The notes beneath the pieces were generated by a model. That model saw only the letters and a program-made list of their open reading frames with translations, was not told the DNA's origin and made no database searches. A stretch of 64,000 nucleotides of DNA from Leptolyngbya sp. NIES-3755 (lineage in GTDB: Bacteria; Cyanobacteriota; Cyanobacteriia; Leptolyngbyales; Leptolyngbyaceae), in contig AP017308.1 in NCBI GenBank assembly GCA_001548435.1, positions 5,279,030 to 5,343,029 of the forward strand, given 5' to 3'. Position numbers and translations under genes: made by a program. Positions 1 to 64,000 of this stretch are shown piece after piece; position 1 is the first letter of the stretch; every line of letters begins with the position of its first letter.

Positions 1-279
1 CTGCACCGCATCTAACACTTGCAATCCCGGCACAATTTCCCCAGCGGCAAACGGCTGAATCACAAATCGTCCATCGGTCATTTCTGAAATGCGCCGACAC
101 ACCGTTTCCGCCCCGCCAAAAATCGTCTCTAGTGATTTGGGCCAACTGGTTGCCATGCGCCATCTCACCGACGGTAAAGCCGTTCCCGCCGTTGCCACAC
201 CCCGTTTACGAATCGTACAAGCCGTTAAGCTGCTACCGGATGCGATCGCGCTTCCCAAGACAAAAATTCTACGCTTCAT
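1..279 (-). CDS. TRAP transporter substrate-binding protein, N-terminal part (gene runs off the left edge)
   Basis: The reading frame is open from an ATG at 279 to the window edge (93 codons). It starts with a basic, hydrophobic leader ending in an L-T-A-C lipobox-like stretch at about residues 17-21, so the protein is probably exported and lipid-anchored. The following region ([20 protein letters not shown], then a stretch reading [13 protein letters not shown]) is typical of DctP/TakP-type periplasmic binding proteins of tripartite ATP-independent transporters, which bind organic or keto acids. A GTG directly before the ATG could also be the start. The C-terminal ligand-binding half is outside the window, so the substrate cannot be judged. 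Confidence 0.75.
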
Positions 280-306
280 CACTGTTGCCCACTCGTATCG
301 AAAATC

Positions 307-675
307 TTACCGAGCAACGGGGACAGATTTTCGGTGTGGTTTGTTTTTCTTAGTGGGGGGTGGGGAAATCAGCAGCGGTAGATAACCCTGAAACAAAGCA
401 CAAAAATCTGTAGCATCTGCTCTACTGTGTTTTAGTCCGCAATCTACGAGCTGCTTGGCGGCAACAAATTCTTCTACGGTTAATCCAGCAGTGCGAATCA
501 AACTTCGCAAAGTTCCCTTCGCTACTTCACGGTGATCAGGAATCGAAAGCGTGACCATCTCTTCGTCCTTCGTCATAATAATGTGGCTGCCCGTCTGCCG
601 CACAGCTTCCCACCCCAACGATTCAAAGACGCGCACAACTTCTCGCCCACTCATAACAGGTAAAGCAGAACCCAT
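307..675 (-). CDS. hicA: HicA-family mRNA interferase toxin with long C-terminal extension
   Basis: Residues 6-72 match the HicA/YcfA fold: a GREVVRVFESLGWEAVRQTGSH core with the catalytic His in the G-S-H motif, then a strand and an IRTAGLTVEEF ending. HicA toxins degrade mRNA and are neutralised by HicB. The ATG overlaps the TAA of the upstream hicB by one base, so the two are translationally coupled. The usual family length is about 60-80 residues; this ORF continues to 122 residues with a low-complexity, Pro/Lys-rich tail (PPPTKKNKPHRK) that looks like read-through into former non-coding DNA. Whether the toxin is active cannot be told from sequence. Confidence 0.8.
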   Translation of the reverse strand: MGSALPVMSGREVVRVFESLGWEAVRQTGSHIIMTKDEEMVTLSIPDHREVAKGTLRSLIRTAGLTVEEFVAAKQLVDCGLKHSRADATDFCALFQGYLPLLISPPPTKKNKPHRKSVPVAR

Positions 676-881
676 TAGGCGACGACCTCAACCTGATGCG
701 TTTCTACAGTCAGCGGCATTCCACGCTCTGCCCGAACCTGTAGACACGCAGCGATCGCATCTTTGATATTCTCAAGAGCTTCCTGTTTCGTCTGACCCTG
801 ACTTACACATCCGGGAATACTGGGACACTCCACAACCCAGACTCCATCCTCATCCCGATCAAGCGTTACGCTAAACTTCAT
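675..881 (-). CDS. hicB: HicB-family antitoxin
   Basis: 68-residue protein with the partial RNase-H fold typical of HicB: MKFSVTLDRDEDGVWVVECP, then PGCVSQGQTKQEALENIKDA, the hallmark 'PGC-SQG-T-EEAL-NI-AI' pattern. It is the first gene of the pair and ends one base into hicA. No separate DNA-binding domain is present, so this is the short, single-domain HicB type. It is expected to bind HicA and block its active-site histidine. The gene order hicB-hicA is the less common of the two known arrangements but frequent in cyanobacteria. Confidence 0.85.
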   Translation of the reverse strand: MKFSVTLDRDEDGVWVVECPSIPGCVSQGQTKQEALENIKDAIAACLQVRAERGMPLTVETHQVEVVA

Positions 882-1016
882 AACACGCTTCCTTAACCAA
901 AAATGTCGCTTTTGCCATTTTAACTGCTTGTCGCTTGATGCCTTTTCAAAAAGCCCGTTTATAATTCAAGTCCGCTTCAACTGGGGTTGCTACCCTGCTT
1001 TACAGTTCATATCGCT

Positions 1017-2021
1017 TCATTTGTCGCACCGAGACCCATAACGCGCTTGCTCAACGACTTGACGAATCGCATCAATGACTTGCTCTGGCTCATCTAACTG
1101 AATCGCATGACCGCTTTGCTCCACAATGACTTGAACGCCTTGGGGTGACTCACGGGCTAAATCTGCATCTAATGCCTGCATCGATTCAATCAATTCCAGA
1201 GATGCCCCAAAGTCGGGCTTTCCAGAGGATAAGACTCGCAAAGGAATATTTGGAAAGGAACAAGCACCACGGACTTTCTCAATCTGTTGCAAGCTCGTTG
1301 GAAAGCCAGCAGATTCTTGACCCAGTGTTTGCCAAAACTGAGTTCTTGCATAGATAGACTTGGCAGCAAATTGCAGGTCGGGGCGAAGTTTTTTGAATAG
1401 CCCTGCGGCTAAGGGTAATCGATCTAACGTAACCAACAACCGAAACAAGCCAATTCTCGCTGCGATCGGTAAGACGTGAATTGCCAACCAATCAAATTGC
1501 TGATTCAGCTTGACCATATCTGGAGGCATTGATTCGTACATTCGCTCGTGTGCAACAGAGACTAAAACCATTCCCGCAACTTCTTCTGGATATTGATAGG
1601 CAAACAATCGAACAAAGATGCCACTCAAGGACATTCCAACAAGAACATAGGGCGGTGCAATTCCAGCATTCTGTAAAAGTTGGCGTAAGTCATCGACAAT
1701 GTGTTGAGCCGTGCGCGGATTTGCACTTAAATCACTCCACCCATATCCCGCACGATCATAAGTGACGATTTGCGTGAATTTGGCGATTTCAGGTTGAACG
1801 AGTTGCCAATCGAGATGAGTGGCTCCCTGCCCACTTTCAATCACGACGGTCGGCTGTCCTGCTCCCATCGCTTGGTAATGTAGGCGATTTCCATGCACCT
1901 CGATCATTTTTCCAGGTGGTAAAAATTTACGACGATCGCGCCGGGTCGCAAGCGTTTGATAAATTGCGCCGAATCCAACGACTCCAACGAATAACCCAAA
2001 GAGCGCAACGAACCCCAGCAT
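1017..2021 (-). CDS. Alpha/beta-fold hydrolase with N-terminal membrane anchor
   Basis: 334 residues. A single hydrophobic segment at residues 2-22 is followed by RRDRRK, which should leave the enzyme anchored in the membrane. The hydrolase domain shows the nucleophile elbow G-M-S-L-S-G with Ser131, a YDRAGYGWSD strand before it, and a C-terminal S-G-H-A-I-Q-L-D motif carrying the catalytic His. This is the broad 'alpha/beta hydrolase, prolyl-aminopeptidase-like' group; the substrate cannot be assigned. The gene stands alone between the hicBA pair and a NYN-domain gene on the same strand. Confidence 0.75.
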   Translation of the reverse strand: MLGFVALFGLFVGVVGFGAIYQTLATRRDRRKFLPPGKMIEVHGNRLHYQAMGAGQPTVVIESGQGATHLDWQLVQPEIAKFTQIVTYDRAGYGWSDLSANPRTAQHIVDDLRQLLQNAGIAPPYVLVGMSLSGIFVRLFAYQYPEEVAGMVLVSVAHERMYESMPPDMVKLNQQFDWLAIHVLPIAARIGLFRLLVTLDRLPLAAGLFKKLRPDLQFAAKSIYARTQFWQTLGQESAGFPTSLQQIEKVRGACSFPNIPLRVLSSGKPDFGASLELIESMQALDADLARESPQGVQVIVEQSGHAIQLDEPEQVIDAIRQVVEQARYGSRCDK

Positions 2022-2119
2022 TTTTATTCACCTGTAATGCTTGAATACGATCGGAATTATCTCACAGATGACTTTTTAACCACGCTCCAGACGCTACCTT
2101 GAGCCGCATAACAACAGGA

Positions 2120-2677
2120 TCAGCGCGGTTGATCTTTTCCGAATCGCATATCTTCTAAGCGCTTCTGAGCATCGGGATCGATCGAGTGCATCAACAATCG
2201 TCCCGCTGATCGCTTCTTCGGTTTCAACTTACTCTGAACCCGCCGCGCTGCAAACTCGACTTCATTCGCCAATTTTTCCGCAGACATCCACTCGGCTCCA
2301 TATCCGACCACGGTTAATTGCTGAGCGCGATCGCTAGTCGCCACAATCAACCGCTGCTTAAACTTGCGACTGTCATACCGAAAATCCGCACAAGTTTTCT
2401 CAATATACGTATCTGCGGTTTGTCCAAAATCGGTGTAGCACACAAATAAGTGCTTGGTAATCTCCTCGCGATTCGTCGGACAATCCCGATACTGCGCGTC
2501 AAACACCACATGAGTTTCAAAATTCTGATAGGAGCTATACCCAATCAGCGCTTCGACTAATTTCCGTCGGGATTCTTCTAGTCCGTCTCGATCGCGGATC
2601 GCTTTCAACTCATGCCAAGCTCCGACTATGTTATAGCCGTCCACCAATAGAAGTGCCTGTGGTGCGGAACGTGGCAT
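2120..2677 (-). CDS. NYN-domain (YacP/Rae1-like) putative ribonuclease
   Basis: About 185 residues. The start shows the NYN nuclease signature ALLLVDGYNIVGAW, with the conserved acidic Asp and Asn, followed by an E-x-R-R-KLVEAL helix, an HVVFDAQY strand with the second acidic residue, and VATSDRAQQ. This is the YacP branch of PIN-like nucleases, whose Bacillus member Rae1 cleaves mRNA on the ribosome. A basic tail (KLKPKKRSAGR) may bind RNA. The ATG at 2677 is preceded by an in-frame GTG at 2680; I chose the ATG. The divergent dynamin gene starts 126 bp away. Confidence 0.75.
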   Translation of the reverse strand: MPRSAPQALLLVDGYNIVGAWHELKAIRDRDGLEESRRKLVEALIGYSSYQNFETHVVFDAQYRDCPTNREEITKHLFVCYTDFGQTADTYIEKTCADFRYDSRKFKQRLIVATSDRAQQLTVVGYGAEWMSAEKLANEVEFAARRVQSKLKPKKRSAGRLLMHSIDPDAQKRLEDMRFGKDQPR

Positions 2678-2803
2678 CACTCAACGCTGAAAGGACATTG
2701 CAAAGATTGATATACTTCACCCCTCAATAATATTGCATTTTCTTAATTTGTTGAGGACTAGACGGGGAATTCTAGCGTTAAATCTTCTAATTGTCAGAAC
2801 GCT

Positions 2804-5185
2804 ATGAGTCTTCAAGTTCAAGTCGAGACGGTGTTGAATCTCTTGCAGCAAGAACCCGAATTGCGATCGCAAATCAATATTCATGCGATTCAGCATTCGC
2901 TCAAGAAAGCCGTTTCCCCCACCTTTGAAATTATTTTTGCTGGGGCGTTCAGTGCAGGAAAATCGATGCTGATTAATGCGCTGCTTGAACGGGAGTTGCT
3001 CTACAGCGCGGAAGGTCACGCAACCGGAACAGAATGCAAAATTGCGTATGCTGAATTGGGGCAGGAACGAGTCGTTTTAACATTCCTCAGTGCAACGGAA
3101 ATTCAGGAACAGGTGAATTTGCTCGGTCAGAAAATGGGACTGACGAAAACGATCGAGCTAGATCAATCCGAAGCGATCGCACTTCTTCAGGAAAAATGCC
3201 GCGAAATCGTTCAAACCGAAGGCGGAGAAAGTAAATCCGAGAAAGCGAAACAAGCGAGTGCATTGAACTATTTATTGGAAGGATTTTTAACGAATCGCGA
3301 TCGCATTCATTCAACCGAGAACCAAACCTTCTCAATGGAACAATTCCACTTTGAAACGCTGCAAGAAGCCGCGAGTTATGCCCGAAGAGGAGCAAACAGC
3401 GCAATTCTGAAACGAGTGGAATACTATTGCCATCATGATTTATTGAAAGATGGAAACATTCTGGTCGATACGCCTGGAATTGATGCCCCAGTCAAACGAG
3501 ATGCCGAACTCACTTATCGCAAAATCGAGCATCCGGATACTTCGGCGGTCGTTTGCGTTCTCAAGACTGCTTCAGCCGGAGATATGACCAGTGAAGAAAC
3601 CGAGCTTTTAGAGAAAACGCGCCTGAATCCGGGAGTGCGCGATCGCGTTTTCTATGTCTTCAATCACGTCGATGAAACTTGGTATAACGCTCAACTCAAA
3701 CAACGGCTTGACACGCTGATCGAAGAACAATTTGATCAAGGACGAGTGTATCGAACCAGTGCGCTTTTGGGATTTTATAGCAGTCAGATTCGATCGACGG
3801 GAATTCGCGATCGCTTCGGTCTTGACACGATCTTTGCTTCAGAAGAGACTCCTCAATTTGTCAGTGAATTCAATCGCTATTGTGCAAGTTCTGGCAAACT
3901 TTCTGCTGAGACTTTCCGCATTGATGTCCGCAGCTATGAATCTCCCAATGAAAACTATCTCCGCATCCTGAATGAACAAGGTGAAACGCTGATTCATCAA
4001 CTGATCCAAGACAGCGGAATCGAGCATTTCCGCACTGCAATCACGCGCTATCTCACCGAAGAAAAACGTCCACAATTGCTGGCAACACTCGCAGAGGATC
4101 TAAGACCGCTATGTATTGCACTGCAAAGACACTATCGAGAAGCCTGGGATGATTTAGCGCGTCAACCTCGCGATCGTGCTGCGATCAAAGAACAAGAACT
4201 GCGCCAACTCAGTCGCGATCTCAAACAAGCTGGAGATGCCTACCGTCAAGACATTGAGCAAATCGTAAACGATACTGTTGCAACGAATCTCAATCCATCG
4301 CTCGAAAGCGACTTCACCCGATTAAAAGCCAAGATGGTCAGCCGCTTAGATGAGTTGCTCAACACCTTTTCTGTTGGAGAAGTTCATCGCCGCGCCCAAA
4401 GCAGCCATCGCCGCAATTCCGTTGTGCCGCTGTCTGGAATTTTGGCAGAAGCTTTCTACTATCTAGCAAATGGACTAGAAGACGTATTAGTTGAATGTTC
4501 ACGCGAGATTGTGACGCATTTCTTTTCACGTTTAATTGATCAGGTTCGTCGTCAGGACTATTACCGCAACCTTCAGCGCTTACTCGGAAATGATGGCGGC
4601 ATTGAGCGATCGCTGATTCAACTCCAACAGCAAGCAACTCTGGCACTAGAAAACGAAGCGCGAATTGAATGCGATCGCTATGTGCGCGAACGTCCTGAGT
4701 ATTACACCGAAGGAACAGCTTCGATCTGGCAACTCCGCCAAACCTTACAGCAAGCTTGTCGCGGTTACGATTACCAATCGATGATCGAAGCAGAACCTGC
4801 GATCCGGCAACTTCTCAAATTGGATTTTGAGCAAAAAGTTAAAGCCACGATTACACGAACCTTCCGCCAAACCATCAATCAAACGCTGAATTCTCATCTT
4901 TTACCTGCTGCGACTGAACAAGCAGAACAGATTTTGCAACAGTACGACGCGGCTCGAACTCATCTTGCACGAGTGCTGGACAAAGAAGCTGAGGAAAAAC
5001 TGCGGCAAAATCAATGCAAACAAGCAGTGTTAGAGGAAAAGATTGCAGCGTATAACCAAGCTGTTTCTGAGATCAATGCTGGTTTGGAAGCGATGTTACT
5101 TGAGCAGCACAAATTACCGATCGTCACTGAGTTCGTTCCGATGGCTGAATCAATGAATGGGAAAAGTGCGATCGCTGTGAATTGA
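2804..5185 (+). CDS. Dynamin-family GTPase
   Basis: 793-residue bacterial dynamin-like protein. The G1 P-loop GAFSAGKS lies at residues 47-54, the G2 Thr follows in a GHATGTE motif near residue 75, and the G3 motif DTPGID near residue 222. The G4-like region appears around VFNHVDE. The remainder is helical and rich in Gln, Glu and Arg, as expected for the stalk. Bacterial dynamins remodel or repair membranes; in cyanobacteria a thylakoid role has been described for some members, but the role here is inference. Two KGK-domain genes and an HNH gene follow closely on the same strand. Confidence 0.85.
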   Translation: MSLQVQVETVLNLLQQEPELRSQINIHAIQHSLKKAVSPTFEIIFAGAFSAGKSMLINALLERELLYSAEGHATGTECKIAYAELGQERVVLTFLSATEIQEQVNLLGQKMGLTKTIELDQSEAIALLQEKCREIVQTEGGESKSEKAKQASALNYLLEGFLTNRDRIHSTENQTFSMEQFHFETLQEAASYARRGANSAILKRVEYYCHHDLLKDGNILVDTPGIDAPVKRDAELTYRKIEHPDTSAVVCVLKTASAGDMTSEETELLEKTRLNPGVRDRVFYVFNHVDETWYNAQLKQRLDTLIEEQFDQGRVYRTSALLGFYSSQIRSTGIRDRFGLDTIFASEETPQFVSEFNRYCASSGKLSAETFRIDVRSYESPNENYLRILNEQGETLIHQLIQDSGIEHFRTAITRYLTEEKRPQLLATLAEDLRPLCIALQRHYREAWDDLARQPRDRAAIKEQELRQLSRDLKQAGDAYRQDIEQIVNDTVATNLNPSLESDFTRLKAKMVSRLDELLNTFSVGEVHRRAQSSHRRNSVVPLSGILAEAFYYLANGLEDVLVECSREIVTHFFSRLIDQVRRQDYYRNLQRLLGNDGGIERSLIQLQQQATLALENEARIECDRYVRERPEYYTEGTASIWQLRQTLQQACRGYDYQSMIEAEPAIRQLLKLDFEQKVKATITRTFRQTINQTLNSHLLPAATEQAEQILQQYDAARTHLARVLDKEAEEKLRQNQCKQAVLEEKIAAYNQAVSEINAGLEAMLLEQHKLPIVTEFVPMAESMNGKSAIAVN

Positions 5186-5226
5186 GACAAATCGGGAATC
5201 TTTTAGAAATAAAACGAGAGGTTTTT

Positions 5227-5523
5227 ATGGACGATTCTATACAGCCAATTCTTTTGCAAGAGGACGGAGTTATCGATCTGTCTGGCAAGAATTTGGGGAT
5301 AATTTCCGATCGCATTGTGAGAGTCAATGCACTTCTTAATACCATCAAGCGTCATCTTGGCGACAAGCGAGAGTGGCTTAATGAGGGATTTGAGTGTGAA
5401 ATGTTAGCTCCAGGCGGAATTTGGCAGAAAGGCAGAATCAGGTTGCAGCTTGAGTTCCACCCTGAACAACCAAATGAGCTATTTGATTCGTGTCAACAGA
5501 TTGAAGCATCTCAAAATCATTAA
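5227..5523 (+). CDS. KGK-domain protein (first of two)
   Basis: 98 residues from the ATG at 5227, chosen because GAGAGG sits just upstream at a good distance; an upstream TTG at 5182 in the same frame has no such site. The C-terminal part reads GGIWQKGRIRLQLEFHPE, the K-G-R/K-I/V-R hallmark of the cyanobacterial KGK family, preceded by WLNEGFECEMLAPGG. The molecular function of this family is unknown. It begins 41 bases after the dynamin stop and precedes a second KGK gene, so the group is probably one transcription unit. Confidence 0.7.
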   Translation: MDDSIQPILLQEDGVIDLSGKNLGIISDRIVRVNALLNTIKRHLGDKREWLNEGFECEMLAPGGIWQKGRIRLQLEFHPEQPNELFDSCQQIEASQNH

Positions 5524-5558
5524 TCGTTCAACATTAAGCTACTCTCAATGGAGAAAAT

Positions 5559-5969
5559 ATGATGCAGCCCGAACTTCCGCCAAATTTGAATGGCGAGGAT
5601 ATTATTCAGTTCTATCAATCAGGATTAGGCTCCCCACCGGAGATGATGAAGTTAAATCGGTTTCAGGATGTCATCAATTCGATTCTCAGAAGCAGCGAAC
5701 TGAACGATACTATTGCTTCGGCACTTGCTGAAGCAGACGTAAATACCTTTACATGGGAACGTGCCCACCATTGGTTCAAAGATGGTGTAGGTTGTGAATT
5801 GCTAAAACTCGGCGACGCTCGGTGGCGCAGTGGAAAGATCAGGATGCAAGTAACTCTGGAATTTGTGCCTGATGAAGTTGCCTCTGAGCAAATGTCACAA
5901 GAAAGCTGTGATGTGTCGCCACTGGCTGAAATTCGACAGGAAATTTCAAGTCAAGGTTTGAATGTCTAA
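5559..5969 (+). CDS. KGK-domain protein (second of two)
   Basis: 136 residues, starting at one of two adjacent ATGs after the purine-rich site GGAGAAAA. It contains HHWFKDGVGCELLKLG and RWRSGKIRMQVTLEFVPDE, the same KGK module as its upstream neighbour (F-x-C-E-L/M-L ... W-x-x-G-K/R-I-R). The two proteins are diverged, so this is an old duplication or two family members rather than a recent copy. Its last eight bases overlap the start of the HNH gene, indicating translational coupling. Function unknown. Confidence 0.7.
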   Translation: MMQPELPPNLNGEDIIQFYQSGLGSPPEMMKLNRFQDVINSILRSSELNDTIASALAEADVNTFTWERAHHWFKDGVGCELLKLGDARWRSGKIRMQVTLEFVPDEVASEQMSQESCDVSPLAEIRQEISSQGLNV

Positions 5970-6210
5970 AAAATCTTCTCGAATTCGCATTCCTGCCGAA
6001 GTCAAGCAATATCTTCTTGAGCGCAACCAACATCAGTGTCAAAGCTGTGGAAAAGTCGATCGAGAAACCGAACTGACGATCGATCACATCATCCCCCTCG
6101 CCAACGGCGGCAGCGACGACCTGAGCAACCTGCAAATATTATGTCGATCGTGCAATTCCCGCAAAAAACACAGCTTTGATCCGAGGTTCGATCGACAATT
6201 TAATCTCTAG
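5962..6210 (+). CDS. Small HNH endonuclease-like protein
   Basis: 82 residues forming one HNH domain: a zinc-binding CQSCG pair, the catalytic TIDHIIPLANGG core (His-His), N at DLSNLQILC and a second zinc pair C-R-S-C. Such small stand-alone HNH proteins occur widely in cyanobacteria, as restriction-linked, mobile or housekeeping nucleases. The ATG overlaps the upstream KGK stop by 8 bases. A basic N-terminus (KKSSRIRIP) and helix before the first Cys fit a DNA-binding role. No methylase or intron is nearby, so the biological role is open. Confidence 0.8.
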   Translation: MSKKSSRIRIPAEVKQYLLERNQHQCQSCGKVDRETELTIDHIIPLANGGSDDLSNLQILCRSCNSRKKHSFDPRFDRQFNL

Positions 6211-6230
6211 ATTTTTGCCTCTTCGAGCAA

Positions 6231-6626
6231 TCAAGGAATGAAGATTCTTCTGGCTCCTCGATAACTGTCGATCGCAAGCACAATTTCAATCAAGCTTTCA
6301 ACACAGCGACCTCGATATTCGGAATCATTTAGAAGTCGATCGGTATTACTTACCGTAACAACAGGCAAGGACTCCGAAGTGTTTTCTTCTCGCATCACCT
6401 GTTCTAGCGAATCTTTTCCTTTCATGCTGCGATTGGCAGTAAGTAATACCATCTGATCTTCTTGAGCGATTCGCCAAACTGTCCTGTCGTCACTATCGAT
6501 CGATAATCCAATTTCTGCAAATGTCACAAACTGAATCGAAACCAGATCAAGCCAGCCCTCACTCGCGATCGCGCCAAAAAATACCAGAGCATGACCTCTA
6601 AGATTGTGGTCGATTAGAAAGATCAT
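6231..6626 (-). CDS. PIN-like protein paired with a DUF433 protein (toxin candidate)
   Basis: 131 residues. It starts with IFLIDHNLRGHALVFFGAI and continues with GLSIDSDDRTVWRIAQED and LLTANRSMKGKDSL; the spaced Asp residues and LLTANR strand resemble the PIN-like fold of DUF5615-type proteins. Cyanobacterial relatives of this family are often mis-labelled as malonyltransferases, which the sequence does not support. The ATG overlaps the TGA of the DUF433 gene by four bases (ATGA). The pairing with DUF433 suggests a toxin-antitoxin module with this protein as the nuclease; that is inference from context. Confidence 0.6.
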   Translation of the reverse strand: MIFLIDHNLRGHALVFFGAIASEGWLDLVSIQFVTFAEIGLSIDSDDRTVWRIAQEDQMVLLTANRSMKGKDSLEQVMREENTSESLPVVTVSNTDRLLNDSEYRGRCVESLIEIVLAIDSYRGARRIFIP

Positions 6627-7018
6627 ACTTTGGATTCGCGTTGAGCCTTAGCTGCCCGAAGCTTCTCCCAAGCCGCTTCAGTTCCAGGCTTTGGGAGCTG
6701 TGCTGCAATGTGAGCAACTCGATCGCGATTTTGCGCTTCGTAGTACTGCCGCAGTTCTTCAGATTCTTTGAGAACTTGCTGATATTCAGCTTCCACCTCT
6801 GCACGATGCACCTCAATATAAGCGAGAGCCGCATTTATCTGTGATTCTGTCAGATCAAACAATCCACGAATAAAATGAGGCGGATATTGAGCCGTTACAT
6901 AATCCATCACGTCGTAGAGTGTGATGCGGGTGTTTGCGATCGTTAGCCCACGCTCTGTCCGAATAATCAATGTCATCGCCTCGTCGCGTAAATTTCTCTT
7001 TGCTATAGTCTGCTTCAT
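6623..7018 (-). CDS. DUF433-domain protein (antitoxin candidate)
   Basis: About 131 residues from the ATG at 7018, chosen because GAGGAG lies five bases upstream. The DUF433 winged-helix core is visible: IANTRITLYDVMDYV, then PPHFIRGLFDLTESQINAALAYIEVH. This domain binds DNA in VapB-like antitoxins. A long acidic/basic helix follows (EVEAEYQQVLKESEELRQY), which could contact the toxin. It overlaps the downstream PIN-like gene by four bases. The next module (7048-7721) has the same two-gene order, so the modules probably arose by duplication of a type II system. Confidence 0.7.
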   Translation of the reverse strand: MKQTIAKRNLRDEAMTLIIRTERGLTIANTRITLYDVMDYVTAQYPPHFIRGLFDLTESQINAALAYIEVHRAEVEAEYQQVLKESEELRQYYEAQNRDRVAHIAAQLPKPGTEAAWEKLRAAKAQRESKV

Positions 7019-7047
7019 CCATCTCCTCGATTCCATTTTAGGATTGT

Positions 7048-7401
7048 TCAGAATGGAAAGGTCATAATTTGGTCAACCCATTCTTCAGCCGTAGACGCTT
7101 CCCAAACCAGAATGACGGCATCGATCGCTTCACCAATGGGTAGATTCTGAGAAAGAATGAGAACACCAGAACTCTTTTGCAACGTGATGAATTGACCAAA
7201 CTCAGTCGGCATCGTTTTACGATCGTGCGTCACCAATACCCGACCTTCTCGCGCCGCGATCGCCAAAACCTCCGGATCTTTCAGCCCTTCAAGTCCCGCT
7301 TCGTTCGCTGACTGAAAATCCAGATTAGGATATCTGCGAATCGCACCTGTGACGATCGCTTGTCTCAGATCGGCATCCGCTTGGAATCGAATCTCTGTCA
7401 T
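7048..7401 (-). CDS. DUF5615-family PIN-like protein (toxin candidate)
   Basis: 117 residues from the ATG at 7401, which overlaps the preceding DUF433 stop as ATGA; an in-frame upstream start at 7461 would extend far into that gene and is unlikely. Features: IRFQADADLRQAIV (first Asp), DFQSANEAGLEGLKDPEVL, then GRVLVTHDRKTMP with the second acidic strand, and GVLILSQNLPIGEAI. This is a standard DUF5615 PIN-like layout. As in other such modules it is predicted to be the RNase partner of the DUF433 protein. It is only distantly related to the PIN-like protein at 6231-6626. Confidence 0.75.
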   Translation of the reverse strand: MTEIRFQADADLRQAIVTGAIRRYPNLDFQSANEAGLEGLKDPEVLAIAAREGRVLVTHDRKTMPTEFGQFITLQKSSGVLILSQNLPIGEAIDAVILVWEASTAEEWVDQIMTFPF

Positions 7402-7721
7402 TGCTTCTGAGCTTGAGCCGCTTTCAGTTTTTGATACAGCAAAGGACTCTTTTCTCTGCAAGTCTGCTGTAGTCGCTCAAATTCGGCTTCTCCTTCTTGC
7501 AGATACGCATCAATCAGCGATCGATTTGCCAGATAAAACGCGATCGCGCCATACACCTGTTCAAGCGAGAGCAACGGAAAATTCTGAGCAATACTTTCCG
7601 GTGAATCGCCATTGAGAAATGAGTAAACAACAGAGTCGAGCGAAATCCGAGTGCCTTCTATCCAATATGCTGTTCCTCGTTGCTCAATGTACGACTTTGA
7701 CAAAATCGGAGCTAATGCCAT
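7398..7721 (-). CDS. DUF433-domain protein (antitoxin candidate)
   Basis: 107 residues from the ATG at 7721 (MALAPILSKSYIEQRGTAYW); a longer frame to 7829 exists but its extra residues fall in the decayed PIN-like fragment described separately. DUF433 motifs: IEGTRISLDSVVYSFLNGDSP, then ESIAQNFPLLSLEQVYGAIA, the classic 'G-T-R-I/V-x-L-D-x-V-V ... S-L-E-Q-V-Y-x-A-I-A-F-Y' signature. It is translationally coupled to the DUF5615 gene through an ATGA overlap. Predicted DNA-binding antitoxin. Confidence 0.8.
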   Translation of the reverse strand: MALAPILSKSYIEQRGTAYWIEGTRISLDSVVYSFLNGDSPESIAQNFPLLSLEQVYGAIAFYLANRSLIDAYLQEGEAEFERLQQTCREKSPLLYQKLKAAQAQKQ

Positions 7722-7743
7722 AAAGATACCAGTCGCTTGATAA

Positions 7744-7815
7744 TCAAATTTTAGGAGACACAAGCGCGATCGCACCAAAGAAAACCAGCACATGATTCCT
7801 GAGATACGATCGCAT
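7744..7815 (-). pseudogene. Fragment of a PIN-like gene (decayed third module)
   Basis: A 23-codon frame from an ATG at 7815 to a TGA at 7746-7744 encodes LRNHVLVFFGAIAL, which matches NLRGHALVFFGAIAS at the N-terminus of the intact PIN-like protein at 6231-6626. The similarity is also visible in the DNA and ends shortly after this stretch. Together with an in-frame stop where the first residues should be (IDG-I-stop), this looks like the 5' remnant of a third copy of the module, now lying upstream of the second DUF433 gene. Confidence 0.5.
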
Positions 7816-7871
7816 TTAGATTCCATCAATGTCGATCAGCTAGAGTAACTTTCATACAAATCTTTGCAAAG

Positions 7872-8351
7872 TCAAACCCCGAAGAAGGATTCCAATTTGA
7901 AGAATGCTTGATAGGGAAAATCCCCTGAGCGATTTTTCTCAAAACTCTTTTCTTTAAGCAATGCAGCAAGCTTTTTCATCTGATAGTAAACAAGCTTTGC
8001 GAATTGGTTGATCTTAATCTCAAACTCCACCAACATTATTTCTCCAGCGACTTCATCACCGAAAGAATAATGGGATGGAAATTCTGTTACTACGACCTTC
8101 ATTAAGTGTCTCTTAGCGGGATTTCTAGTCATCCTCCATCGGTTGCCCCCCGGTTCATTCCACCAAGTAAGTTCCACTGTCGAATCGCCTTTCATCATTA
8201 AAACAGTAGCTTCGATAAGATCTCCGATTGGATTCCCGAAACTATGGCTAATATCTAATTCGTAAATCTGCCTATTCACGAAGAGCAAACAGGTACTCCA
8301 TCCACCAGACGATAGAACATATAAGAGGTCGATATCATCACCATCGTACAT
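7872..8351 (-). CDS. Hypothetical protein, no recognised domain
   Basis: 159 residues, not recognised. It is a soluble, mixed alpha/beta-looking protein with many aromatic residues: WNEPGGNRWRMTRN, EFPSHYSFGDEVAG, then a long lysine-rich helix (LVYYQMKKLAALLKEKSFEK). The DIDLLYVLSSGGWSTCL start and strand pattern recall small immunity-type or cargo proteins of cyanobacteria, but that is no more than an impression. It lies between the toxin-antitoxin cluster and the ECF ATPase gene on the same strand. The codon use resembles its neighbours. Confidence 0.5.
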   Translation of the reverse strand: MYDGDDIDLLYVLSSGGWSTCLLFVNRQIYELDISHSFGNPIGDLIEATVLMMKGDSTVELTWWNEPGGNRWRMTRNPAKRHLMKVVVTEFPSHYSFGDEVAGEIMLVEFEIKINQFAKLVYYQMKKLAALLKEKSFEKNRSGDFPYQAFFKLESFFGV

Positions 8352-8378
8352 ACGGAGATCTTAAATTCAAATAATTTT

Positions 8379-9080
8379 CTAATCTTCAACGTCTTCGGTT
8401 TGCATCAACCTTTGTTTCAAGCGTTCAGGATCGCCTTTATCAACAACCTTCCCCGCTTCTAACAAAAACGCCCCATCGCAATACTCCAATTCTTCCAGCC
8501 GATGCGTCACCCAAAGCGCCGTAATCCCCCGCTTCTTCACCAACGTCTGCACCTGCGCCACCAACTCCAACTGGCTATCCGGATCAAGCAACGCGGTCGG
8601 CTCATCTAATAAAAGGACATCACAATGACGAGCGATCGCACCCGCGATCGCCACCCGCTGTTTCTGTCCCCCACTCAGCGCATAAATCGGACGACGCTGA
8701 AACGCCCCCAAACTCACAGCCGAAAGCGACTCTTCCACCCGCTCTCGAATCTGCGCGATCGTCAACCCTTCATCCACCAGCCCAAACGCCACATCCGCCC
8801 CCACCGTCGGCATCACCAACTGATGATCCGGATTTTGAAACACAAAACCGACCGGAGGCGAGATCAGAACTTCTCCCCCAGTCGGTTGCAGCAATCCCGC
8901 CAACAATCGCAGCAGCGTCGATTTACCGCTGCCATTTGCGCCCAACAGCATCCAAAATTCACCCTTCGGCACGTCCAGCGCACAAGAGCGCAAAATCGCC
9001 TTGTCCTCCGACCAGCCAAAACTCAGGTCGATCGCTTGAATTGCAGAAAGGTTTTGCGGTTTGGGCGCGTCTACGGTCAT
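8379..9080 (-). CDS. ECF/CbiO-type ABC transporter ATP-binding protein
   Basis: 233 residues, one complete ABC domain: Walker A GANGSGKST near residue 52, Q-loop VFQNPDHQ, signature ALSGGQKQRVA, Walker B DVLLLDEP and switch His in WVTHRLEE. The VFQNPDHQ-type Q-loop is characteristic of energy-coupling-factor (CbiO/EcfA) ATPases for vitamins, cobalt and nickel. No EcfT or S-component lies in this window, so the transported substrate is unknown and the ATPase must partner with proteins encoded elsewhere. It starts 6 bases after the UPF0367 gene, so both are probably co-transcribed. Confidence 0.8.
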   Translation of the reverse strand: MTVDAPKPQNLSAIQAIDLSFGWSEDKAILRSCALDVPKGEFWMLLGANGSGKSTLLRLLAGLLQPTGGEVLISPPVGFVFQNPDHQLVMPTVGADVAFGLVDEGLTIAQIRERVEESLSAVSLGAFQRRPIYALSGGQKQRVAIAGAIARHCDVLLLDEPTALLDPDSQLELVAQVQTLVKKRGITALWVTHRLEELEYCDGAFLLEAGKVVDKGDPERLKQRLMQTEDVED

Positions 9081-9086
9081 ATCGAT

Positions 9087-9353
9087 CTATTCCGCCGTTG
9101 CAAATGAGAATCCTGCGGGTCTGCCCGAAGCTGCCGCGCTCGATTTCTCATACATCTGAACCGCCGCAATATTATCGGCAAACACCGCGATCTTCTTATC
9201 GGTTTGGCGATCGCAGGTGAATTCCAACAGTCCGCCGCCGCCCTTCATGGCATTGGTGATTTCTTGATAAGTTGCTTCCGCTGCTTCCACTGATTTCCGT
9301 TGAAATGAGAGACCGAGTGGGTTTCCCTTCAGGGTTAATTCGAGAATATACAT
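9087..9353 (-). CDS. UPF0367 family protein
   Basis: 88 residues. The pattern MYILELTLKGNPLGLSFQRK, AEATYQEITNAMKGG, then LEFTCDRQTDKKIAVF and NIAAVQMYEK matches the cyanobacterial UPF0367 family ('L-E-L-T-C-D-R-Q-x-x-K-K ... I-x-A-V-Q-M'). Members are restricted mainly to cyanobacteria and have no assigned function. The gene is the first of a two-gene unit with the ECF-type ATPase and is divergent from psbD, with a 245-bp intergenic region between them. Confidence 0.75.
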   Translation of the reverse strand: MYILELTLKGNPLGLSFQRKSVEAAEATYQEITNAMKGGGGLLEFTCDRQTDKKIAVFADNIAAVQMYEKSSAAASGRPAGFSFATAE

Positions 9354-9508
9354 AATGTCGATCGTACAAACTGCCAGTTCTCAGTATCGCAAATATCCGC
9401 AGAAACGGCTTGCCTTCTCATTGTGCTAGATGAGGATTAATTTGAAAGAATTTCCGTAATTCTAAGATTTGTTAAGAAAAAGACTGGAAATTTTTGGGAA
9501 AGTCTCCA

Positions 9509-9514
9509 TATAAT
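9509..9514 (+). promoter_or_regulatory. Likely -10 element of the psbD promoter
   Basis: A perfect TATAAT stands 85 bases before the psbD ATG. No good -35 hexamer is present 17 bases upstream, which is common for light-regulated cyanobacterial photosystem II promoters. Transcription would start near 9521 and give an approximately 80-base leader with TTTGGAGA as ribosome-binding site. Confidence 0.5.
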
Positions 9515-9598
9515 CAGAAGCATAGGTAACGAAAAGTAAACTCCATTTCATAATTCAGAGTTTGCTCATTCCTCCGTACTTATTTGGAGATTATTCAA

Positions 9599-10657
9599 AT
9601 GACCATCGCAGTAGGTCGCGCCCCAGCGCAGAGAGGCGTATTCGATGCCCTCGACGACTGGCTCAAACGCGATAGATTCGTCTTCGTCGGCTGGTCAGGT
9701 ATCCTGCTTTTCCCCTGTGCCTTCCTGGCACTCGGCGGCTGGATGACCGGCACCACCTTCGTGTCCTCCTGGTACACCCACGGACTCGCCTCCTCGTACC
9801 TCGAAGGCTGTAACTTCCTCACCGTTGCCGTTTCCACTCCCGCAGACAGCTTGGGACACTCCTTGCTGCTGCTCTGGGGACCGGAAGCACAAGGTGACTT
9901 CACCCGCTGGTGTCAACTCGGCGGACTCTGGACCTTCGTTGCCCTCCACGGCGCGTTCGGTCTGATCGGCTTCTGTCTACGTCAGCTCGAAATCGCACGA
10001 CTCGTCGGCATTCGTCCGTACAACGCGATCGCGTTCACCGGACCGATCGCGGTATTCGTCTCGGTGTTCTTGATGTACCCGTTGGGACAATCGAGCTGGT
10101 TCTTCGCACCCTCGTTTGGTGTCGCTGCAATCTTCCGTTTCATCTTGTTCATCCAAGGGTTCCACAACTTCACCCTGAACCCGTTCCACATGATGGGCGT
10201 GGCTGGGATTCTCGGTGGCGCACTGCTGTGTGCGATTCATGGAGCGACGGTTGAGAACACCTTGTTTGAAGACGGCGACGGGTCGAGCACCTTCCGGGCG
10301 TTTAACCCGACCCAAGCCGAAGAAACCTATTCGATGGTGACCGCGAACCGCTTCTGGTCACAGATCTTCGGAATTGCCTTCAGCAACAAACGGTGGTTGC
10401 ACTTCTTCATGCTGTTCGTCCCTGTGACGGGACTGTGGATGGCATCGGTGGGCATCATCGGGATTGCGCTCAACCTGCGCGCCTACGACTTCGTCTCTCA
10501 GGAACTTCGAGCTGCTGAAGACCCGGAATTTGAAACGTTCTACACGAAGAACATTTTGCTGAACGAGGGCATCCGGGCGTGGATGGCATCTCAGGATCAG
10601 CCGCATGAACACTTTGTATTCCCTGAAGAAGTGCTGCCTCGCGGTAACGCTCTCTAA
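9599..10657 (+). CDS. psbD: Photosystem II reaction-center protein D2, stand-alone copy
   Basis: 352 residues, the exact normal D2 length, starting [10 protein letters not shown] at the ATG after TTTGGAGA; an upstream in-frame ATG at 9584 is too far into the leader. D2 binds P680 chlorophyll, pheophytin, QA and the non-heme iron in the thylakoid membrane. Key residues are all present: TyrD at 160, His189, the chlorophyll ligand His197, iron ligands His214 and His268, and Trp253 at the QA site. Position 191 is Phe where I recall Trp in D2 sequences generally. psbC does not follow (a terminator does), so this is the monocistronic psbD2-type copy. Codons are strongly C/G-ended, as expected for very high expression. 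Confidence 0.97.
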
Positions 10658-10683
10658 GAAGCAAAGTCTTTCTGATTCCATTG

Positions 10684-10713
10684 GCTCCTACCTCTTTGGT
10701 GGGAGCTTTTTTT
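10684..10713 (+). terminator. Rho-independent terminator of psbD
   Basis: GCTCCTACC (10684-10692) pairs with GGTGGGAGC (10698-10706) with one G-T pair and a 5-base loop, followed directly by seven T. It lies 27 bases past the psbD stop and shows that psbD is transcribed alone. Confidence 0.9.
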
Positions 10714-10718
10714 AAGGC

Positions 10719-10749
10719 TTGACACATTCTCGAATAGACGTGCTACATT
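10719..10749 (+). promoter_or_regulatory. Sigma70-type promoter of the leader/small-RNA unit
   Basis: Perfect -35 TTGACA (10719-10724) and an extended -10 TGCTACATT with TACATT at 10744-10749. The spacer is 19 bases, slightly long. It sits immediately after the psbD terminator and drives the 23-aa ORF that follows. Confidence 0.6.
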
Positions 10750-10833
10750 GAATTACAGATGAAGGAATTCGATGAGTTCCGAGTCTGTAAACCCTTTGAA
10801 ATTTATCCACTTAGGACATAGGAGGTGATGCCC

Positions 10834-10905
10834 ATGCCAGATAGTAGTAAATGCTTGGGTCGTCAGGTTAGAGTTAGTCGGCTGTGCGCCGGGGCTGTTC
10901 TCTAA
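10834..10905 (+). CDS. 23-residue peptide with perfect Shine-Dalgarno
   Basis: ATG at 10834, TAA at 10903-10905. AGGAGGTGAT at 10820-10829 is fully complementary to the 3' end of 16S rRNA and lies 8 bases (from AGGAGG) before the ATG; a second in-frame ATG at 10828 is too close to that site. The peptide starts MPDSSKCLGRQ, ends LCAGAVL, is basic and has two Cys. I do not recognise it. The quality of the ribosome-binding site, better than that of any long gene here, is the main argument that it is translated, either as a leader peptide or as a functional miniprotein. Confidence 0.5.
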   Translation: MPDSSKCLGRQVRVSRLCAGAVL

Positions 10906-10931
10906 CAGTTATTTCAGACCTTTTGTAAGTA

Positions 10932-11123
10932 TTGTCCGTACAATTCTTCAATCACTGGACTAACTCGGAGTTTCCTTCCGGCAGTCTGGTTTCTAAACTG
11001 AAGACCCGCTACACCGCTCTTGTTCATGAGGTTTGGATGCGTCCTGCCTCCCCGAACAGGAGCGGATGGTTTTTTAAAGAGAAAATTTACACGACCGCTC
11101 TAAAGAAGTACGTCCTTAGATAG
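10932..11123 (+). CDS. Possible small ORF (63 codons, TTG start), doubtful
   Basis: An open frame from a TTG at 10932 to the TAG at 11121-11123 encodes a plausible-looking basic polypeptide with SEFPSGSLVSKLKTRYTALV and WMRPASPNRSGWFF. There is no convincing ribosome-binding site, the frame is closed by TAA just upstream, and it runs through the terminator stem at 11014-11075, so it may be only a by-product of RNA structure. I list it because composition is protein-like and no other gene occupies the stretch. Confidence 0.2.
   Translation: MSVQFFNHWTNSEFPSGSLVSKLKTRYTALVHEVWMRPASPNRSGWFFKEKIYTTALKKYVLR
11014..11075 (+). terminator. Intrinsic terminator with a 12-bp stem
   Basis: CCGCTCTTGTTC (11014-11025) pairs with GAACAGGAGCGG (11054-11065) over 12 positions with one G-T pair; the 28-base loop can form an inner GAGG/CCTC stem. 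ATGG and six T follow (11070-11075). It ends the unit that starts at 10757, about 290 bases before the porin ATG. Confidence 0.65.
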
Positions 11124-11289
11124 AGGAGCCTGAATTTCGACTGAGGCAATCTATAACGAGACTGGGTACTCTACCAGAGGAATTCCTGTAAACAAATCCT
11201 GACAGTTGGAGAATTGTCACACGAATGGTGTGTCACTATTCGGCTCTAGCAGGTAAACTAATTTGCAGTGGTAAAGTTGTGCAGTAATC

Positions 11290-11316
11290 TTGCCAACTTG
11301 GTAATTTTGATATAGA
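11290..11316 (+). promoter_or_regulatory. Weak candidate promoter of the porin gene
   Basis: TTGCCA (11290-11295) and TATAGA (11311-11316) are separated by 15 bases, shorter than ideal. It lies 48 bases before the porin ATG, in an otherwise gene-free stretch (11124-11364) that also holds a small CACAC/GTGTG hairpin near 11220. Confidence 0.3.
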
Positions 11317-11364
11317 AGGCTCCGCTAGTCGTTCTATCTGTAGGTGTGAGGAAAACTAAACACA

Positions 11365-13242
11365 ATGCGTAAGATCTTATTGAACTCTCTGTTCACAAGT
11401 CCTGCTGTTTTGGGCGCAGCTCTAATGATGTCTTCCTCCGCGATCGCGGCTCCGAAGGCAGAAGTCGCTGGACTGCCCGCTCTTGAAGTTGGAACTCAGT
11501 CGAAGGTCGTTGCACCTCTTACTGAAGTCAAGGCTCTGGCTGATGTGAAATCGCTCAGCCCCGAAAAGACCGCTGAAACGGTCAAGCCTCAACCCCAAAT
11601 TGCAGCAGAATTCAGCCCTGCTAAATCTGTAGTCGTAAACGAGCCTGTAAAAGTTGCCCAAGCCGCAACCGAAACTCCGGCAACCCCCACCAGCGTTGAT
11701 TCCTTGAACCAAATCAACCGCTACAGCCGCGAAGGACAAGGCGCAACCAGCGCAGGTCAAGTTACCTCAGTGTCTCAGCTTTCCGATGTTCGTCCCACTG
11801 ACTGGGCATTCCAAGCACTCCAATCCCTGGTTGAACGCTATGGCTGTATCGCTGGCTATCCCGATCGTACTTACCGGGGCAATCGCGCTCTGACTCGTTT
11901 CGAGTTCGCAGCCGGTCTGAATGCTTGTCTCGATCGAGTGAACGAATTGATCGCCGCTTCAACCGCTGACTTGGTGAAGAAAGAAGACCTCGCAACCCTA
12001 CAGAAGCTGCAAGAGCAATTCGCAGCAGAGTTGGCAACAATTCGCGGACGAGTGGATGCGTTGGAAGCTCGCACAACCACGTTGGAGAGACAGCAATTCT
12101 CGACCACGACGAAACTCGCGGGTGAGGCAATCTTCGCAGTCACCGATGAGTTTGGTGTTCGTGGAACTGGCGGGAATAACACCGTCTTCCAGAACCGGAT
12201 TCGTTTAGCATTAAACACCAGCTTCACCGGAAGAGACTTGTTAGTCACCCGGATTGCAGCAGGAAACGCTGACCTCTTCCAATTGAATGGCGCAGGCACA
12301 CCGGGTGGAGCCGTAGCTGAAGGGATTCAAACCTTTAACTTCGGTAACACAGGCGGAAACCGTGGCTTCATTGACTGGGTTGCTTACTACTTCCCGGTTG
12401 GCGAAAACCTGAGATTCTATATCCCAGTAGTCGGCGGTTTGCACTATGACTATGCTCCGACCATCAGCCCTGCTTTGGATGCGGCTGACGGTGGTACAGG
12501 TCCGCTCTCGGTCTTCGCTCAACGTAACCCGATTTACTTGATCGGTGGTGGTAGTGGAATCGGTGCGACTTTCGGCATCAACAGCGCTTTCCAACTGAGT
12601 GCAGGTTATTTGGCTGACAACTCAGACGGAACTCAGCTCACCTTTGGAGCCAATAACCCTGCTGCTGGGGGTGGCTTGTTCAACGGAAGCTACGGTGCTT
12701 TGGCTCAATTGACCTTCACTCCAAGCAATGCCCTGCAAATCGGTTTAACCTACGTCAACGCCTACCGTCGTGGCGCGATCTTTGATACCGGTTCGGCATT
12801 GGCTTCTTCTGGAACCTTCCTGGCAAACCGTAACATCGGTGGATCGGGTGCTTCTCAAGTTAGCGCTTACGGTGCTTCGGTCGCATTCAGACCGAGTCCT
12901 AACATTGTGCTGAACGCATTTGGTTCGTTGATCAACGCGAACTTTGTGGATGACGGTGAAGGACAGAAAGACATCTGGACTTATGGAGTTGGGGTTGCGT
13001 TCCCTGACTTCGGTAAGAAAGGCAACCTGCTTGGATTTGTTGCGGGTGCTGAGCCTTACATGGGTAATCCGGGTGCTGGTTTGCGGAATGACATTCCGTT
13101 GCACTTTGAAGGATTCTACAAGTACCAATTGACCGACAACATCTCGGTGACTCCAGGTGTGATCTGGGTCGTGAATCCGGGTCAAAACGAGGCAAATGAT
13201 GATGTTGTGATCGGTACGATTAGAACGACCTTCACGTTCTAA
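11365..13242 (+). CDS. Iron-uptake-type porin with SLH domain (OprB family)
   Basis: 625 residues. A signal peptide ends near SSSAIAAPKA at about residue 29, followed by a Pro/Val/Ala-rich linker. An SLH domain occupies roughly residues 138-190 (VRPTDWAFQALQSLVERYGC, PDRTYRGNRALTRFEFAAGL), then a coiled coil (LATLQKLQEQFAAELATIRG), and from about 260 onward a beta-barrel rich in Gly, Asn and aromatic residues, ending in ...IRTTFTF with the C-terminal Phe used for outer-membrane insertion. This is the major cyanobacterial porin family (Slr1841/SomA-like). Inorganic-ion and iron permeation is known for some members; selectivity here is unknown. Confidence 0.93.
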   Translation: MRKILLNSLFTSPAVLGAALMMSSSAIAAPKAEVAGLPALEVGTQSKVVAPLTEVKALADVKSLSPEKTAETVKPQPQIAAEFSPAKSVVVNEPVKVAQAATETPATPTSVDSLNQINRYSREGQGATSAGQVTSVSQLSDVRPTDWAFQALQSLVERYGCIAGYPDRTYRGNRALTRFEFAAGLNACLDRVNELIAASTADLVKKEDLATLQKLQEQFAAELATIRGRVDALEARTTTLERQQFSTTTKLAGEAIFAVTDEFGVRGTGGNNTVFQNRIRLALNTSFTGRDLLVTRIAAGNADLFQLNGAGTPGGAVAEGIQTFNFGNTGGNRGFIDWVAYYFPVGENLRFYIPVVGGLHYDYAPTISPALDAADGGTGPLSVFAQRNPIYLIGGGSGIGATFGINSAFQLSAGYLADNSDGTQLTFGANNPAAGGGLFNGSYGALAQLTFTPSNALQIGLTYVNAYRRGAIFDTGSALASSGTFLANRNIGGSGASQVSAYGASVAFRPSPNIVLNAFGSLINANFVDDGEGQKDIWTYGVGVAFPDFGKKGNLLGFVAGAEPYMGNPGAGLRNDIPLHFEGFYKYQLTDNISVTPGVIWVVNPGQNEANDDVVIGTIRTTFTF

Positions 13243-13253
13243 GATTGGCTCAA

Positions 13254-13278
13254 AACCTCGCTCATTTCGGGCGAGGTT
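13254..13278. other. Hairpin just after the porin stop
   Basis: AACCTCGC (13254-13261) and GCGAGGTT (13271-13278) form a perfect 8-bp stem with a 9-base loop, 12 bases after the stop. No T-run follows, so it more likely protects the mRNA 3' end than terminates. Confidence 0.5.
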
Positions 13279-13357
13279 GGGGAACAATCCTTTGATTTGT
13301 GCTTCAAATTTGTTAAGTGAACAATTAATGTTTGCTTCAGTTTGGTAAGCCTCATTT

Positions 13358-13390
13358 AAACCCTGTCGAATTGGCAGGGTTTTTGTTTTG
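13358..13390 (+). terminator. Rho-independent terminator after the porin gene
   Basis: AAACCCTG (13358-13365) and CAGGGTTT (13375-13382) form a perfect 8-bp stem with a 9-base loop followed by TTTTGTTTTG. It separates the porin gene from the DUF2795 gene. Confidence 0.85.
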
Positions 13391-13491
13391 CCGTCTGTAA
13401 GAAGATAGAGACAGAAACGACACTCTGGATCGAAGTTTTAAGAGTGAGATAACTTTATGCTTTGGACGGTTTGTAGTTTTGGAGTAACGTT

Positions 13492-13686
13492 ATGGCGAAA
13501 GTCAATCCGATCGATGTTCAAAAATATTTGAAGGGCATTGATTACCCAGTTAACAAAGAAGACTTAATCAAACACGCAGAAAAGAATGGGGCAGATGAGA
13601 CCTTGAAATCGCTGCTTCAGGAATTGCCGGGAGACAACTTTGAGAAGCCGACTGATGTGAATAAAGCGATCGGACAAGTTGAATAA
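13492..13686 (+). CDS. DUF2795 domain protein
   Basis: 64 residues: MAKVNPIDVQKYLKGIDYPV, then KEDLIKHAEKNGADETLKSL and LPGDNFEKPTDVNKAIGQ. This is the compact helical DUF2795 fold, whose L-x-G-x-x-Y/F-P-x-x-K-x-D-L motif is clear. Family function is not known. TTTGGAGT lies 7 bases before the ATG. The gene has its own terminator at 13697-13724 and so is monocistronic. Confidence 0.85.
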   Translation: MAKVNPIDVQKYLKGIDYPVNKEDLIKHAEKNGADETLKSLLQELPGDNFEKPTDVNKAIGQVE

Positions 13687-13696
13687 GTTCTAATTG

Positions 13697-13724
13697 GGCT
13701 GCATTTCTAGAGTGCAGCTTTTTA
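13697..13724 (+). terminator. Terminator of the DUF2795 gene
   Basis: GCTGCA (13698-13703) pairs with TGCAGC (13713-13718), extended by one G-T pair, followed by five T. It lies 12 bases after the stop codon. Confidence 0.75.
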
Positions 13725-13729
13725 AATAC

Positions 13730-13764
13730 AAAAACGGGTGTGAAAGAACTAGCTCTCACACCCG
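13730..13764 (-). terminator. Terminator of the HLIP gene
   Basis: CGGGTGTGA (13735-13743) and TCACACCCG (13756-13764) form a perfect 9-bp stem with a 12-base loop. Read on the minus strand, a run of five T follows directly, so it terminates the HLIP gene that ends at 13785. Confidence 0.85.
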
Positions 13765-13784
13765 AATTGTTTATTGAATTCTAA

Positions 13785-13985
13785 TTAACCAACCAAGTGC
13801 AACAAGTCGCGAACAACGCTGTAACCTGCCAAATCCCAAAGGAGGTATGCGAGAAAACCAATCATTGCGAAACGTCCATTCCAAAGTTCAGCTTGGGGAG
13901 TCCAACCAAACAGAAATGCGTTCCGGTCTTTGCCATTGTATGCGGTAGAAATCGGTAAATCGGTCGTGCTAGGAGGAGATTGCAT
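13785..13985 (-). CDS. High-light-inducible protein (CAB/ELIP/HLIP family)
   Basis: 66 residues with one transmembrane helix that carries the chlorophyll-binding motif: A-E-L-W-N-G-R-F-A-M-I-G-F at residues 32-44 (Glu33, Asn36, Arg38). The preceding F-G-W-T-P-Q is also a family hallmark. HLIPs dimerise, bind chlorophyll a and carotenoids, and quench energy during photosystem II assembly or high-light stress. The gene is monocistronic, ending at a strong terminator, and has a long (450-bp) upstream region shared with the divergent STAS gene. I see no clear HLR1 repeat there. Confidence 0.92.
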   Translation of the reverse strand: MQSPPSTTDLPISTAYNGKDRNAFLFGWTPQAELWNGRFAMIGFLAYLLWDLAGYSVVRDLLHLVG

Positions 13986-14438
13986 ATCTATAATTCCAAA
14001 CGCTTCATAATTGTTATCGTACTGTTCATTCTCTTATTTGCTGTCTACCCATAGAAGCAAGCTATTTCTCTCCCTATTGATAGAGATAAAGTTTGAATCT
14101 CAATTTATCGAAAATGAGTGATATAAGCTACCTTGAAACTGTTAATTTCGATGCTATTCATTAGAAATGTTTTATCAGAAATTGAATGAATCGACATAGA
14201 TCGTATTCAACACTACGATCGCTTTTTCTAAATGATTGTAAAGTGGAGTCTACAATTGCAGTTTAGGTATTGAATTGGAAAGCTTCCAGCTACATCCTGA
14301 GATAGAGGTTAAGGCAAGTGCAGACGGCTACATTTATATAAGCTTAATTAATACTTTGTAGCGATTTCTCTTTTGCCTAGCATCTATTAAAGCTGGGGTT
14401 TCCCTATCTATTATCGTTTAGTAGTCAGGTTGTGGGGT
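13986..14438. other. Gene-free region between divergent HLIP and STAS genes
   Basis: 450 bp of A+T-rich DNA. Only very short frames occur, such as a 16-codon one beginning at the ATG near 14114, without a ribosome-binding site. It must hold the promoters of both flanking genes; several T-A-rich hexamers could serve as -10 elements but none stands out. No repeat or known RNA was recognised. Confidence 0.5.
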
Positions 14439-14765
14439 ATGGAATTATTAACTCGGACGATTCAGTTTCCAGAGACGTTAGATGACATAGTGATCGCTCA
14501 ATTCCATGAGCAAGCAAACGAAGCAATCCAGTCGGATTCGGATGCGATTCTCGTGGATTTCGCGAAGGTTGAGTTTATGAGTAGTCCTGGTTTGATGGCG
14601 TTGGTGATTGCATTTAAGCGATCGCGTGAAGCAGGAAAACCAATGCTCCTACAATCTGTCAACGAGCGCATTAGGATGCTTCTAGAATTAACCGGGATGG
14701 ATAAAGTGTTTGAAATTATGGAAAGTCCCGTTGAAGAAAGTGAACAAGTCTTAGTCAATCAATAA
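14439..14765 (+). CDS. STAS-domain anti-sigma-factor antagonist
   Basis: 108 residues from the ATG at 14439; a TTG at 14430 is an alternative. The fold reads AILVDFAKVEFMSSPGLMAL, with the phosphorylatable Ser in the M-S-S-P-G-L loop, then KPMLLQSVNERIRMLLELTG and MDKVFEIMES. This is the SpoIIAA/RsbV class, which binds anti-sigma kinases when unphosphorylated. Cyanobacteria have several; some act in motility or carbon sensing. No partner kinase or phosphatase is adjacent. A terminator follows immediately. Confidence 0.88.
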   Translation: MELLTRTIQFPETLDDIVIAQFHEQANEAIQSDSDAILVDFAKVEFMSSPGLMALVIAFKRSREAGKPMLLQSVNERIRMLLELTGMDKVFEIMESPVEESEQVLVNQ

Positions 14766-14771
14766 AATAAG

Positions 14772-14800
14772 AACCGGATCTGATTTAGATCCGGTTTTTT
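14772..14800. terminator. Bidirectional terminator between STAS and epoxide hydrolase genes
   Basis: AACCGGATC (14772-14780) and GATCCGGTT (14788-14796) form a perfect 9-bp stem with a 7-base loop; six T end at 14800. The convergent hydrolase gene stops at 14802, so the stem can serve both strands. Confidence 0.88.
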
Positions 14801-14801
14801 G

Positions 14802-15650
14802 TTAGATAAACTCTCGAATATATTGATTCACTAATTCGGGCTGTTCTTGCTGCACCCAATGGCTACAGTTTGGAATATATCGAATCCGAAAATCCTTGAC
14901 GTATTCCTCAGTTCCATAGGTCAGTTCTTTGCCTAATGCGGTATCTTCTTCTCCCCAAATCATCAGAGTTGGCATCTCTAAAACACCCCAATCTTTTCTA
15001 ACAATTCCAGACTGAAACGCATTGCGATAATAGTTGATCATTGAAGTCAACGCACCTCGTTTTGCGATCGCATTCTTATACTGATCGATGTCTTCCTTCG
15101 TGAAAGCATCTTTGTTAACTGCCATTCCTAAAAACGCAGATTCTATCACCTTGTAATCATTAAGCTGAATTAAGAATTCTGGCAAAGCAGGAAGTTGGAA
15201 AAAGAGAATGTACCAACTTTTCAACATTTGCTGAGGTGTAGTTAATCCTTGAGAAAATTTTGCAGGGTGAGGCAGATTTAGGATCACTAATTTATCGAGC
15301 ATATCGGGATAGGTGTAAGCAAAATTCCACGCGATCGCACCTCCCCAATCGTGTCCTACAAGGGTACAGCGCTGATAGCCTAATCCTTCGATTACGCCTT
15401 TCACATCGGCGACAAATTCGGACATTCGATAAGCATCATTGCCAGTCGGTTTATCGCTGTCATTGTAGCCACGAAGATCGATCGCAACCGCTTTGTGATC
15501 TTTGGCGAATTCTGGGATTTGTTTGCGCCAGGAATACCAGAACTCAGGAAAACCATGCAAGAAAAGAATTAAATCACCTTCGCCTTGAGTGACGTAATGG
15601 AGATTGATTCCGTTTGTGAAAATGCGATCGTGCGTCCAAGTTTCGATCAT
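14802..15650 (-). CDS. Soluble epoxide hydrolase-like alpha/beta hydrolase
   Basis: 282 residues. The oxyanion motif HGFPEFWYSW is at residues 32-41 and the nucleophile elbow G-H-D-W-G-G has Asp101, as in epoxide hydrolases and haloalkane dehalogenases; HGFPE-x-W favours the epoxide hydrolase branch. The acid (WGEEDTALG) and base His (PNCSHWVQQEQPE) follow in order. The ATG overlaps the uvrA TGA by four bases, so translation is coupled to the DNA-repair gene, an unusual partner. The natural substrate is unknown; lipid epoxides are possible. Confidence 0.82.
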   Translation of the reverse strand: MIETWTHDRIFTNGINLHYVTQGEGDLILFLHGFPEFWYSWRKQIPEFAKDHKAVAIDLRGYNDSDKPTGNDAYRMSEFVADVKGVIEGLGYQRCTLVGHDWGGAIAWNFAYTYPDMLDKLVILNLPHPAKFSQGLTTPQQMLKSWYILFFQLPALPEFLIQLNDYKVIESAFLGMAVNKDAFTKEDIDQYKNAIAKRGALTSMINYYRNAFQSGIVRKDWGVLEMPTLMIWGEEDTALGKELTYGTEEYVKDFRIRYIPNCSHWVQQEQPELVNQYIREFI

Positions 15651-18604
15651 GATCCTGATGGATATTGTTGTAGAACTTGCTTGAGATATTGACCCGTATA
15701 AGAACGCGGGTTTTTTGCAACTTCTTCAGGTGTTCCAACTGCGACAATTTCACCGCCTCGATCGCCGCCTTCAGGACCAAGATCAATAATCCAATCTGAA
15801 CATCGAATCACATCTAAATTGTGCTCGATCACTAAGACTGAATTGCCTTTATCGACTAATCGCTGAATCACATCAAGAAGTTTGTGAACATCGTAGAACG
15901 ATAAGCCAGTCGTGGGTTCATCAATTAGATAGAGTGTTTTACCTGTGGCACGTCGAGAAAGTTCGGTGGCAAGTTTGACCCGCTGCGCTTCACCACCGGA
16001 TAGAGTGGGAGCCGTTTGACCGAGCCGCATGTAGCCAAGACCGACATCGACTAAAGTTTGAAGACGGTTCGCAGCCTGGGGAATGTTTTTGAAGAATTCT
16101 GCGCCTTCTTCGACGGTCATGCCTAGAACATCTGCGATCGATTTCCCTTTAAATTTCACCTGCAAGGTTTCGCGGTTATACCGTGCCCCTTTGCATACTT
16201 CGCATTGCACATAGACATCGGGCAAGAAATTCATCTCGATCACGTTCACGCCTTGACCACTACAGGCTTCACAGCGTCCGCCTTTGACATTGAACGAGAA
16301 TTGTCCAGGTTTATAACCTCTGGCTTTGGCTTCGATCGTTTCGGAGAAGACATCACGAATGCAATCGAAAACACCGGTGTAAGTCGCGGGATTCGATCGA
16401 GGAGTTCGACCGATTGGGGATTGATCAATGACGATCGCTTTATCGAGCGCGTCCAATCCTTTCACAGGCTTCATTTCTTTTGGTTGTGGAACTTTCTGCC
16501 CAAAGTGATGCTGAATAGCTGGATAAAGCAGTTCATTAATTAGCGTCGATTTGCCGGAGCCGGAAACGCCCGTCACACAGACCAATTTACCAAGCGGGAA
16601 TTCGACATCTACTTTTTTAAGATTGTTACGAACCGCATCGCGAATCACGAGCGATCGACCATTTCCTTCTCGGCGTTCTGGCGGAGTTTGAATCGATCGA
16701 CGACCTGAAAGATAGGCTCCAGTCAGCGATTCTTCTGCATTCAAGAGTGTATCCAAATCGCCTTGAGCTACAATTCGCCCACCATGAACGCCCGCACCAG
16801 GTCCAATGTCAACTAGATGATCAGCAGCACGAATCGTCTCTTCGTCGTGTTCGACCACGATCAAGGTATTTCCCAAATCGCGCAGCTTGGTCAAAGTATT
16901 GAGCAATCGAGTGTTATCCCGTTGATGGAGTCCAATGCTTGGTTCATCCAAAACGTAGAGAACGCCGGTCAGTCCTGCACCGATTTGAGTGGCTAAGCGG
17001 ATTCGTTGAGCTTCACCGCCAGAAAGCGTCATTGCAGTTCGATCGAGCGTCAAATAATCCAATCCCACATCGAGAAGAAATTGCAATCTCGCTTTGATTT
17101 CTCGTAAGACTAAATCCCCGATTTGAGCTTGTCGATCGCTCAATTTTAGATCCTGAACTCGATCCAAACATTCTCGAATCGAAACCCCTGTAAATTCATG
17201 AATTCGATATTGTCCTAACCGCACTGCAAGCGATTCAGGTTTCAATCGTTTTCCACCACAAATATCACAAGCCTGATCGATTAAATATTGCTCTAGCTTC
17301 TGTTTGTACAAGTCAGAACTGGCTTCTTGATATTGTCGATCGAGCAACGGAATTGCGCCTTCATATCGACGGTGATACCCTTTATTTTCTCGATAGCGCG
17401 AATCCACTTCAATCCAGATCGGATCTTTGGAACCATACAACATAACGTGTTGCTGTTCCGGAGTCAGTTGATTCCAAGGCGTTTGAATATCGAAACCGAA
17501 AGCTTCAGCAACACTGCAAATTAGAGACAAGTAATAGGTATTGTCTTTATCTGACCAAGGCGCGATCGACGCATACACTGGAAGATTTGGATTCGGAATA
17601 ATCAACTCTGGTGAAAAGGTGCGATGACTGCCGATTCCATGACAGTTCGGACAAGCTCCATACGGTGAGTTGAATGAGAACAATCGGGGAGAAAGTTCTT
17701 CCATCACTGCGCCATGTTCAGGACAGGCAAAGTTTTCAGAAAAAACGAGTTCTGAAGGTTGATCTTCTGCGTTTTCTTGCATCAAATCAATGACAGCAAT
17801 TCCACCCGATCGCTTCAAACAAGTCGTCAAAGAATCACTTAATCGTTCTTGCATGTCATCTTTTTTGACCAAGCGATCGACAACCACTTCGATCGTATGC
17901 AATTGATTTTTATCAAGCTCGATCGAGTCACTTAACTCGCGAACTTCTCCATCAATCCGAACTCGCACAAATCCTTCTGCTGCCAATCCAGAGATTAATT
18001 TGCGATGTGTTCCTTTCTTACCTCGAACCACAGGCGCGAGAATTTGGAAGCGAGTTCGATCGGGTAATTCCAGAATGCGATCGACCATTTGATCAATCGT
18101 TTGCGGTGCAATGGATCGATCGCAGATTGGACAATGTGGATTTCCGGCTCGACCATACAGCAACCGCATATAGTCGTAAATTTCCGTGACCGTTCCAACC
18201 GTCGATCGAGGATTGTGTGAAGTGGATTTTTGATCGATCGAAATAGCTGGACTCAAGCCTTCGATCGCATCGACATCCGGTTTATCAACCTGTCCCAAAA
18301 ATTGACGCGCATAAGCACTGAGCGATTCCACATACCGCCGCTGTCCCTCTGCAAAAATCGTATCGAATGCCAGAGAAGACTTTCCTGATCCTGACACTCC
18401 GGTAAACACGATTAAGCGATCGCGGGGAAGTTCGAGATCCACATTCTTCAAATTATGCTGACGCGCACCGCGAATCCGAATGGAGTTGAGCGAAACAATC
18501 TTTCTCGTAGCGTTTTTCGACCCGTTCGATTCGATTTCGGCTCCCAAATCGGGACTCAGTACAGGAGATTCGGAGCTTGTGGATTTGCTAACACGCTTTG
18601 GCAT
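15647..18604 (-). CDS. uvrA: Excinuclease ABC subunit A
   Basis: About 985 residues from the ATG at 18604 (MPKRVSK); an in-frame GTG at 18652 would add 16 residues. UvrA is the damage-sensing ATPase of nucleotide excision repair. Visible are the first Walker A GVSGSGKSSLAFDT, zinc-finger pairs CPIC, C-P-N-C and CEACSGQG/CEVCKG, two LSGGEAQR signatures, the second Walker A GVSGSGKSTLINELL, and two LxLIDEP/YVLDEP Walker B motifs. A 40-residue Ser-rich N-terminal extension precedes the usual IRGARQHNLKN start. It is the first gene of a two-gene unit with the epoxide hydrolase. Confidence 0.96.
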   Translation of the reverse strand: MPKRVSKSTSSESPVLSPDLGAEIESNGSKNATRKIVSLNSIRIRGARQHNLKNVDLELPRDRLIVFTGVSGSGKSSLAFDTIFAEGQRRYVESLSAYARQFLGQVDKPDVDAIEGLSPAISIDQKSTSHNPRSTVGTVTEIYDYMRLLYGRAGNPHCPICDRSIAPQTIDQMVDRILELPDRTRFQILAPVVRGKKGTHRKLISGLAAEGFVRVRIDGEVRELSDSIELDKNQLHTIEVVVDRLVKKDDMQERLSDSLTTCLKRSGGIAVIDLMQENAEDQPSELVFSENFACPEHGAVMEELSPRLFSFNSPYGACPNCHGIGSHRTFSPELIIPNPNLPVYASIAPWSDKDNTYYLSLICSVAEAFGFDIQTPWNQLTPEQQHVMLYGSKDPIWIEVDSRYRENKGYHRRYEGAIPLLDRQYQEASSDLYKQKLEQYLIDQACDICGGKRLKPESLAVRLGQYRIHEFTGVSIRECLDRVQDLKLSDRQAQIGDLVLREIKARLQFLLDVGLDYLTLDRTAMTLSGGEAQRIRLATQIGAGLTGVLYVLDEPSIGLHQRDNTRLLNTLTKLRDLGNTLIVVEHDEETIRAADHLVDIGPGAGVHGGRIVAQGDLDTLLNAEESLTGAYLSGRRSIQTPPERREGNGRSLVIRDAVRNNLKKVDVEFPLGKLVCVTGVSGSGKSTLINELLYPAIQHHFGQKVPQPKEMKPVKGLDALDKAIVIDQSPIGRTPRSNPATYTGVFDCIRDVFSETIEAKARGYKPGQFSFNVKGGRCEACSGQGVNVIEMNFLPDVYVQCEVCKGARYNRETLQVKFKGKSIADVLGMTVEEGAEFFKNIPQAANRLQTLVDVGLGYMRLGQTAPTLSGGEAQRVKLATELSRRATGKTLYLIDEPTTGLSFYDVHKLLDVIQRLVDKGNSVLVIEHNLDVIRCSDWIIDLGPEGGDRGGEIVAVGTPEEVAKNPRSYTGQYLKQVLQQYPSGS

Positions 18605-18728
18605 TCGGAGGGCAAAGAAATAGTCCTTAACGATTCTATCGCTCTGGATCACGATCGAGTTGCTTTGTACTCAGGATCAATCGAATTTGATTCCCTACAA
18701 TTAGCCAACACCATTCAAATTCACGAGT

Positions 18729-19358
18729 ATGAGAAATATCTTCGCAATCGCAGTCTTTACTGGATTCGGTTGGCTTGGCTTCTCTTCATCGCTTCAAGCT
18801 GCCACGCTGATTCAAGATTTTGAAATTGTGGTCGATCGAATTACGCTTCCGCCCGGTGAAACGGTTCCTCCACCTTCGGTTCCACCCCTTGGAACGAGAG
18901 GGCAAGGTAGATTGACGTTTGATACCAATCAGATTCAGTTCGGTCAGATTTCTCCATTTTATGAACCTCGTTTTGTCGGCTATTTCACGCGCCAACCGAC
19001 GAGTGTATCGATCGATTTCTTTGGCAATCGTTACACTAATCTTCCGGTTGTGCGCGGTCCATCTCCGCGAGATACTCCGCTCTTTATATTTAGTCGGACT
19101 GAAGCCGGAAGCTATCAATTAAGTTCTTCTGACTTCGGCACATTCAACCCCGACGGGACAGGTCTCGGAATTACGGGCGTTGCGGGTTCTAACCCTGGTT
19201 ACTTCGTTTATCTTGGAGCTGAAGATCGGGTTGACGGCAGTGTGACCTTTACGCGATCGGAAGTGATACCGGAACCGACAACGATCGCAGGTGTTCCCGT
19301 CGCGATCGCGCTTTCGTGGGCATGCCACCGTCGATTCAAACGTCGAAGAATTCGTTAG
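18729..19358 (+). CDS. PEP-CTERM sorting-domain protein
   Basis: 209 residues. A signal peptide ends near SSSLQAATL at about residue 25. The central part is Pro/Gly/Thr-rich, probably beta-structured, and shows no known catalytic motif. The C-terminus has the three-part PEP-CTERM signal: V-I-P-E-P-T-T at residues 179-185, a hydrophobic stretch GVPVAIALSW and the basic tail RRFKRRR. Such proteins are cleaved and processed by exosortases on the way to the cell surface or exopolysaccharide. A cyanoexosortase B gene is in this window at 60148-61047. The gene is divergent from uvrA and its stop overlaps the convergent TPR gene. Confidence 0.85.
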   Translation: MRNIFAIAVFTGFGWLGFSSSLQAATLIQDFEIVVDRITLPPGETVPPPSVPPLGTRGQGRLTFDTNQIQFGQISPFYEPRFVGYFTRQPTSVSIDFFGNRYTNLPVVRGPSPRDTPLFIFSRTEAGSYQLSSSDFGTFNPDGTGLGITGVAGSNPGYFVYLGAEDRVDGSVTFTRSEVIPEPTTIAGVPVAIALSWACHRRFKRRRIR

Positions 19359-20773
19359 TTGAAATCCTTTTGAAGTTTGGCGCGATCGCGAATTGCAGGT
19401 TGAAAATTCGGGTTATATTTCAGCGCTTGATCGTAGGAATAAATTGCATCTCGATCGCGTTTCAGTTCTGCCATCACACGACCGCGCCAATACCAAGCAC
19501 CGTGATGGTTCGGTTGAAGTTGCAGTGCTTTATCAAAACATGCGATCGCTTCTCGAAATCGTCTGAGTTTAATCAACGAACTGGCAGAACAACACCATAA
19601 ATTCGCGTTCTCTGGCTGAAGTTGAATCGCTTTGTCATAAAACGCGATCGCTTCTTCATACCGCGCCAAAGTGTACAAAACATTTCCACGCCAACGCAGC
19701 ACTTCCGGATCAGAAGGATTCAATTTGACGGATTGATTCGCAGCGATCGCAGTTCCAGCATGATGTTGCAGTTTCTCCAGCACTTGACCTTTCTGAAACC
19801 AAGCTCCATAGTTATCGGCTGGAGTTGATTGTTTCTGTGATTGCGCTCCAGAATTTAACTTAGCCAAAACTCGCTGCCGTCCCTCGATCGCAGCTTTCCA
19901 ATCGGCTCGAATCTGAATCGCACGAATGTACGAAAGTAATGCCTCTTCGTATTGTTCTGCCGCTTCGAGTGCTTTAGCGCGATCGTGCCATCCCCAATAA
20001 TTGTCTGGCTGAAGTTCGATCACTTTGTCGTAAGCCGCGATCGCTTCTTCAACCCGATTCAAACCCTGAAGCACTGTCGCCCGTTTGAACCAAGCCAGAT
20101 GATCATTCGGCTGCAACTCAACCGCACGATCGTAAGCGTCTAACGCTGCCTCATTCTGCAATTGACCTTCAAACGCCATTCCCCGCATCAACCAAGCAGA
20201 TGCCTCATCCGCATCCTCTGAAGCGGTTTCTCTACAGTCTTCCAAATCATCCGCTGGCAAATTGTAGAGCGAATCGACTTGCTGAATCTGAGACAAAATT
20301 CGCCGCCGACTTTCCACGGCTAATTGAAAACTCGGTTTGAGTTGAACGGCTCGATCGAAGGCTTCTACCGCTTCCTCATACCGTTTCAGCGTCTCTAAAA
20401 CTTTCCCAGTGTCATGCCACGCCCAATAATTTTCGGGCTGAAGTTCGATCACTCGTCGATAGCAAATCAGTGCCTCTTTCGGCTGGTGCAACCTCTCTAA
20501 AACCGCTCCCCGCTTGAACCACGCCAAATAATCATCCGGCTGAAGTTCAACCACCTTGTTGTAGCACTCGATCGCGTCGTCTAATCGCTGCAAATTCTCA
20601 CAGGCGATCCCGCGCTTAAACCAGGCGGTATAGGTTGACTGAAACTCGATCGCTTTGTCGTAAGCTGCGATCGCTTCTCGGTAACGCTGGAGTTGGAACA
20701 ATTCGTCGCCTCGTTCTAACCAGGTCGAGACGGATTCATCGATCGAGGATTTGGATTCAGGGGACGGCAGCAT
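19355..20773 (-). CDS. Tetratricopeptide-repeat protein
   Basis: 472 residues built almost wholly of TPR units (about 11), each of the form 'A-W-F-K-R-G-x-x-L-x-x-L-x-R-x-x-E-A-I-x-x-Y-D-K-A-I-x-L-Q-P'. Repeats come in two blocks separated by linkers at about residues 165-190 and 300-325. No signal peptide, catalytic domain or transmembrane segment is seen, so it is a cytoplasmic scaffold. Partners cannot be deduced. The 3' end overlaps the stop of the PEP-CTERM gene by four bases (convergent). smpB follows upstream on the same strand. Confidence 0.88.
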   Translation of the reverse strand: MLPSPESKSSIDESVSTWLERGDELFQLQRYREAIAAYDKAIEFQSTYTAWFKRGIACENLQRLDDAIECYNKVVELQPDDYLAWFKRGAVLERLHQPKEALICYRRVIELQPENYWAWHDTGKVLETLKRYEEAVEAFDRAVQLKPSFQLAVESRRRILSQIQQVDSLYNLPADDLEDCRETASEDADEASAWLMRGMAFEGQLQNEAALDAYDRAVELQPNDHLAWFKRATVLQGLNRVEEAIAAYDKVIELQPDNYWGWHDRAKALEAAEQYEEALLSYIRAIQIRADWKAAIEGRQRVLAKLNSGAQSQKQSTPADNYGAWFQKGQVLEKLQHHAGTAIAANQSVKLNPSDPEVLRWRGNVLYTLARYEEAIAFYDKAIQLQPENANLWCCSASSLIKLRRFREAIACFDKALQLQPNHHGAWYWRGRVMAELKRDRDAIYSYDQALKYNPNFQPAIRDRAKLQKDFN

Positions 20774-20846
20774 AGATACACAGAACGCTAGTACCGATAT
20801 TATTCCCGATCCGATTTTTCTGCGTTCAAGAAAGTATCGATCGTCT

Positions 20847-21317
20847 TTATCGATTTTTCATTGCCCGTTGCATATCCCGTTGATCATCGCGCCGTTTAGA
20901 ATCTTCTCGCTTGTCGTACAGTTTCTTACCGCGAACTAGCGCCAGATCGACTTTGACCCAACCGCGCTTCATATACATCTTCAGTGGAACCAGGGTTAAA
21001 CCTTGCTGTTCAACTTTTCCGACCAACTTCCGAATTTCATCTTTTTTCAGCAATAACTTACGAGTTCGAGTCGGCTCATGATTAAACACGAGGCTCGCGG
21101 TCTTGTGCGGTGAAATGTGCACGTTGTGTAGAAAAACTTCGCTATTGCGAACCAGTGCGAATCCGTCTCGCAAGTTGACTCGTCCTTCTCGAATCGACTT
21201 CACTTCGGTTCCCACTAGCTCGATCCCCGTCTCGTAGGTTTCTAGAATCTCGTACTGAAACCGAGCCTGACGGTTATCGCTAACAATTTTGATGCCTTCG
21301 GTCTTCTTCTCGCTCAT
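20847..21317 (-). CDS. smpB: SsrA-binding protein SmpB
   Basis: 156 residues covering the whole family: [50 protein letters not shown], then [31 protein letters not shown] and the basic tail [20 protein letters not shown]. SmpB delivers tmRNA to stalled ribosomes for trans-translation. The tmRNA gene itself is not in this window. The gene is preceded by a 550-bp region that belongs mainly to the divergent ammonium transporter gene. Confidence 0.97.
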
Positions 21318-21549
21318 GATTTCACTTTAGCGCAGGTGACGGATCGCAAACAAAAAAATCGCCCAACTCCGGCATGAGGAGCAAGGCGAGGAACTCAAGG
21401 AGACGAAGTTTTAATACAGAAGTACTATACATCGAATGGGGTTCGATCGCAAATGAATTGCAGGTTAAGAATTTGACGCTTTCGTATTGATTTTACTCTA
21501 TGCTTAGTACGCTTACTAAGGAATGATTGTAATTGGTCGAAAGACAGAT

Positions 21550-21565
21550 TGTGATTTGATATACA
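21550..21565 (+). promoter_or_regulatory. NtcA-like binding site upstream of the first amt gene
   Basis: TGTG-ATTTGATA-TACA matches the NtcA consensus TGTA-N8-TACA with one mismatch. NtcA activates nitrogen-assimilation genes, amt among them, under nitrogen limitation. The site is 306 bases before the ATG, so the transcript would have a long leader if this is the activator site. Confidence 0.5.
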
Positions 21566-21641
21566 GAATCGACTTACCGAATCAACGAGATTTAACAATA
21601 TCTAAAGGAACTACTTCTTTAGACATAAAGGTTCGTCTCAG

Positions 21642-21731
21642 ATGGATACAATCGCACATTCAACTTTACTTGAGTGGATTGTGAACGGACACGAAACACT
21701 AGCTTATTCATTGACAGCCTACACATGCTGA
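21642..21731 (+). CDS. Doubtful 29-codon ORF in the amt leader
   Basis: An ATG at 21642 opens a 29-codon frame (MDTIAHSTLLEWIVNGHETL..., ending AYTC) to the TGA at 21729-21731. No good Shine-Dalgarno precedes it and I do not recognise the peptide. It lies between the NtcA-like and CRP-like sites. Composition is protein-like, but such a frame can arise by chance. Confidence 0.15.
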   Translation: MDTIAHSTLLEWIVNGHETLAYSLTAYTC

Positions 21732-21798
21732 ATATGAAGAGTTCTGGGATTCGGGAATTACATCTCCAACTTTAAGGGTTCTTCTGCTGAACAAGATG

Positions 21799-21814
21799 TG
21801 TGAATCGCATCACA
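21799..21814. promoter_or_regulatory. Perfect CRP-type palindrome upstream of amt
   Basis: TGTGA-ATCGCA-TCACA is an exact match to the CRP consensus TGTGA-N6-TCACA, also used by the cyanobacterial cAMP receptor SyCRP1. It can be read as a 6-bp stem GTGTGA/TCACAC as well. It ends 57 bases before the amt ATG; depending on the start point it would activate or block transcription. Confidence 0.5.
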
Positions 21815-21870
21815 CCTTATTTAGCTCCGCCGATTTCGGTTCTGTCTCACTTATCTAGGAAACCTCTGTC

Positions 21871-23454
21871 ATGGTGTTGAAAGCATCGTTGAAGCATAAA
21901 GCGCAAGTCCGCAGGAAGAAACCTGCATTATTGAAATCTTGGGAAGCCCTGGTTCGTACCGTGAGCCAGTTGACTCCAAGTTGGCAAATGTCAATTCCAT
22001 TAACAGTCGCGATCGTGGGTCTCTGGAGCTACGCGGCTGTTGCCCAAACCCCTCCCACCGTTGAAAGTGTTGCCACTGCAACCGCAGATCTGAAAGTGGG
22101 TCTGGATACGATGTGGGTGATGATCGCAGGCTTCCTAGTGTTCTTCATGAACGCAGGCTTTTGTATGCTTGAAACCGGGATGTGCCGCCAGAAAAACGCG
22201 GTCAACGTCTTGGCGAAAAACCTAATTGTATTCGCGCTTTCGACGATCGCATTTTGGTCGATCGGATTCGGTCTGATGTTCACTGATGGAAACGGCTGGA
22301 TCGGAACCAGTGGCGGTTTCTTCCTAACCGGAGCAGACAACAGCCCCGCTACGGCTGACGCTTACCAAGGAGTCTTCTCTGCATTGAATTGGGCAGGCGT
22401 TCCTTTGGCTGCAAAATTCTTCTTCCAGCTAGTGTTTGCTGGAACCGCAGCCACGATCGTGTCTGGTGCAGTGGCTGAACGAATCAAGTTCGTTGACTTC
22501 TTGATTTTCAGCTTGCTCCTAGTTGGGGTTGCTTACCCAATTACAGGTCACTGGATCTGGGGTGGCGGCTGGTTGTACAAGTTCGGATTCTATGACTTTG
22601 CAGGTTCGACCGTGGTTCACGCGGTTGGAGGTTGGGCAGCCCTGATGGGTGCAGCGTTCCTCGGTCCGAGAATTGGCAAGTACAACTCTGATAAGTCTGC
22701 AAATGCAATTCCGCCTCACAACATGAGCATCGCAACTTTGGGTGCTTTGATTCTGTGGTTAGGTTGGTTCGGATTTAACCCCGGTTCGACCATGAGCGTG
22801 GGTAACGGTTCTTTGATCTCTCACATTGCATTGACCACGAACACGGGTGGTGCGTTTGGTGCGATCGCGGCAACGATCGTGGCTTGGGCACTCCTCGGTA
22901 AGCCCGATTTGTCGATGACGATTAATGGTCTGTTGGCTGGTTTGGTGGCAGTTACCGCGCCTTGTGCGTTCATCACCGTTCCTTCTGCGGCAATCATTGG
23001 TGCAATTGGTGGAATCTTAGTCGTGTTCGCGGTTGGATTTTTCGACAAGTTGAACATTGATGATCCAGTTGGCGCGATCGCGGTTCACTTGGTGAATGGT
23101 ATCTGGGGAACTTTGGCACTCGGTCTGTTTGCAGTGGGACCCAGCGATCAGCCTGGTGCGCTCTATGCCGCCGGTCCGTTGGCAGGTCTGTTCGCGGGCG
23201 GTGGATTCAATCAGCTTTGGATTCAGTTCGTCGGAACGATTACAGTCGGCGGTTTCACCGTCCTCATCTCTAGCATCTTCTGGGTGATTCTGAAGTCTAC
23301 ATTGGGTATCCGTGTGACGGCTGAAGAGGAGATCGAAGGCTTGGATATTGGCGAACATGGCATGGAAGCTTACGCGGGATTTGCGAAAGAAAGCTCATTT
23401 GGAGCATCGAGCAACTATCCGAGCAGCGCTTCTGAAGCAACGAAATATCAGTAA
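21871..23454 (+). CDS. amt: Ammonium transporter (first of two)
   Basis: 527 residues with eleven predicted membrane helices. The N-terminus is longer than usual: a basic segment ([10 protein letters not shown]), then a hydrophobic leader ending near AAVAQTPPT at about residue 60. Amt hallmarks: [13 protein letters not shown], the twin pore histidines in [20 protein letters not shown] and [14 protein letters not shown], and the [14 protein letters not shown] helix. The C-terminal tail has the conserved [17 protein letters not shown] signal that couples the trimer subunits and contacts GlnB-type regulators. It imports ammonium, or recaptures leaked ammonia. A terminator follows, so it is not co-transcribed with the second amt gene. 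The upstream region carries NtcA-like and CRP-like sites. Confidence 0.95.
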
Positions 23455-23496
23455 TCGAATCAGTCACTTCTGATACCCGAATTTAATTCTTACGGA

Positions 23497-23532
23497 GAGC
23501 ATCCCTACTCGTTTAGGGGTGTTCTTTTTTTC
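23497..23532 (+). terminator. Terminator of the first amt gene
   Basis: GAGCATCCCTA (23497-23507) pairs with TAGGGGTGTTC (23514-23524) over 11 positions with two G-T pairs; eight T follow. It isolates the two amt genes from each other. Confidence 0.88.
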
Positions 23533-23755
23533 GGATTGTTACAAAGAACACGAGCTATTTAGAACCCATAGATTCTTTTAATAAACATCTGTCTTCGCGG
23601 TGATATCGAGACTTAGCTGGTATCAAAATATGTCGATCGCTTCCAGCACTTCAAAACTGTGTTCTCGATTACAAAATTGCAGTATCAAACCTGGTGCAAT
23701 TCGATAGCGTTCATCAGATTATCCAATCCTTTGGGAGTCTGAATCTGTCACCTCT

Positions 23756-25201
23756 ATGCTTGGCGAAGGTCAAAAGTCAGTGTTTAGAAAAACAATGTGG
23801 ACGGCGCTTACAACGTTGGCGCTTTTAAGTATTCCGGTTATGGGTAGTGCCCTGGCTGATCCAGCAACGGCTGAATCGGCAAAAGCGGCAGCGGATCAAG
23901 CAACGATTCAAGGCGATACGGCGTGGATGCTCGTGTCTGCGGCTTTGGTGTTGTTAATGACTCCAGGGTTGGCATTTTTCTATGGTGGGTTTGTTCGATC
24001 GAGAAATGTCCTCAATACGATGATGATGAGCTTCATCCTCATGGGAATTGTGGGCGTGTCCTGGGTTCTGTGGGGGTATAGCCTTTCATTTGCGCCAGGA
24101 ACTCCGTTTATCGGTGGTTTGCAATGGCTATTCCTAAATGGGGTTGGGCTAGAAACGACTGATTATCTAAAAGGTAGTCAGCCGGATGCAGTTGTGTCTT
24201 ATGCTGCAACGATTCCGCACCAGTTGTTCATGATTTATCAGGCGATGTTCGCGATCATTACACCTGCATTAATTTCGGGTGCGATCGTGGAACGGATGAG
24301 CTTCAAAGCTTACTTCTGGTTTATTGTGCTGTGGTCGAGCATTCTCTATCCGATTTTTGCTCACATGGTTTGGGCGAAAGGTGGATTCTTGGGACTGTAC
24401 GGCGGTTTGGGCGCATTAGATTTTGCAGGCGGAACAGTGGTTCACATCAGTTCTGGTGTGTCTGCATTGGTCGCGGCTTGGGTGTTGGGTGCTCGAAGAA
24501 CATTCCCGAATCAACCCGCTGCACCGCATAACGTTCCTTACATTCTGTTGGGTGCGGGCTTGCTATGGTTCGGTTGGTTTGGATTCAATGGTGGAAGTGC
24601 TTTGGCATCGGGAGCTTTGGCAACGACCGCTTTTGTGGCAACGACCACTTCTGCTTCGGCAGCAGGTTTGATGTGGGTGATTCTGGAATGGGTGCTGCGT
24701 GGAAAGCCGACCGCTGTTGGAATTGCAACGGGCGCGGTTGCTGGACTGGTGGGAATTACGCCAGCCGCAGGATTTGTCACTCCGGTTGCTTCGATCTTGA
24801 TTGGTTTCATTACGGCAACGGTTTGCTTCTTTGCAGTGAGCTTGAAGGCAAAACTCCAGTTTGATGACTCGCTCGATACGTTCCCGGTTCACGGTGTGGG
24901 CGGAACAGTTGGCGCGATTTTGACGGGTATTTTTGCAACCAAGTCAGTGAATTCTGCGGGTGCAGATGGTTTGCTATATGGCAATCCGAGTCAGGTCATT
25001 ACTCAGATTGAAGCGGTCGCGATTACCTATGTGCTTGCAGCGATCGGAACTTACGTCATTCTGAAAGTTCTCCAAGCCGTCTTTGGGACGCTGCGGGTTG
25101 ACCCAGATGCGGAATTCCAAGGTGTAGACGTGAACGAACACGGTGAAGAAGGCTACGGTGAAGAGCTTGGTTCTGCCTTCACAATGAGCCGAGTCGAATA
25201 A
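23756..25201 (+). CDS. amt: Ammonium transporter (second of two)
   Basis: 481 residues. Signal peptide at residues 1-35 (ending near MGSALADPAT), then eleven helices. Motifs: MTPGLAFFYGGFVRSRNVLN, the pore His pair in GGTVVHISSGVSALVAAWVLG and TFPVHGVGGTVGAILTGIF, and FGWFGFNGGSAL. This is the canonical Amt1/AmtB layout, distinct from the first gene. The C-terminal FQGVDVNEHGEEGYGEE motif is present. An ATG further in (23795) is an alternative start. I found only poor NtcA-like matches in the 220 bp upstream. The two copies probably differ in affinity or regulation. Confidence 0.95.
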   Translation: MLGEGQKSVFRKTMWTALTTLALLSIPVMGSALADPATAESAKAAADQATIQGDTAWMLVSAALVLLMTPGLAFFYGGFVRSRNVLNTMMMSFILMGIVGVSWVLWGYSLSFAPGTPFIGGLQWLFLNGVGLETTDYLKGSQPDAVVSYAATIPHQLFMIYQAMFAIITPALISGAIVERMSFKAYFWFIVLWSSILYPIFAHMVWAKGGFLGLYGGLGALDFAGGTVVHISSGVSALVAAWVLGARRTFPNQPAAPHNVPYILLGAGLLWFGWFGFNGGSALASGALATTAFVATTTSASAAGLMWVILEWVLRGKPTAVGIATGAVAGLVGITPAAGFVTPVASILIGFITATVCFFAVSLKAKLQFDDSLDTFPVHGVGGTVGAILTGIFATKSVNSAGADGLLYGNPSQVITQIEAVAITYVLAAIGTYVILKVLQAVFGTLRVDPDAEFQGVDVNEHGEEGYGEELGSAFTMSRVE

Positions 25202-25224
25202 GCGATCTGCGGTGAATCTATCTT

Positions 25225-25260
25225 AAAAAGGCTCCGAGATTTGATGTCCTGGAGCCTTTT
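25225..25260. terminator. Bidirectional terminator between amt and the petN unit
   Basis: AAAAGGCTCC (25226-25235) and GGAGCCTTTT (25251-25260) form a perfect 10-bp stem with a 15-base loop. A/T tracts on both sides make it work for amt on the plus strand and for the small gene ending at 25264 on the minus strand. Confidence 0.88.
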
Positions 25261-25263
25261 AAT

Positions 25264-25443
25264 TTAGCGGCGTTTGGCGGATTTAGTAGAAAGCGGTTTG
25301 GTGGGTTTGTTCGCCAATTTTTCCTGTTCGCGGCGACGACGATCGCGCCAATCTGTCAGCGTGAGATAGATGACTCCTCCAGTAAGGGTGAGGAGGAGAC
25401 CAAACGCAATTAGAACCAGAGTGTTAAAAACTGTGAATTCCAC
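25264..25443 (-). CDS. 59-residue single-helix membrane protein, possibly NdhP-like
   Basis: GTG start at 25443 after TTTGAGAT, TAA at 25266-25264. One N-terminal transmembrane helix (FNTLVLIAFGLLLTLTGGVI), then YLTLTDWRDRRRREQEK and a Lys/Ser-rich tail. The 'G-V/I-x-Y-L-T-x-x-x-W-R-D-R-R-R' pattern right after a single helix recalls the small NDH-1 subunit NdhP as I remember it, but I cannot confirm this. It starts 65 bases after petN, on the same strand and ahead of a common terminator, so a two-gene photosynthetic-membrane unit is likely. Confidence 0.6.
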   Translation of the reverse strand: MEFTVFNTLVLIAFGLLLTLTGGVIYLTLTDWRDRRRREQEKLANKPTKPLSTKSAKRR

Positions 25444-25508
25444 GGTGATCTCAAAGATTGAATTTTTAGATGCCCATAACGATTAAGCCACGGGCGCGAA
25501 ACCTAGCA

Positions 25509-25598
25509 TTAGAAGCCGTTTCGACCCCAGACGACCATCGCGATCGAGAAGGTAAAAACGGACAAAAGCGCGACCCAACCTAGTGACAAAATATCCAT
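25509..25598 (-). CDS. petN: Cytochrome b6f complex subunit VIII
   Basis: 29 residues, the standard PetN length: [20 protein letters not shown] followed by MVVWGRNGF. It is a single transmembrane helix at the periphery of the cytochrome b6f complex and is needed for its stability. The WGRNG C-terminus is diagnostic. Substitutions relative to common PetN sequences (F for W at residue 17, F for L at the end) are mild. The gene is too short for routine ORF calling. A 59-residue membrane protein gene follows on the same strand. Confidence 0.93.
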
Positions 25599-25677
25599 GA
25601 TAAAAACGATCGTTGCAAAGTGATGATACATCTAATAATAAGGCAAAACGGGTTAGGGGCTAGGACTGAGTAAAGTT

Positions 25678-26106
25678 ATGCAGCACCTGAGATTAAGTTG
25701 GGAAGAACGAGTCGAATCGCTGAAGGCAGGTGTGCTCTCGGCTGCTTCTGTGATGCTGGTTTTTCCGTTGACAGCATTGTTTAATGATTTTTTGGCAAGT
25801 CGATACGCTAGTCCAGTGATGAACTATTGGATCAGTGGCGCGATCGCAATTTTCGCAGGGTTTTTATTTGGTGTGACTTATCGATACATCATTCGCGAAG
25901 ACCAAAATTCACATCTGAAATCGGGTGCAGTTCTGGCATTCGGATTAGTGCGGGGATTGGCTCACGTGGAAATGAGCATCGCCGCTCAGAGTGATTGGGT
26001 TCCGATCGTGAGTTATGCGATCGAGAGCATTCTTCTCTTTACAGTTGCCCGATTAGTGCTCGATGGCGGAATGATGCTGGGTAAGATTCAACGATTTAAG
26101 GGTTGA
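25678..26106 (+). CDS. Conserved-looking integral membrane protein, function unknown
   Basis: 142 residues with about four hydrophobic segments: AGVLSAASVMLVFPLTALF, YWISGAIAIFAGFLFGVTY, a shorter one around SGAVLAFGLVRGLA, and PIVSYAIESILLFTVARLVL. The polar start (LSWEERVESLKAG) and loop YRYIIREDQNSHLKSG suggest both termini face one side. I do not recognise the family. It is divergent from petN and converges on the SDR gene, with an 11-base overlap at the 3' ends. Confidence 0.6.
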   Translation: MQHLRLSWEERVESLKAGVLSAASVMLVFPLTALFNDFLASRYASPVMNYWISGAIAIFAGFLFGVTYRYIIREDQNSHLKSGAVLAFGLVRGLAHVEMSIAAQSDWVPIVSYAIESILLFTVARLVLDGGMMLGKIQRFKG

Positions 26107-26779
26107 ATTCTGCGATCTCGGTTGGCGTGAATAATTGGGCGCGATCGAGTGCAGAAAGGATCTTTTGATCTGCTCGATCGCTGACTAAACATCGACAGAC
26201 AAGTTCAGCTACATCCGCTCGATTAATTGAACCAGCAATTTTCGGATCTTCTGTGAGAGTTCCAGTTCCGGTTGCAGGTTCGGATTTCAACCCACCGGGA
26301 CGCACGATCGTATAAGTCAGACCACTTTCGATTAAATGCTGTTCTGCTTTTTCCTTCTCTTTCAGAACCGCTCCTAAAGCTTCCAAAGCACCAGGCGGTA
26401 AAGCAACAACACTTTCACCTGCACCGATCGAAGTCACCAACACGAACTTTTTCACATTCGCTTTAAGTGCTGCATCGATCAAATTACGATTGCCCTCGAA
26501 ATCGGCGCGTCTTCCTTCAGCGGGTAATCCACCGATCGTACTAATTACCGCATCGATTTGACCCTGAAACGCCGCTTCAAGCTGTTCAGATTCCATCGCA
26601 TCACCCATCACAGTTTGAACGCCCATTGCTTCGAGTTCAGTCACCGCAGCATCAGAGCGTAATAAAGCAATCACGGTGAAATGCGGTTGTAACAATCGAG
26701 CAATTTCGCGACCGACACCGCGACTGGCTCCAGCTACTAAAATCGTCTGAAGGTTTGGATTGGTTAAACTTTCCAGCAT
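26096..26779 (-). CDS. Atypical SDR-family NAD(P)-binding protein
   Basis: About 227 residues from the ATG at 26779 (MLESLTNPN). The nucleotide-binding motif ILVAGASRGVGREIARLL is the G-x-x-G-x-x-G of NAD(P)H-binding atypical SDRs, followed by VQTVMGDAMESEQLEAAFQG and VISTIGG. The active-site Tyr-Lys pair of classical SDRs is not evident; VLVTSIGAG and TYTIVRPGGLKSEP fit the NmrA/YwnB-like group that often acts as redox sensor or assembly factor. In cyanobacteria relatives assist photosystem II or chlorophyll processes, but no such role can be shown here. Confidence 0.75.
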   Translation of the reverse strand: MLESLTNPNLQTILVAGASRGVGREIARLLQPHFTVIALLRSDAAVTELEAMGVQTVMGDAMESEQLEAAFQGQIDAVISTIGGLPAEGRRADFEGNRNLIDAALKANVKKFVLVTSIGAGESVVALPPGALEALGAVLKEKEKAEQHLIESGLTYTIVRPGGLKSEPATGTGTLTEDPKIAGSINRADVAELVCRCLVSDRADQKILSALDRAQLFTPTEIAEFNP

Positions 26780-26937
26780 TTTAAAACAGCCTAGTGATGG
26801 ATCAATTATGCTTAAGAATAAGCTGTACACAGGGGCATTCTATACGGATACCAGATCTATTGTGAGTCGAGAAAGCCGTCCTGGGATTTTAGCGAAATCT
26901 GCTCCAATAAAGATACGCGCCAACAGAGGAAACCGCT

Positions 26938-27318
26938 GTGAATCAGAATCAACTTTATAACTTACAACTAGGGCTGAATGGATTTGGAAGATTACTCACG
27001 ATCGTAGGATTTGCACTTCTATTGAGCGCAGTGGGTCTAGGCTGGTTGGTGAAATCGTTTTTCTTTGTGTTAGCGCTCCTGATCATTTTGCCGATCGTTG
27101 GGATATTCGTGTTCCAATGGTGGGTGAGGAAAAATATAGTGCAGGCGGCTTGTCCGGTGTGTGGTGCAGAGTTGACCGGATTTAATCAAGCTCAGGTGCA
27201 ATGCTCGAACTGTGGTGAACCGCTGCAAGCTGAGAAAGGTAAGTTTAAGCGGATGACACCTTCAGGCACGATCGATGTTGAAGCGGTGGAAGTGGCAGCA
27301 CAAGTTGTCGATGATTAA
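26938..27318 (+). CDS. Membrane protein with C-terminal zinc ribbon
   Basis: 126 residues from a GTG preceded by GAGGAAA. Two hydrophobic helices (LLTIVGFALLLSAVGLGWLV and FFFVLALLIILPIVGIFVF) are followed by a basic WWVRKN and a zinc ribbon CPVCGAEL...CSNCGEPL. A tail rich in Val and Asp closes the protein. This two-helix plus ribbon architecture is widespread in cyanobacteria, with no assigned function. It has a clear ribosome-binding site and no close operon partner. Confidence 0.65.
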   Translation: MNQNQLYNLQLGLNGFGRLLTIVGFALLLSAVGLGWLVKSFFFVLALLIILPIVGIFVFQWWVRKNIVQAACPVCGAELTGFNQAQVQCSNCGEPLQAEKGKFKRMTPSGTIDVEAVEVAAQVVDD

Positions 27319-27400
27319 TCAGAACTAATTTGAAAATCGGGACTCGATTGGGTGAAAAGCTCGATCGGGTTCTCATGCTTTAAAGTTGTGAGCGACATCA

Positions 27401-27724
27401 ATGGCATCAGAAATTGAGGGGTTTCTATTTGGCAATCAAGGAACTCATGCGCTAACCGATCTCTCACTCTCTGTTGATCAAGTAGCTGTAGCTGTAGCCC
27501 CTTGGACTGATCTCACCTGTATCACGAAAGTAGTCTTTGAGAGAGCAACATTACTATCCGTTTGGGCTTCTTCAGATGGAGTTCCTGAAGACGTGACATT
27601 GCCTTGGGACATTATTGATTTCAGTAGTACCATACAGAGTGATGGTCGGTGGAAGTTTGCGCTTTACTGTGGCATCGTAGAGCTTGCATTTGTCGCTGAT
27701 TTTCCGCAGTCCAGCAAAACATAA
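27401..27724 (+). CDS. Hypothetical protein
   Basis: 107 residues, unrecognised. The sequence is acidic and soluble: EGFLFGNQGTHALTDLSLSV, VAVAPWTDLTCITKVVFERA, then TLPWDIIDFSSTIQSDGRW and VELAFVADFPQS. Evenly spaced hydrophobic residues suggest a small beta-rich domain. There is no signal peptide. It lies 82 bases after the zinc-ribbon gene and upstream of an orphan HicB-like gene; no clear Shine-Dalgarno is present before the ATG, which lowers confidence. Confidence 0.45.
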   Translation: MASEIEGFLFGNQGTHALTDLSLSVDQVAVAVAPWTDLTCITKVVFERATLLSVWASSDGVPEDVTLPWDIIDFSSTIQSDGRWKFALYCGIVELAFVADFPQSSKT

Positions 27725-27820
27725 CAGGGAAGATTGATCGCCACAGCGTTGATTCATTTCGAGAACTACGATCGCTCAAGCTAGACTACAAAAGTAGTAG
27801 AAGTGTTATCTGAAAAGCAA

Positions 27821-28009
27821 ATGAAGCAGCTTAAGATTGTGATCGAGAAGCATCCAGACGGCTATGTCGCTTATCCGATTGGTGTCGTCGGTGCGATCGT
27901 GGGGCAGGGCGACACTTACGAAGAAGCATTATCCGATGTGAAATCTGCGATCGCTTGCTATGTTGAAGTGTTTGGCAAGGAAATGTTGAAGGCTTATCAT
28001 CAAAGCTGA
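27821..28009 (+). CDS. Orphan HicB-like protein
   Basis: 62 residues from the ATG at 27821 (a GTG at 27803 is in frame). It reads MKQLKIVIEKHPDGYVAYPI then GAIVGQGDTYEEALSDVKSAI, the HicB partial RNase-H fold with the G-Q-G-D-T-Y-E-E-A-L helix. The usual Pro-Gly-Cys is replaced by V-G-A. No HicA-type gene is adjacent, so it is either a solitary antitoxin, a decayed module or a member with another role. Confidence 0.65.
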   Translation: MKQLKIVIEKHPDGYVAYPIGVVGAIVGQGDTYEEALSDVKSAIACYVEVFGKEMLKAYHQS

Positions 28010-28051
28010 GTTTGATTCACTGAGAACCACGATCGCTCTCGAATCAAACAA

Positions 28052-28288
28052 CTATTCTGTCTTCCATTCATACGACGAATACGCCTCATCCGACCCTGAC
28101 CTCTCGAATAATTCCCCTGGAAGTAGAGAGACTGGCGCAGGTTCAATATAAAGCGCGATCGCTTCTTGAATATTTTCGATCGCTTCTTCTTCGGTTTCTC
28201 CAGCCGAAGTACAGCCTGGTAATTCTGGACACCAAACTGCCCAGTCTCCAGTTTCTAGATCAGGCTCAAGAATGACTCGCCACTTCAT
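28052..28288 (-). CDS. Orphan HicB-like protein
   Basis: 78 residues: MKWRVILEPDLETGDWAVWC, PELPGCTSAGETEEEAIENIQEAI, then a Pro/Leu/Glu-rich tail. This is a canonical HicB domain with the P-G-C-x-S-x-G-x-T-x-E-E-A motif. No HicA partner is next to it; the gene converges on the other orphan HicB-like gene, 42 bases away. It may have lost its toxin or may neutralise one encoded elsewhere. Confidence 0.72.
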   Translation of the reverse strand: MKWRVILEPDLETGDWAVWCPELPGCTSAGETEEEAIENIQEAIALYIEPAPVSLLPGELFERSGSDEAYSSYEWKTE

Positions 28289-28348
28289 AACAGTTCTTTG
28301 AATAAACTAAGAAATTTATTTCAATCTTAATTGATCGACACCATCAAC

Positions 28349-28639
28349 CTAAGCTATTTTTCTCTTAAGTTGATTCAACGTCTTCGTTTGACCTTTGGCA
28401 ATCTCTTCTTGAGCCTGGGCAAACCGTTCAGCGAATCCCGGAATTTCTAACAGTTCTTGAGTCGCTTCCTCGCTTTCTTTATCAAGTAGAAATGCAGCAA
28501 AATCTAGAACTGTTTGCAAGCCATTTAGGGAAAGTTGATCTAAACGATCGCTGATTTGTGCTTGTAATGCTTCTGCCTGCGATCGAGCGATTGCCTCTTC
28601 ATCGATTTGATTCTCATCCGTTTTCCGAATGTCTTGCAT
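28349..28639 (-). CDS. Antitoxin-like small protein (DUF2281/Phd-type appearance)
   Basis: 96 residues, almost entirely helical and acidic. The middle part, LDQLSLNGLQTVLDFAAFLL, looks like the DUF2281 helix ('L-P-x-x-x-x-x-V-L-D-F-x-x-F-L-L'), and the end, ELLEIPGFAERFAQAQEEIA plus a Lys-rich tail, like the toxin-binding C-terminus of RelB/YefM-type antitoxins. No RelE-type gene is adjacent. The assignment rests on pattern only. Confidence 0.5.
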   Translation of the reverse strand: MQDIRKTDENQIDEEAIARSQAEALQAQISDRLDQLSLNGLQTVLDFAAFLLDKESEEATQELLEIPGFAERFAQAQEEIAKGQTKTLNQLKRKIA

Positions 28640-28688
28640 GACCGTTCTTCCTCAAAGAAGCAATTTCTTTAATGATATTAATATGCGA

Positions 28689-28717
28689 AAAGGTGGAAGT
28701 GCTAAACCTCCACCTTT
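28689..28717 (-). terminator. Hairpin terminator after the 28737-29060 gene
   Basis: AAAGGTGGA (28689-28697) and TCCACCTTT (28709-28717) form a perfect 9-bp stem with an 11-base loop. On the minus strand the stem ends in a run of four T. It lies 20 bases beyond the stop codon of the gene above it. Confidence 0.7.
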
Positions 28718-28736
28718 CTCAAATTTGGAATTCTCT

Positions 28737-29060
28737 CTAAGCTTCTTCAGAATCTAATTGAGCAAAGACGATCGCACAACCGACAAACGCCAACATCAAG
28801 GGCATCGGAGACGCAGCGGCATAGCCCCAAGCAGCGGCAAGAACCGTTCCAGCGATCGCGCCTAGACTCCAAAGACGTTCCTGATTGCTCAATCCTTTTT
28901 CTGCTTTGATTGAGAGTAAAACTGAAGACGGAATCGGCACAGGCATGACGGAATTGGGAGGGAATGCCCAGTAGCTCGATCGTTCTTTGAACCAATCTGT
29001 CCAACCGTTGGTCTGACACCAATCCGCAATCCATTGTTCGCAATAGTGATTCATACTCAT
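28737..29060 (-). CDS. Hypothetical membrane protein
   Basis: 107 residues from the ATG at 29060 (MSMNHYCEQW); the longer frame to 29177 has an unlikely, asparagine- and phenylalanine-rich start. The N-terminal half is soluble and Trp-rich (CEQWIADWCQTNGWTDWFKE), with PVPIPSSVLLSIKAEKG. The C-terminal half holds two close membrane helices (LGAIAGTVLAAAWGYAA and PLMLAFVGCAIVFAQL). I do not know the family; similar small proteins occur in many cyanobacteria. The 312 bases upstream hold no gene. Confidence 0.6.
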   Translation of the reverse strand: MSMNHYCEQWIADWCQTNGWTDWFKERSSYWAFPPNSVMPVPIPSSVLLSIKAEKGLSNQERLWSLGAIAGTVLAAAWGYAAASPMPLMLAFVGCAIVFAQLDSEEA

Positions 29061-29372
29061 GTCAAAAATTCGAGTGGGTTCAAAAATGAAGTTGAAAAAA
29101 AGTTGATGATTCAAAACCAACAACTTCAGTGTTTCTAAAATCAGTGAGGCAGCCGCATTTGGCTCAACAGCACTCACGATCGCGCAAGGGATTTTTGGTG
29201 AAAAGGGTCAGAAATTCAAGTGCTGTACGGGTTGACAGCCCATCCACTGCTCTATCGTGAGAATAGCAAAGTCACTCATGTCTTTCTAGCTTAAGAAATC
29301 AAAGTTTACTTTGGCTGATAACAGCAATTAACTGTAATATTTACGACAAAAATAAGATATTTCTGAGTCGAA
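29061..29372. other. Gene-free region upstream of the 28737-29060 gene
   Basis: 312 bp. It holds a GAAGTTG/CAACTTC inverted repeat near 29090-29130 and an A/T-rich stretch before the end of the DUF6816-like gene. No ORF with a ribosome-binding site, RNA gene or repeat family was recognised. Confidence 0.4.
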
Positions 29373-30089
29373 TTACTCACTCAATGGTGAGAATTCTAAG
29401 CGATATCGATATAAGGCAACAGGCGTATTTCCTGCTTTGAAATAGTCGGGATCTTGAGGCGAAAGATAGATTGCAGTAATTTGATCTGCGGTGATTTGAT
29501 TTGATGAGTAGTTATACGCAGTTGTTGTTTCAACTTGATTGAGATAAGGTTGCGCTGAGCCGCGAAAAACTTGCTGGAAAATTTCGCTGGTAATGAATTG
29601 ATTTAGAGCAGGAGTTTCTGTTGCTCTTCCGGTAATTGTAGAGGTGAGAATACGATCGCCTTTTAATAAAGTAATTTGTTTATTCGGAGAATTCGGATCA
29701 ACTTTGACAGAGAGAACAGCACGATCGCCTAAATAAGCGCGGGCAATATTCAAGCCGTTAAAAGCGCGATCGGCAATCACACCGTTTGATTGATCTGCGA
29801 ATCGGACATTGAACTCGATCGGCTGATTCACATAGTCGCGATTGCTCTCGAATCCAGGTGTGACCAGATCGGGAGCCAAGGGAGCCACAAGATCGATTAA
29901 AGTGCTTTTGACGCGCCAAGTTCCAGCGATCCAACTGGGATAGATTAGATCGCTTGTGGCTCGATCAACGGGCGGTTTATTGTGCCAATCCGGGAATGTA
30001 GAAACGCGATCGGACAATGCACCCGCCCAAACCGGACTCGCACACCAAAAACTTAAAAGCCAAATCAAACCCCAAATTAATCCTTTCAT
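29373..30089 (-). CDS. Exported DUF6816-like protein
   Basis: 238 residues. A signal peptide ([20 protein letters not shown], cleavage after A22) is followed by a soluble domain: [40 protein letters not shown] and beta-rich segments ending in [11 protein letters not shown]. The 'Y-P-x-W-L/I-x-G-x-W' motif is that of a cyanobacterial/plastid family I recall as DUF6816, with unknown role, predicted to sit in the lumen or periplasm. The ATG overlaps the ispH stop by four bases, so the two genes are co-translated. A metabolic link to isoprenoid synthesis is not evident. Confidence 0.65.
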
Positions 30090-31291
30090 GCGGGGACAGC
30101 GGCTTTGAGTTCAAAGATTCGCTCGATGATGTCAGCGACGACTTTATCAGGAGTAGATGCGCCAGAGGTAATGCCGACCACGATCTCGCCGTCAGGAAGC
30201 CAATTTTGGGCGATCGCTAATTCTTGATGCAAGGGTTTATGTTCGATCTCGGTTCGAGACTTGATCCGCTCTACACAATCAATATGATAAGAGGGGATTT
30301 TATAGTCGATCGCGATCTCTTGTAAATGAGTCGTATTCGAGGAATTATAGCCACCGATTACAATCATTAAATCAATCTTTTCTTTCACCAAATCAAACAT
30401 TGCATCTTGACGCTCTTGAGTCGCATCACAAATCGTATTGAAGCTTAAGAAATGCTGATTCAATTCATTCGGTGGATATTTTTTCAGCATCGTATGTTCA
30501 AACAATTTACCGATTTGCTCAGTTTCACCTTTGAGCATTGTGGTTTGATTGGCAATTCCGATTTGAACTAAATCGCGATCGGGATCAAAACCAGCCGAAC
30601 AAGCTTTGCGGAATTTGGTGAGAAACTCTTCTCGATTTCCACCATTCAAAATGTAATCTGCTACATATTGAGCTTCAGCGAGATTTAGAACAATCAAATA
30701 CTTTCCAGCAAAAGAACTGGTTGCAAGCGTTTCCTCATGATTATATTTGCCGTGAATAATCGAGGTGTAATCGCCTTTTTTGTGCTTCTCAACCGTGTTC
30801 CAAACTTTAGAAACCCAAGGGCAAGTCGTATCAACGATCGTACATCCTCGATCGTTTAACAACTGCATTTCCTGAACACTCGCACCAAAGGCAGGCAAAA
30901 TCACGACATCGCCTTTCGCCACTTCTGAGAAATCCTTCTGTCCATTGATCACCGGAGTAAATAAAACATTCATCTCCCGCAATCGCTGATTCACCGAAGG
31001 ATTGTGAATAATCTCATTCGTAATCCAAATTCGTTCAGTCGGGAAATGTTGGCGAGTTTCGTATGCCATCGCCACCGCACGTTCGACCCCCCAACAAAAT
31101 CCGAATGCTTGCGCCAGTCGAATCGTTACATCGCCGCGTTTTAGCGTATAAGCTCGATCGCGAATTTCTTGAATCAAATCGCTCTGATATTCAGACTGCA
31201 TCGATTCTGCGACTTCGGCATCATGTCCGAATCCTTTGCGGTGATAGTTCTCAGAATTATTGAGCGATCGCTTAAACGCCTTGGTATCCAT
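30086..31291 (-). CDS. ispH: 4-hydroxy-3-methylbut-2-enyl diphosphate reductase
   Basis: 401 residues, the long cyanobacterial/plant type. IspH (LytB) is the last enzyme of the MEP pathway and makes IPP and DMAPP from HMBPP with a [4Fe-4S] cluster. The three cluster cysteines are in [20 protein letters not shown] and [20 protein letters not shown] and [12 protein letters not shown] bind the diphosphate. The cyanobacterial form takes electrons from ferredoxin. It is followed by the DUF6816-like gene with an ATGA overlap. Confidence 0.97.
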
Positions 31292-31330
31292 CTTTTGCCA
31301 TTCCTCGCGCCTACGATTTCGATCATAAAA

Positions 31331-32167
31331 CTAACGGAGCGCGAATTGATTGAAAGTTTGGATTGCCGATCGCCAAACGAGATAGCCCTGAGTACTCAAA
31401 TGCAATCCATCCGTTGTCAGTTCTGAGCGTAAAAAGCCTTCACTGTCAGAAAAAAGCCCTTGCAAATCGAGAAATTCTACACCTGTTTGATCCGCTAAAT
31501 CAGCGAGACGACGATTGAACTGAAAAATACGATCGTTTGACAATGCCTCGACCTGAGTTGCATTTGCAGTCGTAATCGATTCCTTCGCACGAGGAAGAAG
31601 TCCCTGAATCACGATCTTGGCTTTCGGGTGTGTTTTCTTTAATCGATTGATAATGTCTTCTTGAGCGTCTAAGACCTCTTGATCCGGGCGACCTCTAAGC
31701 AAGTCATTGATCCCAACCATCACAAAAATTGCTTTCGGTTTCGCTTGATCAAACAGCTTTAACCGTTTCGCCAGTCCTGAAGTCGTCTCACCGGAAATGC
31801 CTTGATTCAGCCAGGTGTAATCGGTCGGTAACAGGTCTTGCGGAAACCAAAGAGTTAGAGAATCGCCTGCTAGAACAATTAAGCGATCGGGCTTTTTCTT
31901 GATCATCGCCTTCGCTTCTTTGCTGAGCAAATCCACCCAGTCTTGATAAGTCAGCGATCGACCCAATGACATTGATGCCGCTTGAGCCACAATTTCAGGC
32001 TGTTCGACCGCTTTGGCAGCCATCGACGGTTTTGCAGACGGATTGATCAAATGTTCGGTGAAATAGCGATCGCCCAAAAACCACAATCCCAACGTTGTAC
32101 CCAAAACAACATTCGTGACCACGGACAAATAGACCCAGCCTGGAATTGACTTAGATATCGAAGACAT
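31331..32167 (-). CDS. SGNH/GDSL-family esterase with membrane anchor
   Basis: 278 residues. One N-terminal transmembrane helix (YLSVVTNVVLGTTLGLWFLG), a linker, then the SGNH fold: block I V-L-A-G-D-S-L-T-L-W-F with the nucleophile Ser, block II N-Q-G-I-S-G-E-T, block III G-I-N-D-L-L, and block V T-D-G-L-H-L-S with the catalytic Asp/His. These enzymes cleave acyl esters from lipids, polysaccharides or peptides; the substrate is unknown. It is divergent from the ABC ATPase gene at 32311. Confidence 0.85.
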   Translation of the reverse strand: MSSISKSIPGWVYLSVVTNVVLGTTLGLWFLGDRYFTEHLINPSAKPSMAAKAVEQPEIVAQAASMSLGRSLTYQDWVDLLSKEAKAMIKKKPDRLIVLAGDSLTLWFPQDLLPTDYTWLNQGISGETTSGLAKRLKLFDQAKPKAIFVMVGINDLLRGRPDQEVLDAQEDIINRLKKTHPKAKIVIQGLLPRAKESITTANATQVEALSNDRIFQFNRRLADLADQTGVEFLDLQGLFSDSEGFLRSELTTDGLHLSTQGYLVWRSAIQTFNQFALR

Positions 32168-32310
32168 TGCCTAAAGCGATTTGCGTAAACACTGTCGGAT
32201 CTTATACCTCAAAATCTAAGACGTAATGCAAAATTTCTTCAGACGGATGTGGAAGTGCAATTACACTCCTACGCTTAACTACAATTAGAATCATTGCGCT
32301 AAATATTTTC

Positions 32311-33294
32311 ATGTCTACCATCACCGTCGATCGACTTACTAAAATTTATCCTGTCGCTGTCAAAGAAGCAGGCTTTAAAGGCACTGTGACGCACTTCTTT
32401 AAGCGGACTTACCGACAAGTGAAAGCGGTGCAGGATGTCTCGTTTCAGATTGAACCGGGTGAAGTCGTAGGATTTTTGGGCGCGAATGGAGCGGGGAAAA
32501 CGACGACGCTGAAAATGCTCACTGGATTGATTTATCCGTCTTCGGGAAAGGTCACGGTTGCGGGGCAAATTCCGTTTGAACGCCGATCGAACTTTTTAAG
32601 AAAAATCACGCTCGTGATGGGGCAAAAACAACAATTAATTTGGGATCTTCCAGCAGCAGACTCGTTCAAGATTAATGCTGCCGTTTATGGAATTAGCGAT
32701 CGTACTCTCCAAACTCGTGTAGGTGAACTCTCCGAAATGCTCTCACTTGAAGGCAAACTAAATCAGCCTGTTCGCAAACTCTCATTGGGTGAACGGATGA
32801 AAGCTGAGTTATTAGCTGCATTGCTACATGAGCCACAGGTGTTGTTTTTAGATGAGCCAACTTTGGGACTTGATGTGAATGCTCAGGTGGCAGTGCGTGA
32901 ATTTTTGAAAGAGTACAACGATCGATTTAACGCGACAGTTCTCTTAACCAGTCACTACATGGCAGACATTACAGCTTTGTGTGAACGGGTTTTGATGATC
33001 CACCAAGGTCAACTTATTTATGATGGTAGTCTTGATGGCTTGGTGGATCGCTTCTCTCCGTGTCGTGAAATCAAAGTTGAATTTAATCGGACTTACACAG
33101 ATTCAGAGTTAGCGGCTTATGGACAAGTTCAAGAAGTCGATAAGCAGTCAGCACGATTCTTAGTGCAACAGGAAGATTTGACACAAGCGATCGCGAAAAT
33201 TCTCGCTGAGTTACAAGTCTCAGATTTATCGGTCACTGATCCCCCGATCGAAGAAGTAATCGGGCGGGTTTTTCAAGCCGGTGCAGTCACCTAA
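32311..33294 (+). CDS. ABC-2-type transporter ATP-binding protein
   Basis: 327 residues. ABC domain: Walker A GANGAGKTTTLK, an unusual Q-loop around VMGQKQQLIWD, signature KLSLGERMKAELLAALL, Walker B VLFLDEPTLGLD, switch His TSHYMADITALCER. A long C-terminal domain follows, as in ATPases of large ABC-2 exporters. The R-T-Y-R-Q-V-K-A-V-Q-D-V-S-F start is typical of this subgroup, whose two permeases are commonly encoded next to it; here no permease gene follows. Substrate unknown. Confidence 0.85.
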   Translation: MSTITVDRLTKIYPVAVKEAGFKGTVTHFFKRTYRQVKAVQDVSFQIEPGEVVGFLGANGAGKTTTLKMLTGLIYPSSGKVTVAGQIPFERRSNFLRKITLVMGQKQQLIWDLPAADSFKINAAVYGISDRTLQTRVGELSEMLSLEGKLNQPVRKLSLGERMKAELLAALLHEPQVLFLDEPTLGLDVNAQVAVREFLKEYNDRFNATVLLTSHYMADITALCERVLMIHQGQLIYDGSLDGLVDRFSPCREIKVEFNRTYTDSELAAYGQVQEVDKQSARFLVQQEDLTQAIAKILAELQVSDLSVTDPPIEEVIGRVFQAGAVT

Positions 33295-33451
33295 GAAAGA
33301 TCACGCAATCTCCGTAGAATCCGGGCAGCGTCGTGGAGAACTGCGCCGTAAAAATATCCGTCGAGTATAATCCCAAACACGTATAGCGATTGAGATGTTC
33401 AGAGATTTCTCGAATAAATCGATCGTGATCACCGTAGTGCAAGGCTGACAT
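33291..33451 (-). pseudogene. Small gene apparently split by a frameshift
   Basis: From the ATG at 33451 one frame gives DHDRFIREISEHLNRY and then becomes unlikely; from that point the next frame gives VFGIILDGYFYGAVLHDAA followed by RILRRLRDLS and a stop. Joined by a -1 shift near the TATACG at about 33380, they make a plausible protein of about 53 residues. Neither frame alone has a satisfactory start and end. It could be a true pseudogene, a sequencing error or a chance pattern. The end abuts the stop of the ABC ATPase gene. Confidence 0.35.
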
Positions 33452-33525
33452 GATTGCCCATTTCAATCTCAATTTACTGCTGAATTCCCAGTAGTTCTTC
33501 GTACTCGACAAGCCTTTTCAATGCT

Positions 33526-34587
33526 ATGCCTCAAACCATCAACGGCGCACCGAATTATCTCGAACCCTCACGGGCGACTGCTGCACAGCCATCAACAAAT
33601 TCCTATGGGCTGATGCCAGCACCTGTCCAGGTCGATACCTACGCCGATCGATTAATGGATGACTTGTTTGAGGATGTGGAAGACCTCTTATCGGGCAGCG
33701 TTCCCCCACCTGAACCGATTCGAGTCAAGCCCCAACCCTCGATCGATCTTCCACTTCAAACGGCTGCACCACTCGTGTTTAAACCTGTGGCTCAACCCCA
33801 GTTACCTCAGTGGAGTTCGCCTGCTCCTGAAGCTGCGATCGCATCGAAACGAGTTAAATCCAAAAGTTACGCTTTTCAAAAGTTCCTGGCGATCGTCTTC
33901 GGTCTTTCTGCGCTGTCTGCCGCGTCTGTGTGGCTGATTCAGCGAGGAACCATGCAAAGATTTTTTGCTCTAGCTGCGAAAGAACCGACCGTCATTGCGA
34001 CTGCCCCCAAAGTGGCTCCGGTCGATACGACTCCCCAGTTCGCTCAATATATGAAGCGATCGCTGGAGAACATCGATCGTAGAGCCAACAATCCGAAAGC
34101 GACAACGGTTGCTCTCAATCGCAATCTCCCAAGTATTCCGATCGCGGGTAATTCTCGATCGACGAATCCTTCTGACAGAACGCCAGTCGTGATCAATGTT
34201 CCGTCTGTTTCCACTCCGAATCCTGTTGTCACCGCAGTGAGTAAGAACCCGCAAGAACTGAATCAAGTTCTCACGCGCTTATCCTCTGTGCTGGAACGAT
34301 TGTCGATTAATCCGACTTCTCGATCGCAACCTGTGAGTGCACCGATCGCGATTCAACCTGCTCAAGCCACCTCGTCTGAACCTCAGCGAACCTTGAGAGG
34401 AATTGCGATCGCGACTGATCCGACTCAATCCGCGATTCTGTTTGAAATGAATGGTGTCACGCAGCGGTACTACATCGGAGAAAGTATCGGATCGAGCGGT
34501 TGGAGTGTCGTGGATATTTCCAACAACTACGTCAGCATTCGGCGAAATGGCGAGGTGCGGACGATCTCGATCGGTCAAAAACTCTAA
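33526..34587 (+). CDS. Single-pass membrane protein with PilP/GspC-like C-terminal domain
   Basis: 353 residues. A Pro/Gln-rich cytoplasmic N-terminus (about 110 residues) precedes one transmembrane helix (FLAIVFGLSALSAASVWLI), then a long disordered Ser/Thr/Pro/Asn-rich linker and a small C-terminal domain: LRGIAIATDPTQSAILFEMN, RYYIGESIGSSGWSVVDISN, YVSIRRNGEVRTISIG. The last 60 residues show the 'G-E-x-I-x-G-W-x-V-x-x-I-x-x-x-x-V-x-I-R-R-N-G' pattern of PilP/GspC homology domains, which link the inner-membrane machinery to a secretin. A pilus or secretion role is inference; no pil genes are nearby. Confidence 0.55.
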   Translation: MPQTINGAPNYLEPSRATAAQPSTNSYGLMPAPVQVDTYADRLMDDLFEDVEDLLSGSVPPPEPIRVKPQPSIDLPLQTAAPLVFKPVAQPQLPQWSSPAPEAAIASKRVKSKSYAFQKFLAIVFGLSALSAASVWLIQRGTMQRFFALAAKEPTVIATAPKVAPVDTTPQFAQYMKRSLENIDRRANNPKATTVALNRNLPSIPIAGNSRSTNPSDRTPVVINVPSVSTPNPVVTAVSKNPQELNQVLTRLSSVLERLSINPTSRSQPVSAPIAIQPAQATSSEPQRTLRGIAIATDPTQSAILFEMNGVTQRYYIGESIGSSGWSVVDISNNYVSIRRNGEVRTISIGQKL

Positions 34588-34641
34588 AATAAGGGATAAA
34601 GGGTGGCAGGTGTCATCCTTCATCTTTTCTTGGAGTAGCTT

Positions 34642-35217
34642 ATGGGACTGTTCGACGATTTAGGACGCTTTTTGGAGACGCGGCTTGATGAATTTCTCAA
34701 GAACAATCCGCAGCTTGAACTTCAGGCACTAGAAGAAAAGTTGTACGAGCAAGAACAGGAAACGCGCCGACTGTTGGCAGATTTGCGGCTGCGGGAAAAG
34801 ACAGTCGAATCTGAGATTTTAACGACTGCACAAGACATCCAACGCTGGCACGTTCGGATTGAAAAAGCTCGATCGGCAGGACGACTCGATTTATCCGAAC
34901 CTGCGGAAGCGCATGAGGCTTCTCTCCTGCGTGAAGGGAACCAGAAATGGGGACAAATGCAGCTTCTCAAAGAGCGAATTCAACAAACGGAAGAACTCCA
35001 GCGCAAGATCCAAATTCGTCGCCAAGAAGTGCAGGCTGAATTGAAACAAGTGAAAGCAGCACAGGCAGCACAGGCAGAGAAACGTTGGGCGGTTGATGGC
35101 TGGAATCAGAGTAGTTTTAGCAGTGCCGATAAAGCGACTGATCCTCTAGAGCAGAAATTCCAGCAGTGGGAAACTCAGGAAGAATTGAATGAAATGAAGC
35201 GCAAAATGGGCAGGTAG
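34642..35217 (+). CDS. Coiled-coil protein of the TIGR04376 type
   Basis: 191 residues. The N-terminus MGLFDDLGRFLETRLDEFLK followed by NNPQLELQALEEKLYEQEQ is characteristic of a cyanobacterial family I recall as TIGR04376. Most of the rest is a charged coiled coil with Trp-containing RWHVRIEKA and KWGQMQLLKERI. No signal peptide or catalytic motif. Function unknown. GGAG lies 9 bases before the ATG. It is followed after 66 bases by the Anbu gene. Confidence 0.65.
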   Translation: MGLFDDLGRFLETRLDEFLKNNPQLELQALEEKLYEQEQETRRLLADLRLREKTVESEILTTAQDIQRWHVRIEKARSAGRLDLSEPAEAHEASLLREGNQKWGQMQLLKERIQQTEELQRKIQIRRQEVQAELKQVKAAQAAQAEKRWAVDGWNQSSFSSADKATDPLEQKFQQWETQEELNEMKRKMGR

Positions 35218-35283
35218 AAAAAATTGATTGCCTCTTGAATTCCCTGTACAGTGGTGCTGCTAGATCTTGGACAGGGAATTTTT

Positions 35284-36033
35284 ATGACTTATTGCCTTGG
35301 GATTTTGACAAAAACAGGATTAGTCATGGCAGCCGACTCGCGGACGAATGCGGGAGTGGATTATATTTCGACCTATCGAAAATTATTTGATTTTTCTATT
35401 GAGAACGATCGAGCAATCTTTCTCTGCACGTCCGGGAATCTCTCGATTACTCAATCGGTTCTGACGATGATGCAGCAAGCGATTCAGGCAAAATCAGACA
35501 TTAGTTTGCACACGCTACCGAGTCTCTATGAGATTGCTCGATACATAGGCAGTACAATGCGGCACGTGCAAGATGAGAATCGTCCTTGGCTCGAAAAAGA
35601 TGGAATTGACTATCAATCAACCATTCTACTAGGTGGACAAATTCGAGGCGAAGAACCAGAACTTTATATGATTTACAGTCAAGGTAACTTTATTCAAGCT
35701 TCTAAAGAAAAGCCGTTTTTGCAGATTGGGGAAGCGAAGTATGGCAAGCCGATTCTCGATCGAGTTTTATCGTTTGAGACACCCATTGAATCTGCTGCCA
35801 AATGCGCCTTGTTGTCGATCGATTCCACGATGATTTCTAACATTTCGGTGGGTCCTCCGATCAATCTTGTAATGTACGAAACCAACAGCTTTAAAGTGCA
35901 CTATCACCTCTGTTTAGACATTGATGCACCTTATCTCACTCAAATTCGCAAACAGTGGGGAAAGTGTTTGAACGAAGCTTTTGCAGAGATGCCGAATGTG
36001 GATTGGGAGCATTATTTATCGGACAATCGCTGA
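35284..36033 (+). CDS. Anbu (ancestral proteasome-type) peptidase
   Basis: 249 residues from the ATG at 35284. Removal of Met exposes Thr1 of TYCLGILTKTGLVMAADSRT; Asp17 and Lys32 (TYRKLFDF) complete the Ntn-hydrolase active site. AIFLCTSGNLSITQSV, LLGGQIRGEEPELYMIYSQG and CALLSIDSTMISNISVGPP are typical of the Anbu/bacterial proteasome-homologue family. Anbu forms open helical rings and its genes cluster with transglutaminase-like, alpha-E and ATP-grasp genes. Here only the transglutaminase is adjacent, on the opposite strand, with a 22-bp overlap at the 3' ends. Confidence 0.88.
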   Translation: MTYCLGILTKTGLVMAADSRTNAGVDYISTYRKLFDFSIENDRAIFLCTSGNLSITQSVLTMMQQAIQAKSDISLHTLPSLYEIARYIGSTMRHVQDENRPWLEKDGIDYQSTILLGGQIRGEEPELYMIYSQGNFIQASKEKPFLQIGEAKYGKPILDRVLSFETPIESAAKCALLSIDSTMISNISVGPPINLVMYETNSFKVHYHLCLDIDAPYLTQIRKQWGKCLNEAFAEMPNVDWEHYLSDNR

Positions 36034-36863
36034 ATCTGTAAGTGATAGTTCATTGTCGATCGTACTCCGCCCGATCGAGTCACTTTGCCCACAACCGGAG
36101 CCGCATACTCTGGAATCGCACTCGCCGCTAAAGCAATATGTCGATCGCTCACGACTAATCCATGTGTCGGATCATATCCGCGCCATCCTGCACCCGGCAA
36201 ATACACCTCCGCCCAGGCATGAAGATGTCGATCGCTCTGGTCTGGATCGCCTTCTTGATAGCCACTGACAAATCTCGCTGCAAGCCCCATCGATCGACAA
36301 ACTTCGATAAATAACACGGTCAAATCTCGACACGATCCTTTTTTCTGTGTCCAGGTCAGCCCAGACGGATATGGATTTCCAGTTTCTCGAACTAGATACT
36401 CACAGCTTGTATAAATTTGTTGAGTCAGTTCATTGAGAAATTGCAGCACATTGTTTTGCGATCGTTCTGCTATCTCGTAACCAAGCTGTAGAGCAATACT
36501 ATCGTTTGATTCCAAATACGGCTGGAGTTGTTTGAATAGTGAGGTCGGGTAATCGATCGGAAGTTCGATCGACCAAGGTTCCATGAGATAGTTAAACGGA
36601 TTCGATTGATGTGTAATCGTTTGAGAAAGTACTTGAATATTGAGTGATGCGGTTAGCTCTGGTGAAAACCAGACTTTAATAAAGGTATTGCCATCAAGAT
36701 CAGTAATTTCGGATTGTGCGATCGGGATTGGAGTGACTTGCAGCGAAAACATGCTGAGTGTTTGCCAACTATCTGATCGAGGGCGCAATCGAATCAGATG
36801 CGGCTGTAATGTGACCGGATCGCTGTAAGTGTAAGTTGTAGTGTGAGAGATTTGATACAGCAC
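36012..36863 (-). CDS. Transglutaminase-like protein, Anbu-cluster type
   Basis: About 283 residues from a GTG at 36863 that overlaps the TAG of the upstream gene; a longer start at 36884 is possible. N-terminal beta domain (YQISHTTTYTYSDPVTLQPH LIRLRPR), then the transglutaminase/protease core with catalytic Cys in K-G-S-C-R-D-L-T-V-L-F, His in D-R-H-L-H-A-W-A-E-V and Asp in GYDPTHG. It belongs to the family encoded next to Anbu and alpha-E/ATP-grasp genes, which is thought to modify or cleave an unknown peptide. Cytoplasmic, no signal peptide. Confidence 0.85.
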   Translation of the reverse strand: MLYQISHTTTYTYSDPVTLQPHLIRLRPRSDSWQTLSMFSLQVTPIPIAQSEITDLDGNTFIKVWFSPELTASLNIQVLSQTITHQSNPFNYLMEPWSIELPIDYPTSLFKQLQPYLESNDSIALQLGYEIAERSQNNVLQFLNELTQQIYTSCEYLVRETGNPYPSGLTWTQKKGSCRDLTVLFIEVCRSMGLAARFVSGYQEGDPDQSDRHLHAWAEVYLPGAGWRGYDPTHGLVVSDRHIALAASAIPEYAAPVVGKVTRSGGVRSTMNYHLQIQRLSDK

Positions 36864-37696
36864 TATCGGTGTTCCGCTAACCACTGTTCTAGATCAGACA
36901 GGCTTGTGAAATCGAGTAGTGCTTCGCTGAGATCTTCGAGGGTTGCGAGCGGGAGAGAGGAGAGACGTGATCGCATTTCCTGAGAAAGTTCCTGTCTGAG
37001 TTTGCGGTTTAATTGTCGGGTGACAAGTGCGATCGCTTCTTCTTCTTTCGCTTCCCGAATGGCACGTGGCTCTTGATTGAAATCGAGTCCTAACATTCTC
37101 CGAATCTCCCCTTGACTTAGGTTAGTGAACTTATACGTAATTATAGAGGTGACGACATCAATGAGGTTTGCCCTTTCTCTCGATGAATAATTCTCTTGTT
37201 CGGTTCGTTGGATCAATTCTCTTGCTCGATCGGGGGTTTCTGCTTCATCTGTGATTGTCAGGACTGCGGCGGCAACCATAACGGGCAAAGAGCGAATATC
37301 TCCTAACTCATTCAGGTAAATCCGATGGACTTGTTCGCCATTTAGCATTGATCGATGCGGATAAACTTTGTCCTGTTCTGTGCTGCGAGATGGATAAATG
37401 ACCACCGCTTGCCAATCTGAAAATCGAGCACTGTTGCGATAGAAGTACAACAATGATTCCCCGAATAATCGTTCGTAGAGTTCTGGGTCTTTCTGAAACT
37501 GAACTTCACAGAAATAGACCGTCCCTGGTTCTGATTCTGGTGGCAGGAACACCCCATCAATCTCGAATTTGGGTTCTTTGACTCCGACCGAATCAAAGCG
37601 ATAGTCGATCGCATTCGCGGGACGTTCTCCAATCAGGTCGAATAGCAAAGTCGGAGAGCGTTGGAACATTTGATAAAAAATTGGATCACGTCGCAT
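36863..37696 (-). CDS. Rpn-family (PD-(D/E)XK) nuclease-like protein
   Basis: 277 residues from the ATG at 37696 (MRRDPIFYQMFQRSPTLLFD). A longer frame to 37906 has an improbable Pro/Ser-rich start. The family pattern is D-x-I-F-Y-x-x-F, then EIDGVFLPPE and V-Y-F-C-E-V-Q-F-Q-K-D-P-E-L-Y, in which Asp and the E-V-Q-x-Q segment form a PD-(D/E)XK site. Rpn/DUF2887-type proteins are mobile-like nucleases common in many copies in cyanobacteria. The C-terminus is a Glu/Arg-rich helix. It is transcribed ahead of the transglutaminase gene. Confidence 0.78.
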   Translation of the reverse strand: MRRDPIFYQMFQRSPTLLFDLIGERPANAIDYRFDSVGVKEPKFEIDGVFLPPESEPGTVYFCEVQFQKDPELYERLFGESLLYFYRNSARFSDWQAVVIYPSRSTEQDKVYPHRSMLNGEQVHRIYLNELGDIRSLPVMVAAAVLTITDEAETPDRARELIQRTEQENYSSRERANLIDVVTSIITYKFTNLSQGEIRRMLGLDFNQEPRAIREAKEEEAIALVTRQLNRKLRQELSQEMRSRLSSLPLATLEDLSEALLDFTSLSDLEQWLAEHR

Positions 37697-37803
37697 ATTC
37701 ACTACGCTCGGATAAATTAAAACAAGAGTACCATTTTTGCTGCGATCTTGGAAAATTGGTCGATCGTGGTGAATCCTAACTGTAGTGATTTCAGGATAAG
37801 GCG

Positions 37804-38478
37804 ATGAATCCGAACAAAGGTAGGGTGCTGATTTCGTTGGCGTTGATGGTGTCTGGAATCGTTGGGGTGGCAGTTGCAATGAGTCAATCCCCGCGTGGAA
37901 TTTCACTGCTTCAAAATCCGCTTCAAGCTCCGCCTGCTAAGACTCAACCCACTGTAAAATCAACTCCGAAACCTGTGGCTCAAGAAAGTCGATCGCAAGA
38001 AATCGCTGAACAATTAGAACACTCTAACGCGGCGAAATTGCTTAAAGAGCTTACCCAAGGAGCAGATGCGAAAGTTCAAGACTCGAAAAGCGCGATCGAA
38101 GGTTTTATCCAACAAAAAACCAATGAACAACAAGACTATCTCAAGCAACTTGTGATTGATGCGCTTCGTGAAGCGGTGACTGGAGAAGTGACACAACAAT
38201 CAACAGCGATCTCACAAGAGTTCAAAGGCGTTAAACTCACTCCAGAGCAAATGACAGAGATTCAACAGGCAAGACGGGAAATGCAGACTCAGATTGTTCA
38301 ACAGTTACAGAACAATCCGCAATTGATTCAACAACTTCAAGCCGATTTGCAGGCAGGACGATTGGATCAAACCTTGTCGCAACCTTTAAGCAACTATAGA
38401 GAAACGATCGCACAAATTCTCACGCCACAACAACAGCAGAAATGGCAAAAGAACTTTGATAAAGCCATCAATCGTTAA
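37804..38478 (+). CDS. Exported or anchored helical protein, function unknown
   Basis: 224 residues. A signal anchor (GRVLISLALMVSGIVGVAVA) leads to a Pro/Lys/Thr linker and then a Gln-rich helical region: EQLEHSNAAKLLKELTQGA, QQKTNEQQDYLKQLVIDALR, QIVQQLQNNPQLIQQLQADL and ILTPQQQQKWQKNFDKAI. The last motif, 'L-T-P-x-Q-x-x-x-W', resembles the end of CpxP/Spy-like chaperone-fold proteins, as does the earlier L-T-P-E-Q-M, but this is tentative. Its 3' end overlaps the convergent fbpC gene by 11 bases. Confidence 0.55.
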   Translation: MNPNKGRVLISLALMVSGIVGVAVAMSQSPRGISLLQNPLQAPPAKTQPTVKSTPKPVAQESRSQEIAEQLEHSNAAKLLKELTQGADAKVQDSKSAIEGFIQQKTNEQQDYLKQLVIDALREAVTGEVTQQSTAISQEFKGVKLTPEQMTEIQQARREMQTQIVQQLQNNPQLIQQLQADLQAGRLDQTLSQPLSNYRETIAQILTPQQQQKWQKNFDKAINR

Positions 38479-39532
38479 AGAACACTCGCACCGTTGCTAG
38501 GTTCACTCTCACTTTCACTCGTGTTCCAATGGTTAAAGCGGGCTTCATTGTGCTCAAGACTTGTAATTGATCGCCTGAACTGGTTTGAATAGTATATCGA
38601 TGATCCCGTCCGAGAAAAGCTCGATCGACCACTACGATCGAGCTTTTTTCATCGGGTTCTAATCGAATATCTTGCTGTCGAATCATCAGATCTGCATGAT
38701 CAGAAATTGGATAGTCCTGGTTCAAAATTAAAGTGCCGATCGCTGTTTTCCATCCTTTGCCATCGTAAGTTGCAGGTAGGAAATTCCCTTGTGTGACAAA
38801 CTCAGCCACAAATCTCGTCGCAGGCTCGTTATAGAGCGTTTCTGGGGTCGCTAATTGTTCCAGTTTGCCTTGGTTCATCACTGCAACACGATCGGAAATA
38901 GACAAAGCTTCCTCTTGATCGTGTGTGACGAAAATTGCCGTTGCTCCGGTTGTTTTGAGAATCGATCGGATTTCTTGGCGAAGATGCGATCGTACTTGTA
39001 CATCTAAATTGCTCAACGGTTCATCGAGCAGGATTAATGCAGGTTGTGGCGCTAAAGCTCTCGCGAGGGCGACTCGTTGTTGCTGTCCTCCAGAAAGTTC
39101 GTGGGGATAGCGTTTTTCAAATCCGGCTAATCCAACTTGTGCGATCGCGTCAGAAATCATTTTTTTTACTTGTTGACCCGGATAACCGGATTGTTTCCGA
39201 CGCGACTTTTTCAAGCCAAATCCCACATTCTGCGCCACGGTTAGATGCGGGAACAGTGCGTAATCTTGAAACACCATACCAATATCGCGCTGTTCTGGTG
39301 GTAGCCATCGATTTGGACTTGCCACTTCTTGACCTGCAAGCTCGATTCGTCCTGATTGCGGTCGCTCGAATCCGGCAATCAGTCTCAATAATGTCGTTTT
39401 TCCGCAGCCCGAAGCACCTAGTAGACTCAAAAGCTCACCCTGACGAAGTTTTAGCGAGACTGCATCCACCACAGGAATCTCAGAAAATCGCTTTGAAACG
39501 GTGTCGAGTTGCAGGAGAATAGAGTCGAGCAT
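38468..39532 (-). CDS. fbpC: Ferric-iron ABC transporter ATP-binding protein
   Basis: 354 residues. ABC motifs: Walker A GASGCGKTTLL, Q-loop VFQDYALFPHL, signature ELSGGQQQRVALARAL, Walker B LILLDEPLSNLD, switch FVTHDQEEAL; the C-terminal TOBE-like part reads AEFVTQGNFLPATY and VRVNLATVRVF. This composition fits the FbpC/FutC/AfuC group that powers ferric-iron import. The divergently transcribed permease gene (39618) completes the transporter; the iron-binding protein (FutA) is not in the window. The intergenic region holds a Fur-like site. Confidence 0.85.
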   Translation of the reverse strand: MLDSILLQLDTVSKRFSEIPVVDAVSLKLRQGELLSLLGASGCGKTTLLRLIAGFERPQSGRIELAGQEVASPNRWLPPEQRDIGMVFQDYALFPHLTVAQNVGFGLKKSRRKQSGYPGQQVKKMISDAIAQVGLAGFEKRYPHELSGGQQQRVALARALAPQPALILLDEPLSNLDVQVRSHLRQEIRSILKTTGATAIFVTHDQEEALSISDRVAVMNQGKLEQLATPETLYNEPATRFVAEFVTQGNFLPATYDGKGWKTAIGTLILNQDYPISDHADLMIRQQDIRLEPDEKSSIVVVDRAFLGRDHRYTIQTSSGDQLQVLSTMKPALTIGTRVKVRVNLATVRVFFND

Positions 39533-39553
39533 TTTAGAACTGGTTTAATTTAT

Positions 39554-39568
39554 TGAGACTTATCATCA
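39554..39568. promoter_or_regulatory. Fur-box-like site between fbpC and fbpB
   Basis: TGAGACTTATCATCA matches the 7-1-7 Fur core TGATAAT-N-ATTATCA at 11 of 14 defined positions. It lies in the 85-bp divergent promoter region, 22 bases before the fbpC start and 50 before fbpB, as expected for repression of both by Fe-Fur. Confidence 0.5.
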
Positions 39569-39617
39569 ACAATTTTGAGACTCCAGTAAAGTAGTTTGAA
39601 AGATTTATTCAGCAGAT

Positions 39618-41258
39618 ATGCAGCTTACCCAAGGAAAAATAGCATTCAGTGGTTGGACGATCGTGGTGATTGCGATCGCAGGTTTGGTCGCGCTGCCGAT
39701 CATTGCCGTGTTGAGTGGATTGTTTGCAGATGCTCGATCGGTCTGGCAACATTTAGCCGAAACAGTGTTATCAGATTACGTGACTAATTCGTTGCTTTTA
39801 ATGTTCTGGGTTGGATTGGGTGTCACTGTGATTGGCACTGGAACAGCTTGGTTAGTGACAATATGCCGTTTTCCAGGAAGCCGAATTTTAACCTGGGCAT
39901 TGTTGTTACCGTTGGCTGCACCCGCTTATATCTTGGCGTATGTCTATACAGACATGCTGGATTTCTTTGGGATCGTGCAGACGAGTTTGCGATCGACCTT
40001 CGGTTGGAAAACAGTGCAGGATTATTGGTTTCCGAATGTGCGATCGCTTTGGGGTGCAGCATTAATGTTAGTTTTGGTGCTGTATCCGTATGTGTATTTG
40101 TTAGCGCGATCGGCATTCTTGTCTCAATCAGTTTGTACGTTAGAAGCCAGTCGGAGTTTGGGTTGTAGTCCTTGGCAGAGTTTTAGAAAAGTTGCATTAC
40201 CGTTGGCGCGTCCCGCGATCGTGGCTGGATTATCTCTCGCATTGATGGAAACATTGAATGATTATGCAACTGTACAGTTCTTTGAAGTGAACACCTTTAC
40301 GACGGGTATTTATCGTACTTGGTTTGGAATGGGTGAAAGACTGGCAGCAACTCAATTATCAGCCTTTTTATTAATCTTTATTGTTGCCTTGATTCTGCTA
40401 GAACAATTCTCACGCGGACGCGGAAAGTACTATCAATCAAGCAGTTCGCAGGCGATTCAGAAGTATTCGCTTCAAGGATTAGCCGCGATCGCAGCTTTCT
40501 TATTTTGCATGGTTCCATTGTTACTCGGCTTCTTTGTTCCTGGTGCGTTCTTGCTGAATCTAACTTTAGAGAATTGGGAGGAAGTGTTTGATCAACGCTT
40601 TTGGACGTTTGCCAGCAATAGTTTAACAGTGTCAGGACTTGCGGCATTGGTCGCTGTGGTGGTTGGAATTATTCTGGCGTATGGTCTGAGATTAAATCGA
40701 TCGCTCACGATGCGAGTAGCGGCTTACATTGCATCAATGGGCTATGCCGTTCCAGGATCAGTCATTGCGGTTGGAATCTTAGTGCCGTTTGGCTTGTTTG
40801 ATAATACGATCGATAGTTGGATGCGATCGACTTTCAACCTTTCAACTGGATTGTTATTAAGTGGAACAATCTTTGCGCTGATCTTTGCTTACTTAGTTCG
40901 ATTTCTCGCTCTGTCGTTTAACAGCATCGAATCTAGCCTAACGAACATTAAGCCAAGTCTAGATGATGCTTCTCGTAGCTTAGGATTTGGAGCCACAAAC
41001 ACATTGTTCCGCATTCACATTCCCTTGCTTTGGAAAGGTGTGTTAGCGGCTGCAATTCTAGTGTTTGTCGATGTGATGAAAGAGCTATCAGCGACCTTGA
41101 TTATTCGACCGTTTAACTTTGATACGTTAGCCGTTCATGTGTACAATCTAGCTTCAGACGAACGGTTAGCAGAAGCTTCCGGATCAGCATTAGCGATCGT
41201 GCTAGTCGGATTAATTCCAGTTATTCTCCTCAGTTGGCAAATGGAGAAACCGGAATGA
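39618..41258 (+). CDS. fbpB: Ferric-iron ABC transporter permease (fused two-domain)
   Basis: 546 residues with about twelve membrane helices in two homologous halves, as in FbpB/FutB. Each half has the EAA loop for the ATPase: TLEASRSLGCSPWQSFRKVALP in the first and LDDASRSLGFGATNTLFRIHIP in the second. APAYILAYVYTDML and GYAVPGSVIAVGIL are typical of ferric-iron permeases. It works with the divergent FbpC ATPase. The 3' end overlaps the convergent histidine kinase by 29 bases. Confidence 0.88.
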   Translation: MQLTQGKIAFSGWTIVVIAIAGLVALPIIAVLSGLFADARSVWQHLAETVLSDYVTNSLLLMFWVGLGVTVIGTGTAWLVTICRFPGSRILTWALLLPLAAPAYILAYVYTDMLDFFGIVQTSLRSTFGWKTVQDYWFPNVRSLWGAALMLVLVLYPYVYLLARSAFLSQSVCTLEASRSLGCSPWQSFRKVALPLARPAIVAGLSLALMETLNDYATVQFFEVNTFTTGIYRTWFGMGERLAATQLSAFLLIFIVALILLEQFSRGRGKYYQSSSSQAIQKYSLQGLAAIAAFLFCMVPLLLGFFVPGAFLLNLTLENWEEVFDQRFWTFASNSLTVSGLAALVAVVVGIILAYGLRLNRSLTMRVAAYIASMGYAVPGSVIAVGILVPFGLFDNTIDSWMRSTFNLSTGLLLSGTIFALIFAYLVRFLALSFNSIESSLTNIKPSLDDASRSLGFGATNTLFRIHIPLLWKGVLAAAILVFVDVMKELSATLIIRPFNFDTLAVHVYNLASDERLAEASGSALAIVLVGLIPVILLSWQMEKPE

Positions 41259-42339
41259 TCACGGTAAAACAAGTTCCAACCTGTACAGCGCTTTTTACCG
41301 CAATTTGTCCGTTCAGTCGATCGACACATTGTTTTACGATGGCAAGTCCCAATCCCGTTCCTGCAATCCGAGTCGCATTCGAGGCACGATAAAACGATTG
41401 GAACAGTCTTGATTGTTCTGCGATCGGAATTCCAATGCCCGAATCTTGAACTTCTAACTTGAACTGATGAGCCTCGATCGACAATCGACAGCGAATTTCT
41501 CCACCATTCGGAGAGTACTTAATGCTATTGGACAAAAGATTTGCGAGAATCCGCTGAAGTAATCCTTCATCCGTCACGATCGAGGATTGCGAACCTTCAG
41601 TTGAAAATACAAGCTCATGTCGATCGGTATTCATCTGTGCTTCTTCAATCAGTTCCGCACACACTTGAACCGGATCGATTTCGCTCAAATCTAATTCTGC
41701 TTGTTCACTCCGACTCAGCATCAGAATGTCATCGAGCGTTTCTGTCATCTGCTGAATCTTCGATCGCAATCGTCGAAAATGTTTCTGTTTGCGCTCGATC
41801 GACAATTGATCGTTGTTGAGCAAGTCGATCGAAGTAGACATCACAGCCAGTGGCGATTTCAATTCATGAGCCGCATCTGCCAGAAATCGCGTCTCTTGTT
41901 CTGGTGGATCGATCTTGCGGCTAATCGTGGCAAATCCTAGCGGCTGATTGGTAAACGGCTCACGAATCAAGAACCATTGACTCTCAAACCAAATCGTTTC
42001 ACCGTGGTGCGTCATTGCCAATAGTCCACACCAATGCCCACACTCCCACAATTGCGGCACAATCGTCGCGTTCCAAATCTCTGGCGCACCTAGCATTTCA
42101 GTGAATGGCAAAAAATCGGTCAATCCCAACATCGATCGACCACTCGGATTCAAACAAAGCCAATCACCCTCGATCGACACTGCGCCAATCAAATCGGGAC
42201 TCTGTTGCGCGATCGCACTAAACCAACTCGACTCGATCCAACTCAAATCTGAGCGTGAATCTAATTGAGTCGTTAAACGAGCCGCATTCTCCAGAGCCGT
42301 GAAACTGCAAACTCTTGTCGCCTGATGAGTAGACTTCAT
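41230..42339 (-). CDS. PAS-domain sensor histidine kinase
   Basis: 369 residues from the ATG at 42339, chosen for GAGGAAGG five bases upstream. A PAS-like domain covers about residues 35-140 (SPDLIGAVSIEGDWLCLNPS, ML GLTDFLPF). HisKA has FLADAAHELKSPLAVM, with the phospho-acceptor His near 160, and the HATPase has N-box LANLLSNSIKYSPNGG, G1 DSGIGI and G2 GTGLGLAI. No transmembrane helix is seen, so it is cytoplasmic. No response regulator is adjacent, so its partner is unknown. The location beside iron-transport genes may be chance. Confidence 0.88.
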   Translation of the reverse strand: MKSTHQATRVCSFTALENAARLTTQLDSRSDLSWIESSWFSAIAQQSPDLIGAVSIEGDWLCLNPSGRSMLGLTDFLPFTEMLGAPEIWNATIVPQLWECGHWCGLLAMTHHGETIWFESQWFLIREPFTNQPLGFATISRKIDPPEQETRFLADAAHELKSPLAVMSTSIDLLNNDQLSIERKQKHFRRLRSKIQQMTETLDDILMLSRSEQAELDLSEIDPVQVCAELIEEAQMNTDRHELVFSTEGSQSSIVTDEGLLQRILANLLSNSIKYSPNGGEIRCRLSIEAHQFKLEVQDSGIGIPIAEQSRLFQSFYRASNATRIAGTGLGLAIVKQCVDRLNGQIAVKSAVQVGTCFTVIIPVSPFAN

Positions 42340-43199
42340 ATCAGCCTTCCTCGTAATCATATTACAGGGAACTGAACCAGCCTAAAATGTTCAGTGTTTA
42401 TTACTAAATAGTTTCTCTGGTTGACTTCACTTATCCGTACAATCTCGGTTCTCTTTACAAATTCTTTACTTTGTGGCGCTGAAAAGCAGGTGAAAAATCA
42501 ATGAGCGCTCGATCGTCGATTCAAATTCTCGTTTTCGTAAAATCTTTATTCTCAACTCCGTGTTTCTAAGCAGAATTCAGATTTTGAGTAACAATCTCAT
42601 TGAAATCACGGAGAAGACGCACCTCGAAAGACTACTGGATTTCACGATAAAAATCCTTGCCCTCGAACGCAACCCTTAAAAATCGTTCAATTTCTCCGTA
42701 TAGATGCAGACAAGCATTATCGTTTATCTCAGTAAATCTTCGGCAAACACTTTAATTAAATTTGCGTATTTCGACGCTTCGCGATCGTAGAGTCCTTCGC
42801 CTAGCTTGGATAGAAACCTGCCTATCCCACCGACTTCTCCGCAATAATGTCCTCATTTCTTGAGATCGCTCAAAATCAATCCTGTTCTACTTTGTGATGT
42901 CAAAGTTAAGGAAAATTTATCTTGCGTTCACAAAGGAGTTCACGACTTGCTCATTTCTTTAAGAGCGCATCCTCTAAAAGATAGTATTTTCACTAAGTAA
43001 ACAGGTAGCATTTATTGTTTCGGATCTACCTTCAAACTCTAGTATCCGTAACTTAGACACTTCTTTTCATCTAGGGATCTCTACCAACTCAGTTCAACAG
43101 AACCAACCAGGGCTGTCCTGGAATCGAGACATCATCTACCTCGCTCTATCCCCCTCGATTCCCAAGATTCGACGCAACTGATTTAGGAACGAGATTCGC
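42340..43199. other. 860-bp gene-free region upstream of the CapD-like gene
   Basis: No ORF longer than about 20 codons with a ribosome-binding site was found. It holds a GGATAG/CTATCC hairpin at 42808-42827, a GGATTT/AAATCC hairpin near 42645-42663, and an AAAGGAG (about 42938) before a 17-codon TTG frame. It probably carries promoters of both divergent neighbours and a long leader for the polysaccharide gene. Whether it encodes a small RNA cannot be decided. Confidence 0.4.
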
Positions 43200-45179
43200 A
43201 TGTGTGCAAGCTTTTCTATCTCTTCTACTTTCTTTCGGCTCTGCCAGACTCGGCTGCCCCTTCGCCTGATTAAATCCATTCTGTCTCTGCCAAAACGGAT
43301 ACGGCGCTATCTATTATTCGCGATCGACAGCACGATTTTTCTAGGGGCAACTTGTATCGCGCTGAATCTCCGATTTGAGGACTTACCGCTAATAGAGCAA
43401 CTGACGAAATATCAGGAAGCTCTGTTCTTAGTGATCCCAGTTAAGTTCTGCATTTTCTATCTTTTAGGAATGTATCGTCCGCTACTAAGACACACTGGCG
43501 TGGAGGTGCTGTGGTTGGCACTCAAGTCTGTGATTTTTAGTGAGGCAGTGTTAGTCGGATTTAGCTGGCTTTTGGGTGTGCCCGTCCTGCCGCGATCGGT
43601 TCAAATTATTTCTGCATTAATCACTTGGATTGGGGTGGTCGGAATTCGATTTTCCGTGCGTCAATTCTTGATGTTTGTGGATACCGCGCCTAAAACACAG
43701 AAGCGACGCGATCTCGTCCCACTTTCTGATGATTTAAAGCCTCAGCGCATTATTATTTATGGGGCTGGAGCGGCTGGATTTCAGCTTTCTCAAGCGTTAC
43801 TGCGTGAGTCAGCGTATGAGGTGGTTGCCTTTGTAGACGACGATCCAGAAATTCATGGACGCTTGCTCGATCGCGTTCCGATTTACAGTTCGCTGATGTT
43901 GCGATCGCTGATTGATCAGTATCATGTCACGATGATTTTGTTAGCGGTTCCATCTGCAAAACCGCATGAAAAACGTCGAATTCTCCGCAGTTTGAAGGGC
44001 TTGCCTGTGAAGGTAAAAACGGTTCCTTCGATTAGCGAAATTGTGACGGAGCGAGTGTCGATCGGTCAGATTCGGAATGTCGATATTTCTGATTTGTTAG
44101 GACGCGAGGAAGTTCTACCTGATCCAAGCCTGCTGCGGATCAATATTACAGATAAAGCTGTTCTTGTGACTGGAGCGGGTGGCTCGATCGGTTCGGAACT
44201 GTGTCGTCAAATCGCTCAGCAAAATCCGAAGTTATTAGTGCTGTATGAGTTGAATGAGTTTGCGCTGTATTCGATCGATGCAGAACTGGCAGAAACGTAC
44301 CCGCAGATTCCCCGAAAGGCGCACTTGGGATCGGTGACAGATGGCGATCGATTAGCAGAGGTTTTCCAAAAATACGAAATCGAGACGGTGTATCATGCGG
44401 CTGCCTACAAGCACGTTCCCTTAGTTGAAAGCAACGCGGCTCAAGGGATTATCAACAATGCGTATGGCACGATGGTAACGGCGCAAACTGCCGATCGCTG
44501 TGGGGTTGATACGTTTGTGTTGATTTCGACCGATAAAGCAGTTCGTCCAACGAATGTGATGGGAGCAACGAAGCGCATTGCCGAATTAGTCTTGCAGGCG
44601 TTGGCGGCAAAACCGGAGACCCATACCCGATTTGTGATGGTGCGGTTTGGCAATGTGTTGAATAGCAATGGATCGGTTGTGCCTCGATTTAAACAGCAAA
44701 TTGCAGCAGGGAAGCCGATTACGCTGACGCATCCAGAAATGACACGCTATTTTATGTCAATTCCGGAGGCTTCGCGGTTGGTTATTCAAGCGGGAGCCAT
44801 GGGACAGGGAGGCGATGTTTTTCTGCTCGATATGGGTGAACCTGTGCGGATTTATGATTTAGCCGTGCAGATGATCGAATTGAGTGGATTAGTGCCGGGA
44901 GAAGATATTGAGATCGAAATTACCGGATTGCGACCGGGTGAGAAGTTGTATGAGGAATTGTTGATTGGTGGGGATGCGATGCCGACGAATCATCCGAAGA
45001 TTTTTGGAGCGCGGGAAGCAATGATTTCGTGGGAAGAGCTAGAGCCGATGCTGGATCAGCTTTTTGTAACGGCATATCAGAAGAATCCGGCGAAATTACG
45101 ATCGGTTCTTCAAACCTTAGTGCCAGAGTATGCCCCTACTGTGAAATCGGCTTCTTCGATGAGTCGATCAACTCATTGA
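43200..45179 (+). CDS. Membrane-bound nucleotide-sugar dehydratase/epimerase (WbpM/CapD type)
   Basis: 659 residues. The N-terminal 150 residues hold four membrane helices (RYLLFAIDSTIFLGATCIAL; SVIFSEAVLVGFSWLLGVPV). A CoA-binding-like Rossmann domain follows (RIIIYGAGAAGFQLSQALL), then the catalytic SDR domain VLVTGAGGSIGSELCRQIA with HAAAYKHVPL, ISTDKAVRPTNVMGATKR and MVRFGNVLNSNGSVVP. This is the UDP-GlcNAc 4,6-dehydratase/C5-epimerase family used to make deoxy- and diamino-sugars for surface glycans. No glycosyltransferases are adjacent. A foldback repeat follows the stop. Confidence 0.92.
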   Translation: MCASFSISSTFFRLCQTRLPLRLIKSILSLPKRIRRYLLFAIDSTIFLGATCIALNLRFEDLPLIEQLTKYQEALFLVIPVKFCIFYLLGMYRPLLRHTGVEVLWLALKSVIFSEAVLVGFSWLLGVPVLPRSVQIISALITWIGVVGIRFSVRQFLMFVDTAPKTQKRRDLVPLSDDLKPQRIIIYGAGAAGFQLSQALLRESAYEVVAFVDDDPEIHGRLLDRVPIYSSLMLRSLIDQYHVTMILLAVPSAKPHEKRRILRSLKGLPVKVKTVPSISEIVTERVSIGQIRNVDISDLLGREEVLPDPSLLRINITDKAVLVTGAGGSIGSELCRQIAQQNPKLLVLYELNEFALYSIDAELAETYPQIPRKAHLGSVTDGDRLAEVFQKYEIETVYHAAAYKHVPLVESNAAQGIINNAYGTMVTAQTADRCGVDTFVLISTDKAVRPTNVMGATKRIAELVLQALAAKPETHTRFVMVRFGNVLNSNGSVVPRFKQQIAAGKPITLTHPEMTRYFMSIPEASRLVIQAGAMGQGGDVFLLDMGEPVRIYDLAVQMIELSGLVPGEDIEIEITGLRPGEKLYEELLIGGDAMPTNHPKIFGAREAMISWEELEPMLDQLFVTAYQKNPAKLRSVLQTLVPEYAPTVKSASSMSRSTH

Positions 45180-45209
45180 TTGAAGTTGGGTGTGAGCAGA
45201 GTGGGTTGC

Positions 45210-45433
45210 GCCCTCACCCTCTCCCCTGTACACACAAGTCTTGGATCGCTGCGTTTCAGTCGGCTTCAGCCCCCTAAATCCCCCAAAATTGGGGGACTTT
45301 GAATCTGAAGCATCACTGGAATCAGAGAACTTTTTCTGGCTCAAAGTCCCCCAGAATGGGGGATTTAGGGGGCGAAAGATCTCAGCAACGACACGATCAA
45401 CCGACTTGTGTGTACAGGGTAGGGGAGAAGGGC
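45210..45433. repeat. Nested foldback repeat (MITE-like), about 225 bp
   Basis: Three nested inverted repeats share one centre near 45322. Outer arms: 17 bp at 45224-45240 and 45403-45419 (perfect, extended imperfectly to 45210 and 45433 by C-rich/G-rich flanks). Middle arms: 17 bp at 45269-45285 and 45357-45373, perfect, of the form GCCCCCTAAATCCCCCA. Inner arms: 12 bp at 45291-45302 and 45341-45352. The motif of C-tracts around TAAAT is one I associate with repeats scattered in cyanobacterial genomes. No transposase ORF lies inside. It sits between convergent genes and could also block read-through. Confidence 0.75.
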
Positions 45434-45451
45434 TGGGGACGAGAGCTAGAA

Positions 45452-47062
45452 CTAATTCGCGGTCTGAGAAGCAACAGTCTGTTTATTCTCCATGTTCTGC
45501 AACGAGGCATAAAGGCGATTCAACGCATTCACATAAGCTTGCGCGGATGCCACGATAATGTCTGTATTGGCAGAATGTCCAGAGAAAATACGATCGCCAT
45601 ATTTCAATCGAATCGTCACTTCTCCGATCGCATCAATTCCCGCTGTCACCGATTGCACCGAGAATTCGATCAGTTGATTCGGCACATTCACAACTCGATT
45701 GATCGCTTTGTAAACCGCATCGACTGGACCTGTTCCCGTTGCTGCATCGGTTAATTCTTCGCCATCGGGATTGATTAAGCGAACGGTTGCAGTGGGACAA
45801 GCCGTATTTCCACAAGACACTTGAACCAGTTCTAAGCGGAACAGTTCGGGAACTTGTTGAACTTCATCATTGACGATCGACTCTAAATCTCGATCGGTAA
45901 CTTCTTTCTTCTTGTCCGCCAGTTCCTTGAATCGAACAAATGCTTTGTTAATCTCTTGATCGGTCAACTCAAAGCCGAGTTCGTTTAAGCGCGATCGAAA
46001 CGCATTGCGACCGGAGTGTTTGCCCAGAACTAACAAAGTATCTGTCAGCCCGATCGTTTTCGCATCCATGATTTCGTAGGTTTGCCGATTCTTCAGCATT
46101 CCATCCTGGTGAATTCCGGACTCGTGTGCGAACGCATTTGCACCGACGATCGCTTTATTCGGCTGCACCAACATTCCGGTGAGATTGGAAACCATGCGCG
46201 AGGTTTTGTAAATCTCTTGAGTGTTGATGTTCGTCAGTGGCGTTTCCGATTCGACGGGACGATCGAGATAGGGATTGAAATACGATCGACGAACGTGCAG
46301 TGCCATGACTAATTCTTCGAGCGAGGCATTTCCAGCCCGTTCTCCGATGCCGTTGATCGTACATTCAAGCTGACGCGCTCCATTTTTCACCGCTTCGAGG
46401 AAGCAAGCGACGGCTAATCCTAAATCGTTGTGACCGTGAACGGAAATGATGGCTTGGTCAACGTTCGGGACATTTTCTTTAATGCCGCGAATCATTGCGC
46501 CGAATTCGCTTGGAGTCATGTAGCCAACTGTATCCGGAATATTGATCGTTTTAGCTCCAGCCGCGATCGCAGCTTCCAACACTTGATACAGATATTCAGG
46601 GTCAGACCGAGCGGCATCCATCGGAGAGAATTCGACATCATCCACGAACGATTTGGCATACGCGACCATGTCTTGAGCGATCGACAAAACTTCCGATCGA
46701 CTCTTTTTCAACTGATATTCCAAATGGATATCCGAAGTAGAAATAAACGTGTGAATTCTCGGTTTGGCAGCAGGTTTGAGTGCTTCGGCAGCAGCTTTGA
46801 TATCGGCTGGAATCGCTCGTGCCAAACTGCAAATCGTTGGACCATCGGGAGTTCCGACCGCTTGAGCAATCTTTTGAACGGCTTCAAAATCTCCAGGGCT
46901 GGCAAAAGCAAAACCCGCTTCGATGATGTCTACACCAAGTCGAGCAAGCTGACGTGCGATCGTAAGTTTTTCATCCACGTGAAGGGTTGCGCCGGGGCAC
47001 TGTTCGCCATCGCGCAAAGTGGTATCGAAAATCAGAATGCGATCGGAATGAGATGCGTTCAT
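45452..47062 (-). CDS. leuA: 2-isopropylmalate synthase
   Basis: 536 residues from the ATG at 47062 (MNASHSD); a GTG-like upstream start in frame at 47128 is less likely. LeuA condenses acetyl-CoA with 2-oxoisovalerate in leucine biosynthesis. Metal/substrate motifs: [13 protein letters not shown] at the start, [25 protein letters not shown] and [12 protein letters not shown]. The C-terminal domain ([39 protein letters not shown]) is the allosteric leucine-feedback domain. The gene is monocistronic. Confidence 0.96.
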
Positions 47063-47193
47063 AGCTCGACTTGTATAGTTGTAGTGTACTGTCGTTACGA
47101 ATCGGTTCGCGCCTAAGTTGCAGCGCAAAACTGTAGTGATTGTAACGCGAATTGTAGTACGCGACTTCGTCGAGTCAGAACATCCTGACCGAA

Positions 47194-47712
47194 TTAGTAA
47201 TCCGCCTTCTCGATATGCGATCGAATATCGTTCAGATCAATATATCGATCGGTGACATTCCGCAATTCTCGTGCGATCATGCCCTCGGTCGAAACCACTG
47301 TGATGTGAGTATTTTTCGAGCGCAATTGTTCGATCGCCCGTTCAAAATCGCCATCACCGCTGAATAAAATCACTCGATTGTATTGCTCGACCGTGTTAAA
47401 CATATCGACCACAATTTCGATATCGAGATTGGCTTTTTGCGAATAGCGACCCGAAGTATCGTCGTAGTATTCTTTCAAAATCTTGGTTCTCACGGTGTAG
47501 CCAAGACTGATCAAAGCATCTCGAAACCCGCGCTGGTCTTGGGGATCTTTCAGCCCGGTATACCAATAGGCATTGATCAATTCGACCGTTTTTTCAGTCG
47601 TGAAATACTCTAAAACGCGCTTGGGATCAAAAAACCATCCATTTTTCTGCTGTGCATAGAACATATTGTTTCCGTCTACAAAAATAGAGAGACGGTTCAT
47701 CGAGTAATGCAT
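47194..47712 (-). CDS. NYN-domain protein of the LabA/DUF88 family
   Basis: About 172 residues from the ATG at 47712 ([19 protein letters not shown]); an ATG at 47700 and a longer frame are alternatives. The NYN fold shows [12 protein letters not shown], the second acidic cluster LDIEIVVDM and [18 protein letters not shown]. Cyanobacterial LabA affects circadian output through KaiC-dependent gene expression, while other members may be RNases. Whether this is LabA or a paralogue cannot be told. It lies between leuA and the CHASE2 kinase. Confidence 0.82.
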
Positions 47713-48196
47713 AGAAGCTAAAGACCTAAAATTTGTAGAAGCAAAAATGTGAATAATTAATTTTAGCAACGGAAAACAGAGAGCGAACTAGAAAATCGTG
47801 CAACTTTGATCAGTTTTACGATAGAATGCCTCGCTGCCTCAAGGTCTCACCAACTTCTACGCGGCTGCGATCGCGAGTTGCCCTCTGACAAATCCACTTT
47901 GCTTGAGCACCAGAAAAAACCACAGTGCCCGACTAGAATGAGTTCGACCCTTGAGTTTTGAAGCGCCAGGAGCAGGGAGAGCGCAACGGAATTTTAGGAG
48001 ATTTTCTAACATTTGGAATTTGATTTATACCACAGTAAGATATAGCGCTTTACATTAGTTAATTAAAGCAATTAAAACAGTTCCTCCGCTATTAGACTGA
48101 TTTTTCCATCAAAATTGTGCGATTCTATGACTGAGTTGGAACGAGCAGGTTGCAGAATCGTCCTGAATTGATCAAGACGTGCGTGATTAATCAAAC
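47713..48196. other. Gene-free region between LabA-like and kinase genes
   Basis: 480 bp. Apart from the promoter candidate below, I see GC-rich patches around 47830-47980 with no ORF, no tRNA-like fold and no recognised repeat. One A-G-G-A-G before 48000 is not followed by a start codon. Confidence 0.4.
48013..48041 (+). promoter_or_regulatory. Candidate sigma70 promoter of the CHASE2 kinase gene
   Basis: TTGGAA (48013-48018) and TAAGAT (48036-48041) are separated by exactly 17 bases. The start would be near 48048, about 150 bases before the first start codon. Confidence 0.35.
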
Positions 48197-50665
48197 GTGC
48201 CCGGTTTCTCAGTTATGAGTAAAAAAGTATCGCCCTCTGGTTTCATTCAAGCAATTACGCTGACGTTACGATCGCGGTTATTCCACGCCACGACGGTGAA
48301 ACAGCCTGGAAATTTGGCAACGGAAACCATGCCGATCGATACAGATCCTGATCGGGCAATTGCGGTAACGGAACCTGCTGCGAATAAGAACGACCGACGA
48401 TTTTTACGATTCGGTCATGCAGTCATGATCGGATGCGCGATCGCTGCGGGTAGCACTACCGCTTTACAGCCAAAGTTCGCTCAATCTTGGGAGCGGGACA
48501 CTCAGAGCGCCATGTTTAAGATGCGGGGCGCGATCGCACCTCCGGACAATATTGTGATTTTGGCGATCGATGAGGATACGTTGCTGCAACTGGCAGGATC
48601 GAGTCGGCTCCTCAGACGAAGCGCGTATGCACGAGCCATCGATCGAGTCATGCAAGCGGGAGCGAAAACGGTTGGAGTCAATCTGCTTCTCGATTTGCCA
48701 AGTTTTACTCAGACTGAACCTTCGACTGATTGCAGCGATCCGAACCTAAAAGTTGCAGACGACGATCGACAATTACAGCAAGTTTTAGAACGATACGATG
48801 GGCGAATTACGCTTTCTGTGGATACCGATCGGATTGATAATCGTCAAGGCGAACAGATGCGATTAGCGCTGCCGTTCTGTCCGTTTCGTACTCCGAAAGT
48901 TTCGTATGGATTGATTCAATTTCCGATCGAGCCAAATGAGAGAATTCATCGCTTAGGCAGTGTGTCGATCGAGACTGTCCGTCAATCTTCAGAAATGGCA
49001 GGATTGTTCGACCAAGAGAAAATTGCGTCATTTGCAGAAGCCACTTTACGATCGGCAAATCTACAATCTGCGACCCCGAAAGGTGAAACGCTCTTTTTCT
49101 ATGGCGAGGATGGAACGTTCAGCCGTACAACAATTCCGTTTTGGAATGTTCTGTCTGAAGAGAATTGGAACAGTGATTATCTGCGTCGCGGTCAAGTTTT
49201 CAAAGACAAGATTGTGCTGATCGGAGTGACGGCTTCTAACATGAGCGGTGAGCAAGCTACTCCAGTTGGAATGATGCCAGCGGTTGAACTGCAAGCGAAC
49301 GCGATCGCAACTTTGTTGAACAATAAATCGATTCGGAATGCGTTTCCTAACCCGATCATTGCTGGATTGTCCGTTGCTGCTTTAGTGCTGATTGCTGGAT
49401 TGCTTCAGATTCAGGCGAAACAACCGACTTCACGATTGGGATGGGCAGGTACGATCGCGCTTTTTTGGGCTGGAATTGGCTATGCGGCGTTCACACAAGG
49501 ATTGATGATTTTGCCGATCGCAGTTCCGATCGGAGCCATTTTATTTACAGGCGTTTCTTATCTCGGAACCGGACTCGCTCATGAATATCGCAATAAGCGC
49601 CAATTCCGTAAAACACTAAAACAGTTCGCCAGAGCACCAATGGTTCAAGAACTGATTCGTGATCAAGAAGACTATCAAGATTTGCTCGAAGAACACGACC
49701 AAGAAATTATTGGTAAAAAACTTCAAGGACGCTACAAAATCACGAAAATTCTCGGTTCGGGTGGCTTTGGTCAAACTTACATCGCAGAAGACACCCAACG
49801 CCCTGGAAATCCTGATTGTGTGGTGAAACATCTCAGACCCACAAGCAACAATCCAAAGCATTTACAACTGGCACGACGATTGTTCAGATCTGAAGCTCAG
49901 AGCTTAGAAAAACTTGGAGAACACGATCAAATTCCTCGCTTGTTGGCATACTTCGAGGAAGATGGAGAATTCTATCTGATTCAAGAATTTGTTTCAGGCA
50001 CAATGCTTAGTGCTGAATTAACGATCGGGCGACATCTCCCCGAAGTTCGGATCGTGTCACTGCTCCAAGACTTGCTGCAAATTCTAGAGTTCGTGCATCG
50101 TCGGAATGTCATTCACCGGGACATTAAGCCGAGTAATATCATTGTGCGATCGACCGATCATAAGTTAGTCCTAATCGATTTTGGAGCCGTCAAAGAACTT
50201 CAACATCAACTGACTGAAACTGATATTGTCACAGCGACGATCGGCATCGGAACTCAAGGCTATATGCCACCCGAACAATGTGCTGGAAATCCTCGATTAA
50301 ACAGCGATCTCTATGCGGTTGGCATGATTGGAATTCAAGCTCTGACTGGATTGCCACCCAGCCAACTGCGAGAAGATCCGGAAACTGGGGAAATTGTTTG
50401 GCGCGATCGAGCAGTTGTGAGTGGTTCTCTCGCAGCAGTCTTAACCAAATTAGTCAGTCGCAATTTCAGAGAGCGTTATCAATCCGCAGAAGCCGCACTA
50501 CAAGATTTGAATCAGTTAACCAATCTATCGACTTTAACTTTGCCGCCAGAATTTTTTGTTGCCGCCTCGATCGAGCTTGAAGACGACATCACTACGACTC
50601 GCCCTTGGCCCCAAACTTTCGGTGAAGAAGATCTGCCTCCGACTGAACCGCCGCCCGAAGATTAA
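48197..50665 (+). CDS. CHASE2-domain serine/threonine protein kinase
   Basis: 822 residues (or 816 from the ATG at 48215). A first membrane segment lies near 70-90, then an extracytoplasmic CHASE2 sensor (WERDTQSAMFKMRGAIAPPD NIVILAIDEDTL ... IVLIGVTASNMSGEQATPVG), three helices (residues about 400-470), and a cytoplasmic kinase domain: GSGGFGQTY near 519, VVK Lys, VIHRDIKPSNIIV near 640, DFGAVKEL, GTQGYMPPEQ. The glycine loop, catalytic and activation motifs are complete. CHASE2-kinase fusions are common in cyanobacteria; the signal sensed is unknown. Confidence 0.92.
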   Translation: MPGFSVMSKKVSPSGFIQAITLTLRSRLFHATTVKQPGNLATETMPIDTDPDRAIAVTEPAANKNDRRFLRFGHAVMIGCAIAAGSTTALQPKFAQSWERDTQSAMFKMRGAIAPPDNIVILAIDEDTLLQLAGSSRLLRRSAYARAIDRVMQAGAKTVGVNLLLDLPSFTQTEPSTDCSDPNLKVADDDRQLQQVLERYDGRITLSVDTDRIDNRQGEQMRLALPFCPFRTPKVSYGLIQFPIEPNERIHRLGSVSIETVRQSSEMAGLFDQEKIASFAEATLRSANLQSATPKGETLFFYGEDGTFSRTTIPFWNVLSEENWNSDYLRRGQVFKDKIVLIGVTASNMSGEQATPVGMMPAVELQANAIATLLNNKSIRNAFPNPIIAGLSVAALVLIAGLLQIQAKQPTSRLGWAGTIALFWAGIGYAAFTQGLMILPIAVPIGAILFTGVSYLGTGLAHEYRNKRQFRKTLKQFARAPMVQELIRDQEDYQDLLEEHDQEIIGKKLQGRYKITKILGSGGFGQTYIAEDTQRPGNPDCVVKHLRPTSNNPKHLQLARRLFRSEAQSLEKLGEHDQIPRLLAYFEEDGEFYLIQEFVSGTMLSAELTIGRHLPEVRIVSLLQDLLQILEFVHRRNVIHRDIKPSNIIVRSTDHKLVLIDFGAVKELQHQLTETDIVTATIGIGTQGYMPPEQCAGNPRLNSDLYAVGMIGIQALTGLPPSQLREDPETGEIVWRDRAVVSGSLAAVLTKLVSRNFRERYQSAEAALQDLNQLTNLSTLTLPPEFFVAASIELEDDITTTRPWPQTFGEEDLPPTEPPPED

Positions 50666-50711
50666 GTTTCGAGTGACAGCCGACGAGCGACCCTCCGAAG
50701 CGTGATATGCT

Positions 50712-50837
50712 TGCATTCCGTCGGTTCTGTAGAAAAAACTGTCAGAGGTAACGGGGAAAGTTTGGTGCAAGTCCAACGCTGTCCCGCAACTGTAAGAGAA
50801 CTTGATCTCTCAAGCCAGAACGCCCGCCGATGGTGCA
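50712..50837 (+). promoter_or_regulatory. Cobalamin (adenosylcobalamin) riboswitch
   Basis: Conserved blocks are in order: a GGTAACGGGGAA core, TGGTGCAAGTCCAACGCT, GTCCCGCAACTGTAAG and the B12-box-like GCCAGAACGCCCGCC. The ends (TGCATTCCGTCGG at 50712-50724; CCGATGGTGCA at 50827-50837) can close P1. It sits in the leader of the HupE-like gene, 29 bases before its ATG, and should lower its expression when B12 is plentiful. Confidence 0.93.
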
Positions 50838-50866
50838 TTCCTTTCTACATCTGCGAGGCACAGAGT

Positions 50867-51514
50867 ATGAATTTGCTCAAATCTTCTAAGTCCATTTTTC
50901 ATGCAGGATTAGTCACGATCGCATTAATGTCGATCGCGTCTCCTGCATTTGCTCACCACGCAATGGGCGGGAAAATGCCGTCCAATTTCTTCGAGGGCTT
51001 TCTCGCTGGAATTGCTCACCCGATCATTGGGTTAGATCACTTTGCTTTTATTGTTGCGGTCGGGTTACTTGCGGCTACGAAAAGACGAGGCATTTTGATC
51101 CCGATCGCATTTGTCCTATCTGCAATGTTCGGAACCGGATTGCATTTAGCGCAAATTAATGTTCCGGGTGTCGAATTATTCGTTTCTGGCTCAATTTTGC
51201 TGTTTGGATTGTTGCTGGTCAAAGATCGGTGGAATACTGCGATCGTCACTGGACTATCTGCTATTGCGGGATTGTTCCACGGATACGCTTATGGAGAATC
51301 AATCTTTGGGGCTGAAATGACTCCATTGTTTGCTTATTTAGCAGGCTTTACGGTCATTCAGCTAGTTGTATCGCTGGCAGCCTTTTGGATTGGGGATGCA
51401 ATGGTCGATCGACACTCGAACGCGAATCAGTTCCGTTCTGCGGGCTTGGTCTTCTGCGGGATTGGGCTTGCATTCTTCGTCTCTCAAGTTGTGAGCATTC
51501 TTTTCCCGATCTAG
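50867..51514 (+). CDS. HupE/UreJ-family membrane protein (B12-regulated, probable cobalt transporter)
   Basis: 215 residues from the ATG at 50867, preceded by GAGG; the longer frame upstream runs through the riboswitch. A signal peptide ends near ASPAFAHHAMGG. About six membrane helices follow. The HupE/UreJ motif H-P-I-I-G-L-D-H is in helix one, followed by LLAATKRRG and the conserved LFHGYAYGE. HupE/UreJ proteins import nickel or cobalt. Control by a cobalamin riboswitch favours cobalt (CbtJ-like use for B12 synthesis). Confidence 0.88.
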   Translation: MNLLKSSKSIFHAGLVTIALMSIASPAFAHHAMGGKMPSNFFEGFLAGIAHPIIGLDHFAFIVAVGLLAATKRRGILIPIAFVLSAMFGTGLHLAQINVPGVELFVSGSILLFGLLLVKDRWNTAIVTGLSAIAGLFHGYAYGESIFGAEMTPLFAYLAGFTVIQLVVSLAAFWIGDAMVDRHSNANQFRSAGLVFCGIGLAFFVSQVVSILFPI

Positions 51515-51534
51515 GGTGCTCGATCGCGGACTAA

Positions 51535-51570
51535 ATTTCCTGCACGAATCTAATCCTTTGTGCAGGAAAT
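51535..51570. terminator. Hairpin between the convergent HupE-like and SbcD-like genes
   Basis: ATTTCCTGCAC (51535-51545) and GTGCAGGAAAT (51560-51570) form a perfect 11-bp stem with a 14-base loop, 20 bases after the HupE-like stop. The stem is A/T-rich at its base but lacks a T-run, so it may act as a weak bidirectional terminator or 3' stabiliser. Confidence 0.6.
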
Positions 51571-51611
51571 CACAAGATATTGCTGCTTGGGATGCAACAG
51601 TCAGTGATGGA

Positions 51612-52862
51612 TTAGCTCCCTAACAGTTCCTCAACAAATTGATAAAGCTCATCTTCCGATCGCGCTTCTAACTGCATTTCTTTCAATCCAATCAATCCTT
51701 TTGCAAGCTCATTCGCTCGATTCTTATAGTGATTGTGTGCGGTGATCAAATCGGTGAACACTTCTTGTTCAATCTGGGTTCTACTAGCATCTTCAGCAAG
51801 TGGAGACGCATATTCCACTGCATCCGCTTCGTATTTGAGCAAGAACACTAAGGCTTGACTTAATTGCTTGAGGTTTTGCTGGAGAGTGCGAATGTCGAGA
51901 TCTAAGCGATCGAATCCCACTTGTCCTTCGATTCTGAGTTCCACCATTGGCTGAATCTCTGGATTAAGTTCACCCGATTGAATCGCAGATTGCACGAGCG
52001 CGATCGCACTTTGTTCAATTTCTTCGGTGCTTTCTTGTCCTCGTGCTTTCAACTTCAATCGCACCCAAGGACGCTGATAGTAATCGGACTTTAATTGAGC
52101 ATCAATGCCTTGTTCGCTCAGTTCAACTAGAAATACACCTCGATCGTAGTTCGCTTCTTCAACACTGTTCGCTTCAGTTGATCCAGGATTAAAGATCCAA
52201 CCTTGCTCGATATAGCTCTTATGAATGTGTCCGAGTGCTAAGTAGTCCACTCCTGCTTCTTTGAGCGGAAGTAGATCAATATAGCGCATCGCTCCTTGAT
52301 ATCTAGCAATCTGACCCTCTAGCCCTTGGTGAAATAACATCACGGTATGACCGGGACTGGGTGGAAGCTGTTGGATCGCGTCTGCCAATCGCTCGATCGC
52401 TCTGGGTGCTGAAGCGCCATACCACCGCGACCCCAACACTCTCACGCCACAGTCCAAATCAATGTATCCGCCTGCCTCTCCATCCCACATTTCATAAACC
52501 ATTCCGCCTTCTTCAGCGCGATCGGGTTCGAGCAAAATCACTAATTCATCATTCGCTAAATACTTCAGCCAATTCGTTACCGTTCCATACGGACGATTAT
52601 CGTGATTGCCTTCGATCGCAATGACTGGAATGTGAGCTTCTTTTAACAATTGAAAACAGATTTTTGCTTGATTGAGAATGTTCGGTTGAATAATGCGGTG
52701 TTCAAACAAATCGCCCGCGATAATCACAAAATCGACTTGAGCCTCGATCGCATATTTTTGCAACGCATCCTCAAACGCCCGATAAAAATCTTTCGTGCGT
52801 TCTTTACTGTCGTAGCGATCGAATCCTAAGTGAATATCAGCAAGATGAAGAAATCGCGGCAT
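51612..52862 (-). CDS. SbcD/Mre11-type DNA-repair exonuclease
   Basis: 416 residues from the ATG at 52862 (MPRFLHLADIHLG). Metallophosphoesterase motifs in order: DIHLGFD, DFVIIAGDLFE, VIAIEGNHDN, TVMLFHQGLEG, YLALGHIHKS. This matches bacterial SbcD, the nuclease partner of SbcC. A long helical C-terminal part (residues 290-416) differs from short SbcD and is found in cyanobacterial 'DNA repair exonuclease' members. No SbcC gene is adjacent. Confidence 0.85.
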   Translation of the reverse strand: MPRFLHLADIHLGFDRYDSKERTKDFYRAFEDALQKYAIEAQVDFVIIAGDLFEHRIIQPNILNQAKICFQLLKEAHIPVIAIEGNHDNRPYGTVTNWLKYLANDELVILLEPDRAEEGGMVYEMWDGEAGGYIDLDCGVRVLGSRWYGASAPRAIERLADAIQQLPPSPGHTVMLFHQGLEGQIARYQGAMRYIDLLPLKEAGVDYLALGHIHKSYIEQGWIFNPGSTEANSVEEANYDRGVFLVELSEQGIDAQLKSDYYQRPWVRLKLKARGQESTEEIEQSAIALVQSAIQSGELNPEIQPMVELRIEGQVGFDRLDLDIRTLQQNLKQLSQALVFLLKYEADAVEYASPLAEDASRTQIEQEVFTDLITAHNHYKNRANELAKGLIGLKEMQLEARSEDELYQFVEELLGS

Positions 52863-52924
52863 ACTACTCACAACAATCAGCAAGAACAAGTTTACTGTTA
52901 ATTTCTCGATCGTGCTGCTTTAAA

Positions 52925-53638
52925 TCACGATTCTTCAGTCTTCTTGAGCAACATCGCTGCCACTTCAGGAAAATTTTTGCTCAAACAGATATCGCAAATT
53001 CCGTGAGTGAATTCGACATCTGAATGTTGTTTGATAAACTTCTCAACCGTTGACCAATATCCTTGATCATCTCGAATCCCTTTGCAATAAGAACAAATCG
53101 GAATCAAACCTTCCATCTGTTTAATCTGGTCGAGTGCTTCCGCAAGCCGCGTCGAAACTCGTCTTAACTCTAGTTGGACGACTACCTGTCGTGCCAGTGC
53201 TTCTAGTGATCGCTTCTGTGACTCGGATAATTCTCGCGGTTTACGATCGATGACACAGAGCGAACCCAAAATATGTCCATCCGGTGTAACGAGCGGCGCA
53301 CCTGCATAAAACCGAATGTCTGGATCAGCCGTAACCAGCGGATTACTCATAAATTGAGCATCTAACCGCGCATCATTCACGATCAGGGTTTCAGGGCTTT
53401 TAATCGTGGCACAAAAAGAAACCGCTCGTGGGGTTTCAGCCACCTCCAAGCCCACTTTGGACTTAAACCACTGCCGCTCGGTATCAATCAGGCTGATCAG
53501 CGCGATCGGAGCCTCACAAATGAACGACGCTAACAAAGTAAAGTCATCATAAGTCTGCTCTGGCGGCGTATCTAAAATGCGGTACTGCTTCAAAGCTTCC
53601 AGTCTAGCGGCTTCCTGCTCCAATCTTTGTGCTTCCAT
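52925..53638 (-). CDS. GAF-domain protein with C-terminal Cys-rich module
   Basis: 237 residues. GAF domain at about 30-165: LLASFICEAPIALISLIDTE RQWFKSKVGL, then FCATIKSPETLIVNDARLD, FYAGAPLVTPDGHILGSLCV IDRKPREL. After a coiled helix comes LIPICSYCKGIRDDQGYWS, an F-T-H-G-I-C-D-I-C segment and a helix. The second part, with two C-x-x-C pairs, often ends phosphoreceiver or sensor proteins in cyanobacteria and may bind metal or a cofactor. No catalytic output domain is present, so it probably works through a partner. Confidence 0.78.
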   Translation of the reverse strand: MEAQRLEQEAARLEALKQYRILDTPPEQTYDDFTLLASFICEAPIALISLIDTERQWFKSKVGLEVAETPRAVSFCATIKSPETLIVNDARLDAQFMSNPLVTADPDIRFYAGAPLVTPDGHILGSLCVIDRKPRELSESQKRSLEALARQVVVQLELRRVSTRLAEALDQIKQMEGLIPICSYCKGIRDDQGYWSTVEKFIKQHSDVEFTHGICDICLSKNFPEVAAMLLKKTEES

Positions 53639-53857
53639 GACCTCAACCTCGTCTATTCAGCGATGTGCTCTAGGTGACTGAACGCTCATATTTATGACCT
53701 TAGCGACTGAGCCAAGAAACGTGGCGAAATTTGATAGTGCTTAACATCGACCCGGATAGTTTGCTGAACATTGATCGAAATATCGTTCTCGATCGTGCCC
53801 CAGATACGGCATAATGAGGAGGTTTTCAAATTTTCAGCCCCTATTTTTCAAATCGAC

Positions 53858-55654
53858 ATGCGTACCCTCTACTGTGGTCAACTACGAGCGAGCAACATTG
53901 GCGAAACGGTCACTCTCTATGGATGGGTGGATCGAAGACGTGACCACGGGTATGTGATTTTTATCGATTTACGCGATCGTGAAGGCATTGTTCAAGTCGT
54001 CAGCGATCCCGATCGCACACCAAATTCTTATAAAGCAGCGGGCGATCTGCGAAACGAGTATGTGATCAAAATCGTGGGACGAGTCACCAAGCGTCCCGAT
54101 GAATCACTCAATCCAAAAATTCCAACTGGAGAAGTTGAAATCTACGCAGACGAAATCGAAATTCTCAACGCCGTTCGTAAGCAGCTTCCATTCCAAGTAT
54201 CTGCGGCTGAGAATGAATCGGTGCGTGAAGAACTGCGGCTGAAATATCGCTATTTGGATCTGAGACGCGATCGCATGAGTCGCAATCTCCAACTGCGTCA
54301 TCAATTAATCAAAGCAATGCGGCGATTTTTAGAAGATACAGAAGGATTTGTCGAAGTTGAAACCCCAATTTTGACTCGATCGACTCCTGAAGGTGCGAGA
54401 GACTATCTCGTTCCATCGCGAGTGAATGCAGGTGAATGGTATGCGTTGCCGCAATCACCCCAGTTATTTAAGCAGTTGTTGATGGTATCGGGACTCGATC
54501 GCTATTATCAAATTGCTCGTTGTTTCCGCGATGAAGATTTACGGGCAGAACGTCAGCCAGAATTTACGCAGCTTGACATGGAAATGAGCTTCATGAGTCA
54601 AGACGAAATTCTCGATCTGAATGAACGCTTAGTTTGTCACCTGATCAAGACGATTAAAGGTGTAGAAATTCCGCGTCCATTCCCTCGGTTAACTTACGCG
54701 GAAGCAATGGATCGATATGGCAGTGATAAGCCTGATACCCGATTCGGTTTAGAGCTAGTGAATGTTTCCGATGTGGTTGAAGACTGCGGTTTCAAAGTCT
54801 TTTCAGATTCGGTGAAAAAAGGTGGATTAGTGAAGATCCTGCCAATTCCAAACGGAAATGATGCAATCTCGAATGTTCGGATTAAGCCCGGTGGCGATGT
54901 GTTCAAAGAAGCATCTGAAGCTGGAGCGCGAGGACTAGCTTACATTCGAGTTCGAGAAGATGGCGAGATAGATACGATCGGCGCAATCAAAGACAATCTT
55001 TCCGAAGCTCAGAAACAAGAAATTCTCGATCGCACAGAAGCTAAACCGGGACATCTTTTATTGTTCGCGGCAGGTGATTCAGCGACCGTGAATAAAACCC
55101 TCGATCGCTTACGTCAATATCTCGGTAATGAACTTGGTATGATCGATCCAGACAAGCTTAATCTGCTCTGGGTGGTCGATTTCCCGATGTTCGAGTGGAA
55201 TGCTGACGAGAAACGGTTAGAAGCTTTGCACCATCCGTTTACTGCTCCACACCCAGACGATGTAGACGATCTGAAAACTGCTCGTGCTCAAGCTTACGAC
55301 CTCGCCTTTAACGGGTTTGAAGTTGGGGGCGGTAGTGTTCGGATTCATCAACCGGAACTGCAAGCGAAAGTATTTGAAACGATCGGCATTGCCGAAGAAG
55401 AGGCTCAGAACAAATTCGGCTTCTTGCTCGAAGCGTTTGAATACGGTGCGCCGCCGCATGGGGGGTTGGCTTATGGAATCGATCGCTGGGTGATGCTGTT
55501 ATCCGGTGAAGAATCCATCCGCGATGTGATTGCGTTTCCGAAGACCCAGCAGGCTCGTTGTTTGCTCACCAGCGCTCCTTCCAGCGTCGATGACAAACAA
55601 TTGAAGGAACTCCACGTCGCGTCCACGCTGAAGCCAAAATCTAACACTCCCTAG
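53858..55654 (+). CDS. aspS: Aspartyl-tRNA synthetase
   Basis: 598 residues from the ATG at 53858 ([12 protein letters not shown]). The anticodon-binding OB domain leads ([20 protein letters not shown]), then class II motifs: motif 1 [20 protein letters not shown], motif 2 [30 protein letters not shown] and motif 3 [32 protein letters not shown] insertion domain (about residues 290-400) is present, as in bacterial-type enzymes. Whether it also charges tRNA-Asn (non-discriminating) depends on AspRS subtype and on gatCAB, not visible here. Confidence 0.96.
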
Positions 55655-55669
55655 AGCAGATTCTAGTCT

Positions 55670-55891
55670 TTAGACATACTCTGGATTGCAATCTGCAAAG
55701 TTAAGGCACTCACTATCTAAAAAGCCAGCGATCGCCATTTCCAACACCATCTCGATCGGATATCCTGTTTCCGCAGCGTGGGCTAACAGTGCCCGCTGAA
55801 TTCGTTCTGGGAAGGCAGCCAGCATCATTTTGGCAGCAATTGGACTAAGGTGTTCGCTGGTTTGTTCTGATGACGGTGTGATTGATTCCAT
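55670..55891 (-). CDS. Small cyanobacterial protein, function unknown
   Basis: 73 residues from the ATG at 55891, chosen for AGGGAGAGATC just before it. The sequence is helical: IAAKMMLAAFPERIQRALLA, HAAETGYPIEMVLEMAIAGF, then LDSECLNFADCNPEYV with two Cys. The short helix-rich core resembles ribbon-helix-helix-like or antitoxin-like proteins only superficially. It lies between aspS (convergent) and the Wzc-like gene on the same strand as the exopolysaccharide operon. I do not recognise the family. Confidence 0.55.
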   Translation of the reverse strand: MESITPSSEQTSEHLSPIAAKMMLAAFPERIQRALLAHAAETGYPIEMVLEMAIAGFLDSECLNFADCNPEYV

Positions 55892-55970
55892 TGATCTCTC
55901 CCTGGATAATCTGTTACTCAAGCTTCGCATTCTTAATTGTTGCTTGATCCACGATCGATGCTTTCAAATC

Positions 55971-58148
55971 CTAGTTTCGATCGCTCATCACCACACTTTC
56001 TGTCTCTGAATTCGGATCAAATAACCACTGTTTCGCATCATTCATCAACGCTTCTTCAGCCGCCCGTGGAAGTTGCACATCAACGCCATTCGTAACTGCA
56101 CCAAGTAAGCGTAAACTCGCGGTTTCGGTTAGTTGATCGATCGCTTCTTCCAACAAACTTCGCTGTGTGACACCCGGACGAGTCACCAGCACCATTCCAT
56201 CGGTAAACGGCTCCAAAATTAGCGCATCATTACACTGGCTCAGAGGTGGAGAATCGAGAATGACTAGATCAAATCGTCCTCGTGCATCTTCTAGCAAGCG
56301 GCGGAGTTCACTCGATTCAAGTAAAGGTGCTGCCGCTGGTTGAGGACCAGGACTTGGTACAACATAAAGGTTTTCTACATCAGGAGCGAGTCGAATACAA
56401 TCGCTAATTTGTCCAAGATAACGCAGTGGTTCGAGTTGACTATCGGGATCAGGCGTGAGATTCACTTGATGAGCCGCAGAGGACGATCGTAAATCTGCTT
56501 CGATCAATAATGTGCGTTTTCCAGCACGAGCGGACGCGATCGCTAAATTGTAAGCGGTGACGGTTTTGCCCTCGTTCTCGATCGTGCTAATCATCATGAT
56601 CACGCGCAGATTCTTCGATTCGGTTAGGCGAAGATTACTCCGGAACCGCTCATAGTACTCTGCATAAGGCGAATCGGGTTTGACTAGAATCGGATTGTCA
56701 TTGGGAATAAAGGATTTTACAAGCGGCAGAATTCCGAGAATTGCAACATCTCTTTGGCGAATCGCTTCTCGTAAGTCTTCTGCGGTGTAGATTGTGCCTT
56801 CGAGTGTATCGAGCAAGAAGATGACACCTGCACCCACGACTAAACCTACGATCGCGCCTACCGCTAAGGTAATCGGAATACTTTTTGGAGCTTTCACACC
56901 TGTGGGAGAAACAGTAGGCGACTGAGCTAATCCTAAGCTGCTGACAATCTCAACTTCAGCCGCTCTCGCATCCACAAGCTTTTGCTGCATTTGATCATAG
57001 AGATTTTTCTTCAGCTTGACTTGATCTTCGAGTCGAGTTCGTTCGAGTTGCTTGTTTGGAATGCTGGAGAACTGTTGCCTGAGTTCTTGCTCCGATCGAA
57101 GTGATGAAACAATTTGTTGCTCGATCGATTCTTTCTGAGTTTGTAAGTTAACCAGGGTATTCGCTAATTGTTGACGCGCTGGATCAAGGCTACTATCCTG
57201 TCGTACATTTCCAACGAATGGAGCAACTTGACCATTTCCGCCAATCACTTCGGTTGCTCGTTTGCGAATTTCTTCTTCGTAAGCTTGCTGTTGTTTTTTC
57301 AGAGTGACAACTTGAGGATGTTCAGGGCGCAAATCTTTTAATAGAACAGTCATTTGGGATTCGATTTGCTGCAACTGAGCACGGAGACTTGCAATGATCG
57401 GATCAGCACTCAACGCAGAGGATACATAGGCTTGATTCGGATCAAGTCCGAGCTTTTCTTCGATGCTACTAATCTGAGCATTGATGCCATCTAACTGTAA
57501 TCTCAATTGTTGCTGTTGTTGTTGACTACCTGCGATCGACTTAATGATATTGCCATCTTGAGCCGCAAACAGTTGAGGTCCTTCGACGCGATCGTATTGT
57601 TCTAAGGTTCTCTCGGCATCAGAAAGTTCTTGCTTCACTTTCGGCAAGCGTTGTTCGATCGCGCCAATAATCGATCTCAGTCGTGCCGAATTGTTCAATC
57701 GACTTTGCTCGACTAATTGTCGCGATAGTTGACTAATGACCTCACCTGCACGTTTTTGATCGCCATCTTTGTAAGTGACTTGTACTTCCGCTTTTTGAGC
57801 CGTTCCATCTTTTGGATCACCGCCGCCTCTAATTTTGATCGTGGCTCCTTTTCTCAACGCATCAGGTTTCAGCCCGACTTCTTTGGCAATGCCTTCAACG
57901 ACTTGATCGGTTAGCAGCGTATCTTCTGTGAAAGCTTCGACAGGTTGACGCACTTGAGAACCGATCGTAGAAAAGGTAATCGGAGGCGCATTTGAAACTA
58001 ATGTAGATTCTGCAACGAAACTGGGGGGTGGATCGGGTTGAACTGCAACTACGCCACCCGCACCCAAGCCTACAGCAACCCCGGCTGGAATCACCCATTT
58101 GTAGCGATTAACAGCTAATAAATAACGTTTTACGATCGGTGGAACCAT
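55971..58148 (-). CDS. Wzc-like polysaccharide co-polymerase with BY-kinase-type ATPase domain
   Basis: 725 residues. Wzz domain with two membrane helices (about residues 17-37 and 425-447) and a long periplasmic coiled coil between them. The cytoplasmic ATPase part has Walker A S-T-I-E-N-E-G-K-T at 521-529, A' L-L-I-E-A-D near 548 and Walker B L-V-I-L-D-S-P-P near 630. The family (Wzc/CpsCD) regulates polymer length and export. Unlike typical BY-kinases, the C-terminus has no tyrosine cluster; it ends FDPNSETESVVMSDRN. Last gene of the EPS/exosortase operon. Confidence 0.88.
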   Translation of the reverse strand: MVPPIVKRYLLAVNRYKWVIPAGVAVGLGAGGVVAVQPDPPPSFVAESTLVSNAPPITFSTIGSQVRQPVEAFTEDTLLTDQVVEGIAKEVGLKPDALRKGATIKIRGGGDPKDGTAQKAEVQVTYKDGDQKRAGEVISQLSRQLVEQSRLNNSARLRSIIGAIEQRLPKVKQELSDAERTLEQYDRVEGPQLFAAQDGNIIKSIAGSQQQQQQLRLQLDGINAQISSIEEKLGLDPNQAYVSSALSADPIIASLRAQLQQIESQMTVLLKDLRPEHPQVVTLKKQQQAYEEEIRKRATEVIGGNGQVAPFVGNVRQDSSLDPARQQLANTLVNLQTQKESIEQQIVSSLRSEQELRQQFSSIPNKQLERTRLEDQVKLKKNLYDQMQQKLVDARAAEVEIVSSLGLAQSPTVSPTGVKAPKSIPITLAVGAIVGLVVGAGVIFLLDTLEGTIYTAEDLREAIRQRDVAILGILPLVKSFIPNDNPILVKPDSPYAEYYERFRSNLRLTESKNLRVIMMISTIENEGKTVTAYNLAIASARAGKRTLLIEADLRSSSAAHQVNLTPDPDSQLEPLRYLGQISDCIRLAPDVENLYVVPSPGPQPAAAPLLESSELRRLLEDARGRFDLVILDSPPLSQCNDALILEPFTDGMVLVTRPGVTQRSLLEEAIDQLTETASLRLLGAVTNGVDVQLPRAAEEALMNDAKQWLFDPNSETESVVMSDRN

Positions 58149-58177
58149 AGGAAAGCCCTGACTAAAAATAGAAGTAT

Positions 58178-59389
58178 TTACTCGCGCCCGGTTGGACCAA
58201 ATAAGCTGTCTGCTCCATTTCGGAGTTCACGGAAGAACAATAAGAAGCCGAGCACATCTCGGAACGGCTGCGTGAAGGTGTTGAGTGCATAAGTGATTCT
58301 GCCCACGAGATTTCGCCCGATCACAATCACGTCATTGTCTTCAAGCTGAATGTTTTGAGCCATGTTGCCGCTGAGAATGCTTCGAGCATCAATGTCACGG
58401 GTCACGGCTTTTTTCTGAATTGGATCAAATCGAATCAGGGCAACTCGACGGAGATTGGCAGTGTCAGGTCCAGGTCTTGCAGCGGTGAGCGCATCTAGAA
58501 AAGTGCTGCCATTCGGGAGTGAGAGCGTTCCAAGTCCGTTGGTGGCATAAGTGAGCAGTCGGACATTGATTTGGGGTTTCACCAATGTCGATCGAGCCAT
58601 TAATGTTCGATCGTAGTTTTGATCCTGCTCGGATAGCTTCGGAATCACAACCACATCACCGTCTTGAAGCTTCAGATCTGGCAATGGTGTTCCTTCTTGC
58701 AAGGGTGTGACTAAATCTAGCTTTTCTTCCAGCATCGAACCATCTGATAATGGGCGCTTGACGATGATCGATCGCAAATCTGCCTGTCCGGTTGCGCCGC
58801 CTGCTAACAATAAAGCTGCGGAAGTTCGCGGTAGAGACAGTGTATAAAGTCCCGGTTTCGCAATTTCGCCTGTAACCGTCACGAGAACCGGACGCTGACT
58901 GGTTAGCGCTACGAATACAACTGGATCAATCACAAATCGATTCACCCCTTGTCGAATTCGGTCTTGGGCTTGTGCGATCGTCAATCCTTGAAGCGGTACT
59001 TTGCCCAATAGTGGAGCAGTAATATTCCCTTCTTGGTCGATCGTCGCTTGAAAGTTCAGATCGGTAAATCGCTGCACTTGAACTGAAATCGAGTCACCTG
59101 CTCCCAAGCGATACAGACCGAAAGAATTCACAGGAGGAACGGACGGATTAGGAGTGCTTGGAACTTGCTGCGTCGTAGAGTCACGGAGTCTTTGTCGCGC
59201 TTGTTCAATCAGTTCAAGGGGTGACAGACGAGATTGAATCGGTAAAGGCGCAGAAGGTTGAGCCGAAACGCTTCGGGCACTGAGCCAGATCGAACAAGCA
59301 GGAGCGATCGAGTATACGCCCGCCATCAACAGCGAGGTCATCCACCCGCGTGGAGCAGACCGGAGAAATTGCAATTCAACTAAACGCAT
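58178..59389 (-). CDS. Polysaccharide export protein with SLBB domains (Wza-like)
   Basis: 403 residues from the ATG at 59389 (MRLVELQFLRS); an upstream start at 59410 is possible. A hydrophobic leader (SLLMAGVYSIAPACSIWLS) and ASQ-like cleavage region precede the PES domain YRLGAGDSISVQVQRFTDLN FQATIDQEGNI, then SLBB repeats VTVTGEIAKPGLYTLSLPRT, LQDGDVVVIPKLSEQD and LEDNDVIVIGRNL. It exports polymer across the outer membrane with the Wzc-like partner, 29 bases downstream. Cyanobacterial exosortase-linked PES proteins have the same layout. Confidence 0.88.
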   Translation of the reverse strand: MRLVELQFLRSAPRGWMTSLLMAGVYSIAPACSIWLSARSVSAQPSAPLPIQSRLSPLELIEQARQRLRDSTTQQVPSTPNPSVPPVNSFGLYRLGAGDSISVQVQRFTDLNFQATIDQEGNITAPLLGKVPLQGLTIAQAQDRIRQGVNRFVIDPVVFVALTSQRPVLVTVTGEIAKPGLYTLSLPRTSAALLLAGGATGQADLRSIIVKRPLSDGSMLEEKLDLVTPLQEGTPLPDLKLQDGDVVVIPKLSEQDQNYDRTLMARSTLVKPQINVRLLTYATNGLGTLSLPNGSTFLDALTAARPGPDTANLRRVALIRFDPIQKKAVTRDIDARSILSGNMAQNIQLEDNDVIVIGRNLVGRITYALNTFTQPFRDVLGFLLFFRELRNGADSLFGPTGRE

Positions 59390-59495
59390 GGGATAGGCAA
59401 TCCGTATCAAGCGGGGTTTCTAGCTCAAGTGAGCTACATTGTATTGAGATGCACCCGAATGGCATCCGAGTTTTCCGCGCCCAGTATGCCCAAAT

Positions 59496-60167
59496 TTACG
59501 AGTTGGAACGCAGAACTTGATTCGTCAAGGTGGATTGTACGGTTTGCACCAAGGATTCGAGTTTGCCCCGATGCGGTTCAATGTCGTCAAGTGGCTCGAT
59601 CGGTAAACTAATATTCACGGCAATCCAAGCGGCTCGACGGTTTTGCCATTGAAGTGTGCGATCGCGAATAAACCACCAAAATGGAGCGGGATGCCCGCCA
59701 TCTTCCCAGGCATACCACCGCATCACCGCATAAGTTTGTCGCGGTGTCCAAGCTCGGAGAAATTCAACCGTGATCGAACCAACTTGGATTTGGCGATGAG
59801 AATCGGTTTTGAAACTTTGAGAACCGTCGAGATCTGCCCATTCTACTTGGGGTTGATCAATCGATCGAGCTTGCGGCAAAAATAAAACGGTTGCTGTGGT
59901 TTGCGTGGAATCTTGGAGATTTTCTAGCATCCATTTGCGTTCCCCGATCGAGACTGAAGTTTTCTCGATTGATTTCCACCCTGGAATTTCGATGCCCTCT
60001 TTTTTCAGCGATCTCAACTGATTGAGAACTGCGACTTGTGGCGGAGCTTTCCAGCGCCATTGACCTCCGGACAAGTAACCGGGCAATGCACCAAAGCAAA
60101 TCAATCCAATCAAAATCAGCAATAAGGCAACCTTGGGGAAGTTGGACTTAGCGAATGAGGTCAGCAT
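59496..60167 (-). CDS. Cyanoexosortase B system-associated protein
   Basis: 223 residues. One N-terminal membrane helix (VALLLILIGLICFGALPGYL) then a domain with IEIPGWKSIEKTSVSIGERK, a WMLENLQ segment, YAVMRWYAWEDGGHPAPFWW and RRAAWIAVNISLPIEPL. This matches the accessory protein always encoded next to cyanoexosortase B, as I recall it; in other exosortase systems an EpsI-like domain plays the same part. It overlaps the exosortase gene by 20 bases. Its exact biochemical job is unknown. Confidence 0.8.
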   Translation of the reverse strand: MLTSFAKSNFPKVALLLILIGLICFGALPGYLSGGQWRWKAPPQVAVLNQLRSLKKEGIEIPGWKSIEKTSVSIGERKWMLENLQDSTQTTATVLFLPQARSIDQPQVEWADLDGSQSFKTDSHRQIQVGSITVEFLRAWTPRQTYAVMRWYAWEDGGHPAPFWWFIRDRTLQWQNRRAAWIAVNISLPIEPLDDIEPHRGKLESLVQTVQSTLTNQVLRSNS

Positions 60168-61047
60168 CAGGGTTGGGGCTGGATGGGGCGAAGAACTTTT
60201 CCATCTGATTGCACAGCACTATTAGTAAACCCAGCATGGCTGCCGAGTAGACATCTCCACCCCAACCATCGTGAAGTAAGTGGAAGGCTGAGTCTTGTCC
60301 TGTCCCGTGAAAGAACGCGAGTAATGTATTGCGGATGATGTTTGCAGTGACACTGATGAAGATAGTTCCAATTAGGAACACGATCGAGAAAGAGCGCGAT
60401 CGCAGATTATTTGTCCAATACAGAATCATCAATCCAACATACAAGCTGGTGAATAGCATCTTCAATCCAGCACAGTAGGGAGCCACTTCAACTAATCGAT
60501 CGTTGACAAAGAGATAGATGTTCTGAACGGTCACATTCATGCCAAACTGATTCAGAATAAAGCCTGCGGTTCCAGCAATAAAGCTCTGAAGCGGCATTGT
60601 ATGAGGTGCAAGCAAATAAGGAATTTCGTTTGGTGTAGCGAGAGCAATTAACACTAATGGAAACAGTTGCAGCTTTAATCCTGGTAAGCCTTTCAACCAG
60701 AGACAGATTGCAGTTAGCAGAATCGGAAATGAAAGATTGACTGGATCAGGTAATCCACTCAGATACATCACTCCAGCAACGAGCAACAATCCAATGCTGA
60801 TAAATCTAGCTGCTCCAACTTGATCAGAGAGTCGAATCCAACGTTTGCGATTGTACCAAGCAATATTCGCTGCAAAGGGTAGACCGATGATGCCATGACT
60901 AAAATATTCATGTTCAATGCTGATTGATTTTCTGATCCAACCGTCATACCAGTGAACCAGCAAAGGAATATACAAAGTTGCGAGCAATCCAAGAAGGACG
61001 ACATCACTCCAATGTCGATCGAGAAATGAAAAACGCCGAATGTGCAT
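60148..61047 (-). CDS. crtB: Cyanoexosortase B
   Basis: 299 residues, about eight membrane helices. The exosortase/archaeosortase catalytic residues are in place: Cys192 in EVAPYCAGLK, Arg239 in NIIRNTLLAFFHGTG and His259 (with His256) in HLLHDGWGG. IEHEYFSHG is typical of the cyanobacterial branch. Exosortases cleave PEP-CTERM proteins at the membrane like sortases. The symbol crtB here means cyanoexosortase B, not phytoene synthase. It follows the aminotransferase gene after 4 bases. Confidence 0.9.
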   Translation of the reverse strand: MHIRRFSFLDRHWSDVVLLGLLATLYIPLLVHWYDGWIRKSISIEHEYFSHGIIGLPFAANIAWYNRKRWIRLSDQVGAARFISIGLLLVAGVMYLSGLPDPVNLSFPILLTAICLWLKGLPGLKLQLFPLVLIALATPNEIPYLLAPHTMPLQSFIAGTAGFILNQFGMNVTVQNIYLFVNDRLVEVAPYCAGLKMLFTSLYVGLMILYWTNNLRSRSFSIVFLIGTIFISVTANIIRNTLLAFFHGTGQDSAFHLLHDGWGGDVYSAAMLGLLIVLCNQMEKFFAPSSPNPDADLIR

Positions 61048-61051
61048 GACT

Positions 61052-62218
61052 TTAGACCGGGAGTTTAACTACAGCGGGAGTTGCGAGACTTTCTTCGATC
61101 GCGCCAACCACTTGAATGACTTGGGCTTCAGTCAAACCGGGATACATGGGCAATGAAATAATTTCCTCACACAAACTCTCAGCAACCGGAAAATCTCCTT
61201 CCCGATACCCTAATTTCTTAAATGCAGGCTGCAAGTGACACGGTAACGGATAGTGAATGCCAGTTTGAATGCCTTGAGCTTCGAGCCGTTCTTGTAAGGT
61301 TTCTCGATCGACAATTTCCGATTTCAACACTCGCATCACATACAAGTGATAGACATGTCCTTTTCCGCTCTGGTTAAAAATCGGAACTAATCCACGCGAC
61401 TGTAACGGTTTTAAGAGCGCGTTGTATTGTTCTGCGATTTGAGCGCGATCGCGGTTCCAACTTGGTAAATGCGGAAGTTTCACATTCAAAATCGCAGCTT
61501 GAATCGAATCTAAACGGCTATTCGTCCCAAACTCAGTATGAAAATATTTACGAGGAGCACCATAGTTTCTGAGCGTTCGTAATTTAGCCGCGATCGCTTC
61601 ATCTTTGGTAACAACGATTCCACCATCGCCCAACGCGCCCAAATTCTTACTGGGATAAAAACTGAATGCAGCCGCAAGCCCGATCGATCCGGCTCGAATT
61701 CCTTCCCGCTCCGCTAAATGCGCCTGTGCCGCATCTTCAAAAATAATCAGTTCGTAAGTGTGAGCTAAATCTCTGAGCAAGCAAGGCGAAACCATTTGCC
61801 CATAGAGATGAACAGGTACGATCGCTCTCGTTCGAGGTGTAATCGCTCGTTCCGCTGCAACTAAATCGATTAAAGCCGTTTTCGGATCGCAATCGACTAA
61901 AACTGGAGTCGCTCCACAGCGTAGAACTCCGATCAGCGTTGCCACGAAGGTATTTGCAGGAAGAATTACCTCATCCCCGTGACCGATTCCACAGGCTTGT
62001 AAACCAAGCGCGATCGCATCTGTGCCACAAGCCACCCCAACCCCATGTGCCACTCCACAAGCTTTAGAAAACGCCTGCTCGAACTCATTCACCGACTGTC
62101 CCATGACATAATCCCCCCGCTGAAGCACCCCGTGGATTGCCTGCTCGATTTGAGCTTGAATCGGTTGGTGGAGAGGAGCGAGATCGACGAAAGGAACAAG
62201 AGGAGTGATGCTCTGCAT
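61052..62218 (-). CDS. DegT/DnrJ/EryC1/StrS-family sugar aminotransferase
   Basis: 388 residues. PLP enzyme with VPFVDLAPLHQPIQAQIEQA, GVACGTDAIALGLQACGIGH, DEVILPANTFVAT, the aspartate of IIFEDAAQAH and the PLP lysine in SFYPSKNLGALGDGG. R-N-Y-G and G-I-H-Y-P-L-P-C-H motifs follow. These enzymes form amino-sugars from keto-sugars for glycans. Its position as first gene of the operon with crtB, the accessory protein, Wza- and Wzc-like genes suggests that the polymer contains an amino-sugar; this is inference. Confidence 0.92.
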   Translation of the reverse strand: MQSITPLVPFVDLAPLHQPIQAQIEQAIHGVLQRGDYVMGQSVNEFEQAFSKACGVAHGVGVACGTDAIALGLQACGIGHGDEVILPANTFVATLIGVLRCGATPVLVDCDPKTALIDLVAAERAITPRTRAIVPVHLYGQMVSPCLLRDLAHTYELIIFEDAAQAHLAEREGIRAGSIGLAAAFSFYPSKNLGALGDGGIVVTKDEAIAAKLRTLRNYGAPRKYFHTEFGTNSRLDSIQAAILNVKLPHLPSWNRDRAQIAEQYNALLKPLQSRGLVPIFNQSGKGHVYHLYVMRVLKSEIVDRETLQERLEAQGIQTGIHYPLPCHLQPAFKKLGYREGDFPVAESLCEEIISLPMYPGLTEAQVIQVVGAIEESLATPAVVKLPV

Positions 62219-62324
62219 ACTGAAGCCGCTAGATAGATAAGCCAGTCAGGTAGAAGTCCCAAACAGTCAGAGGAGCCTGACGGGTTCAGAGTACCCAGAG
62301 CAACAGAGTTCAATTCCAGCGCAT

Positions 62325-62939
62325 TTACTGACGAGAGAGCCAATTTACAGTCGCAACTGATGCGATCGTTCCGAGAAAATGCGCCGTCACCGCGAGCATA
62401 TTCGACATTGCAACAAAAACATCTAACGGACGGATGATTCGTGTGGGATCATAGATGGCGACTCCTTGCGGCTGAGAGATCGCTTTCGACAACAACACTC
62501 CTAGCGCTGATCCGCCCCCTAAAATCCCTAACGCCATTCCGATAAAGCCTGCAATGATACCCAGTCTCAACACTTGCACAATGTCGCTCTTTTTCGGATG
62601 TCGATCGACATTGGCATGACGCAATCGACGCGCAAAAAGTAATTGACGAAACGCTAGAAATGCCGTGTAGAGTAGTACCGCAATTGCCGCGACTGCCCAA
62701 AATGTAGCAATTCCTAATCCGGGCGTTGTACTTGCAACATTGTTTTCTTGAGACCCGATCGCACTATTGAAATTTCGTCCTGCGATCGCAAACAGTAATA
62801 GGACTCCAGCAGCGATTCCGAGACCAAGCTGAGTGACGATTCCGAGCCATCCAATTAGCCGCAAAATTCGCCCAATTTGTCCTAATTTATGAACTAGAGA
62901 ATCACTTTCTGGGGCTGGAAGTGGTGTATGAGGCTGCAT
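62325..62939 (-). CDS. DUF3611 family membrane protein
   Basis: 204 residues with four membrane helices: GWLGIVTQLGLGIAAGVLLL, GIATFWAVAAIAVLLYTAFLA, GIIAGFIGMALGILGGGSAL and a C-terminal one around AHFLGTIASVATVNWL. The SDIVQVLRLGIIAGFIGM and PLDVFVAMSNMLAVTAHFLG stretches are those of the DUF3611 family, found in cyanobacteria and plastids, role unknown. A 106-bp gap with a GTCAGG/CCTGAC inverted repeat separates it from the aminotransferase gene, so it may or may not belong to the operon. Confidence 0.82.
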   Translation of the reverse strand: MQPHTPLPAPESDSLVHKLGQIGRILRLIGWLGIVTQLGLGIAAGVLLLFAIAGRNFNSAIGSQENNVASTTPGLGIATFWAVAAIAVLLYTAFLAFRQLLFARRLRHANVDRHPKKSDIVQVLRLGIIAGFIGMALGILGGGSALGVLLSKAISQPQGVAIYDPTRIIRPLDVFVAMSNMLAVTAHFLGTIASVATVNWLSRQ

Positions 62940-63025
62940 CTTTGTTTCCTCGATCGACTATTTATCTCACACGCTATTCAAGCGAGTCAGAAGATGCGAC
63001 TCTCTCCAGAACGATTCTATGCTGA

Positions 63026-64000
63026 TCAGCCTCGCGTTCCTAGTTCTTCGATCGTTCTCAACGGTTGCTCCCGTTTGACTTCAGTTCCATCCGTCTTAGT
63101 TTTTGGAAGTTCTGCCTTCTCGACCCAAGGAAGCCAAATTCGGAAGGTGCTGCCCTTGTCTGGAACTGACCAGAACGAGAGCGTTCCACCGTGCATCTCT
63201 GCTAGACGCTTGGTTAGAGCAAGTCCTAATCCTGTACCCTCGTGTTTTCTTGTCATCGAAGAATCGATTTGCTGGAACGGTCTAAAGAGCAAATGCCAGC
63301 GATCTTTAGGAATACCAATGCCTGAATCTTCAACCTCTAGGCAAAGATAAGAAGTCTCTTGATTGATTGGACTCCGATCGGGTCTTACATCTTGAGCGAG
63401 TTGATAGCCGTATCCAATTCGAGCTACGAGCGAAACCGTTCCCCCTTCGGGCGTAAACTTCACTGCATTTGAGAGCAGATTGATCACCATTTGGCTGACT
63501 CGCAAGCTATCCACCGAAACGCGATCGCACTCTACATTAAAGTGGAACATCAGCTTGAGTCGCTTCAGATCAGCGGTGGGCTGCACCATTTTGAGACATT
63601 CTTGGCAGAGATGTTGAATGTCGATCGGTTGTAAATTCAGATCCGCTTTGCCCGCTTCGATTTTTGCCAGATCGAGCAGATCATTGATGATTTGCAGTAG
63701 GTGTTTGGCGGATTTGTCGGCTTGACTGAGAAATTCCAATTCTTCTTCGCGGCTGTCACAAAAACCATCTCGGACCAGTTGGATACAGCCAATGATGCCG
63801 TTTAGCGGAGTTCGCAACTCGTGAGACGTTGTGGCAAGGAATTCACTTTTGACCTGGTTAGCAGATTGAGCTTCTTGCCAAGCGGCTTCGAGTTCACTGG
63901 CACGTTCTTCTAGACGTTCGACCATGTTATCGAGCGCTTCAGCTAGATAGTTCAGTTCTCGCACTTTGAAATTCTTGGGGGCGCGTTCTCCGTCAAGGCG
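63026..64000 (-). CDS. Sensor histidine kinase, C-terminal part (gene runs off the right edge)
   Basis: The frame is open from the window edge to the stop at 63026 (324 codons visible). It starts with the end of a HAMP-like linker (VRELNYLAEALDNMVERLEE), a coiled helix, HisKA with KSEFLATTSHELRTPLNG, N-box LLSNAVKFTPEGG, G1 DSGIGIPKD, F-box FRPFQQ and G2 GTGLGLALTK. The C-terminal 25 residues are polar and lack a receiver domain. The sensor domain upstream lies outside the window. The position next to the EPS operon does not show a functional link. Confidence 0.9.
   Translation of the reverse strand, partial: RLDGERAPKNFKVRELNYLAEALDNMVERLEERASELEAAWQEAQSANQVKSEFLATTSHELRTPLNGIIGCIQLVRDGFCDSREEELEFLSQADKSAKHLLQIINDLLDLAKIEAGKADLNLQPIDIQHLCQECLKMVQPTADLKRLKLMFHFNVECDRVSVDSLRVSQMVINLLSNAVKFTPEGGTVSLVARIGYGYQLAQDVRPDRSPINQETSYLCLEVEDSGIGIPKDRWHLLFRPFQQIDSSMTRKHEGTGLGLALTKRLAEMHGGTLSFWSVPDKGSTFRIWLPWVEKAELPKTKTDGTEVKREQPLRTIEELGTRG

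Follow-up and report, generated by a model that had tools for sequence, protein, structure and literature searches.

A conserved cyanobacterial unit in which a short reading frame behind a full Shine–Dalgarno sequence pairs with the 3′ arm of its own predicted RNA

The window analysed here, a 64-kb stretch of DNA in whose positions all coordinates are given, contains a single-copy gene unit between psbD and a porin gene (10740–11075, + strand, read directly from the sequence). Codons 8–21 of its 23-codon ORF pair with a conserved 3′ arm through three nested helices (H2, P1b, and P1a), all of which covary, and the ORF is preceded by a conserved Shine–Dalgarno sequence of maximal length; this combination is the new element of the present analysis. 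The unit very probably represents a homolog of the cyanobacterial small RNA Sye_sRNA1 (Synechocystis TU475), an identity based on gene position. We give roughly even chances to the reading that it is a self-contained gene encoding a structured sRNA that is translated and whose ribosome-gated hairpin would act in trans or on the ribosome. The features are as follows.

9599–10657, +: psbD, upstream neighbour, outside the unit, with its own strong terminator at 10683–10713
10740–10749, +: extended −10 promoter element GTGCTACATT, read from the sequence and matching the family TGTGnTAnnnT
near 10757, +: predicted transcript start
10807–10815, +: conserved 5′UTR box CC(G/A)(T/C)TTAGG, here CCACTTAGG, nearly invariant in the alignment
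10820–10829, +: full Shine–Dalgarno sequence AGGAGGTGAT
10834–10905, +: 23-codon ORF encoding MPDSSKCLGRQVRVSRLCAGAVL, followed by the stop codon
10857–10871, +: 5′ arm of helix H2, GGGUCGUCAGGUUAG (codons 8–13), from covariation
10878–10883, +: 5′ arm of helix P1b, UCGGCU (codons 15–17), five pairs with double changes
10888–10894, +: 5′ arm of helix P1a, GCCGGGG (codons 19–21), 98.7% paired
10906–10970, +: variable loop region from the stop codon to the 3′ arm, differing widely in length among the aligned loci
10976–10982, +: 3′ arm of helix P1a, UUCCGGC, from covariation
10983–10989, +: 3′ arm of helix P1b, AGUC-U-GG, from covariation
10993–11007, +: 3′ arm of helix H2, CUAAACUGAAGACCC, from covariation
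11014–11075, +: intrinsic terminator with conserved arms ACCGCUC and GAGCGGAU and T6, from sequence and alignment
11365–13242, +: porin gene, downstream neighbour in conserved order, outside the unit

Distribution, boundaries, and neighbours of the unit

A 376-nt query of the unit matched 51 of 58 relatives belonging to many families, with E values down to 4e-161 outside its own genome. Searching with a profile made from the sequence alone of the first 99 nt detected the gene in 293 of the 390 Cyanobacteriia genomes; it is almost always single-copy, as it is in the genome of the window. Among the matches listed, none came from non-photosynthetic members of the phylum. Of 30 negative genomes re-examined with a structured model, 29 stayed negative. 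Assembly gaps at psbD, which is apparently repeated in the genome and causes many draft assemblies to end a few hundred bases ahead of the unit, may explain some negatives, such as those of the congeners G003 and G005. The negatives of family f2 (small genomes, probably marine picocyanobacteria), which persisted with the structured model, and of the f16/g34 group suggest that the gene is truly absent or has diverged strongly. Phage or plasmid origin was rejected because the unit had no match in collections of viral contigs, phages, and plasmids. No tRNA or tmRNA was found within it, and it scored below the gathering cut-off everywhere in Rfam 15 (4,227 families), with nothing at permissive thresholds either. 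Elsewhere in the window, a Cobalamin riboswitch lies at 50705–50845 (+; 54.4 bits).

The two promoter boxes named in the preliminary description are both present (TTGACA, 10719–10724; TACATT, 10744–10749), but their spacer is 19 nt and the −35 box is visible in the genus only. The conserved part is the extended −10 element: TGTGnTAnnnT precedes the ATG in 132 loci, mostly at positions −70 to −100 relative to it, versus one in a control stretch. The RNA would measure about 250–320 nt, the lengths predicted for the S. elongatus type and for the window being about 240 nt and 320 nt, respectively. At the 3′ end, the 12-bp terminator with T6 was also found, with the refinement that one of the 12 pairs between CCGCTCTTGTTC (11014–11025) and GAACAGGAGCGG (11054–11065) is G·U and that the loop measures 28 nt, which is why a simple terminator scanner missed it. 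AT-rich lineages such as L061, L075, and L096 carry unrelated terminators in place of the conserved one.

The order psbD, unit, (pterin carbinolamine dehydratase), porin recurs among the loci and is probably old. The psbD copy of the window (9599–10713) has no psbC behind it. Okeania- and Microcoleus-type loci (L129, L178, L121, and others) carry a GAF-domain cyclase-like gene behind the dehydratase, with a porin next in the same order in L129 and L178.

This order, with the porin or the dehydratase coming first downstream and on the same strand in 110 of 174 loci, together with the leader-like anatomy of the unit, favours a leader-peptide attenuator of the downstream dehydratase–porin operon, one of the two readings offered in the preliminary description. 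We consider such an attenuator very unlikely. The next gene lies on the opposite strand, in convergent orientation, in about 20 loci according to gene calls made as simple longest ORFs (for example, L066, L074, L083, L087, L088, L091, L094, L103, L107, L132, L136, L141, L168, L173, L187, and L208), and the downstream gene itself varies, being a cyclase or MerR gene in some loci. When the 3′ arm and terminator were folded without the ORF, the terminator stayed intact in nearly all loci tested; it also folds when the 3′ arm is left out, and neither an antitermination pairing nor a competing antiterminator was found in the folds with and without the ORF. The ORF has no regulatory codon run. Porin attenuation was therefore rejected, and the promoter motif, the convergent next genes, and the terminator that remains intact without the ORF indicate a gene in its own right rather than a leader. 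The other reading, an independent gene for a small RNA or miniprotein, agrees with the unit's own promoter and terminator, its single copy, its wide conservation, and the frequent lack of a same-strand downstream gene.

Start signals and reading frame

The ribosome-binding site is the near-invariant 10-nt complement of the 16S tail. GGAGGT stands ahead of the start in 198 of 198 loci and the whole of AGGAGGTGAT in 169 of them, and the spacing from GGAGG to the ATG is 8 nt in 192. The 10-mer occurs once in the window versus 0.07 copies expected. As previously described, it lies 8 nt ahead of the ATG at 10834 when counted from AGGAGG, which corresponds to 4 nt from the end of the full 10-mer. 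In L071, L073, and L078, the spacer to the ATG has changed and the Shine–Dalgarno sequence has been retained, which points to ribosome binding as the conserved property.

The 23-codon ORF reported earlier is likewise present, ending with TAA at 10903–10905, and has exactly 23 codons in 171 of 195 unique loci; the stop is UGA in 4 of 198 loci. The offset from the ATG to the helix strand is 54 nt in 174 loci. Indels inside the ORF amount to +3 in eight loci and −1 in three, and two of the latter (L081 and L088) still stop near codon 24. The encoded peptides follow the motif M.[DE]SSK.[LMV]G......L[CR]AGAVL, with conserved termini M.[DE]SSK and L[CR]AGAVL. Substitution statistics, for which loci were counted without regard to phylogeny, gave a pN/pS of 0.77 for the whole ORF versus 1.05–1.15 off frame, a comparison in which the helix confounds the amino-acid signal. 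By part, pN/pS was 1.17 in codons 2–9 and 0.90 in codons 10–17, that is, with no synonymous preference over codons 2–17, and 0.36 in codons 18–23, where the off frames gave 1.3 to 4.3. The synonymous excess in codons 18–23 fits peptide constraint, although a helix with G·U/A-U exchanges could imitate such an excess.

These data bear on a serious rival explanation, to which we nevertheless assign a low probability: the unit would be the mRNA of a functional 23-residue micropeptide, and the hairpin would merely set the amount of peptide. The perfect start signals, the prevalence of the 23-codon length, the frame-preserving indels, the excess in codons 18–23, and the conserved termini all accord with a micropeptide, whereas codons 10–15 swap very unlike residues (H/R/L, Q/L, and A/G/E/D), codons 2–17 lack a clear synonymous excess, and several lineages stop at codon 16–17 with the helix kept. 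The ORF has 17 codons in L065, L067, L082, and L117 and 16 in L077; in Thermosynechococcus-like and S. elongatus-like genomes, it ends after 17 codons and the pairing partner is retained. Because the helix is kept in these short-ORF loci, the RNA and not the peptide appears to be the conserved object there, and the substitution patterns suggest that the peptide is weakly constrained. No match to the ORF peptide was recognised in a micro-protein list of Synechocystis 6803, in which the shortest entry has 26 aa.

Several further regularities of the ORF were observed. At codon 18, where Cys or Arg is usual, L082 and L117 (S. elongatus type) as well as L065, L067, L070, and L113 (Thermosynechococcus type) have a TGA or TAG stop. 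The frame past this stop in L067 and L082 still gives AG(V/T)VL and then terminates at codon 24, which looks like the trace of a recent shortening. Codon 8 (10855–10857 in the window) is nearly always NTG (ATG in 101, TTG in 25, GTG in 20, and CTG in 19 of 171 loci), so that its first base is free and the codon is always a possible start. Codons 4–6 (10843–10851 in the window), AGTAGTAAA, are nearly fixed as nucleotides despite lying outside the covarying helices; Ser4 and Ser5 are almost always AGT, and Ser is hardly ever TCN.

Covariation of the ORF-to-tail hairpin

Rather than the lack of conservation that would speak against the preliminary description, a conserved frame and covarying helices were found. 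In P1a (GCCGGGG with UUCCGGC), exchanges from C-G to U-A and from G-C to A-U occur in many lineages. RNAalifold, unprompted, added P1b (CCGGCU with AGUC-N-GG) together with a 4-nt bulge, and double changes were present in 8 of the 14 pairs. Over these 14 pairs of P1a and P1b, 96.9% of the cells were paired, with 59 double-change cells versus 10.8 ± 2.9 in shuffles. For H2, in which codons 8–13 (GGGUCnUCAGGUUG) pair with CAAUCUGAAGACCC, 88.4% of the cells were paired in an alignment of the 41 loci that align gap-free from the GACCC end, and the same alignment contained 50 double-change cells versus 14.6 ± 5.9, a number that no shuffle reached. An independent permutation with 52 loci gave 613 paired cells versus 562 ± 6.8. 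Because shuffles ignore relatedness, controls with slid partners matter here; sliding lowered the paired fraction to 21–56% for P1 and to 28–55% for H2. The mean hybridisation energy of the ORF arm was −39.4 kcal/mol with its own 3′ arm, −32.1 kcal/mol with those of other species, and −24.8 kcal/mol with shuffled arms.

The long hairpin is present in the minimum-energy folds of many relatives. The window's own minimum-energy fold contains a partial hairpin, with 8 of the 37 ORF-arm bases paired with the 3′ arm, and its duplex between the two arms is among the weaker ones. Within the variable loop region, the local hairpin changes from lineage to lineage. Two departures from the common architecture were noted: L025 carries an insertion of about 100 nt between the ORF and the 3′ element, with partial TTCC...CAGTC copies preceding the intact one, and family f23 (L089, L090, L116, L118, and L119) has kept the Shine–Dalgarno sequence, the start, and the beginning of the ORF and has seemingly lost the 3′ arm.

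Other local structures did not hold across the family. The 7-bp stem earlier said to enclose the stop codon exists (GTTAGAG, 10867–10873, with CTCTAAC, 10900–10906), but it is confined to the genus, with GTTGCAG, GTTGAAG, and similar sequences elsewhere, and was rejected as a conserved structure; the stem kept by evolution is the longer one formed with the 3′ element. A local hairpin in codons 16–20 (CGGC/GCCG) was dropped because P1 stays paired where a CAA codon 16 breaks it, and a separate GGUUUC/GAAGACC hairpin was abandoned in favour of H2.

Possible function and relation to known RNAs

The anatomy of the unit implies that translation and the hairpin should be mutually exclusive, since codons 8–21 lie inside the hairpin. 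The strong Shine–Dalgarno sequence, the AUG, and codons 1–7 would remain outside it, unpaired at its 5′ side; codons 8–21 would serve as the 5′ strand of the nested H2–P1b–P1a hairpin, with the tail of the RNA just ahead of the terminator as the 3′ strand. If the ORF is translated in vivo, a ribosome would have to melt the hairpin, and one terminating at codon 24 (18 in the short forms) would still cover the P1 strand. The C/U-rich 3′ arm (GAGUUCCUUCCGGCAGUC...GAAGACCC) would thus be free during translation and buried once initiation stops, ribosome occupancy being the putative switch, and either the freed arm or the ribosome-bound state could act in trans on mRNAs or ribosomes, with the peptide largely a by-product. 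For each of the downstream gene, the conserved terminator, and the full peptide, there is a lineage that does without it, whereas the Shine–Dalgarno sequence, start, stop, and hairpin persist; we therefore favour action in trans. Counting against the ribosome-gated reading are the pN/pS of 0.36 in codons 18–23, the partial hairpin and weaker duplex of the window's own unit, the negative searches for the gene in f2 and f16/g34, and the result of a crude target search with a 15-nt reverse-complement pattern of the 3′ arm in six genomes, which gave scattered sites with two mismatches and no recurrent site that we recognised.

A more specific version is tentative and, in our estimate, possible rather than probable: the RNA would gauge translation, with ribosomes at the maximal Shine–Dalgarno sequence toggling the ORF-to-tail hairpin and the state being read out in trans, through the freed C/U-rich arm or through 30S subunits being tied up, irrespective of the peptide. 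If so, one of the most abundant cyanobacterial RNAs would report or set translation capacity. In any case, the conserved, maximally strong start and the covarying hairpin between ORF and tail make an orphan "non-coding" RNA, Sye_sRNA1/TU475, a concrete candidate for a ribosome-gated switch that can be tested in genetically tractable strains.

Many cyanobacterial mRNAs lack a Shine–Dalgarno sequence. An abundant RNA carrying the strongest possible one might therefore act simply as a decoy for the 30S subunit, tying up the anti-Shine–Dalgarno sequence and setting the competition of Shine–Dalgarno-led mRNAs. The near-invariant complement of the 16S tail and the weak peptide constraint are consistent with a decoy, as are its reported rank among the most abundant transcripts and its reported decrease in high light (PMC6091082), and ribosomes might be held close to the start by the hairpin that follows codon 7. 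We regard a decoy alone as improbable, as it leaves the conserved 3′ arm and the helices that covary far from the start unexplained.

Sye_sRNA1 is described in Synechococcus elongatus UTEX 2973 as an sRNA of about 200 nt that was the most abundant one in this strain under control and high-temperature conditions and was lowered by high light; its homologs are among the most abundant transcripts of Synechocystis 6803 (TU475) and 6714 (TU2045), and one was also seen in Anabaena 7120 (PMC6091082). The family is reported to sit downstream of psbD or cobB (sll1501), with its function given as not known (PMC6091082). Our loci share this placement, with psbD upstream in the window and many others and cobB, recognised from its sequence and not by a database match, directly upstream in the Synechocystis-like loci L101 and L239. 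In G064, a genome of the S. elongatus type, 2,726 nt separate the ATG of the unit from the beginning of the second porin, a start-to-start distance of about 2.7 kb that agrees with the 2,714 nt listed from the Sye_sRNA1 start to the somA start on the same strand (PMC6091082, Table 1), so that this unit fits Sye_sRNA1. Gene order after psbD or cobB, size class, and wide conservation are thus alike (PMC6091082). The S. elongatus unit has the short 17-codon ORF, versus 23 codons in the window, and the account of Sye_sRNA1 in PMC6091082, as far as it covers this RNA's description, calls it an sRNA and names neither an ORF nor a pairing of an ORF with a 3′ arm. In the literature searched, no later paper using the name Sye_sRNA1 or TU475 in the same sense was found. 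The earlier statement that the unit matches no known RNA or peptide family accordingly holds for Rfam and has to be amended by its very probable homology to this published RNA (PMC6091082).

The unit resembles Yfr1, Yfr2, PsrR1, and Ncr0700 in being abundant and conserved in cyanobacteria and differs from them in matching no Rfam family; we know of no ORF in these and similar sRNAs. With leader-peptide attenuators such as the trp and erm leaders, it has in common a short ORF in which codons base-pair with a segment immediately ahead of a terminator, but it lacks their conserved downstream gene, regulatory codon run, and competing antiterminator. It also resembles dual-function sRNAs such as S. 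aureus RNAIII, SgrS/SgrT, and PhrS, in which a short translated ORF likewise lies within a structured sRNA with C/U-rich segments, translation being predicted for the unit; unlike in these RNAs, the ORF of the unit itself constitutes one strand of the main conserved helix.
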